Of a stretch of DNA of 28,918 bases, positions 1 through 28,918 are shown piece after piece. Source of the stretch: a virus. Positions within the stretch are counted from its first letter, which is position 1. Each line of letters begins with the position of its first letter. The notes beneath the pieces were generated by a model. The model searched no databases, had not been told where the DNA came from, and saw nothing but the letters and a program-made list of their open reading frames with translations. The position numbers and the translations under genes are program-made. The stretch is taken from the IMG/VR virus record IMGVR_UViG_3300042874_000036, positions 1 through 28,918 of that record; one strand, given 5' to 3'.

Positions 1-126
1 AATGCACGGAAAAAAGAATTGGAGGAGATGGGCAAGCCACGATCAGCAGATGAACAGGCAAGGATTGATACCCGGCTCACAGAGATGAGGAAAGAGCTTG
101 CAAATAAATTTATAATGACAAAATAA
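1..126 (+). CDS. C-terminal end of an unknown protein (5' partial)
   Basis: An open frame runs in from the left edge and ends with TAA at 124-126, giving the last 41 residues of a protein. The fragment is highly charged and probably helical, rich in Lys, Glu and Arg. It has no recognisable motif. The next gene starts 5 bases downstream, so the two are probably co-transcribed. Its position upstream of a ParB-domain gene and the terminase fits a small accessory or packaging-associated phage protein, but no function can be assigned from this fragment. Confidence 0.6.
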   Translation, partial: NARKKELEEMGKPRSADEQARIDTRLTEMRKELANKFIMTK

Positions 127-131
127 AAAAT

Positions 132-539
132 ATGGGAATAAAAAACACAGTCAAAAACAATCTATTTTTCAAAGTAGATTTTGACGGGAAATATAAAAAA
201 GTCAAAGGGAAAATTACGCAAGATGTATCTTTTTTCCTAATTGGCGTTTTGCCTGTCGTTGTCATCTATAAAGACGAAACGAATGAGAGAGCAATTATAA
301 ACACGCCAATCAAGGTTGCGAGTGACCCCTATCTGAGAATGTTGCACGGGGCAAGGTATAAATACATCACGAAAATCCAAGAGGAGATTAAAATAAAGTT
401 CGGGGTTTTGGTTAAATATAAAAAGATTGCTGATGCGATCGTGGAGAAAGCAACCGGGGCAATAGACCAAATCGGCCGAGAGGGGAAGTTTAGAGGAAAG
501 AAAATAAATAAAATCTTAATCATAAACACAGAAAAATAA
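132..539 (+). CDS. hypothetical phage protein, 135 aa
   Basis: A basic protein of 135 residues that I do not recognise. Residues 1-55 look beta-rich with a hydrophobic stretch near residues 33-45. The second half is Lys- and Ile-rich and looks helical. There is no signal peptide and no clear membrane helix. The start is the first ATG after the preceding stop and has the A/T-rich leader with T at -1 seen in almost every gene here. The next gene begins 4 bases after its stop, so it belongs to the same transcription unit as the ParB-like gene. Function unknown. Confidence 0.65.
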   Translation: MGIKNTVKNNLFFKVDFDGKYKKVKGKITQDVSFFLIGVLPVVVIYKDETNERAIINTPIKVASDPYLRMLHGARYKYITKIQEEIKIKFGVLVKYKKIADAIVEKATGAIDQIGREGKFRGKKINKILIINTEK

Positions 540-543
540 TAAT

Positions 544-1149
544 ATGGCGAAACTTAAAATTGTCTATAAAAAAATAACAGACCTCAAGCCGGCAGAGTAT
601 AATCCACGAAAAATTGGAACTCGTGAGAGAATGGAATTAACCAAGTCATTGAAAAACTTTGATATGGTTGTCCCGATTGTCGTTAACATCAATCCTAAGA
701 GAAAAAATGTGATTATTGGCGGACATCAAAGAGTTATGGTCGCAAAAGATTTGGGCTATAAAGAGATGCCTTGCGTTGAGGTTGACCTGTCGCTTGATAA
801 AGAAAAGGAATTGAATTTGCGTTTGAATAAAAATGGCGGAGAATTTGACCCGGACTTGTTATCTTTACTTGATAAAGATTTATTGCGACAAGTCGGTTTT
901 TTAGACAAAGAAATAAACAAGGCATTTGCTGATAGCGGCACAATCGCACAGGAGGAGGAATTTACAAGCGAGGTCTTGGAGGAGAACAATTACATTGTTT
1001 TTATTTTTAACAATTCAATTGATTGGCTCACGATCTCGGACAAGTTAGATTTAAAGAGTGTCAATGCGTTAGATAGTAAAGAGGATTACCGCCGGAAAGG
1101 TATCGGGCGAGTAGTTGACGGAAAAAAACTTTTAGAATTATTACAATAA
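544..1149 (+). CDS. ParB/sulfiredoxin-like nuclease domain protein
   Basis: A 201-residue protein with an N-terminal ParB-like domain (about residues 5-115). The hallmark GGHQR lies at residues 59-63, preceded by the Asn-Pro-Arg segment near residue 20 and followed by the typical Leu-Asn-Lys-Asn segment near 92-97. Phage proteins of this family often sit just upstream of terminase genes or beside DNA methyltransferases. Known members bind or cut DNA or act in base-modification pathways. The C-terminal half carries no methyltransferase motif and ends in a short Gly-Ile-Gly-Arg-Val segment, which I recall from stand-alone phage members. Next to the glycosyltransferase at 1549 it may belong to a DNA-modification set, but that is inference. 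Confidence 0.85.
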   Translation: MAKLKIVYKKITDLKPAEYNPRKIGTRERMELTKSLKNFDMVVPIVVNINPKRKNVIIGGHQRVMVAKDLGYKEMPCVEVDLSLDKEKELNLRLNKNGGEFDPDLLSLLDKDLLRQVGFLDKEINKAFADSGTIAQEEEFTSEVLEENNYIVFIFNNSIDWLTISDKLDLKSVNALDSKEDYRRKGIGRVVDGKKLLELLQ

Positions 1150-1153
1150 CAAT

Positions 1154-1270
1154 ATGGACATCAAAGAGTTTAATGAGAAACTATTTAAGGCCGGAAAAAA
1201 TATAACCGGAGGATGCTGTGGATTTATTATGTTAATAGCAATAATTTTTATAGTGGTTGCCATTTTATAA
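1154..1270 (+). CDS. small single-pass membrane protein, 38 aa
   Basis: A 38-residue ORF between the ParB-like gene (stop at 1149) and the 76-aa gene at 1286. Residues 1-16 are charged. A Gly-Gly-Cys-Cys turn and a hydrophobic stretch of about 17 residues follow, running to the C-terminus and fitting one membrane helix. The start has the usual AATATG context and the ORF fills the intergenic space exactly, which supports it as real. Cysteines at residues 21-22 could be lipid-modified or structural, but no lipobox is evident. Function unknown. Confidence 0.55.
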   Translation: MDIKEFNEKLFKAGKNITGGCCGFIMLIAIIFIVVAIL

Positions 1271-1285
1271 ACTAACTAAAAAACT

Positions 1286-1516
1286 ATGACAACAAAACAA
1301 GCTGTTGCGACAGGCCTTAACAATAAAAAAGAGCAAGAAATTAAAAAAGAGGACAAAAAAGAAGATGTTGAGGTAAAGAAAGCAATTGAGGTTTTACAGC
1401 AAGAGGAACAGAGAAAAATCAACGCTTTTATGGAGGATTACAAAAAGGTTTGCGTTAAGCACGGAATGGAGTTATCCGTTGAGCCTCAACTTAAGTGGGT
1501 TATTAAAAAAATCTAA
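1286..1516 (+). CDS. hypothetical charged helical protein, 76 aa
   Basis: A 76-residue protein with a very Lys/Glu-rich N-terminal half, probably a coiled coil or disordered tail (residues 14-45). A small domain follows that contains a Cys-Val-Lys-His segment and ends at a conserved-looking Trp-Val-Ile. No catalytic motif is visible. The start is preceded by an A-rich leader with T at -1. It lies in the run of small same-strand genes upstream of packaging. Function unknown. Confidence 0.6.
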   Translation: MTTKQAVATGLNNKKEQEIKKEDKKEDVEVKKAIEVLQQEEQRKINAFMEDYKKVCVKHGMELSVEPQLKWVIKKI

Positions 1517-1548
1517 ATAATAATTTTATGGCGAATTAAAATAAAACT

Positions 1549-2289
1549 ATGTTTGATATTGCTATACCGAGTTATAAGAGAGCAGATGATTGCCTAACAG
1601 CAAAGAATTTCAGCCGGGCGATTATTTTCTGCCATAAGTTTGAGGCCGAGGAATACCGAAAGCACAACAAGAATAAAATTGTTGTCATCCCGGATGAGTT
1701 GGCCGGCAAGGGAATGGCAATAATCCGTAATTTTATTTTAGACAATACTAAGTCAGACAATGTCGTGATGCTGGATGATGACATCAGGCAGTTTGGTTAT
1801 TACGAGAAACTGGAAATGTTTTTAATGACCGAAAGCGAGGTCTATGCTTTATTTGATAATTTTTTTAGAATGGCCAAAGAGGCCGGCACTAAACTATGGG
1901 GAGTAAACCTACAAAGCGATAAAAAGTTTTATCGGGAATACTCCCCGCTTAGTTTATCGTCTGTCATCCTCGGGCCTTGTATGGGAATAACCAAAGACAA
2001 AGACATTAGATTTGATGACCGGTTAGGATTAAAAGAGGATTACGATTACTCAATCCAAGTCCTCCGCAAGTTTAGAAAGATTTTAAGATTTAACAAATAT
2101 CACTATGTATCGGCACACATCAAGAAAAAAGGCGGTTGTGCCTCCTACAGAACAATGAAGAAAGAGGAGGACCAAGCGACTTTATTCCAAAAGAAGTGGG
2201 GCAAGGCGATCGTGCATATTGCCCGGAAAACACAGGGGGGTAATATGTCGATAAACCCGGTTATCCATTGTCCGATTAAAGGGATTTAA
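1549..2289 (+). CDS. GT-A glycosyltransferase, resembles TET-associated glycosyltransferase (TAGT)
   Basis: A 246-residue protein starting directly with a GT-A Rossmann-like strand followed by Pro-Ser-Tyr-Lys-Arg (residues 7-11). An Ile-Arg-Asn segment (59-61) and a triple-Asp metal/nucleotide-sugar motif, Leu-Asp-Asp-Asp-Ile (75-79), follow. A second acidic element, Lys-Glu-Asp-Tyr-Asp, lies near 162-166. This motif order matches what I recall of the TAGT family, which in phages glycosylates modified bases such as hydroxymethyl-pyrimidines. No TET/JBP oxygenase or hydroxymethylase lies inside the window, so the acceptor is unknown. It differs in layout from the two GT2 enzymes at 9117 and 10597. 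It could also be an ordinary GT2-like enzyme acting on protein. Confidence 0.7.
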   Translation: MFDIAIPSYKRADDCLTAKNFSRAIIFCHKFEAEEYRKHNKNKIVVIPDELAGKGMAIIRNFILDNTKSDNVVMLDDDIRQFGYYEKLEMFLMTESEVYALFDNFFRMAKEAGTKLWGVNLQSDKKFYREYSPLSLSSVILGPCMGITKDKDIRFDDRLGLKEDYDYSIQVLRKFRKILRFNKYHYVSAHIKKKGGCASYRTMKKEEDQATLFQKKWGKAIVHIARKTQGGNMSINPVIHCPIKGI

Positions 2290-2293
2290 TTTT

Positions 2294-2515
2294 ATGCCGA
2301 ATATGAACTGGCAATCACTAAAAGAAAATAGATGCCCGCAATGTGGGAATGTAATTAAGAGAGAATACAATGAGAGTTTTAATTGTCTCCGGTGTGGATT
2401 TTTCTGCCGGCTGAGTAGAGCAAGAGAGATTGTCGGGGATTTAGACCAAAGAGAATTTGACCGGCCCGCAGATGAGTTCTTAAAAACCCACGGAGTATTT
2501 ATAAAAGCAAATTAA
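2294..2515 (+). CDS. small zinc-ribbon protein, 73 aa
   Basis: A 73-residue protein with two CxxC knuckles (Cys14/Cys17 and Cys31/Cys34) separated by 13 residues, the pattern of a zinc ribbon. A further Cys38 follows. The remainder (residues 39-73) is charged and probably helical. Zinc ribbons of this size in phages often bind DNA, RNA or a protein partner, but nothing shows which applies here. It begins 4 bases after the glycosyltransferase stop, in the standard TTTATG context, so it is likely co-expressed with it. Confidence 0.65.
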   Translation: MPNMNWQSLKENRCPQCGNVIKREYNESFNCLRCGFFCRLSRAREIVGDLDQREFDRPADEFLKTHGVFIKAN

Positions 2516-2519
2516 ATTT

Positions 2520-2762
2520 ATGATAATGACAGAGGAGATGAGAAAGCAAATATTTAGACATAAAACAAAGGTTTGGATTACCGCTATTTTTATCACAATA
2601 GCCCTCGTTATGATTACAGCATACGCAATGAGGTGGATTATTGGACTATTTAATGTTAATATTACCTTATGGCAAGCAGTAGTTATCACGATCATCATAA
2701 ACCTTATTATCGGATTTATTAAAGGATTAAGTTATGCCAAGAAAAAAGTTAAAACCAAATAG
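2520..2762 (+). CDS. small two-pass membrane protein, 80 aa
   Basis: An 80-residue protein with two hydrophobic helices, roughly residues 18-38 and 50-70, a basic N-terminus and a Lys-rich C-terminal tail. The start could be the ATG at 2520 or the in-frame ATG at 2526. I keep 2520 because it follows the TTTATG context. The gene overlaps the small terminase gene by 29 bases in another frame. The topology resembles small phage membrane proteins, including holins and superinfection-exclusion proteins, but its location before the terminase is not the usual lysis position. Function unknown. Confidence 0.6.
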   Translation: MIMTEEMRKQIFRHKTKVWITAIFITIALVMITAYAMRWIIGLFNVNITLWQAVVITIIINLIIGFIKGLSYAKKKVKTK

Positions 2763-3270
2763 CAAAAAGAAACCTTTGAAAGTTTATAACCCAATGGCTA
2801 AGATTGAGATTGGCGTTGTTGGGGGAGAGAAAAAAATTAAAAACACAATCGACAAACCCAAGAGCAGCAAGAGATTAGATAGTTGGGGGCGAGATATTAG
2901 CAAGGTTGATAAAAAGACCGCCAAGAACAAATTGAAGATTTTGGTTGGGTTAACCAAGACTTTTGGAATAGTGACGAATGCTATCGCTAAGGTCGGGATT
3001 GATAACTCAACCTTTTATAAATGGTTTAAAGACGACAAAGAGTTTGCGGAGGAGGTTGAGAAAATCCAAGACAGCTTTGATGTTATAGTGGAGGACAAAC
3101 TAAAGCAAAAGATTATTCAAAATGACGGGCATTCAATCCGCTTCTATTTATCGCACAGAGTTGCGAAGTATAGGCCAAAGGTTGGATTTGGCCAAGATGA
3201 TGACGCAAAACCAATTCAAATGATGATTACTACTTATGACCCCAATGACCCGGAGGGATTAAATGATTAA
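2734..3270 (+). CDS. terS: terminase small subunit
   Basis: A 178-residue protein directly upstream of the large terminase. The first 60 residues are Lys-rich and probably flexible. Residues about 77-100 form a helix-turn-helix with the pattern Asn-Ala-Ile-Ala...Ser-Thr-Phe-Tyr-Lys-Trp, as in phBC6A51-type small terminases. Residues 101-145 continue as the helical oligomerisation part. Small terminases bind the packaging site and pass genomic DNA to the large subunit. The start lies inside the preceding membrane-protein gene. The stop is 2 bases before the large-subunit ATG, which indicates tight coupling. Confidence 0.8.
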   Translation: MPRKKLKPNSKKKPLKVYNPMAKIEIGVVGGEKKIKNTIDKPKSSKRLDSWGRDISKVDKKTAKNKLKILVGLTKTFGIVTNAIAKVGIDNSTFYKWFKDDKEFAEEVEKIQDSFDVIVEDKLKQKIIQNDGHSIRFYLSHRVAKYRPKVGFGQDDDAKPIQMMITTYDPNDPEGLND

Positions 3271-3272
3271 AT

Positions 3273-4649
3273 ATGATTAAATGGAGGCAAACAATTAAAC
3301 AGCGAGAGGCTTGGAACTTATTGAAAGATGACAAAACGACAGAGGTTATTTTCGGCGGAGGGGCCGGAGGTGCTAAGTCGTTTTTAGGTTGCGGGTGGCT
3401 AATCTTTATGGCTACCACCTACCCGGGAACTCGTTGGTTAATGGGTAGAAAAAAACTAAAACGATTGAAAGAAACAACACTCAAAACATTTTTTGAGGTT
3501 TGTGCTAAATGGGGTTATAAGTCCGGGGTTGATTTTATTTATCACGCAGATAGCCACATTAAATTTAAAAATGGCTCGGAGGTGATATTGAAAGACTTGG
3601 CTCATCAGCCAAGCGACCCGAACTACGACGATCTTGGAAGTTTAGAGTTAACCGGGGCTTTTGTCGATGAGGTCAATCAGATTACCTACAAATGTTGGCA
3701 AGTGTTAAACTCTCGTATTCGTTTTAAGTTAGATGCTAACGGGTTGACCCCGAAATGCCTCGGTACTTGCAATCCGAGTAAGGGTTGGGTTTACACCTAT
3801 TTTTACAAGCCTTTTAAAGACGGAGTTATTGAGGCCGGGAAAGCATTTGTTCGGGCGTTAGCAAAAGATAATCCGTTTATCTCAAAGCATTATATTAAAC
3901 AATTAGAGGCTATTAAAGACAAGGCCACGAGGGAAAGGTTGCTTAATGGCAACTGGGAGTATGATGACGACCCAGCCTGTTTATTCAGCATTGATGTTAT
4001 TCAAGACTTATTCACGAATAAAGCGGCCAAGAACAACAGTAAGCATCTCACGGGTGATGTAAGTCGGAAAGGCCGGGATAAGATGCCCTTGGGGCTGTGG
4101 GATGGCCTACAATTGAGGGAAATAATCATCATCCCGGATGAAATAAGGAGGGACACAGCGAAAAGCAGTCAATTTATCAAAAATCTATTAGACCGCAAAG
4201 GAATTAGGCGGTCGAACTGCATCCTTGATGAGGACGGGGTCGGGGGTGGCGTTGTTGACCAAGTCCCGGGATGTGTCGGCTTTGTTAATGGCTCGGCCCC
4301 CGTATTATCGTTTGATGAGAAACGGAGAAAAGCAAAGGGCGAGTATTTTGTGAATTATGGGAACCTCAAAACTCAATGCTATTTCAAGTTAGCGGAGAAA
4401 GCAGAGGCCGGAGAGATTGGCATTAGTGGGGAGGCCTTCCGTGATAGCAAAGACAAAGACGATTTCATTGAGGAGTTGGGACAGATTAAGCAAAGAGATT
4501 TAGACAAGGACGGCCGGGTGTTTTTAGTCGGCAAGGATGTGATTAAAGAAAACATCGGGCGATCCCCGGACTTTGCTGATATGGTAATGATGAGGATGTA
4601 TTTTGAGGTCAAACAAAAGAGGGTGTTAGACATCATTGACATTGACTAA
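3273..4649 (+). CDS. terL: terminase large subunit (ATPase and nuclease)
   Basis: A 458-residue packaging motor. The N-terminal ATPase has a Walker A at residues 28-36 (GGGAGGAKS), a Walker B ending in Asp132-Glu133 and a motif III segment Gly-Thr-Cys-Asn-Pro-Ser at 164-169. The C-terminal RNase H-like nuclease has candidate metal ligands Asp262, Asp319/Asp321 and Asp433/Asp436 (Ser-Pro-Asp-Phe-Ala-Asp). Length and order match the Terminase_3/6 groups. It powers DNA entry through the portal and cuts the concatemer. It starts 2 bases after the small subunit stop. A candidate promoter follows its stop. Confidence 0.95.
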   Translation: MIKWRQTIKQREAWNLLKDDKTTEVIFGGGAGGAKSFLGCGWLIFMATTYPGTRWLMGRKKLKRLKETTLKTFFEVCAKWGYKSGVDFIYHADSHIKFKNGSEVILKDLAHQPSDPNYDDLGSLELTGAFVDEVNQITYKCWQVLNSRIRFKLDANGLTPKCLGTCNPSKGWVYTYFYKPFKDGVIEAGKAFVRALAKDNPFISKHYIKQLEAIKDKATRERLLNGNWEYDDDPACLFSIDVIQDLFTNKAAKNNSKHLTGDVSRKGRDKMPLGLWDGLQLREIIIIPDEIRRDTAKSSQFIKNLLDRKGIRRSNCILDEDGVGGGVVDQVPGCVGFVNGSAPVLSFDEKRRKAKGEYFVNYGNLKTQCYFKLAEKAEAGEIGISGEAFRDSKDKDDFIEELGQIKQRDLDKDGRVFLVGKDVIKENIGRSPDFADMVMMRMYFEVKQKRVLDIIDID

Positions 4650-4655
4650 AAATTG

Positions 4656-4684
4656 TTGCTCGTTAAGCTGAAAAATGCTATAAT
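4656..4684 (+). promoter_or_regulatory. sigma70-type promoter, extended -10
   Basis: A perfect TATAAT at 4679-4684 is preceded by TGC (extended -10). A weak -35 box TTGCTC lies at 4656-4661 with a 17-base spacer. It is in the 65-base gap between the large terminase and the portal gene, with the portal ATG 30 bases downstream of the -10 box. It would drive the head operon. It shares the TGCTATAAT core with the candidate promoter at 6930-6958. Confidence 0.65.
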
Positions 4685-4714
4685 ATAATTAAATAACAAA
4701 CTATTTACAATCCT

Positions 4715-6802
4715 ATGTGGCTATTAGATAAAATTTTAAATCGGGGCGAAAAGAAAAGCGTGCCTTTTTCTTTTTTCTACAACTCGGGCATAATGGCGAA
4801 CATTGTCACTAAAAGCGATGCTTTGGATTTTTACAAGTCTTGGGTTTATGCTTGCGTGACAAAGAGGTCAATGGCAATCGCCGGTCTTGATTTCCACCTT
4901 TACAAATTACAAGGCGACAAAGTGATTGAGATATTAGAGCATCCTATTTTAGATTTGCTTTATCGTGTTAACCCGGAAATGACGAAGTTCAACTTTTTAC
5001 AGTTGTCTATGATTTACAAGGATTTGCTCGGGGCGTCCCCTTGGGTATTAGAGGGAGGCGATAAGAATGGTCGTAATCCGAAAACAATGTATGTCGCACG
5101 ACCAGAGTTTTTTAAGGCAGAGAAAGATAAGGAGGGAAAGGTTTTGAAATATGTTTACCAAATCGGAACTTACAAAAAAGAGTTTATGCCTGAACAGGTC
5201 ATCTTTTTAAAAAACTATAATCCTCAAAACCCAGACAAAGGCATCGGGATTATTGAAGCGGTCAGAATGACGGCACAGAATGATGACTACATTGTGCAGA
5301 CTAATAATAACCTTTTAACGAATGGGGCAGTCCCGGGTGGTTATCTTGAAACTGATGAGGTATTAGACCAAAAAGAAATTAAGAGATTAGAAAAGAAAGC
5401 AAAAGCGAAATATGCGGGCTTTGAGAACGCTTACAAGGTGCAAATCTTGCAAGGTGGGATGAAATTCAAGTCAAACATCATCCCTCCTCGTGACATGGAG
5501 TTTATTGAGGGTCGCAAATTTAATCGTGATGAGATTGCGGGTGTATTCGGAGTGCCGAAGTCTTTATTGACTTTTGATGATGTAAATCTTGCATCTGCTA
5601 AGACCGGGGAATACCAATTTGCTAAATGGACACTTGAACCTCTTGCCCGGGAGATTTGCGAACAACTAAACGAATTTTTTGTGCCTAAGTTTGACGGAGG
5701 GGAATTGCTTTATTTAGATTTTGAACAAATTGCCAAAGATGACGAGGAGTTGGTTATTAGAGGGAATGAGGCGTCTTATAACAAATGGAAAACCACAAAT
5801 GAGATTAGAGAGAGTCAAGGCCTCGCCCCGTTAGACGGAGGCGACTATATTTATATGCCTATAATGTCAGTCCCCACGATCGGGCAGAAGTCGGCGCAAG
5901 AACCCACGATCATCAAAATCGGGAGTGCGAGGGCCGTTGAACGAAGGTTATCATTTAAGCGAGAGAATTATATTAAGATGCGAATACTAAGCCGGAATTA
6001 TAGAACAAACCAGTTGATTAAGAGTGTCACGGGAAAGGCAGCCAAAAAACTAAACAATGTTGTCGTTAAATCTTTTCGCATAGTTGATGAAAAGCAAAAA
6101 AAAAACTTTAATTTAACGGATGAGCAAGTTGAGTTATTTTATAAAGCAAGAATGACAGAGGAAGCTAAGTTAGAGAATGTTTGGAAATCAGAATTTAAAA
6201 AGTATTTTAAAAGCCAAAAAGAAAGATTTATTGAGGCAATAGTTAAATCTGGCAAGAGCGTCGCTACTGAATACGGAATTGACACCGCTAAAGAGTTGGC
6301 ATCAGTCGTCGAAGTTATTAACCCATTGATGTATGAAACTTTAATGACCGGGGTTAAACAGGCAAGCGAATTGGTCGGACAGCCCGCAATCGCAGATTTA
6401 GACTTCTTGCGTGAATGGTTAGATAAAGTTGGCGAAGAGATTGGGCAGACTATCACGGACACCACGATCAACGCATTTGATAAAACAGTTCGGGCCGGTG
6501 TTGAGGCGGGAGAAAGCATTGGCGATATTACCAAGAGAGTTGAGGATGTGTTTAGTTTTGCCTCTAAGACGAGAGCCGAAATGATTGCGAGAACCGAAAC
6601 AGCAAGAGGTGTCACGGAGGCACATCGCCAAACCTATGATTATTACGGCTTTTACGAGGTTAAGTGGTTATTAGCTCCCGGCTCTTGTGCAGTATGTGAA
6701 GAGAAAGCGAGGAACAAATGGACTATTGATAGTGTCAAAGGAGAGATACCAGTCCACCCCCAATGTAAGTGTGATGTGACCCCTATTTCTTTGAGAGTGT
6801 AA
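4715..6802 (+). CDS. portal protein fused to MuF-type head morphogenesis protein
   Basis: A 695-residue protein with two normally separate head functions. Residues about 1-390 match an HK97-family portal: the N-terminal membrane-like helix region, Val-Thr-Lys-Arg-Ser, and the Gly-Val-Pro-Lys-Ser-Leu-Leu segment near 290 before the long helix. Residues about 540-695 match the SPP1 gp7/Mu gpF family: Arg-Thr-Glu-Thr-Ala-Arg, then a Cys-x-x-Cys pair and a final His-Pro-x-Cys-x-Cys. The portal forms the DNA entry ring; the MuF part is an internal minor head protein or ejection-related domain. A Lys-rich linker of roughly 100-150 residues separates the parts. Such fusions exist but are the minority arrangement. 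Confidence 0.9.
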   Translation: MWLLDKILNRGEKKSVPFSFFYNSGIMANIVTKSDALDFYKSWVYACVTKRSMAIAGLDFHLYKLQGDKVIEILEHPILDLLYRVNPEMTKFNFLQLSMIYKDLLGASPWVLEGGDKNGRNPKTMYVARPEFFKAEKDKEGKVLKYVYQIGTYKKEFMPEQVIFLKNYNPQNPDKGIGIIEAVRMTAQNDDYIVQTNNNLLTNGAVPGGYLETDEVLDQKEIKRLEKKAKAKYAGFENAYKVQILQGGMKFKSNIIPPRDMEFIEGRKFNRDEIAGVFGVPKSLLTFDDVNLASAKTGEYQFAKWTLEPLAREICEQLNEFFVPKFDGGELLYLDFEQIAKDDEELVIRGNEASYNKWKTTNEIRESQGLAPLDGGDYIYMPIMSVPTIGQKSAQEPTIIKIGSARAVERRLSFKRENYIKMRILSRNYRTNQLIKSVTGKAAKKLNNVVVKSFRIVDEKQKKNFNLTDEQVELFYKARMTEEAKLENVWKSEFKKYFKSQKERFIEAIVKSGKSVATEYGIDTAKELASVVEVINPLMYETLMTGVKQASELVGQPAIADLDFLREWLDKVGEEIGQTITDTTINAFDKTVRAGVEAGESIGDITKRVEDVFSFASKTRAEMIARTETARGVTEAHRQTYDYYGFYEVKWLLAPGSCAVCEEKARNKWTIDSVKGEIPVHPQCKCDVTPISLRV

Positions 6803-6856
6803 ATGTGATACGAAGGGTCACCATAATAAATTGCATAGATATTTAAAGATGGAAAT

Positions 6857-6943
6857 ATGTCAAAATCAATCGCAGAAATAAAAAAGAGGAGGGGCATCAA
6901 GCCCCGTAAGAAAAAAGTTACTAAAAGTATTAACAAGAATTAA
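6857..6943 (+). CDS. putative 28-aa basic peptide
   Basis: A short ORF in the 188-base gap between the portal fusion and the protease. It encodes 28 residues, about half of them Lys or Arg, with a strongly basic Lys-Lys-Arg-Arg stretch and a Lys-Arg-rich tail. The ATG has the AATATG context used by the other genes. The TAA falls just upstream of the -10 box of the next candidate promoter. Such a peptide could bind nucleic acid or an acidic head protein, but an ORF this short may be chance. No family is recognised. Confidence 0.35.
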   Translation: MSKSIAEIKKRRGIKPRKKKVTKSINKN

Positions 6944-6958
6944 GCATTGTGCTATAAT
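6930..6958 (+). promoter_or_regulatory. sigma70-type promoter, extended -10
   Basis: TTAACA at 6930-6935 (5 of 6 to consensus) is followed 17 bases later by TATAAT at 6953-6958, with TGC directly before it. It overlaps the end of the 28-aa ORF and lies 32 bases upstream of the protease ATG. It would give extra transcription of the protease and major capsid genes. It is the best-matching promoter in the window. Confidence 0.75.
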
Positions 6959-6990
6959 AACTTTATAAAATTAAAACTAAGTCAAAAAAT

Positions 6991-7806
6991 ATGGACAACC
7001 TAAAAACAGAGGCGAAGTCAGATATAAAATTGCAAGTCCCCGTCAAGTTTAAGATTTTAGAAACTAAGGCGGAGGGCGATCAAGGAATAGTCGAGGCCTA
7101 TGTCTCAGTTTTCGGGAATGTTGACTTGGTCGGAGATATTATTGAACGGGGTGCGTTTGCTGAAAGCATCTTGCAGAAATTACCAAAGGGCGTATGGTCG
7201 CACGATTGGGACAAACCGATTGCAAAAACCTTAGAGGCAAGAGAAGATGAGTTCGGCCTTTATATCAAGGCACAATTTAATCTTGACACACAGAGGGGCA
7301 GAGAGGCATTTAGCGATATTAAGTTCGGCTTGATTGATGAGTTCTCAATCGGCTTTCGGGTATTAGACGACGAATGGCGTGAGGACGGCATCCGTATCAT
7401 TAAGAAAGCAAGACTTTACGAATGGTCGCCAGTATTAGTCGGGGCTAATCCTGCAACAAAGCCTTTAAGTGTTAAATCCGCAGAGGTTAAGGCAGAGGAC
7501 GAAACCCCGGCCGAAGTTATACCCACAGAAGCTGTCGACGAGGAAAAGAAAATCAACAAAGTTGCGGTCATAACAGATAAGGGTTTAGTTCGGATTACCT
7601 TTACAGAGAAAGGTGTTGAAACAGTTGAGGAGTTTAAAATGACGAATAGTTTTATTGACTATAAGAAAGAGCAAAAGAATGCTCACATTGCAAAGGTCGG
7701 CAATGATGCTAAGTCGGGAGATGTTGCCCGCAAAATACTTCGCATCAGGGAAGTTGCAGAGAAAAATCTCAAAGTAACAAAATTCTTATTAAAAATAACT
7801 AAGTAA
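6991..7806 (+). CDS. HK97-type prohead protease
   Basis: A 271-residue serine protease of the HK97 prohead family (peptidase U35/S78). The domain spans residues about 18-165. Visible active-site candidates are His71 in Trp-Ser-His-Asp-Trp, Ser119 in Glu-Phe-Ser-Ile-Gly-Phe and Glu144 in Tyr-Glu-Trp-Ser-Pro. It matures the prohead by cutting the capsid N-terminal delta region. The C-terminal extension (165-271) is Lys/Glu-rich and may act as scaffold or be self-cleaved. It sits between portal and major capsid, as expected, and its stop is 7 bases before the capsid ATG. Confidence 0.92.
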   Translation: MDNLKTEAKSDIKLQVPVKFKILETKAEGDQGIVEAYVSVFGNVDLVGDIIERGAFAESILQKLPKGVWSHDWDKPIAKTLEAREDEFGLYIKAQFNLDTQRGREAFSDIKFGLIDEFSIGFRVLDDEWREDGIRIIKKARLYEWSPVLVGANPATKPLSVKSAEVKAEDETPAEVIPTEAVDEEKKINKVAVITDKGLVRITFTEKGVETVEEFKMTNSFIDYKKEQKNAHIAKVGNDAKSGDVARKILRIREVAEKNLKVTKFLLKITK

Positions 7807-7813
7807 AAAATTT

Positions 7814-8854
7814 ATGAACCCAGAAATTAAAGAAGTCACAATGGACGAATTAAAGGGCATTATGGGAGAAAGCATCAAAGAGCTAATCCCCGCTTTAAAG
7901 TCCGAAGTGATGAGTGAGTTAAAAGCTGGCCTCAAAGATGAGGTCAAGGTTGATAGTGCGGAGGAAAAGACTATCAAGGCTGCCGAGTTTATCAAGGGAG
8001 TATGCAATGGCACATTAGAAAAGAAAGCCATTGATAGCACAAACGACAGTTTTGGCTATACTGTCCCGACTGAACTTTCAAATTTTATCTTGACCGCAAA
8101 AGATAAGATTGCCAAGATGAGAAAATTGGCCTTTGTTTTCCAAATGGCAGGTAATTATCAGTTGCCGACTGAGGGGACCGGCGTGACTGCTTATTGGGTA
8201 GGGGAAAATGAGGAAATTACCGAAAGTAATCCCACAATCGGCAAAAAGAGTTTGACTGATTATTATTTAGCGGCTCGTGTGTTAATCCCTCGTCAGTTGA
8301 TTAACACTTCCGCTTATAATATCGTGAACTTTGTCGGAGAGCTTTGCGCTCGTAAGTTAAGAGACACCGAAGAAACCGCTTTTGTCGCGGGTGACGGAAC
8401 TAACAAGCCTACTGGTTTGCGATCTGCCTCCTTAACGTCTGTTGCGCAAGCCGGCTCCGCCCTTGCTTATTCTGATGTTGTTAATTTGTATTACACTTTA
8501 ACCGAACAGTATCGTGACAATGCGGTATTCTTAACTTCCGCTAAGGGTTGCAAAGCATTAAGAACTATCACGGATGCCAATAGTATGCCAATCTTTGATT
8601 TGCGTGACCAAAAGGTATTCAACAAACCCGTTTTAGAAAGTGCTGACATCCCTGAAAATTTGGGGAGTTCTGCGGACACCACCGAGATTTATTTCGGCGA
8701 TATGTGGTATTACTGGATTAAAGACGGAGAAAAAATGTTTGTTGACACCGATAAGGTATTAAGCAAATTACAGGTTGAATTGGTTGTTGCTCAAGCAGTT
8801 GACGGAGTTTATACTCTACCGGCCGCTTGTCGCAAAATGACTGGCGTTAAATAG
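7814..8854 (+). CDS. major capsid protein, HK97 fold
   Basis: A 346-residue HK97-fold capsid protein. Residues about 1-65 form a charged helical delta-like region, shorter than in HK97. The shell domain follows, with Gly-Tyr-Thr-Val-Pro (near 77), the Tyr-Trp-Val-Gly-Glu segment near 120-125, and a Gly-Asp-Gly-Thr-Asn-Lys-Pro-Thr-Gly loop near 195. This matches the Phage_capsid family. The protease just upstream probably removes the delta region. It ends 7 bases before a strong hairpin (8861-8887), as often seen after highly expressed structural genes. Confidence 0.93.
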   Translation: MNPEIKEVTMDELKGIMGESIKELIPALKSEVMSELKAGLKDEVKVDSAEEKTIKAAEFIKGVCNGTLEKKAIDSTNDSFGYTVPTELSNFILTAKDKIAKMRKLAFVFQMAGNYQLPTEGTGVTAYWVGENEEITESNPTIGKKSLTDYYLAARVLIPRQLINTSAYNIVNFVGELCARKLRDTEETAFVAGDGTNKPTGLRSASLTSVAQAGSALAYSDVVNLYYTLTEQYRDNAVFLTSAKGCKALRTITDANSMPIFDLRDQKVFNKPVLESADIPENLGSSADTTEIYFGDMWYYWIKDGEKMFVDTDKVLSKLQVELVVAQAVDGVYTLPAACRKMTGVK

Positions 8855-8860
8855 TTTTAA

Positions 8861-8887
8861 GGCTCATCTCCGACTTGGAGGTGGGCC
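8861..8887 (+). terminator. hairpin after the major capsid gene
   Basis: An 11-base stem (8861-8871 with 8877-8887, two G-U pairs) encloses a 5-base loop. It lies 7 bases after the capsid stop. No T-tract follows, so it may act as a partial terminator, a processing site or an mRNA stabiliser rather than a full intrinsic terminator. A similar 11-base stem follows the major tail gene. Confidence 0.6.
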
Positions 8888-8922
8888 TCGTAAACTGATT
8901 TAATAATTAACTATCTAAATGT

Positions 8923-9114
8923 ATGGCGAAAAACCAAAACAAGAGAGTAGAAAACAAGGTTGTTGAAAGGGCTGAAAAGCCGACCAAAGACATCATGGTT
9001 GTTAAGTTTTTAAAAGCTTTTACTCCTTATGTCAAGGATGAAATTGCGGGCTTTAATAAAAAGTTTGCCTATAAATTGATTGACAAGGAAGTTGCCGAAG
9101 AGTTTACAAAATAA
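8923..9114 (+). CDS. small head-gene-associated protein, 63 aa
   Basis: A 63-residue protein. After a basic N-terminus (residues 1-22) comes a compact module with Val-Lys-Phe-Leu-Lys-Ala-Phe-Thr-Pro-Tyr, then Ile-Ala-Gly-Phe and Ala-Tyr-Lys-Leu-Ile, ending in Val-Ala-Glu-Glu-Phe. From memory, short proteins with this layout are common just after capsid genes in siphoviruses, and their exact role is unclear. The first 36 residues of the next gene, a glycosyltransferase, look like a divergent copy of the same module. That suggests both bind a shared head partner, which is inference. Confidence 0.7.
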   Translation: MAKNQNKRVENKVVERAEKPTKDIMVVKFLKAFTPYVKDEIAGFNKKFAYKLIDKEVAEEFTK

Positions 9115-9116
9115 AT

Positions 9117-10595
9117 ATGAGCAAAATCCTTGTTAAATACATCAAGGGTTTTGAAACTTATGTCCCGGATGATATTAGAGCAATAGAGGTGTCAGAATAT
9201 AAGAAACTAAAAAAAGAGGGCATTGTTATCAAGACCGAAATATTAGAAGAGATTGATGAGGGCGAAGTTAATAATGAGGGGTTAATTGGCGTCAATATTC
9301 TCGGGGTCAAATACAAGAAAGGCTTGATTGATGTTGTTGTGCCGACTAAATCTGATAAAAACATTAAGAGCTTAAAAATTCTCAAAGATGCTGAAAAGGG
9401 AGGGGAAATAACACTAACTTTAATGATTAGAGAGTTTAACGAGCAGGCCGGTGGTTTTGCTCGTTCTTGTAATAACGGGGCAAAGTTAAATAAAGCCCTC
9501 GGGGAGTTTGTTTTATTTTTAAATGATGATGTCAGATTGGGGGAAAACTTTTTTGCTGATTTAATTAAGCCCTTTGCTGATGCTAAGGTTGGGATAGTCG
9601 GGGCTGAATGCTCGGAGACTGGCTTTGGCGTTAATGGGTCGGTTATGTGTATACGCAGAGAGTTATTTGAAAGGATTGGCGGGTTTGATGAAAACTATTT
9701 TTTTATGTGGGAGGACAACGACATGTGTAGAAATGTTAAGAGGAGGGGGTTTACTATTGCTATCTCGGGGGCTGATGCCAAGCACAAAGGGAAAGATAGC
9801 ATCAATACAGGCTCGGAGTTTTGGCGAGTAAATTATTATAAGGGAAAAAACTACTACGAACAAAAGTGGTCCGGGGGACAAAGACTTATTGGATCAATGA
9901 TTGTCGGAGATGAAAATAACCGTTATATGTCCCGGGTTATTACCGACTTATTTAAAAGAGATTTGATTGATGAAATGGTGGTCGTTTGCGATCAGTCAAA
10001 CAATGAAACTGTCGTAGAACTGGAGGAGTTAAAAAAATATTACCCCGTTACTATTAAATATCACGACTTTAAACTATTCGGGGTCGCTGAAAATCTATTG
10101 CGTGAGAGGGCGGTTGATTATGCTATTAGCAAAAACCCGTTCGGCATACTACCGATTGACGCAGACGAGTTTTTAGATGTTGAATTGACCCGTAAAGGAA
10201 TTACAGGTCTATTATATCAAGGAATTGCTTACGACCTCGTCTTGGCCCATTTTTGGGGCAACGAGGACACAGTTAGAACAGACGGATGCTTTTCAAAACA
10301 GCAGAATATTAGGATTTTCCGTTATTGTCCCGAATTGTCGCAGAAATTCTTTGACAGAAACCTACATTGCGGGTCGGCCCCGATTTATGCCTATTCAAAC
10401 AGACAAAAAACAGACTACATCTTGCATCACTTCGGCTATATAAAAAAGAGAGATATTGAGGCAAAGAAAAAAAGACAACTCGCCCACGACCCGAAAATGC
10501 TACTTGAAAACCCGGATTTATATAACAGGATGATTGAGGAGGGAGAAACGATGAAATTTAATAAGGTTGATTTCTTAAAAATTTATAATCAATAG
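9117..10595 (+). CDS. tandem GT2 glycosyltransferase with N-terminal head-protein-like module
   Basis: A 492-residue three-part protein. Residues 1-38 resemble the module of the preceding 63-aa protein. Residues about 65-250 form a family-2 glycosyltransferase domain with Leu-Asn-Asp-Asp-Val at 135-139 and the Gly-Gly-Phe-Asp...Met-Trp-Glu-Asp motif at 188-200, as in rhamnosyltransferase-like GT2 enzymes. Residues about 268-480 form a second GT-A-like domain with Asp-Ala-Asp-Glu at 348-351. It should transfer sugars from nucleotide-sugar donors. Its place between capsid and connector, with a head-type N-terminal module, suggests the acceptor is a virion protein. It starts 2 bases after the preceding stop. 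Confidence 0.85.
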   Translation: MSKILVKYIKGFETYVPDDIRAIEVSEYKKLKKEGIVIKTEILEEIDEGEVNNEGLIGVNILGVKYKKGLIDVVVPTKSDKNIKSLKILKDAEKGGEITLTLMIREFNEQAGGFARSCNNGAKLNKALGEFVLFLNDDVRLGENFFADLIKPFADAKVGIVGAECSETGFGVNGSVMCIRRELFERIGGFDENYFFMWEDNDMCRNVKRRGFTIAISGADAKHKGKDSINTGSEFWRVNYYKGKNYYEQKWSGGQRLIGSMIVGDENNRYMSRVITDLFKRDLIDEMVVVCDQSNNETVVELEELKKYYPVTIKYHDFKLFGVAENLLRERAVDYAISKNPFGILPIDADEFLDVELTRKGITGLLYQGIAYDLVLAHFWGNEDTVRTDGCFSKQQNIRIFRYCPELSQKFFDRNLHCGSAPIYAYSNRQKTDYILHHFGYIKKRDIEAKKKRQLAHDPKMLLENPDLYNRMIEEGETMKFNKVDFLKIYNQ

Positions 10596-10596
10596 A

Positions 10597-11241
10597 ATGA
10601 AAAAAGTCCTCGTTATTACAATTACATACAACAGACTTGATTTGACCAAGCAATACCTCGGGGAGTTAAGGGAAAAGGCTGATTATCCATTTGAACATAT
10701 CATTGTTGATAATGGCTCTACCGATGGCACAGTTGAGTGGTTGCGAGAAAATTGCTATAATGTGATTAGGAATGAGGATAATGAGGGGATAGTTAGTGCG
10801 TGGATTAAAGGGGTCAGAATGGCCCGCCTACAAGGCTTTGAGCCTGATTATATAGTCAAGTTTGATAATGACTGCCAAATCGTCACAGAGGGCATTTTAG
10901 GGCAAATAATGAAGTTCTATGAGGAGGCTGGCGGTGGCTACTGTATAACTGCTCCGATTGACTTGGAAATAGCAGAAGACTACAAACCGGGAATTGTTGA
11001 CGATCGAGCCAAGTGGGGCGACTTCAATGTAATGATTACGAGCCACACAGGCGGGATGCTGACAGCAATGTCTATTGAAGCCTTTGATGATATGGCAAAA
11101 GAGAACGGAGGGCGTGGGGTTGAGAAAGATTGCGATCGTGGTTGGTTTTGGAGGTCTAACGGCTATCAATGCGTTTATTTAAAAGATTTGGGAATCAGAC
11201 ATAAAGGCGAAAGCACAAGCTATAATAAATATAAGTTTTAA
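10597..11241 (+). CDS. GT2 family glycosyltransferase
   Basis: A 214-residue single-domain GT2 enzyme. It has the N-terminal strand with Thr-Tyr-Asn-Arg (10-13), the nucleotide-binding Asp-Asn-Gly-Ser-Thr-Asp-Gly-Thr at 38-45, and a metal-binding Asp-Asn-Asp at 90-92 with the usual preceding Phe. No membrane segment or signal peptide is present, so it acts in the cytoplasm. It starts 1 base after the stop of the larger glycosyltransferase, so the two are translationally linked and probably act in series. Its start is one of only three in the window without T at -1. Confidence 0.88.
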   Translation: MKKVLVITITYNRLDLTKQYLGELREKADYPFEHIIVDNGSTDGTVEWLRENCYNVIRNEDNEGIVSAWIKGVRMARLQGFEPDYIVKFDNDCQIVTEGILGQIMKFYEEAGGGYCITAPIDLEIAEDYKPGIVDDRAKWGDFNVMITSHTGGMLTAMSIEAFDDMAKENGGRGVEKDCDRGWFWRSNGYQCVYLKDLGIRHKGESTSYNKYKF

Positions 11242-11245
11242 AAAT

Positions 11246-11602
11246 ATGATTGATGGAGAAAAATTACAAATCATCCGGGGGGATAGCCAAAGCATAGCGG
11301 TCACCTTTGAGGATGAAGACGGGAATGCGTTAGATTTAACAGGCAAGACTGTATTTTTTACAGTCAAGGATATTGATGATGATGCTGATAATGATGATGA
11401 TGCCTTGATTAAAAAGGAGGTAACGAACCACACAGACCCGACAGCTGGGAAGACAACTATTACAATTGCATCTACCGACACAGATTTGACACCTAATGAC
11501 TATGTTTTTGATTTACAAGTCAAAGATATAGTGGGGAATATTATGAGTACGCAGAGAAGTGTTTTGGAGGTTGTGGCTGATGTCACAAGACGAACAAGCT
11601 AA
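11246..11602 (+). CDS. BppU-type N-terminal Ig-like structural protein, 118 aa
   Basis: A 118-residue beta-rich protein. The opening Ile-Arg-Gly-Asp-Ser, then Val-Thr-Phe-Glu-Asp-Glu-Asp-Gly-Asn, Leu-Thr-Gly-Lys-Thr-Val-Phe-Phe and the later Asp-Leu-Thr-Pro-Asn-Asp-Tyr follow the pattern of the BppU N-terminal (DUF2479-like) Ig fold. In lactococcal phages this fold anchors the upper baseplate protein. In other phages it appears in neck, head or tail appendages. An Asp-rich loop lies at about residues 44-52. Here it sits between glycosyltransferases and a fibre, before the connector, so a head or neck appendage is more likely than a baseplate. Confidence 0.7.
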   Translation: MIDGEKLQIIRGDSQSIAVTFEDEDGNALDLTGKTVFFTVKDIDDDADNDDDALIKKEVTNHTDPTAGKTTITIASTDTDLTPNDYVFDLQVKDIVGNIMSTQRSVLEVVADVTRRTS

Positions 11603-11603
11603 T

Positions 11604-12185
11604 ATGTCCGAAATAAAAGCTACAATCAAAAACAATGAGGTCAGGGCGACAATCAAGCGAGGCTCTGTTGTCGCCAAGATTTTTAATTTGGCTTACAATG
11701 CAACAATTAGGCGTTCGGGAATTTCCGCAATAATATCTCGGCACTCTATTCGTGCGATCATAGAGGGAGGGGTTACATTACAAAACCCACCGCAAGAGGA
11801 AACAGACCCGATTTGGAATGAGGAAAAAGGAAATTATGCCTTAAAGACGGAAGTGCCGACTAAAACATCTCAACTTGAAAATGACTCGGAATTTATCACG
11901 GCGTATGAAGTCCCGCCCGCAACTAACTTTGAATTAGAACTTGCGAGAAAAACATCAGGGAATACTTATATTGAATATATAAAAGACGGGGATGGAAAGC
12001 TAATAAATGTTGATTATTGGGTTGATAGTAGCAAGGCCGTCAAACTATTTTCAAAAGCTCTCATATGGACAGAGAATAAAATAATGCAGGTCGCAATCAC
12101 TAACGAGGAAACATCCGCAATAATGACGACCACGATCGTCTATTCCGGGGGTGAGATTGATAATATAACAAAAGTAATTTCTTAA
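11604..12185 (+). CDS. structural protein with short beta repeats, 193 aa
   Basis: A 193-residue protein. Residues 1-52 contain about five degenerate copies of a short Ile-x-Ala-x-Ile element, each followed by a turn, which suggests a small beta roll or beta-helix cap. The C-terminal half is a separate beta-rich domain with Asp-Gly-Asp-Gly-Lys and several Trp residues. I chose the ATG at 11604 because it follows the previous stop by one base and has T at -1; the frame is also open from 11559. It lies between the BppU-like gene and the coiled-coil and fibre genes and is probably a virion appendage part. Confidence 0.65.
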   Translation: MSEIKATIKNNEVRATIKRGSVVAKIFNLAYNATIRRSGISAIISRHSIRAIIEGGVTLQNPPQEETDPIWNEEKGNYALKTEVPTKTSQLENDSEFITAYEVPPATNFELELARKTSGNTYIEYIKDGDGKLINVDYWVDSSKAVKLFSKALIWTENKIMQVAITNEETSAIMTTTIVYSGGEIDNITKVIS

Positions 12186-12189
12186 TTTT

Positions 12190-12465
12190 ATGGCAACAGA
12201 ACTAATTAGAACAGAAGATCCTAATATTGTCATCGAAAGGACTATTACAGAGAATGTGATTGATTTAGAAAGGATTACAATCGAACTCGAGGGTATGCGT
12301 CTGCTATACGACGACTTACTTAAGAGAAGACATTTATTAGAAGATGTTGAGAGTTTACCCGATTACATAAAAGAGATTGTTTTAAAAGAAAGAGACATTT
12401 TAGACGCTGACATTTCTCTTTGTCAAAATAAAATAGCAGAGCTTAAAGAGCTTTTAATCTTTTAA
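12190..12465 (+). CDS. coiled-coil protein, 91 aa
   Basis: A 91-residue, mostly helical, acidic protein. Heptad-like Leu/Ile spacing appears at about 22-50 and 62-90, fitting a two-segment coiled coil. No catalytic motif or membrane segment is present. It begins 4 bases after the preceding stop and its own stop is 1 base before the fibre ATG. It may be an oligomerisation, chaperone or attachment partner of the fibre, by position only. Confidence 0.6.
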   Translation: MATELIRTEDPNIVIERTITENVIDLERITIELEGMRLLYDDLLKRRHLLEDVESLPDYIKEIVLKERDILDADISLCQNKIAELKELLIF

Positions 12466-12466
12466 T

Positions 12467-14245
12467 ATGGCAGTCAGTATTTATAGATATAGAAAACCTG
12501 AATTAACTGCAACACTGACAGATGGCGGTTCTTTGTTAGCTAATACAACATATTATTTAACGGGGATTTACAATAAGTCTTGGGTTTATAATGGTGTTTT
12601 TAGTCCTTTTGCTGATGTTGTTTCTTTCACTACTGATAGCACAAAAAAAAGCATTTCAATTTATTGGAAAACAACTGTCCCAATTCAAGGTTTTGAAGAT
12701 GCAGGTGGCGGGAAAATAAGGGTCAAAGCAAGCTCTCATTGTTTGATTATTGGAAACACTTTAATTATTGAGAGCGGGGTATATGCTGGAACTTATACTG
12801 TTAATACTTGGGAGAATTATCACTCATTTTTAATTGTCGGAACTTATTCAACTGATTATACAACAACATTTAGAGTAGAGACGATGCACAACGCAATGGC
12901 AAATATTGTCATATATCTTTCGACAACAGCACCTTTTTCTGGCGACCCGCTGGCTGACACTTGGCAAGGAAATATTAGTAACTTTTCACATTATATTTGG
13001 GAAGCAGGGTATACAACAAATAATATTGCGGTATCTGCTGAATTTACAAAACTGTTTTATGGTACACATCCACAGATTGAGATGTCAGTTTCCCCCCCTC
13101 CTCCTTGGTCGGCAGTGCTTACCAAAGGGAAAATTTGGATTGATTGTATAGGCACAGTAACTGTCGGAGAGATAAAACAAGCACTGATTGACGCTGATGC
13201 CCTTGATGTTTCTTATATTCAAGGGAACACATTTTTTCTGTATGGGATATTAAGAAGCTTTAACTCTCTGACCCTGACTGAGATGACAATTCTTGTTTAT
13301 AGCGGTATGTTTGGAGGATTCTCAACCTTTACTCAAATTACACTCGACCGTTGCTCGCTTCATCTTTTGGAAACAGGCTACGGGTCGTATATGTTGATGA
13401 CTGCGACAAGCTCTAATTTTTTCTACGAAAATAAGACTCGGTACTCTCATTTTTCCGGTCCAGTTTATCGTTATGCCGTAGGAGTGGGTAATTCCTTCGT
13501 CACGGCTGCTGGTCTGGGAGCAGAAAATATGGACAGCCCCGTTGTCAATATGAAAATAACCACTAATAGCGGCTCTTCGTGGAGACTGGCAGGAAATCTA
13601 TCGCAAATGAAATATACCAACATTGAGATACAAAACGGGATTCTCTATTTATATTATTTGTCCGCCTCAAGCTATCCTCAAAACCGTCTGATTGACGGAC
13701 TAACAATTAGAAATACTCTCATCTATGATTTTTCTATTCAATATGGTAGTACTCGCCCAGTTTTTGATATAACTAACTGCAACACCTCAAGGGTAAATAA
13801 CAGGAAAGTTTGTTATACTTCATATCAATTTCAGCTCTATACTCACATAACAGATATTTATTTTTGGAGAAAAAAAACGCTCACAGTTTTAGATGAAAAC
13901 GGTTTGCCTATCCCTGGTGCGACTGTTAATTTAAAAGATGAGGCAGGCACAGAATATCCTTATACAACCGATGTCAACGGACAAATAATCTTCGAGGTGT
14001 TGGAGCAAAAATCACTAAGGGGGACAACAGGATACTATTTTACTGAAGTTTATCTTGATAATTGGACACTTACTGTTAGCAAAAGTGGATACGAAAACTA
14101 TAAGAGCAAAACTGTCTATGCTTATTTATTGGAAACAGAGATAGCACTAAAAGAAGCAAAGCCTATTCGCTATTTTTCAGGTGGCGACATAGCGGTCGCA
14201 TCATCCCCGGAAAATGGCTCTGATGCTATACTGGAAAGAATGTAA
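12467..14245 (+). CDS. large beta-rich fibre/adhesin-like structural protein
   Basis: A 592-residue protein rich in Ser, Thr, Tyr and Gly. The N-terminal region (1-150) looks like beta-sandwich structure. The middle (about 250-460) has alternating hydrophobic strands and Asn/Thr turns compatible with a beta-helix. Residues about 467-565 form a carboxypeptidase-regulatory-like (CarboxypepD_reg) Ig fold with Asp-Glu-Asn-Gly-Leu-Pro-Ile-Pro-Gly-Ala. A short tail follows. No signal peptide or hydrolase motif is evident. The gene is T-richer than its neighbours and contains no GATC, which suggests separate history. Position before the connector suggests a head or neck fibre rather than a tail-tip fibre. 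Confidence 0.7.
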   Translation: MAVSIYRYRKPELTATLTDGGSLLANTTYYLTGIYNKSWVYNGVFSPFADVVSFTTDSTKKSISIYWKTTVPIQGFEDAGGGKIRVKASSHCLIIGNTLIIESGVYAGTYTVNTWENYHSFLIVGTYSTDYTTTFRVETMHNAMANIVIYLSTTAPFSGDPLADTWQGNISNFSHYIWEAGYTTNNIAVSAEFTKLFYGTHPQIEMSVSPPPPWSAVLTKGKIWIDCIGTVTVGEIKQALIDADALDVSYIQGNTFFLYGILRSFNSLTLTEMTILVYSGMFGGFSTFTQITLDRCSLHLLETGYGSYMLMTATSSNFFYENKTRYSHFSGPVYRYAVGVGNSFVTAAGLGAENMDSPVVNMKITTNSGSSWRLAGNLSQMKYTNIEIQNGILYLYYLSASSYPQNRLIDGLTIRNTLIYDFSIQYGSTRPVFDITNCNTSRVNNRKVCYTSYQFQLYTHITDIYFWRKKTLTVLDENGLPIPGATVNLKDEAGTEYPYTTDVNGQIIFEVLEQKSLRGTTGYYFTEVYLDNWTLTVSKSGYENYKSKTVYAYLLETEIALKEAKPIRYFSGGDIAVASSPENGSDAILERM

Positions 14246-14272
14246 AAAAAATGCTTTAATTAAATTAAATAT

Positions 14273-14836
14273 ATGATTACTACAAACGAGTTTAAAATAT
14301 TTGCTGATGTCAACTCAAATTTTTATGATGATGCAATCTCGCAAATAGTTGCAGGGGTCAATGCTTTTGTTGAGGCTTACTGCAAAAACAAATTACTAAG
14401 CGGAAATGTTGAGGAGTTTTTTGATGACGACGAAGTTGATGAAGACGGAAATTTGATTTTAAGCAATCGTGTTAATCTATCGGGGCTGGAACTTTTTAAG
14501 AATACCGGGACGGAGTTCGTGCCAGTTTGGACGGAAGTCGCAACAACTCAATATGTGTCTTACCTTGATGAGGGGCGTTTAAGCATAGATGTTGCCGGTC
14601 TATTGTTTTCCGGTCGCAAAGCTTGGAAAGTAACCTATACCGCAGGCTACAAAGCCCAGTCAGCTCCCGCAGATTTGAAAATGGCTTGCTTAAAATTAGC
14701 CGGGGCAGTCTATAACAAAAGAAAATCCGAAGGAGAAAGCTCGGAGGGATTAGACGGGGCGACTGTAAACTTTGCCGGGTCTATTACTGACGAGATTAAA
14801 AGCCTTCTCGCTAAATATAAAAGCTTTGCAATATGA
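14273..14836 (+). CDS. head-tail connector, gp6-like
   Basis: A 187-residue protein with the features of the HK97 gp6 / SPP1 gp15-type connector: an N-terminal helical pair (residues 1-40), an insertion rich in Asp, a Trp-Lys-Val-Thr-Tyr-Thr-Ala-Gly-Tyr segment near residues 122-130, then Ala-Asp-Leu-Lys-Met-Ala-Cys-Leu-Lys-Leu in the final helical part. Connectors bind below the portal after packaging. Its TGA stop overlaps the next start as ATGA. Confidence 0.82.
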   Translation: MITTNEFKIFADVNSNFYDDAISQIVAGVNAFVEAYCKNKLLSGNVEEFFDDDEVDEDGNLILSNRVNLSGLELFKNTGTEFVPVWTEVATTQYVSYLDEGRLSIDVAGLLFSGRKAWKVTYTAGYKAQSAPADLKMACLKLAGAVYNKRKSEGESSEGLDGATVNFAGSITDEIKSLLAKYKSFAI

Positions 14837-15132
14837 TTTACTTTGACCAAACAATCACAATTCGCAGATTGCAATTATATTCTTACAGTTCGGACTATAA
14901 AGAGGTCGGGGCTATTAAGGGTATTATAACGCCAATCAAGGCCGAGGATGTGATGCTAACAGAGGGCGACCCGGTCAAACAATTCAAGTTGTATTGCGAC
15001 ATCAATGAGGATTTAAAAGAGGCCGACAAAGTCGTTTGTGATGATGTGGAGTATATCGTCAAGACGGTTCGGAAATTTAATTTTAGACGACTTGCCCGGA
15101 TTGAGGCATTTATAAATAAACCAAACAACTAA
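14833..15132 (+). CDS. head-tail adaptor / head closure protein
   Basis: A 99-residue small beta-barrel-type protein that matches the head-closure (stopper) family, SPP1 gp16 / HK97 gp7-like. It has an N-terminal Ile-Thr-Ile-Arg-Arg, a central beta hairpin around Gly-Ile-Ile-Thr-Pro, and the Asp-Asp-Val-Glu-Tyr-Ile-Val-Lys strand near residues 73-80. It sits between connector and gp10-like protein, as expected, and overlaps the connector gene by 4 bases (ATGA). Confidence 0.75.
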   Translation: MIYFDQTITIRRLQLYSYSSDYKEVGAIKGIITPIKAEDVMLTEGDPVKQFKLYCDINEDLKEADKVVCDDVEYIVKTVRKFNFRRLARIEAFINKPNN

Positions 15133-15133
15133 G

Positions 15134-15586
15134 ATGAGTTATGCGATCAAGGTGGACAACTTAGATAAAATACGATCGGAGTTTGTCAAAGCCCCTCGGG
15201 TTGTTGCCGGTCAATTAGAGAAAGGAGTTAAAGAGGCCGGATTGGTTATTTTAGAAAAAGAAAAATCGGAGGCCCCGATTAGAACAGGAACTTTAAGACG
15301 ATCAATTGAGATGAGTTATAGGCCAATCGGAGTGACAATTTACCCTAAATCCGGCTATGCTTATTTTGTGCATTTTGGCACAGGTTTATATGGGGATAGA
15401 AAAACAATGATTGTGCCTAAGCGTGCGAAGATGCTTGCTTGGAGGTCCGGGGGAAAGATGATTTTTGCCAAAGCGGTCCGGGGCCAAAAACCGAATGCCT
15501 TTGTGGAAAGAACTGCCGACCAAGTCGGGCCTAAAATCAACAGAGTATTTGATAACATTTTAAAAAATATAACTGAAACAATATGA
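15134..15586 (+). CDS. HK97 gp10-like tail completion protein
   Basis: A 150-residue protein of the HK97-gp10 family. The hallmark Ala-Pro-x-Arg-Thr-Gly-x-Leu-Arg-Arg-Ser-Ile lies at about residues 47-58, followed by Tyr-Ala-Tyr-Phe-Val-His-Phe-Gly-Thr-Gly (75-84) and Pro-Asn-Ala-Phe-Val near 120. It helps join the tail to the head. The gene starts 1 base after the previous stop, without T at -1, and ends in an ATGA overlap with the next gene. Confidence 0.9.
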   Translation: MSYAIKVDNLDKIRSEFVKAPRVVAGQLEKGVKEAGLVILEKEKSEAPIRTGTLRRSIEMSYRPIGVTIYPKSGYAYFVHFGTGLYGDRKTMIVPKRAKMLAWRSGGKMIFAKAVRGQKPNAFVERTADQVGPKINRVFDNILKNITETI

Positions 15587-15996
15587 GAGCAGAGATAATA
15601 AATGCTATTTATAACAAGCTAAATTCAATCTCGGAGCTGACCGGCTATGTCTATAAATATAATAAAAGCGGGTTTGACCATTTTCCGGTCGCAGTTATTC
15701 TCGGCTCTGAAAATCAGAAAGAACGGGAAAGCACGGCCACGATCTTGAAAACTTATAAATTCAAAGTGCAGATATTACAGGAGGTCAATGAGGAGGCCCG
15801 GGGAACGGAGGCCGGGGAAACATTGCTCGTGAGGTTGGTTGATATTATAGACAATTTATTTGATGAGGATGATACACTCGGTGGAGTTTGTGATGATGTT
15901 GCTTTATCATCGGCGTTTATTTGGGAAGACAGAGAGTTATTAATGCGGGGATTAGACTTAGAGATAGCATGTAAAAAGTTGAAACAATTAACATAA
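15583..15996 (+). CDS. probable tail terminator protein
   Basis: A 137-residue protein in the position of the tail terminator (gpU-like / DUF3168-like). It has an N-terminal helix, the Val-Ala-Val-Ile-Leu-Gly strand, a Lys-Phe-Lys-Val-Gln-Ile-Leu-Gln strand, a helix with Leu-Val-Arg-Leu-Val-Asp-Ile-Ile, and a final strand with Leu-Asp-Leu-Glu-Ile. This alternation fits the family fold, but no single diagnostic motif is present, so the call rests partly on gene order. It overlaps the gp10-like gene by 4 bases. Confidence 0.7.
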   Translation: MRAEIINAIYNKLNSISELTGYVYKYNKSGFDHFPVAVILGSENQKERESTATILKTYKFKVQILQEVNEEARGTEAGETLLVRLVDIIDNLFDEDDTLGGVCDDVALSSAFIWEDRELLMRGLDLEIACKKLKQLT

Positions 15997-16011
15997 TAGT
16001 TCTTTTAAAAC

Positions 16012-16017
16012 AGGAGG
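16012..16017 (+). promoter_or_regulatory. strong Shine-Dalgarno site, unique in the window
   Basis: A full AGGAGG lies 4 bases before the ATG at 16022. It stands out because the other gene starts have A/T-rich leaders without an SD. It supports translation of the 26-residue ORF and suggests that this short segment came from an SD-using genome. Confidence 0.75.
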
Positions 16018-16021
16018 AGAA

Positions 16022-16102
16022 ATGATTACTTACAGAGAAATGACCCTCGCCGATATAAAAGCAGAGGGTTGGAAAAAGTCGGAACTTTCGGGGATTGTAT
16101 AA
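16022..16102 (+). CDS. 26-aa ORF with strong SD; leader peptide or gene remnant
   Basis: A 26-residue ORF that starts 4 bases after AGGAGG and ends 3 bases before the HNH gene. The peptide begins Met-Ile-Thr-Tyr-Arg-Glu-Met-Thr and resembles the first strand and helix of a larger enzyme, for example an acetyltransferase-like start, but it stops early. It could be a translated leader that helps expression of the HNH gene, or the surviving 5' end of a gene cut when the HNH gene was inserted. The strong SD makes translation likely; the function is not known. Confidence 0.5.
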   Translation: MITYREMTLADIKAEGWKKSELSGIV

Positions 16103-16105
16103 TTT

Positions 16106-16420
16106 ATGCCCTCGGAAACAAAGGAATGCTTTGGAAGGAGGCAACAAATCAAGTATTACACGAATTTAAAAGCGGAGGTTGAAATGGTAGCTTATGGATT
16201 GTGTCCTAAATGTAAAACCCTTCAAGAGCTTGAAAGGCATCACATCAAGCCGAGGAGGTTTTATAACGGAGATAAAACGCAACCTATTTTGTATTTATGC
16301 ACAAAGTGCCACCAAGATATTGAGCTTATTATATCAAGGCGGGAAAATGTGAACGGAAAGCCTAAATGCTTGCCGAGAGAAGAATACATCAGAATAGCGA
16401 TTGCATTTATCACGATCTAA
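16106..16420 (+). CDS. HNH endonuclease, free-standing
   Basis: A 104-residue HNH nuclease. Cys33 and Cys36 form the first zinc knuckle, His45-His46 the catalytic pair, and Cys65/Cys68-His69 the second knuckle and last metal-site residue. The protein is short, with a basic N-terminus. Lone HNH genes in tail operons are usually homing-type mobile genes, although some HNH proteins take part in packaging; those lie near terminase and this one does not. It interrupts the tail gene order between terminator and major tail protein and is followed by a perfect hairpin. Confidence 0.85.
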   Translation: MPSETKECFGRRQQIKYYTNLKAEVEMVAYGLCPKCKTLQELERHHIKPRRFYNGDKTQPILYLCTKCHQDIELIISRRENVNGKPKCLPREEYIRIAIAFITI

Positions 16421-16422
16421 AA

Positions 16423-16446
16423 AGGGGGACAGTTAATAGTCCCCCT
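16423..16446 (+). terminator. perfect 8-base hairpin after the HNH gene
   Basis: AGGGGGAC at 16423-16430 pairs perfectly with GTCCCCCT at 16439-16446 around an 8-base loop. It begins 3 bases after the HNH stop. An A/T-rich stretch follows without a run of T, so termination strength is uncertain. It may mark the right end of the inserted HNH cassette. Confidence 0.6.
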
Positions 16447-16472
16447 AACTTACAAAATAATTTAAAAAAAAT

Positions 16473-16652
16473 ATGTCAATCAAAAAATTTGAGGACAAGT
16501 CGCTTAATCCCGGAAAGGGTGTGACAGAAAAAGGCAAAAGTGCTATAATTGAAACAAAGGAAATAGAATTTTGCTACCCCACTATTGGGAAAACAATTTA
16601 CGCCAAATCTAAGGGGGAGGCAGACCAAAAAATTAAAAATTTATTAAATTAA
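16473..16652 (+). CDS. hypothetical tail-region protein, 59 aa
   Basis: A 59-residue ORF between the HNH cassette and the major tail gene, with the usual A-rich leader and T at -1. The N-terminal half has Asn-Pro-Gly-Lys-Gly and Lys-Gly-Lys-Ser segments. The second half contains a possible strand pair around Phe-Cys-Tyr-Pro-Thr-Ile-Gly-Lys-Thr and ends in a Lys-rich helix. I do not recognise it. Position just before the major tail protein fits a small tail component. Confidence 0.55.
   Translation: MSIKKFEDKSLNPGKGVTEKGKSAIIETKEIEFCYPTIGKTIYAKSKGEADQKIKNLLN
16521..16549 (+). promoter_or_regulatory. possible extended -10 promoter inside the 59-aa ORF
   Basis: GTGACA at 16521-16526 (5 of 6 to the -35 consensus), a 17-base spacer and TATAAT at 16544-16549 preceded by TGC. 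It has the same TGCTATAAT core as the intergenic candidates and lies 114 bases upstream of the major tail ATG, after the hairpin at 16423. It lies within coding sequence, so chance cannot be excluded. Confidence 0.45.
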
Positions 16653-16662
16653 GCCTAACATT

Positions 16663-17640
16663 ATGAGTGAATTATTAAAAAGGACATTCAACATTGGTGT
16701 CGGTAAAGAAACAACTCGGGGGACTAAGGTCACTCCGGCAATTTGGTTAAAGCCCACCTCGGAGGACTACAATGACCAAGTTGATGTTATAGCGACAGAG
16801 AGGTCTATGGGCGTAATTGAGGATAGTGATGACCAAGTTGTTGTTAAAAATTATTCAAGCGGGACTATTGCCGGCGAAGTCTTTGACAAGTCGTTCGGTT
16901 ATATCATCCTCGCTACTCTTGGGCAAATCAGTTCGGTCGCTAAGGTCGGGGACAGTGGTGTCTATGAGCATACAGGGTCAGTCTTGCAATCATCTCAACA
17001 TCCGTCTTTGACTCTTGAAATAAAGAGAGGGGCGATTGAACAAAAAGCATACCCGCTTTGTGTCGTTGAAAATTTAAAACTTTCCTCGGCCGTGAACGAG
17101 TATGTTGTTTACGAAGTCGGTCTGAAAGGAAAGAAAGGCGTTGCCTCTACTTCTACTCCGTCCTATGTTGTTGAGAATTACTTTTTGGCAAAGAATATTG
17201 CCGTTAAATTAGCGGACACTTATGCTGGGATTGGAAGTGCTATCGCTATTGATGTCAAAAGTTTAGAATTAAACATATCCAAGAACATTGAAGATAAGGA
17301 TTTGCTAAGTGTTGACGGGCCAAGTGATTTCCTAAACAAGCAAATGGTTATTGAGGGAGCGATTGAGATGTTTTTTGCAAGTGTTTATGCAAGAGATTAC
17401 GCATTAGACGGAACGGCTAAAGCAATGCAAATCGTAATGGAGAATAGCGGTGTTACGATCGGGGCGAGTTCGCATCCTAAAATCGTCATCAATCTCGCTA
17501 AGGTCAAATTTAGTGAGGCGTTGGTTAAGGGGGGCAATAATGATTTAGCGACAGTTGAGCTATCGTTTAAAGGGTTTTACTCTCAAACCGATAGCAAGAG
17601 CATAGAAGTCATCATCACGAACACACAAGCCTCTTATTAG
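16663..17640 (+). CDS. major tail (tube) protein
   Basis: A 325-residue tail tube protein. It opens with Phe-Asn-Ile-Gly-Val-Gly-Lys-Glu-Thr-Thr-Arg-Gly-Thr, a start typical of siphovirus tube proteins. Alternating strands follow, with Ser-Ser-Gly-Thr-Ile-Ala-Gly-Glu near 66-73, and a second beta-sandwich-like half. It polymerises into the tail tube around the tape measure. It precedes the chaperone genes, as expected, and is followed by an 11-base hairpin, as is the capsid gene. Confidence 0.85.
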   Translation: MSELLKRTFNIGVGKETTRGTKVTPAIWLKPTSEDYNDQVDVIATERSMGVIEDSDDQVVVKNYSSGTIAGEVFDKSFGYIILATLGQISSVAKVGDSGVYEHTGSVLQSSQHPSLTLEIKRGAIEQKAYPLCVVENLKLSSAVNEYVVYEVGLKGKKGVASTSTPSYVVENYFLAKNIAVKLADTYAGIGSAIAIDVKSLELNISKNIEDKDLLSVDGPSDFLNKQMVIEGAIEMFFASVYARDYALDGTAKAMQIVMENSGVTIGASSHPKIVINLAKVKFSEALVKGGNNDLATVELSFKGFYSQTDSKSIEVIITNTQASY

Positions 17641-17648
17641 TTAATCAA

Positions 17649-17674
17649 AGGCCCTGCTCGCTTGGGCGGGGCCT
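17649..17674 (+). terminator. hairpin after the major tail gene
   Basis: An 11-base stem (17649-17659 with 17664-17674, two G-U pairs) with a GCTT loop, 8 bases after the major tail stop. The sequence after it is A/T-rich but lacks a T-run. It probably lowers read-through or protects the abundant tail mRNA. It parallels the hairpin after the capsid gene. Confidence 0.65.
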
Positions 17675-17698
17675 ATTTATAAAATAATAAAAAACTTT

Positions 17699-18007
17699 AT
17701 GCCGGTATTAAAAGATTTTAGACATACTAAGGAGATAACCCTCCCGGGTTATGCAGAAAGCAAGGTTGTCATTTTTCACTCGCTATTGGCGGGAGATAGT
17801 GATTTGATTGTTGAACTGCAAAGGGATTTAAAACCAAGCAAGATAATTTTAATCTTGCCGAAGTTGATTAAGGAGTGGAACTTTACTGATGAGAATGGTG
17901 CGGTCTTGCCGATCACTCCTGAAAATGTGAATTTGCTTGATGACAAAGATTTGAAGTTTATGATTGAACAGGTGCAAGAATTTGCTGAAAGTATAAAAAA
18001 AAAATAA
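17699..18007 (+). CDS. tail assembly chaperone, gpG-like
   Basis: A 102-residue protein between the major tail protein and the tape measure, the position of lambda gpG. It has an N-terminal beta part (Ile-Thr-Leu-Pro-Gly-Tyr) and a helical C-terminal half ending in Lys-Lys-Lys. The last codons are part of a 10-A run (17995-18004) immediately before the TAA. The chaperone is thought to bind the tape measure during tail assembly and is not in the finished tail. The A-run and the open -1 frame beyond it indicate programmed frameshifting. Confidence 0.8.
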   Translation: MPVLKDFRHTKEITLPGYAESKVVIFHSLLAGDSDLIVELQRDLKPSKIILILPKLIKEWNFTDENGAVLPITPENVNLLDDKDLKFMIEQVQEFAESIKKK

Positions 18008-18138
18008 AGCAAGAGGTTTTAGTGTGCCTTGAAATGGGTTGGACACAAAAACAGTTGCTCAATGATAACTCAAACGATTTTCTCAACGAGCTTATAGTTG
18101 AACTAAACCGGAGAAGTCGCAAAAATAAATTCAAATAG
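17699..18138 (+). CDS. gpGT-like fusion made by -1 ribosomal frameshift
   Basis: The gpG frame ends at 18007, but the -1 frame stays open from the A-run to a TAG at 18136-18138 and gives about 45 more residues. These include Cys-Leu-Glu-Met-Gly-Trp-Thr-Gln-Lys-Gln-Leu-Leu and Phe-Leu-Asn-Glu-Leu, typical of tail T domains. A slippery heptamer (A AAA AAA, 17995-18001) in gpG phase allows a -1 slip, for a product of about 146 residues. The T region has no ATG near its start and no room for a separate gene, and it ends 2 bases before the tape-measure ATG. This matches the lambda G/GT arrangement. Frameshifting is inferred. Confidence 0.8.
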
Positions 18139-18140
18139 AT

Positions 18141-19598
18141 ATGGACTCAAATAAAAGTTTAGTGCTATCAATAGTTGGAAAGGATGAAACAAAGCAAGCA
18201 TTTGATAGTGTTAACAAAAGTTTAGGGGTCACAGAAAAACAAGCAAAGAGTTTTGGGGAAACAATGGGAGGTATCGGAAAATCCTTGTCATCCTTTGGAA
18301 AAACTATGTCCTTGTCAGTCACGGCTCCGATTGTCGCGATCGGTGGCTTTGCTTTGCAAGCTGGTGCAGAGTTAGACACCCTCCGAGGCTCTTATGGCAG
18401 AATGACAAAGTCAATGGGGATTGATGCTGATGAGATGTTAGCGGTAATGAAAAAAACATCTCAAGGAACTATCTCGGAAAATAAGTTGCTTTTAGCGGCC
18501 AATAAAGCGATGTCCCTCGGGGTTGTTAAAAACACGGATGAAATGGCTACAATTATGGAGATTGCTCGTGTTAAGGGTCAAACAATGGGGCTTTCAATGG
18601 AACAGGCATTTGGCGATTTAGTTACTGGTTTAGGTCGTGGCTCTGCTATGATTTTGGATAACTTGGGCATTACAGTCAAGGTCGGAGAAGTCAATGAGCA
18701 ATACGCTGCATCAATCGGAAAAGTCGCAAGCGAATTGACCGCAGAGGAGCAAAAAATGGCCCTCGTGAATGCTGTCGTTAGTCAAGGAAAAACAGAATTG
18801 GCGAATATGGGAGAGGTCGCCTTAACTAATCAAGAAAAATTGGCACAGATGACAACGAAGTTGACTGATATGAAGGCGGAAATTGGAACTCAGTTGTTGC
18901 CTTATGCGGTTAAATTGGCAGAAACATTAAGCGTATGGATTGAGAGGTTTACAAATCTTGATAGTGGAATTAAAACCATTATTTTCGTCATTGCGGGGTT
19001 CTTGGCGATCCTCGGCCCATTAGCCTTAATAATTTCAAGTTTGATAACAGTTGGCACAGCCTTTGGGGTGGTTATCGGCTTTCTCGCAACACCTATTGGC
19101 TTGATTGCCGCAGCTATTGCCGGGGTCATCATTGTTGGTATCTTGTTATATAAAAATTGGGATACTGTAAAATGGGCGGCCGGGGAGTTATGGAAATTCC
19201 TCACAAAAACTTGGGGTGACGGGACTGATTGGCTTAAAAAACAAATTGATAAATTGATTGCTTGGTTTGACGACTTAATTGAAAAGATTAAAAGTGCTAT
19301 TGATTGGATTAAAAAATATTCGGGCTATGATGCAATTAGCGGTGCAGTAAGCAATGTCTTTGGCGGAGGGAAAGCCGCGGGAGGATTTGTGAGTGCGGGG
19401 ACATCTTACATCGTCGGGGAGAAAGGCCCGGAAATGTTTAGCCCGTCACGAAATGGCTATATTACACCGAACAATAAAATGGCCGGCGGTGGTGGCATAA
19501 ATATCACGATCACAGGAAATACTTTATTAGATAGTCGAGCCGGAGAAAAGATTGGGGATTTGATTATTAAAAGATTAAAATTAAGTAATTCGTTATGA
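18141..19598 (+). CDS. tape measure protein
   Basis: A 485-residue protein. Residues 1-270 are helical with Gly/Ser-rich turns and contain the phage tail tape-measure core segment (near 80-220). Residues about 275-340 are strongly hydrophobic with Ala/Ile/Gly helices, as in tape measures that cross the membrane during injection. The Gly-rich C-terminus has Val-Gly-Glu-Lys-Gly-Pro-Glu-Met-Phe-Ser-Pro, a common tape-measure end motif. At about 0.15 nm per residue its length predicts a short tail near 70 nm. It overlaps the next gene by 4 bases (ATGA). Confidence 0.9.
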   Translation: MDSNKSLVLSIVGKDETKQAFDSVNKSLGVTEKQAKSFGETMGGIGKSLSSFGKTMSLSVTAPIVAIGGFALQAGAELDTLRGSYGRMTKSMGIDADEMLAVMKKTSQGTISENKLLLAANKAMSLGVVKNTDEMATIMEIARVKGQTMGLSMEQAFGDLVTGLGRGSAMILDNLGITVKVGEVNEQYAASIGKVASELTAEEQKMALVNAVVSQGKTELANMGEVALTNQEKLAQMTTKLTDMKAEIGTQLLPYAVKLAETLSVWIERFTNLDSGIKTIIFVIAGFLAILGPLALIISSLITVGTAFGVVIGFLATPIGLIAAAIAGVIIVGILLYKNWDTVKWAAGELWKFLTKTWGDGTDWLKKQIDKLIAWFDDLIEKIKSAIDWIKKYSGYDAISGAVSNVFGGGKAAGGFVSAGTSYIVGEKGPEMFSPSRNGYITPNNKMAGGGGINITITGNTLLDSRAGEKIGDLIIKRLKLSNSL

Positions 19599-21073
19599 AC
19601 TTAATTGTTAAAATTGAGGGGGTAGACAAATCGGATGTCATTGATTGGCCCTCGTTTACAATTGAAGATAACATTGACGAGCAACCTGACATTTGTTCTT
19701 TTTCAATACAGACACACACGGGGCAGACTTATTCGCCCTCAGTGAATGATGAGGTTGAAGTTTTTGACGATCTAACAAAAATCTTTGGGGGTCGTATCTT
19801 GTCAATCTCAAATTCAATCAATGGCGACATCAGTGAGTTCGCAATTACCTGTAAAGATTACACCGCAGAATTAGACAGGATTTTAGTTACTGATAGTTTT
19901 AACAGCACAACCGTCGAGGAGATTATAGAATACATTTGTGATAATTATTTATCAGATATTACTTACGCCAATGTTGCCTGCACAGTCTCGGTTTCAAAGA
20001 TTGTTTTTAATAAAATGACAGTTTCAAAATGTATCTCGGAGTTAGCAAAACTCGTCAACTATTCTTGGTATATTGACTATAACAAGGACATTCACTTTTT
20101 TGTAAAAAATACGGAAGTTGCCCCGTTCTCGATAACTGACACAAGCACAGATATAATCGCAGACAGTTTGAGATTAGAAAATGATTTAAGCCAATTGCGG
20201 AATGTCGTCATTATCCGGGGAGGGGAAAAAGTAGCAACTAACACAAGAACTAAAAATCACACAGCCAACGGAACTATAACTACATTTAATACAGATTTTA
20301 AATTTGCGAATAAGCCGGTCGTTAAGGTCGACACAGTTGAGGTCACAGTCGGGGTTGAGAATTTAGATAATACCGGCTTTACCTGTTATTGGGATTATAA
20401 CCAAAAATACATTCGCTTTGATGTTGCTCCAACAGATACTTATGAGATTGAAATTATCGGTTATCCGTTAATACCAATCATCGCACAAGTTGAGGACTTG
20501 GGCAGTATATCCCGCTACGGGAGATTTGAATTTGCTAAAACCGATAAAACGATCAAGAGTTCGGAGGAGGCAAAACTTTACGGGGAGGCTCAATTGAATG
20601 CTTATGGCAACTCAATCCGAGAGGGTTCATTTAGAACTTATACCGGAGGGGCAAGAAGTGGGCAAGCGATTTCAATTTCAATCACAAGCCTCGGGGTTGA
20701 GGAGATTTTTATTATTCAACGGACAACACTGTCAATGATTAGTCGGACAAAAGGAGAGTGGTCAATTGAATTAGCGACATTGAAGACAATCGGTATTATT
20801 CAGTTTTTACAAAATCAGTTAATCAATGACAATAAAAAAGTTGATTTCAATGAGGACGATGTTTTGGAAAAGTATTATATGGACCACCAAGATGTCGATG
20901 TCACGGAACTGGTCGGCCCGTTAGAGGCTATAACCCACGATGACTTAGATGTTGAGGTCGTGGAGGACATAGCAATTCTTGATGAAGTCGAGTTTGTTTT
21001 GTGTCCATATACACCCACGGGGGGGAGCGACATCAAGCGTGAGTTTTGCCTTGATAGGGGTTTATTAGTTTAA
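19595..21073 (+). CDS. tail hub / distal tail protein
   Basis: A 492-residue beta-rich protein directly after the tape measure. The N-terminal 100 residues form the hub-type opening (Ile-Glu-Asp-Asn-Ile-Asp-Glu, then Phe-Gly-Gly-Arg-Ile near 64-68). A helical insert with Tyr-Ile-Cys-Asp-Asn-Tyr follows, then further beta domains. This organisation resembles gp27-like/tail-associated hub proteins that close the tube and carry the fibres. No peptidase motif is seen. No separate distal tail (Dit) gene precedes it, so this one may hold both roles. The C-terminal 60 residues are very acidic and may bind the next fibre protein. Confidence 0.72.
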   Translation: MNLIVKIEGVDKSDVIDWPSFTIEDNIDEQPDICSFSIQTHTGQTYSPSVNDEVEVFDDLTKIFGGRILSISNSINGDISEFAITCKDYTAELDRILVTDSFNSTTVEEIIEYICDNYLSDITYANVACTVSVSKIVFNKMTVSKCISELAKLVNYSWYIDYNKDIHFFVKNTEVAPFSITDTSTDIIADSLRLENDLSQLRNVVIIRGGEKVATNTRTKNHTANGTITTFNTDFKFANKPVVKVDTVEVTVGVENLDNTGFTCYWDYNQKYIRFDVAPTDTYEIEIIGYPLIPIIAQVEDLGSISRYGRFEFAKTDKTIKSSEEAKLYGEAQLNAYGNSIREGSFRTYTGGARSGQAISISITSLGVEEIFIIQRTTLSMISRTKGEWSIELATLKTIGIIQFLQNQLINDNKKVDFNEDDVLEKYYMDHQDVDVTELVGPLEAITHDDLDVEVVEDIAILDEVEFVLCPYTPTGGSDIKREFCLDRGLLV

Positions 21074-21089
21074 AAATAATCAAAAAAAT

Positions 21090-21686
21090 ATGAAAACACT
21101 TGAACAAAAAACAGGAGTTATCGGGGAGATTAAAGCGGAATTTTATGACCAAGCTGCTCTTTCCTCAACAGATAAAAAAATAAATAAAGTTTTAGAACTC
21201 GCAAAGAAAAAGATTTTGCCTAAATTACACGGGAAATTCCGGGCAGAGTTTTATAAGCGTTACAAAAAACTTTATCGCCTCGGGAATTTAGTTGCGGTTG
21301 ATGAAAAGAAAAATGTCATTTGCAACGCCGGTTTTAATGCGATCACAAAATTATTGACTGGCGACACCACCTATACCGGGGAAATAAACAAAGCATTGCT
21401 CGGTGATGGCTCAGGCTCTGCATCAGCAACAGACACGGAATTAATCAATGAGGCCTACAGAAACGATATGGCCTCCGGGTCGGATGACGAAAATATTGCC
21501 TATTTAACTGCTTTCTTTACGGAGGCAGAATGCTCGGGGACTTTCACGGAGTTCGGAAATTGCATTGACGGGACTGGCACGGAAAACACGGGCCAACTGT
21601 GGTCGCATATCGCCGGATTAAATTGGGTTAAGGATACCAACACCGCTTTGGTAATTTCTTGTAAATATACCTTTGCAAGTGTTTAG
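21090..21686 (+). CDS. tail-tip/fibre-associated structural protein, 198 aa
   Basis: A 198-residue protein. Residues 1-75 are basic and helical. Residues about 78-198 form a beta-rich domain opening with Asn-Ala-Gly-Phe-Asn-Ala-Ile-Thr-Lys-Leu-Leu, then Ala-Leu-Leu-Gly-Asp-Gly-Ser-Gly. As I recall, this segment is frequent in phage tail proteins that link hub and fibre. No enzyme motif is present. The location between hub and kelch fibre supports a tail-tip role. A perfect inverted repeat overlaps its stop codon. Confidence 0.65.
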   Translation: MKTLEQKTGVIGEIKAEFYDQAALSSTDKKINKVLELAKKKILPKLHGKFRAEFYKRYKKLYRLGNLVAVDEKKNVICNAGFNAITKLLTGDTTYTGEINKALLGDGSGSASATDTELINEAYRNDMASGSDDENIAYLTAFFTEAECSGTFTEFGNCIDGTGTENTGQLWSHIAGLNWVKDTNTALVISCKYTFASV

Positions 21687-21700
21687 ACAAAAAGTCTAAA
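21682..21700 (+). repeat. perfect 7-base inverted repeat over a promoter -35 box
   Basis: TTTAGAC at 21682-21688 and GTCTAAA at 21694-21700 form a perfect inverted repeat with an AAAAA spacer. It includes the TAG stop of the preceding gene and covers the candidate -35 box at 21684-21689. It may be an operator for a dimeric regulator or a weak RNA hairpin. It is not followed by a T-run. Confidence 0.5.
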
Positions 21701-21712
21701 TTGTGCTAAAAT
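21684..21712 (+). promoter_or_regulatory. candidate extended -10 promoter
   Basis: TAGACA at 21684-21689 (5 of 6), a 17-base spacer and TAAAAT at 21707-21712 (5 of 6) preceded by TGC. It lies in the 32-base gap before the 81-aa gene, whose ATG is only 7 bases past the -10, so that first gene would have a nearly leaderless mRNA. Confidence 0.5.
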
Positions 21713-21718
21713 TAAAAT

Positions 21719-21964
21719 ATGAAAACAGAAAAAATCAAAATCAAAGAAGATAATATCTTGACCGTTAAGGTTAAGGTTAAAAATAAAGTTGAGGCCTATG
21801 CAGTCGTCAGCGAATTAGGTTTTGATTATGATGTGCAGAGTGCGGAAATTAACGGACACAAAGAAACCTTTGACAAAAAAAATGCACCGGCACAATTTTT
21901 CCGTGACAATTCTAAAAACAAAAAAATCTTCCGTGATATAAAAGCGGAGAGATCTAAAAAATAA
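21719..21964 (+). CDS. hypothetical basic protein, 81 aa
   Basis: An 81-residue Lys-rich protein. Residues 3-35 alternate as beta strands (Ile-Lys-Ile-Lys, then Val-Lys-Val-Lys-Val-Lys) and the C-terminal third is charged. I recognise no family. Between a tail-tip gene and the kelch fibre, it may be a small tail component or fibre chaperone. Its start has T at -1 and lies 6 bases after a candidate -10 box. Confidence 0.55.
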   Translation: MKTEKIKIKEDNILTVKVKVKNKVEAYAVVSELGFDYDVQSAEINGHKETFDKKNAPAQFFRDNSKNKKIFRDIKAERSKK

Positions 21965-21967
21965 ACT

Positions 21968-22984
21968 ATGAAAATTTGGAGTGCAGGCGAAAAATTAAAT
22001 GCGAGTGACCTCAACGAAAATTTTGATGAGGCAATCAGAATTGAGGACAAGACAGAGGACTATGTTGCTAATGCCGATAATGTTGGTCGTGTTTGGTTTA
22101 GGACTGATTTGGTTGGAGTTATTAAAACAGTTATACATCAATTAGAGGCAAGTGCTTGGTCTGTTAGTGGTAATTTATCAACAGCAAGACAATATAATGG
22201 AGGTGCGGGTTTATTAAGTGCCGGGTTGACTGTTGGTGGTAATAATGGAAGTTATCTCAATACAACGGAAGAATTTAATGGCACATCTTGGAGTTCGGGC
22301 GGTAATATGTCAACAACAAGGCAAGGATCTGGTTGTGCAGGATTACAAACTTCCGCAATAACTTTTGGAGGATATAATGGTTCTAATTTATCAAGTTGTG
22401 AGGAATATGACGGAACGAGTTGGAGTTCGGGCGGTAATATGTCAGTTTATAGATTAAATACAAGGGGGGCCGGAACGCTATTGGCCGGTTTAGCAGTTGG
22501 TGGAGAGGACGCTTACGGAACGCATAAAAGTTCGGAGGAATACAACGGAACGAGTTGGTCAAGTGGGACAAGTATGCCAAATGCTACTTATGGCCACGGA
22601 AGTGCAGGGACACAAAGTGAGGGACTTGCTTTTGGATCAGAAAATAATAGTTATGTTAGTCAAACAGTTGAATATAATGGAACAAGTTGGTCATCAAGTA
22701 ATAATTTAGCTACTGGCAGAAAGCAATTAGTTGGTTGTGGATCTCAAACTGCCGGGCTTGCCTCTTGTGGTGCAAACTCAGCTTGGACAGCATTGTCATC
22801 TACGGAAAACTATGACGGGACAAATTGGTCGGCAGGAAGTTCTGCTGTATCGGCAGTTTATCGTAATGGAGGTGCAGGAACACAGGGCAATGCTTTTATG
22901 GCCGGTGCAGATGGTGGATCTACTGCCACGCAAATTTTAGTGTCATCAGCAGAGTATGAAGTTAAACAATTTAGCTTAGAATAA
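21968..22984 (+). CDS. tail fibre with kelch-type beta-propeller repeats
   Basis: A 338-residue protein. Residues 1-55 form the attachment part (Leu-Asn-Ala-Ser-Asp-Leu-Asn-Glu-Asn-Phe, a frequent phage fibre opening). Residues about 60-330 hold six repeats of about 45 residues. Each has a Gly-Ala-Gly step, a Gly-Gly strand, a Glu-Tyr/Phe-Asn/Asp-Gly-Thr segment and a Ser-Trp-Ser strand, the layout of a kelch-like propeller with about six blades. Propellers often bind sugars or proteins, so host recognition is likely. The gene is rich in non-CGATC GATC sites and repeats, unlike its neighbours, which suggests exchange. Confidence 0.8.
   Translation: MKIWSAGEKLNASDLNENFDEAIRIEDKTEDYVANADNVGRVWFRTDLVGVIKTVIHQLEASAWSVSGNLSTARQYNGGAGLLSAGLTVGGNNGSYLNTTEEFNGTSWSSGGNMSTTRQGSGCAGLQTSAITFGGYNGSNLSSCEEYDGTSWSSGGNMSVYRLNTRGAGTLLAGLAVGGEDAYGTHKSSEEYNGTSWSSGTSMPNATYGHGSAGTQSEGLAFGSENNSYVSQTVEYNGTSWSSSNNLATGRKQLVGCGSQTAGLASCGANSAWTALSSTENYDGTNWSAGSSAVSAVYRNGGAGTQGNAFMAGADGGSTATQILVSSAEYEVKQFSLE
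22150..22835 (+). repeat. six tandem coding repeats of about 135 bases (kelch blades)
   Basis: Copies with a Trp codon near 22157, 22286, 22419, 22553, 22684 and 22826 recur every 130-140 bases. The two copies near 22275 and 22410 share the same 22-base stretch from the Trp codon on. The high identity points to recent duplication or homogenisation of blades, which would let the propeller vary by recombination. Confidence 0.7.
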
Positions 22985-22985
22985 T

Positions 22986-23672
22986 ATGGAGATACAAAAC
23001 TATTCAAAAGACGGGTTAGAGATTATTAAACAATCTGATTTTTTGGTTGAGAAAGACTGGAAAGCAGTTGAGCAAATGAGCAAAGAGTTGCAGTCTGCTT
23101 TTGAAAAAAAACAAATTTGGAGGACTGAAACAGAGATGAGAGTGTCAGTTTTAAATGATCTAAGATTTCCGACAAAGGCAAGTAAGTATTGGCAAGCAGT
23201 TCGTGAGCAATCTGTCTTTTTTGAAAACTTAGTCTTGTTGTCTTTTGAGTATAGGAGAAATAATGTTGAGATTAAAAAGATACAAAAAAAATTAGAAAAT
23301 GAAAAAGACGAGTTAGAAATAGAATTGTTAAACATAGACTTAGAGGAAAAGATGTTTGCTAAAAAAAATATGGAAATTGCGTCAAAAGACAGGGTGAGAG
23401 AATTAAAATTGTGGAGTAAAATAAAAGGAGAATTGAAAGACGGAAGTTTTAACAGCAACGATGTCAATGATCATCAATTAGTCAGCTATACTCAAAGTTT
23501 TATAAAACAAAAGATGACCATTGGTGATAGTGGTAATCCGTCAGAAAGGCGTAATTTAGACGGTCAACTAATATCATCTTTAAAAGAGTGTGAAAAAAAA
23601 GGATTACTAAATAAGGTTATTGAGCCATTTAACGATAATACTAAAAACAATATAAGAGGGCTATTAACATAA
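22986..23672 (+). CDS. coiled-coil protein downstream of the tail fibre, 228 aa
   Basis: A 228-residue, mostly helical, highly charged protein with a clear coiled coil at about residues 93-140 (Lys-Lys-Ile-Gln-Lys-Lys and Glu-Glu-Lys repeats). Residues 1-90 form a second helical part with several Trp. The end (175-228) has Gly-Asp-Ser-Gly-Asn-Pro. No enzyme motif is visible. It directly follows the fibre (1 base gap) and could be a fibre chaperone, a tail component or an early lysis-stage protein. It is A-richer than upstream genes, and carries two of the rare GATC sites not preceded by C. Confidence 0.6.
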   Translation: MEIQNYSKDGLEIIKQSDFLVEKDWKAVEQMSKELQSAFEKKQIWRTETEMRVSVLNDLRFPTKASKYWQAVREQSVFFENLVLLSFEYRRNNVEIKKIQKKLENEKDELEIELLNIDLEEKMFAKKNMEIASKDRVRELKLWSKIKGELKDGSFNSNDVNDHQLVSYTQSFIKQKMTIGDSGNPSERRNLDGQLISSLKECEKKGLLNKVIEPFNDNTKNNIRGLLT

Positions 23673-23724
23673 ATGTCAATAGCTATATACAAAAATGTAA
23701 ATACCCTATTAACAAAAATGTCAT
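23661..23724 (+). promoter_or_regulatory. duplicated promoter-like motif before the lysis genes
   Basis: A 19-base motif, CTATTAACAnAAATGTCAn, occurs at 23661-23679 and again at 23706-23724, differing at only two positions (45 bases apart). Each copy carries TTAACA, a -35-like box also used at 6930. A TATACA at 23686-23691 (16-base spacer) and a TATAAC at 23734-23739 (19-base spacer) could be the -10 boxes. The first copy overlaps the stop of the coiled-coil gene. This looks like a tandem promoter or operator for the lysis genes. Confidence 0.45.
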
Positions 23725-23761
23725 ACATAATAATATAACTTAATAATCTAACTTAATATAT

Positions 23762-23971
23762 ATGTCCGAGATTTTAAAATCAATCACAAAAATCGTTTTA
23801 CTGATGATGATTTCAACTCTTTCAGTAGTTTATGCGGTTGCAATTATCAAAGCAGTCTTAAGCGGTCAAACAGTATTTGAGCAAATTCCTTTCAAGGAAG
23901 TAATTTTGCTCGTTGCAGGCTTTTTCTTTGCCTATAAGGGCGACAGCTCAAAAGAATATGCCGGCAAGTAA
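23762..23971 (+). CDS. holin-like membrane protein, 69 aa
   Basis: A 69-residue protein with two hydrophobic helices (about residues 8-29 and 44-60) joined by a short polar loop and ending in a charged tail (Lys-Gly-Asp-Ser-Ser-Lys-Glu). Size, topology and position directly after the fibre genes and before a peptidase fit a class II-type holin. It overlaps the next small membrane ORF by 14 bases. Confidence 0.6.
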   Translation: MSEILKSITKIVLLMMISTLSVVYAVAIIKAVLSGQTVFEQIPFKEVILLVAGFFFAYKGDSSKEYAGK

Positions 23972-24083
23972 GATAATCAAAAAAGTTCTTTGCAGAACAT
24001 TGTGGGTTATTTGGTTTATTCTGCAAATTCTTTCTTGGCTGTCGTTGGCGTTTATAATAAACTCAATAATTTCACTATCTTAA
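23958..24083 (+). CDS. small membrane protein overlapping the holin gene, 41 aa
   Basis: A 41-residue ORF starting inside the preceding gene (14-base overlap, other frame) with the AATATG context. A basic N-terminus (Lys-Ile-Ile-Lys-Lys, residue 5 on) is followed by one long hydrophobic segment (about residues 15-38) rich in Leu, Ile and Trp. This is the layout of a pinholin, antiholin or spanin-like peptide. It fills the gap before the next small ORF, whose ATG is 4 bases after its stop. Real translation is likely but not proved. Confidence 0.5.
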   Translation: MPASKIIKKVLCRTLWVIWFILQILSWLSLAFIINSIISLS

Positions 24084-24087
24084 AAAT

Positions 24088-24207
24088 ATGGATGCGATCA
24101 TAATCATCACACAAACAGTTGCCTCGTTTATCGGCGGCGTAATGGTCGGGGGGGTATTACAGCACCGCTATCGTTGGCTTGATAGACTGATAAACATTTT
24201 ATCTTAA
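24088..24207 (+). CDS. small membrane protein, 39 aa
   Basis: A 39-residue ORF with one hydrophobic helix (residues 3-24, rich in Ile, Val and Gly) and a basic C-terminus with Arg-Tyr-Arg-Trp. It starts 4 bases after the previous ORF in the TATG context and lies in a row of four small membrane proteins. It may be a holin partner, antiholin or other lysis regulator. No family is recognised. Confidence 0.5.
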   Translation: MDAIIIITQTVASFIGGVMVGGVLQHRYRWLDRLINILS

Positions 24208-24217
24208 CTAAACTGAT

Positions 24218-24415
24218 ATGGCAGAAGTCAACCCAAGAAGAAATGCAATGAAGTGGTTTGTCACAATCATCTCCTCGTTATTGCTTATATTCTCAACAAT
24301 TATAAGGGCGATTGACGGGCAGGGGGCTGATGTTACTCTTTGCACAGTCTTTGTAACGATTTCCGGTTTAGTTTGGGGGGCGAACATTGCTGACTATTTT
24401 AAAAAATTAAAATAA
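24218..24415 (+). CDS. holin-like membrane protein, 65 aa
   Basis: A 65-residue protein with two predicted helices (about residues 12-32 and 40-57), a basic N-terminus (Pro-Arg-Arg-Asn) and a Lys-rich C-terminus. Its stop is 4 bases before the ATG of the papain-like peptidase, so the two are probably co-translated. It is as good a holin candidate as the 69-aa protein, and the two may form a holin-antiholin pair. Confidence 0.6.
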   Translation: MAEVNPRRNAMKWFVTIISSLLLIFSTIIRAIDGQGADVTLCTVFVTISGLVWGANIADYFKKLK

Positions 24416-24419
24416 ACCT

Positions 24420-25520
24420 ATGAACGATTTAATTGAGGGACAATTTGGGGCAGGATGCTTGCCTCAAATAGAGGATAAGCGTGATTTAGCTTTATCGGCC
24501 ACAGGACCCTTTAATTGGGCTCTTGGGTTCGATATTGAGTTAATCCTCGGCTTTCGGGCTTACTGTGCAACAGAGGGGCAATTTTGGGGTCTGGAAGGCC
24601 GTGAGGGGTGGGGTGTTAATCGCTACCGGGAGATAGTCGCAGAGGTTAAAGCTAAAAACATTGCACATTTTAAAATACCAATCAAAAACCAAGGGGCATC
24701 ATCATCTTGCACAGGCCAAGCCCTCGGCTACTATTTATCGGTTTTGAATATGATTGAAACCGGCCGATGGGTTGAGATTTCGGCCCGGGACATTTATGCT
24801 TATATTGCGTTGTCGGGAGGTGGGGCTTATTTGAGGGATGCTCTCGCCCTTGCCTGCGATCGTGGAATTGCCACGGAGGACTTAGTGCCTTGTTATCATA
24901 GGCAGACAGCCAACAATCGTGACTTCATTGACCCATATACAGAAAACGAGTATTTAGTTAAACCGGAGGAAACCGAGGAAATAAAGGTAATCAGAAAAGC
25001 ATTGCAAAGCAAAGAATATGCTTTGATTAGAGGAGAGGTCACTATGGACAAAATGGCCTGGGCTATGCTGATGAACTTCGGCGTTTATTTTGCGGTTGAC
25101 GGAGAGAATAACGGAACTTGGACAAGTGAATACCCGCAACCACCTATAAGCAGAAAATGGGGACACGCATTATTCGGGGCGGTCGCTAAATTGGATGCAG
25201 ACGGAAAAGCCACGATCGGCTTTCCCAACTCTTGGGGAACTGTCGGGGTTAATGGTTGGCAGAAGATAAAAGAAAATTATTATTTGACTGGGGCAGTCAA
25301 CTCGCCTTGGTCGTTAAGAGATAAAAACAACAATATGAAAAACAACAATGTCAAAGTTATCAAAGACAGTAATAGCCCGGCAGTTGGTATTTGGTTGCCG
25401 GCATTATCACAGGAGGCTCTGGAAAGTTTGTGTATGAACTTCGGAATTGAAATACCAAAGAAAGCGGATGGCTCGGTTGACTGGAATGCTTGGACGGACG
25501 GGACACTTGTATTAAAATAG
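24420..25520 (+). CDS. papain-like (C1 family) cysteine peptidase in the endolysin position
   Basis: A 366-residue protein with the catalytic layout of papain-fold C1 peptidases. The oxyanion Gln91 lies in Lys-Asn-Gln-Gly and the nucleophile Cys97 in Ser-Ser-Cys-Thr-Gly. His249 lies in Trp-Gly-His-Ala and Asn270 in Pro-Asn-Ser-Trp-Gly. The N-terminal Leu-Pro...Asp-Lys-Arg-Asp-Leu segment is like the start of bacterial C1 domains. A separate C-terminal part (about 310-366) has an unknown Trp-containing motif. No signal peptide is seen. Directly after four small membrane genes, it holds the place of an endolysin. It might cleave peptidoglycan cross-links or cell-surface protein, or be virion-associated. 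Confidence 0.85.
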   Translation: MNDLIEGQFGAGCLPQIEDKRDLALSATGPFNWALGFDIELILGFRAYCATEGQFWGLEGREGWGVNRYREIVAEVKAKNIAHFKIPIKNQGASSSCTGQALGYYLSVLNMIETGRWVEISARDIYAYIALSGGGAYLRDALALACDRGIATEDLVPCYHRQTANNRDFIDPYTENEYLVKPEETEEIKVIRKALQSKEYALIRGEVTMDKMAWAMLMNFGVYFAVDGENNGTWTSEYPQPPISRKWGHALFGAVAKLDADGKATIGFPNSWGTVGVNGWQKIKENYYLTGAVNSPWSLRDKNNNMKNNNVKVIKDSNSPAVGIWLPALSQEALESLCMNFGIEIPKKADGSVDWNAWTDGTLVLK

Positions 25521-25524
25521 AGGT

Positions 25525-26037
25525 ATGATTAGATTATGCGAAAACTGTAATAAAGAATTTAAGACAAGGCCTTGCAAAATAAAATGTGGCAAAGGTAAGT
25601 TTTGCTCTGTCGCTTGTTATCGCAAAAGCATGATTGGCAAAAAACAGTCCGATAAAACAAAGAAAAAAAGAAGTTTATCGTTGACAGGCAGAACTCAGTC
25701 AATTGACGAAAGGATTGCAAAGTCAGTAGCAATGAAAAAAAGAGATTGGGGGGAAAGAGTTAGCGATAAAAATAAGTTAGTGAGAAATAGCATTGAAATA
25801 AGATTGTGGCGTGAGGCAGTTTTTGCAAGAGATAATTTTACTTGTCAGATATGCGGGAAGTTGGGAGGAAAATTAAATGCACATCACAAAAATAACTTTT
25901 CAGAATACCCAGAACTACGAACAGCGATTGATAATGGAATAACACTTTGCGAAAAATGTCACATTGCATTTCACAAAAAATACGGAAAGAAAACTACGGA
26001 AGAACGGATTGAGGGCGACCTCACATTAAAAAGGTAG
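25525..26037 (+). CDS. HNH endonuclease with N-terminal zinc knuckle
   Basis: A 170-residue nuclease. A first zinc-binding region (Cys5, Cys8, Cys27, Cys31) precedes a basic linker with Ser-Leu-Thr-Gly-Arg, similar to NUMOD-type DNA-binding segments of homing endonucleases. The HNH domain spans about 95-150: Cys107/Cys110, catalytic His120-His121, Asn137 and Cys142/Cys145-His146. It starts 4 bases after the peptidase stop and is followed by a second HNH gene, so it looks like a homing-type insertion at the edge of the lysis genes. Confidence 0.85.
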   Translation: MIRLCENCNKEFKTRPCKIKCGKGKFCSVACYRKSMIGKKQSDKTKKKRSLSLTGRTQSIDERIAKSVAMKKRDWGERVSDKNKLVRNSIEIRLWREAVFARDNFTCQICGKLGGKLNAHHKNNFSEYPELRTAIDNGITLCEKCHIAFHKKYGKKTTEERIEGDLTLKR

Positions 26038-26108
26038 TAAGCCCGCAAGGGATTATTATATATCTGGCCGGATTGCCTTCGCCTCTTTCCGGCTGGCATA
26101 AAGCAAAG
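26038..26108 (+). other. structured intergenic region between two HNH genes
   Basis: Just after the HNH stop there is a short CCC-GCAA-GGG hairpin with a GNRA loop (from 26042), then an imperfect 8-base stem pairing TGGCCGGA with TCCGGCTG around a 15-base loop (near 26067-26097), then the terminator at 26109. The row of hairpins could be a small structured RNA or simply the 3' end of the lysis transcript. Confidence 0.3.
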
Positions 26109-26136
26109 ACACGCCCTTCGGGGTGTGTTTTTGTTT
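26109..26136 (+). terminator. intrinsic terminator with UUCG loop
   Basis: An 8-base stem (26109-26116 with 26121-26128, one G-U pair) closed by a TTCG tetraloop and followed by a T-rich tail (TTTTTGTTT). A-T pairs extend the stem outward at its base. This is the only classic rho-independent terminator in the window and probably ends the lysis transcript. Confidence 0.85.
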
Positions 26137-26193
26137 ACTTGTAAAATATCAACGGAGTATTACGATTGCGACATAATAATTAAATTTAAACTT

Positions 26194-26565
26194 ATGGACA
26201 GAAATAAAAAAATGTTTGAGTTAAGAAAAAAAGGTCTTTCCTATCTTGCGATCGCAAGAGTGTTTGGGGTGTCGCAACAAAGGGTGCATCAAATTATATC
26301 GGGGCAAAATCATAGGGGGATTAAGTATTGGGACAATATTAGAAAATTAGTTAAACAAAGGGACGGGAATAATTGCCAATTGTGTGGCAGGGGGAAAGGA
26401 GTTGATTTAATTGTGCATCACATAGACGAAAATCCGCAAAATGATGATTTTGGAAACCTTATTTGTTTGTGTAGAGGATGCCATTCACATCTACATCGTC
26501 AGAGTGGGGCTGTGGATAAAACAAAATACCCTCGTATTTATAGCAGAAAAATAAAAGGCTTGTAG
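26194..26565 (+). CDS. HNH endonuclease with N-terminal helix-turn-helix
   Basis: A 123-residue protein. Residues about 15-37 form a helix-turn-helix (Leu-Ala-Ile-Ala-Arg-Val-Phe-Gly-Val-Ser-Gln-Gln-Arg-Val-His). The HNH domain spans 50-105: Cys61/Cys64, His75-His76, Asn88, Cys93, Cys96-His97. I use the ATG at 26194, which has T at -1 and gives a compact HTH start. The frame is open from a GTG at 26125, but that start lies inside the terminator hairpin. The HTH may recognise the homing site or act as a regulator. It is followed by a gap with a weak promoter-like site. Confidence 0.85.
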   Translation: MDRNKKMFELRKKGLSYLAIARVFGVSQQRVHQIISGQNHRGIKYWDNIRKLVKQRDGNNCQLCGRGKGVDLIVHHIDENPQNDDFGNLICLCRGCHSHLHRQSGAVDKTKYPRIYSRKIKGL

Positions 26566-26567
26566 AC

Positions 26568-26596
26568 TTTCAATAGTTTATAGATTGGTGTATAAT
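26568..26596 (+). promoter_or_regulatory. weak promoter candidate before the right-hand gene block
   Basis: TATAAT at 26591-26596 with a TG directly before it, and a poor -35 (TTTCAA at 26568-26573, 17-base spacer). It lies after the terminator and the HTH-HNH gene and 39 bases before the 97-aa gene. The perfect -10 makes it the likely start of the next transcript, though the -35 is unconvincing. Confidence 0.4.
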
Positions 26597-26634
26597 AATA
26601 ATATCAATAAGTTAATAAATAAAAAAACAAATCT

Positions 26635-26928
26635 ATGTTTAATCACGATCAAGAGTTAGAAAAAATCTATCACCCGGAAAACTTTGAGCCAATGACCGAT
26701 GAGGAGTTGGAAAAAGAAAACGAGGCGGAAAATGAGGCGGAGAATGAGGCAATCAAAACCGATTGCAAGAAAAAATTATTTAAAGAGATTTACGGGGCAA
26801 TGGTTAGCGGAGAATATTGCGGAGTTTTATCGGAAAAAGAAGTCGCTGACATCTGCCTCGGGGTGCTAACACTTTATAAAAATAAATACCTCGGCTACGC
26901 CAAAGGGGTAGAACTAAGCGAAATTTAA
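26635..26928 (+). CDS. hypothetical acidic protein, 97 aa
   Basis: A 97-residue acidic protein. Residues 28-39 are three copies of Glu-Asn-Glu-Ala, encoded by a 12-base tandem repeat at 26716-26751. The C-terminal half is helical, with Tyr-Gly-Ala-Met-Val-Ser-Gly and a Cys-containing segment. No known motif. It opens the gene block after the HNH genes. Confidence 0.6.
   Translation: MFNHDQELEKIYHPENFEPMTDEELEKENEAENEAENEAIKTDCKKKLFKEIYGAMVSGEYCGVLSEKEVADICLGVLTLYKNKYLGYAKGVELSEI
26716..26751 (+). repeat. 12-base tandem repeat, three copies
   Basis: Three near-identical 12-base units in frame encode Glu-Asn-Glu-Ala three times. Copies differ mostly at third codon positions. Probably a slippage-derived linker. 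Confidence 0.7.
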
Positions 26929-26932
26929 TTTT

Positions 26933-27487
26933 ATGGAAAACACAAAAACAAAAAAGGTCTATTTGACCAAAAAGAGAAAAACTAAAAAGTTGAAAGCCAA
27001 ATTGATTGCTTGGCTGATTGTCGGGGGAACTTTGGCCGGTGTAATTACTTATAACTCCATTAAGCTAAATCAAAGCATAGAGGACTTAACCACGATCGGA
27101 GAACAGGTCGCAAAGCAAGAGAAAAGAATTGAGGTAATTGAGGTATTAAGCGAAACAATCCGGGAAGTGACTGCCTATAATGTCGGCGACCCGGCACAGA
27201 CAGACGATAGCCCTTGCATCGGTGCTTATTCAAAGGTCAACTTATGTGAGGAAATAAAGAAAGGAACAAAAATTTGTGCGGCCAATTTCGTGCCTCTTGG
27301 GACTAAGTTGCAGATTATAGCCGGGAATGGTTGGGAGTTTGAGTGCGTAGTTTGGGATAGAATGAACAGTCGCTATGCTAAAAGGGTTGATGTCGCAATG
27401 TCATTGGAGGAAAAAGACAGGGCGGTTAAATTTGGACTTCAAAACCTAACTGTCAGAATTTTAGGAGATAGAGAATTTATAAATTAA
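26933..27487 (+). CDS. membrane-anchored 3D-domain protein (putative cell-wall enzyme)
   Basis: A 184-residue protein with a very basic N-terminus (1-22), one membrane helix (about 24-41) and a short coiled linker. A 3D domain (about 78-178) follows, the double-psi barrel fold seen in MltA- and RlpA-like proteins. Visible motifs are Thr-Ala-Tyr-Asn, Thr-Asp-Asp-Ser-Pro (90-94), Pro-Leu-Gly-Thr (121-124), Val-Trp-Asp-Arg-Met-Asn (140-145) and Val-Asp-Val-Ala-Met (152-156), with the three Asp of the family. Several Cys may form disulfides. The topology puts the domain outside the membrane, fitting cell-wall cleavage or lysis. It starts 4 bases after the preceding stop. Confidence 0.8.
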   Translation: MENTKTKKVYLTKKRKTKKLKAKLIAWLIVGGTLAGVITYNSIKLNQSIEDLTTIGEQVAKQEKRIEVIEVLSETIREVTAYNVGDPAQTDDSPCIGAYSKVNLCEEIKKGTKICAANFVPLGTKLQIIAGNGWEFECVVWDRMNSRYAKRVDVAMSLEEKDRAVKFGLQNLTVRILGDREFIN

Positions 27488-27491
27488 AAAT

Positions 27492-27821
27492 ATGATTGAT
27501 TTAACAGAGCAAGAAATTGCAATCGCAAAAAAAGTATTTGAAACATCCGACAGTCGTTTTGTTGAGATTAGAGGGGGGAAAATTCACAAAAAAGATTTTT
27601 GGGCCAAGTATTACAAAATAGAAAATATTAATGAGGTGGGTGCATTAAATTTTGTCCTCGGGTTGATTGAGAGTGTATTCAATAACCACAGGGCGGGGAA
27701 TAGCGGAGTAGAGAAGAAAGTTGACCGGGCATTTCTTGATTGTGGTTTAGTTGATGCAGCAATTGATTGCACGGACACAATAGAGAAAACAAAGATGCTC
27801 GCAGAGTTTGATAAAATTTAA
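27492..27821 (+). CDS. hypothetical protein, 109 aa
   Basis: A 109-residue, mainly helical protein without signal peptide or membrane segment. It has a Glu-Val-Gly-Ala-Leu-Asn-Phe-Val-Leu-Gly helix in the middle and an acidic C-terminus. I do not recognise it. It begins 4 bases after the 3D-domain gene and belongs to the same run of small genes, likely early or accessory phage functions. Confidence 0.6.
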   Translation: MIDLTEQEIAIAKKVFETSDSRFVEIRGGKIHKKDFWAKYYKIENINEVGALNFVLGLIESVFNNHRAGNSGVEKKVDRAFLDCGLVDAAIDCTDTIEKTKMLAEFDKI

Positions 27822-27831
27822 TTTAAAAAAT

Positions 27832-28233
27832 ATGCAAAAAATACCAAGCAAAGATGCCTTGCTTTCAATCCTTGTCAAAGAGTTCGGGGTTGAGAACATT
27901 GATGTTAAAGACCCATTTGAAATTGAGAGGATGATTGATAGATTAAACGATAAGTGCATTATTAGCTACAACTATGATGTCATCTCAAACTTAAATTCAA
28001 GTTGGCAACAGATTGCGGTTTATTCAAGCGATCTTGGGAAAATACTTACAGAATATCGTCAGGAGAGAAACAATAACCGGACTTGTCACGGGAAGTCAAT
28101 CGTTTTAGACGGGGATGCGGTCGGGAACTTTGATAACATTGACGAGTTTGTTGAGCAGATTATTAAATGGGAAATTGAGGCTTTGGAGTTGCTGAATGCG
28201 ATTGACCAAAAAGCTAACTCAATTTTTAAATAA
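27832..28233 (+). CDS. hypothetical protein, 133 aa
   Basis: A 133-residue protein with helical ends and a polar central region. The frame is open from an ATG at 27808, but that start lies inside the previous gene. I choose the ATG at 27832 because it lies 10 bases after the preceding stop and has the A-rich leader with T at -1. No motif is recognised. The Cys-His pair near residue 90 is isolated. Confidence 0.6.
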   Translation: MQKIPSKDALLSILVKEFGVENIDVKDPFEIERMIDRLNDKCIISYNYDVISNLNSSWQQIAVYSSDLGKILTEYRQERNNNRTCHGKSIVLDGDAVGNFDNIDEFVEQIIKWEIEALELLNAIDQKANSIFK

Positions 28234-28273
28234 CTTTAAATTTATGCGACAAAAAAACTAAGAACATAATTAT

Positions 28274-28636
28274 ATGGAATTTACAAATAGACAAGATTTA
28301 GAGGGATTACAAAACAGCCTATTAATTAGAGAGGCCGACCTAATAATTAAATTTATCAATGAGGAGAGAGAGCAGTTAAAAGTTATCAAGGAAATTGCCG
28401 ACAGTCGTGTCGGGGCCGGGACTATGGAGATGTATGACGGTGATTTCTTGGTTGGTAGCGATCGGGAATTATTGAAAGAGGTTATTGGTTTATTGGTTGC
28501 TCTTGATAAGGTCACGGAAAATCAATTGCCGGAGTGGAGGTCAAGTGCGGATTTAATTTTGGAGGTCGAAGGTTTTTACAACAAGATTGAGAATGATGCC
28601 GAACTTCGCCCATATTTAAGCCCGGAAAACCTATGA
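28274..28636 (+). CDS. hypothetical helical protein, 120 aa
   Basis: A 120-residue acidic protein with long helices (about 8-45 and 65-85) and a Gly-Ala-Gly-Thr-Met turn in between. No catalytic motif or membrane segment. Its TGA stop overlaps the next ATG by 4 bases, so the two genes are translationally coupled. Function unknown. Confidence 0.6.
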   Translation: MEFTNRQDLEGLQNSLLIREADLIIKFINEEREQLKVIKEIADSRVGAGTMEMYDGDFLVGSDRELLKEVIGLLVALDKVTENQLPEWRSSADLILEVEGFYNKIENDAELRPYLSPENL

Positions 28637-28800
28637 TTTACTATTGCAAGTATAAAGGGGAAAAAATAAGAGGCGGAAAGGTTATCGCCTACTGCTTAAA
28701 GCGTAATTGTTGGGCATTGATGATATTCGCAAATAATGAGAAACTGGCGAGATTTATCAATAAAAAGAATACTTGCGGGAGTTTAAAAAAGGGTTTATAA
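28633..28800 (+). CDS. hypothetical basic protein, 55 aa
   Basis: A 55-residue basic protein that overlaps the previous gene as ATGA. It has four Cys (Cys5, Cys21, Cys26, Cys48) spread without the regular spacing of a zinc ribbon and many Lys. Coupling to the upstream gene supports that it is real. Function unknown. Confidence 0.55.
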   Translation: MIYYCKYKGEKIRGGKVIAYCLKRNCWALMIFANNEKLARFINKKNTCGSLKKGL

Positions 28801-28837
28801 TGTAAGCGTAACCTAAGAAACTAACAACGGAAAATTT

Positions 28838-28918
28838 ATGCCTAAAAAAGATTATTTAACACTGACTAACCGGGAGGAAGATGTATTTGCATTTATTCTT
28901 GGTTATATTGTGGACAAT
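28838..28918 (+). CDS. start of a LexA-type winged-helix protein (3' partial)
   Basis: The first 27 residues of a gene that runs off the right edge. Leu-Thr-Asn-Arg-Glu-Glu-Asp-Val-Phe-Ala-Phe-Ile, then Tyr-Ile-Val-Asp-Asn, closely resembles the first helix of the LexA N-terminal winged-helix domain. It could be a repressor or a small stand-alone DNA-binding protein. The missing sequence would decide. The start has T at -1. Confidence 0.5.
   Translation, partial: MPKKDYLTLTNREEDVFAFILGYIVDN

Follow-up and report, generated by a model that had tools for sequence, protein, structure and literature searches.

Two separable gene modules between the capsid and connector genes of an uncultivated phage: a predicted capsid-surface glycosylation cassette and a likely head-fibre set

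The genes between the major capsid gene and the head-tail connector gene in the window (the whole 28,918-nt stretch of viral DNA analysed here, IMG/VR record IMGVR_UViG_3300042874_000036) are predicted to form a capsid-surface glycosylation cassette beside a head-fibre module, a reading to which we assign a probability of roughly 0.58. This block is not one module but two independent ones, a glycan cassette and an adaptor with a replaceable fibre, as glycosyltransferases (GTs) and BppU-fibre genes vary independently among relatives and Streptomyces phages. Judged from profile and model comparisons, the first ~40 residues of the larger glycosyltransferase, GTa, are a paralogue of p63, a standalone small protein of the same slot.

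Results

Seven open reading frames, all on the + strand, occupy positions 8923-14245 with intergenic gaps of 1-7 bases. The preliminary description of this DNA had reported co-oriented, near-abutting genes filling the gap, and all seven were recovered where it had placed them. A scan for promoters and terminators gave no clear excess over shuffled sequences. The features referred to below are:

7814..8854, +: HK97-type major capsid protein, 346 aa, left border (PF05065, 163.7 bits; phrog_10, E = 8e-46)
8923..9114, +: p63, 63 aa, small head-slot protein (follows the capsid gene in relatives; weak match to phrog_38773, E = 6e-4)
9117..10595, +: GTa, 492-aa tandem GT-A glycosyltransferase with N-terminal p63-like domain (Pfam GT2 matches in two stretches)
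9117..9245, +: p63-like domain of GTa, residues 1-43 (hhalign; p63 model matches in orthologues; secondary structure)
9315..9872, +: first GT-A domain of GTa (Pfam GT2; motifs invariant in eight orthologues)
9885..10376, +: second GT-A domain of GTa (PF00535 at residues 270-360; conserved in orthologues)
10597..11241, +: GTb, 214-aa GT2 glycosyltransferase (PF00535, E = 1.5e-17)
11246..11602, +: BppU/LtfC-like beta-sandwich adaptor, 118 aa (PF10651, E = 5e-5; phrog_1084, E = 3e-11)
11604..12185, +: short-repeat protein, about 193 aa, probable fibre-attachment protein (sequence reading; fibre motif of L008)
12190..12465, +: charged, helical-looking 91-aa protein, possible coiled coil (from its sequence)
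12467..14245, +: putative 592-aa fibre with C-terminal Ig-like domain (PF13620 at cut-off; in L008 a 655-aa fibre-like protein holds this slot)
14273..14836, +: gp6-like head-tail connector, right border (PF05135, E = 9e-12; phrog_442, E = 1e-16)
1549-2289: TAGT gene (PF20691, E = 1e-22)
21968..22984, +: 338-aa protein at the usual tail-end fibre position (phrog_27227, E = 3.5e-34)

The protein p63 consists of a disordered N-terminus and a beta-beta-alpha-beta domain of about 40 aa (residues 24-60), most of which is modelled by AF2 with a pLDDT >90. Relatives keep its gene directly behind the capsid gene, those that lack GTs as well as those that have them. An alignment of p63 with the N-terminus of GTa by hhalign gave an E-value of 8e-6 and a probability of 84%, and in the AF2 models of both the same secondary-structure elements are predicted, shifted throughout by 21 residues. 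A p63 HMM built only from GT-less phages, searched against 2149 sequences, found residues 1-42 of proteins in L028 (E = 6e-6), L032 (2e-5), L031 (1e-4), L012 (2e-4) and L029 (9e-4), while the best open reading frame beyond the p63 and GTa families reached an E-value of 2.9. With this model the p63-like domain was detected N-terminally on GTa orthologues and on an unrelated 849-aa triple-GT fusion. The N-domain of the window's own GTa was not detected by the GT-less HMM; profile comparison and a broader p63 model (E = 0.001) did find it. The 63-aa protein of the preliminary description stands as an open reading frame and as a neighbour of the capsid gene in relatives, but the domain that it has in common with GTa had been missed.

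Fold neighbours of p63 in the PDB (ribosomal L9 N-terminal domain, GINS) all had E-values >0.1, and no PDB sequence matched it. Matches of p63 to DUF7210 (best E = 0.053, in two of 24 members) and of L057 to DUF7302 (E = 0.054) were below the Pfam cut-offs and are resemblances only. The N-termini of 825-832-aa GT fusions encoded between terminase and portal (L046-L051) look alike to p63 by eye, but are not taken as its copies (hhalign E = 0.14, probability 0.4%), and that of the tandem GT in L057/L058 is suggestive at most (E = 0.022, probability 2%). Likeness between p63 and the GTa N-terminus was not higher within genomes than across genomes (permutation p = 0.11), so that co-evolution does not support a partner shared by the two.

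The capsid proteins of the relatives are 57-81% identical. The phages of the lineage are uncultivated, and several belong to Patescibacteria bins. Within the same capsid lineage, the slot contains only p63 in L007, L009, L010, L017, L018, L019, L021 and L022. It contains GTa in L006 (order capsid, p63, GTa), GTa-GTb in L067, GTa-methyltransferase-GTb in L002, L015 and L016, and the latter set followed by BppU and fibre genes in L008. A kinase-like P-loop gene accompanies GTb in L028 and L031, GTa replaces the standalone p63 in L029/L030, and L032 encodes a p63-GT-A-GT-B-GT-B fusion. In L012, GT-B, FkbM and GT genes lie behind a p63-zinc-finger protein, and L020 is similar. In every relative with GTa, this gene directly follows the capsid gene or the capsid-p63 pair. 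L057 and L058, which have a different capsid, carry a tandem GT2 with a small N-terminal segment, GTb and a methyltransferase directly behind the capsid gene. The variable cassette of methyltransferase, kinase-like and GT-B/FkbM genes in relatives was not part of the preliminary description.

At least eight relatives (L002, L006, L015, L016, L028, L029/L030, L031, L067) have glycosyltransferase genes but neither BppU nor fibre. The set of GTa, GTb, BppU and fibre is found again in L008, but GTs and fibre do not consistently co-occur, and a comparison of the window with L008 shows the fibre swapped and GTa, GTb and BppU retained.

That two GT2 glycosyltransferases are encoded here was borne out, both scoring above the Pfam cut-offs for GT2 (E = 3e-11 and 1.5e-17); these two proteins hold three GT domains. 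Their GT2 class follows from PF13641/PF00535 matches above cut-off and from the conserved NDD and D-x-DE motifs. In the first GT-A domain of GTa, NDD (residues 136-138) and EDND (199-202) are invariant in eight orthologues; the second has PIDADE around residues 346-351 and HCGS at 417-420, and is a separate 230-aa protein in L032. The AF2 model of GTa, of modest confidence (mean pLDDT 70, pTM 0.48), is nearest to K4 chondroitin polymerase (E = 7e-12), LH3 and SunS, and the tandem GT-A folds of the PDB include the protein glycosylators LH3, COLGALT1 and SunS. No sequence match to GTa was found in 50,697 phage records, and GTb had weak matches in the phage record collection in unannotated faecal contigs only. 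Orthologues of GTb in L002, L008 and L015 are 56-70% identical, and the protein is weakly similar to the GtrB-like family phrog_841 (E = 3e-5).

The earlier assignment of a BppU-like protein holds: the PF10651 (BppU_N) match is marginal (23.4 bits against a cut-off of 23.1) and is backed by phrog_1084 and by homologues in Streptomyces phages (33%, E = 6e-5). The homologue in L008 is about 52-57% identical (52% by BLASTP, 57% over the alignment), and no PDB sequence matched. As its gene lies between capsid and connector, outside the baseplate/tail-tip gene block, the protein is filed as BppU-like only. The short-repeat protein is repetitive at the protein level, with EIKATIKNN/EVRATIKRG-type strands apparent on direct reading, but no tandem repeat was found in the DNA (11500-12300). 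The 655-aa fibre of L008 begins with the same motif, MPNEIKATIVKNQINVTLEGD, and its residues 167-264 match phage minor tail proteins. No family matched the 91-aa protein. The 592-aa fibre of the preliminary description is confirmed as an open reading frame with a C-terminal carboxypeptidase-regulatory/Ig-like domain, the only domain recognised (PF13620, E = 1.3e-7, exactly at the Pfam cut-off); the name fibre itself is inferred, and no homologue was found in viral_contigs or phages. Proteins of 424-577 aa hold the tail-end fibre position in relatives; this separate fibre locus, also present in the window, had been overlooked.

The Streptomyces phages BillNye and Beuffert (Stanwilliamsviridae) have the order capsid, small gene, BppU-like, fibre, adaptor, and lack GTs at this place. 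This synteny, together with the second, ordinary fibre locus at the tail end of the window, makes it likely that the adaptor and fibre set forms a head fibre.

Discussion

We propose that the capsid-connector gap is an insertion slot with two independent late-gene modules. Module A would build glycans on the virion head. GTa and GTb would be cytoplasmic enzymes produced together with the capsid, and GTa may dock on the head via its p63-like domain, by binding the same partner as p63 or by taking p63's site. Its two GT-A units would attach the first sugar and then the second to a capsid-surface acceptor, which could be p63 or the major capsid protein. The chain would be extended or capped by GTb, in relatives along with the methyltransferase. 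That the GTs are phage-encoded and their genes linked to head genes, with GTa bearing the p63 domain, agrees with virion glycosylation. Module B would be an appendage: the fibre polypeptides (11604-12185, followed by 12467-14245) would insert short beta-strands from their N-termini into a ring or patch of BppU/LtfC-like adaptor, and the resulting fibre would be exchangeable and most likely sit on the head. It appears rather unlikely that the p63-domain GTs are themselves virion components, tethered to the capsid at many head sites, which glycosylate the shell as it assembles or the host surface once the particle arrives. On that reading, two or more unrelated GT architectures, tandem GT-A and GT-A with two GT-B, as well as a zinc-finger protein would have acquired the one docking domain.

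The preliminary description had suggested that the enzymes glycosylate a head or neck appendage encoded by the genes behind them. GT and fibre genes do abut in the same orientation, and GTs precede the fibre in both genomes with a fibre in the slot. Yet the relatives with GTs and no fibre, the Streptomyces phages with BppU-fibre and no GTs, and the exchange of the fibre between the window and L008 rule out a single coupled module and leave fibre glycosylation improbable; independent variation of the GTs in related phages had been named beforehand as the observation that would speak against it. Phage GT2 enzymes often alter host surface polysaccharide, as in superinfection exclusion or serotype change, and the GtrB-like resemblance of GTb would fit such a role. 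Neither a flippase or membrane anchor gene beside the GTs nor a stand-alone serotype-conversion operon was seen, however, and the late structural location and the p63 fusion also make this role quite unlikely. Slightly less remote, but still unlikely, is an extension by GTa and GTb of a sugar put on phage DNA by the TAGT enzyme: PF20691 matches occur in the window and in L002, L003, L006, L008 and L016, and multi-GT pathways for phage DNA glycans have been described (Pyle 2024, cited in PMC12619734). Against it stand the association of the GT genes with the capsid slot and their head-slot domain. In addition, ten scanned proteins of L039, a near-complete 36-kb relative, included no hydroxymethylase, TAGT was not matched in further GTa carriers (L028-L031, for example), whose records are fragments, and no TET/JBP match was found in any of the incomplete records, in a search whose control gave no match either.

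The p63 domain on GTs could also be a non-functional leftover of an insertion into, or duplication of, p63. The fusion always takes in the translation start and the within-genome comparison lent no support to co-evolution (p = 0.11), but the domain is retained in GTa orthologues down to 46% identity, is the sole p63 copy in L029 and also occurs on GTs of unrelated architecture (L032), so that a mere leftover appears doubtful. The most serious alternative for module B, though one we do not favour, is a tail-tip or collar fibre that is merely encoded early. BppU of TP901-1 is a tail-tip adaptor, a stretch of the L008 fibre is similar to minor tail proteins and Beuffert gp29 is annotated as a minor tail protein. 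Like BppU, LtfC of DT57C sits at the tail tip as an adaptor (PMC10713586). On the other hand, a separate protein holds the tail-end fibre position in the window and its relatives, and the capsid-side position recurs in the unrelated Streptomyces phages.

A phage lineage reserves a capsid-side slot for glycan genes, whose enzymes bear a copy of a head-gene domain. If this domain docks the enzymes, it would explain by a simple rule how a phage directs protein glycosylation to its own shell, and could serve as a tag by which further such systems are found in sequence data. The BppU-fibre block common to Streptomyces phages points to an overlooked type of head fibre.

Phage capsid glycosylation is known chiefly from mycobacteriophages. 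The virions of Che8, Corndog and Myrna are glycosylated by phage GTs (PMC12363180; Freeman et al. 2023 on Che8 and Corndog, as cited in PMC12363180 and PMC11256854), and phage GTs are what the window has in common with Che8 and Corndog. In Corndog, whose capsid modification is established, an O-methyltransferase and several GTs are encoded within the head block between portal and protease, gp35-gp38 were not found in virions and the relevant sections of PMC4351075 report no head-gene domain on them; the genes of the window, by contrast, lie between capsid and connector, and GTa is a tandem GT-A enzyme with a p63-like domain. K4 chondroitin polymerase, LH3 and COLGALT1, which rank high among the PDB matches to the GTa model, likewise have two GT-A units per chain, whereas GTa is soluble-looking, viral and equipped with the p63 domain. 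Head fibres on HK97-fold heads are known from phi29 (gp8.5) and crAss001 (gp21, gp29), and the gene for phi29 gp8.5 adjoins the capsid gene. Within the portions of the literature consulted on phi29 and crAss001 (for the latter, PMC10172136), neither a BppU/LtfC-like adaptor nor GTs are reported alongside these fibres. BppU (TP901-1) and LtfC (T5/DT57C) are at the tail tip, while the window's adaptor gene is on the capsid side and its fibre is unrelated; in all of them, a beta-sandwich adaptor gene adjoins its fibre gene, and LtfC accepts N-terminal strands of the fibre, being augmented by fibre beta-strands in DT57C (PMC10713586). Although the Stanwilliamsviridae block, whose function is likewise a prediction, lacks GTs and has an unrelated fibre, BillNye and Beuffert have the same gene order as the window and a homologous BppU-like protein.

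The gene block and its surroundings

As given in the preliminary description, seven genes at 8923-14245 of the window, a 28.9-kb contig of an uncultivated virus, lie almost abutting and in one orientation, flanked by the genes for an HK97-type capsid protein and a gp6-like connector.

Features named in the text (one orientation)
8923-9114: p63, 63-aa protein
9117-10595: GTa, 492-aa tandem GT-A glycosyltransferase (GT)
10597-11241: GTb, 214-aa GT2
11246-11602: BppU, 118-aa BppU/LtfC-like protein
11604-12185: 193-aa repeat protein
12467-14245: 592-aa putative fibre

The 36.2-kb contig G007 (related loci L008 and L039) appears to be a near-complete genome, as its two ends both align to the left part of the window. 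At one G007 end (L039:18004-18705) a ParB frame continues into a piece of the gene for a TET-associated glycosyltransferase (TAGT), which probably marks where the assembly was joined in a genome that is circular or permuted. Outside the block, a 366-aa protein (24420-25520) with the papain-like motif IKNQGASSSCTGQA, kept in relatives near lysis genes, gave no match in a Pfam search and is possibly an unusual cysteine peptidase or lysin. The 184-aa protein at 26933-27487, which has a membrane segment at its N-terminus and a C-terminus resembling a 3D domain (AYNVGDPAQTDDSPCIGA...), is probably a lytic enzyme.

Contents of the capsid-connector slot

The capsid protein scan matched 13 viral loci, and a genome scan gave seven MAG loci (Paceibacterota, two Falkowbacteria, Moraniibacteriota, two Bacteroidota bins and Desulfobacteraceae).

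Slot contents in related phages and MAG contigs, read from capsid to connector
Eight relatives: p63 only
L006 and its near-copies: p63-GTa
L002, L015, L016: GTa-methyltransferase-GTb (L015 left end cut within GTa)
L008: GTa-methyltransferase-GTb-BppU-655 aa-92 aa
L028, L031: GTa, P-loop kinase-like gene, GTb (L031 additionally with methyltransferase)
L067: GTa-GTb
L029/L030: GTa without separate p63
L032: 849-aa p63-GT-A-GT-B-GT-B fusion, then two GT2 genes
L012: p63-zinc-finger protein, then GT-B, FkbM methyltransferase and GT genes (L020 similar)

In the capsid tree, in which several deep branches are weakly supported, one clade is a GT-less group from Patescibacteria bins around L007, L009, L010 and L017-L019, and sister branches, e.g., L029 and L032, carry differing cassettes. 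Together with the differing contents per locus, this shows that the slot position is fixed and its cargo swapped.

L017, L018, L019 and L022, located on 52-146-kb contigs of Patescibacteria MAGs (Paceibacterota, Falkowbacteria, Moraniibacteriota), may represent CPR bacterial phages or prophages; the GT cassette is absent from all four. A cassette of this type also occurs in L057 and L058, phages whose capsid protein is a different one: their capsid gene is immediately followed by one for a tandem GT2 (L057:5287-6783, L058:5185-6651), which has a small segment at its N-terminus and cysteines resembling those of zinc fingers, and then by genes for a GTb homologue and a methyltransferase. A triple-GT fusion of 825-1020 aa recurs in uncultivated phages (L032:4734-7283, L046:3527-6025 and others), in several within the terminase-portal interval (L046-L051); the L032 copy bears a p63 domain and follows the capsid gene immediately.

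A p63-like domain on sugar enzymes

The predicted structure of p63 comprises a disordered tail and a confident beta-beta-alpha-beta domain, whose elements are equally predicted for GTa residues 1-42 at a constant offset of 21 residues; since both proteins were in the alignment behind the p63 model, the two predictions depend in part on each other. Profile comparison linked p63 to this part of GTa (E 8e-6, probability 84%). An HMM built from p63 of GT-less phages only matched residues 1-42 of GTa in L028 (6e-6), L031 (1e-4) and L029 (9e-4), the L032 fusion (2e-5), and the p63-zinc-finger protein of L012 (2e-4) and its L020 counterpart (4e-4), with the best unrelated ORF among 2149 at E 2.9. In the window's own GTa, a broader p63 model (E 0.001) supports the domain, as do orthology and the profile comparison. 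Judged from sequence, the domain may serve in docking, as it stands alone in the head gene block, is fused to differing sugar enzymes within the slot, and is present in L029 and L032 solely as the fused copy.

The modest AF2 model of GTa (pLDDT 70), a tandem pair of GT-A units, matches K4 chondroitin polymerase, LH3, SunS and COLGALT1, which make alternating sugars or glycosylate proteins. Acidic motifs are retained in both units across orthologues. GTa may build a disaccharide. A search of 50,697 phage records gave no relative of GTa.

Two separable modules

The proposal that the GTs glycosylate an appendage encoded by the genes behind them was not supported, and the block consists of two modules rather than one. 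At least eight relatives carry GTs without a fibre, and the Streptomyces phages BillNye and Beuffert show the order capsid, 132/133-aa gene, BppU-like gene, fibre and adaptor with no GT. At nucleotide level, the window resembles L008 through GTa up to exactly the position of the L008 methyltransferase, again across GTb and most of BppU up to 11518, and thereafter only from 14663 inside the connector; BppU was therefore kept and everything from there to the connector replaced.

The 655-aa fibre-like protein of L008 opens with the EIKATI motif of the window's 193-aa repeat protein, and its residues 167-264 match phage minor tail proteins. The LtfC-like domain is also matched by the BillNye BppU-like protein, slightly below the cut-off (E 1.3e-5). 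According to PMC10713586, LtfC of DT57C receives short beta-strands from fibre N-termini; by analogy, the strand-like repeats of the window would suit such donation to an LtfC-like adaptor. As the tail-end fibre position is separately filled in the window and its relatives, a head location is favoured for the extra fibre, with a collar or tail site as the alternative.

Proposed role of the cassette and known systems

The TAGT gene upstream of the block (1549-2289; PF20691, E 1e-22), 81-84% conserved in several relatives, raises DNA glycosylation as a rival role. A base hydroxylase was not found in the records searched, which are incomplete and in which the search control gave no match either, and no source of hydroxymethylated bases was recognised among the ten L039 proteins scanned of a near-complete 36-kb relative. 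In our judgement, the block is probably a capsid-side glycan cassette, with a lead enzyme bearing a head-slot domain, beside a separable BppU-type fibre module. A close functional parallel is Corndog, where glycan genes likewise lie among head genes: PMC4351075 describes an O-methyltransferase and GTs in the Corndog head block, and PMC12363180 a capsid glycosylated by Corndog.
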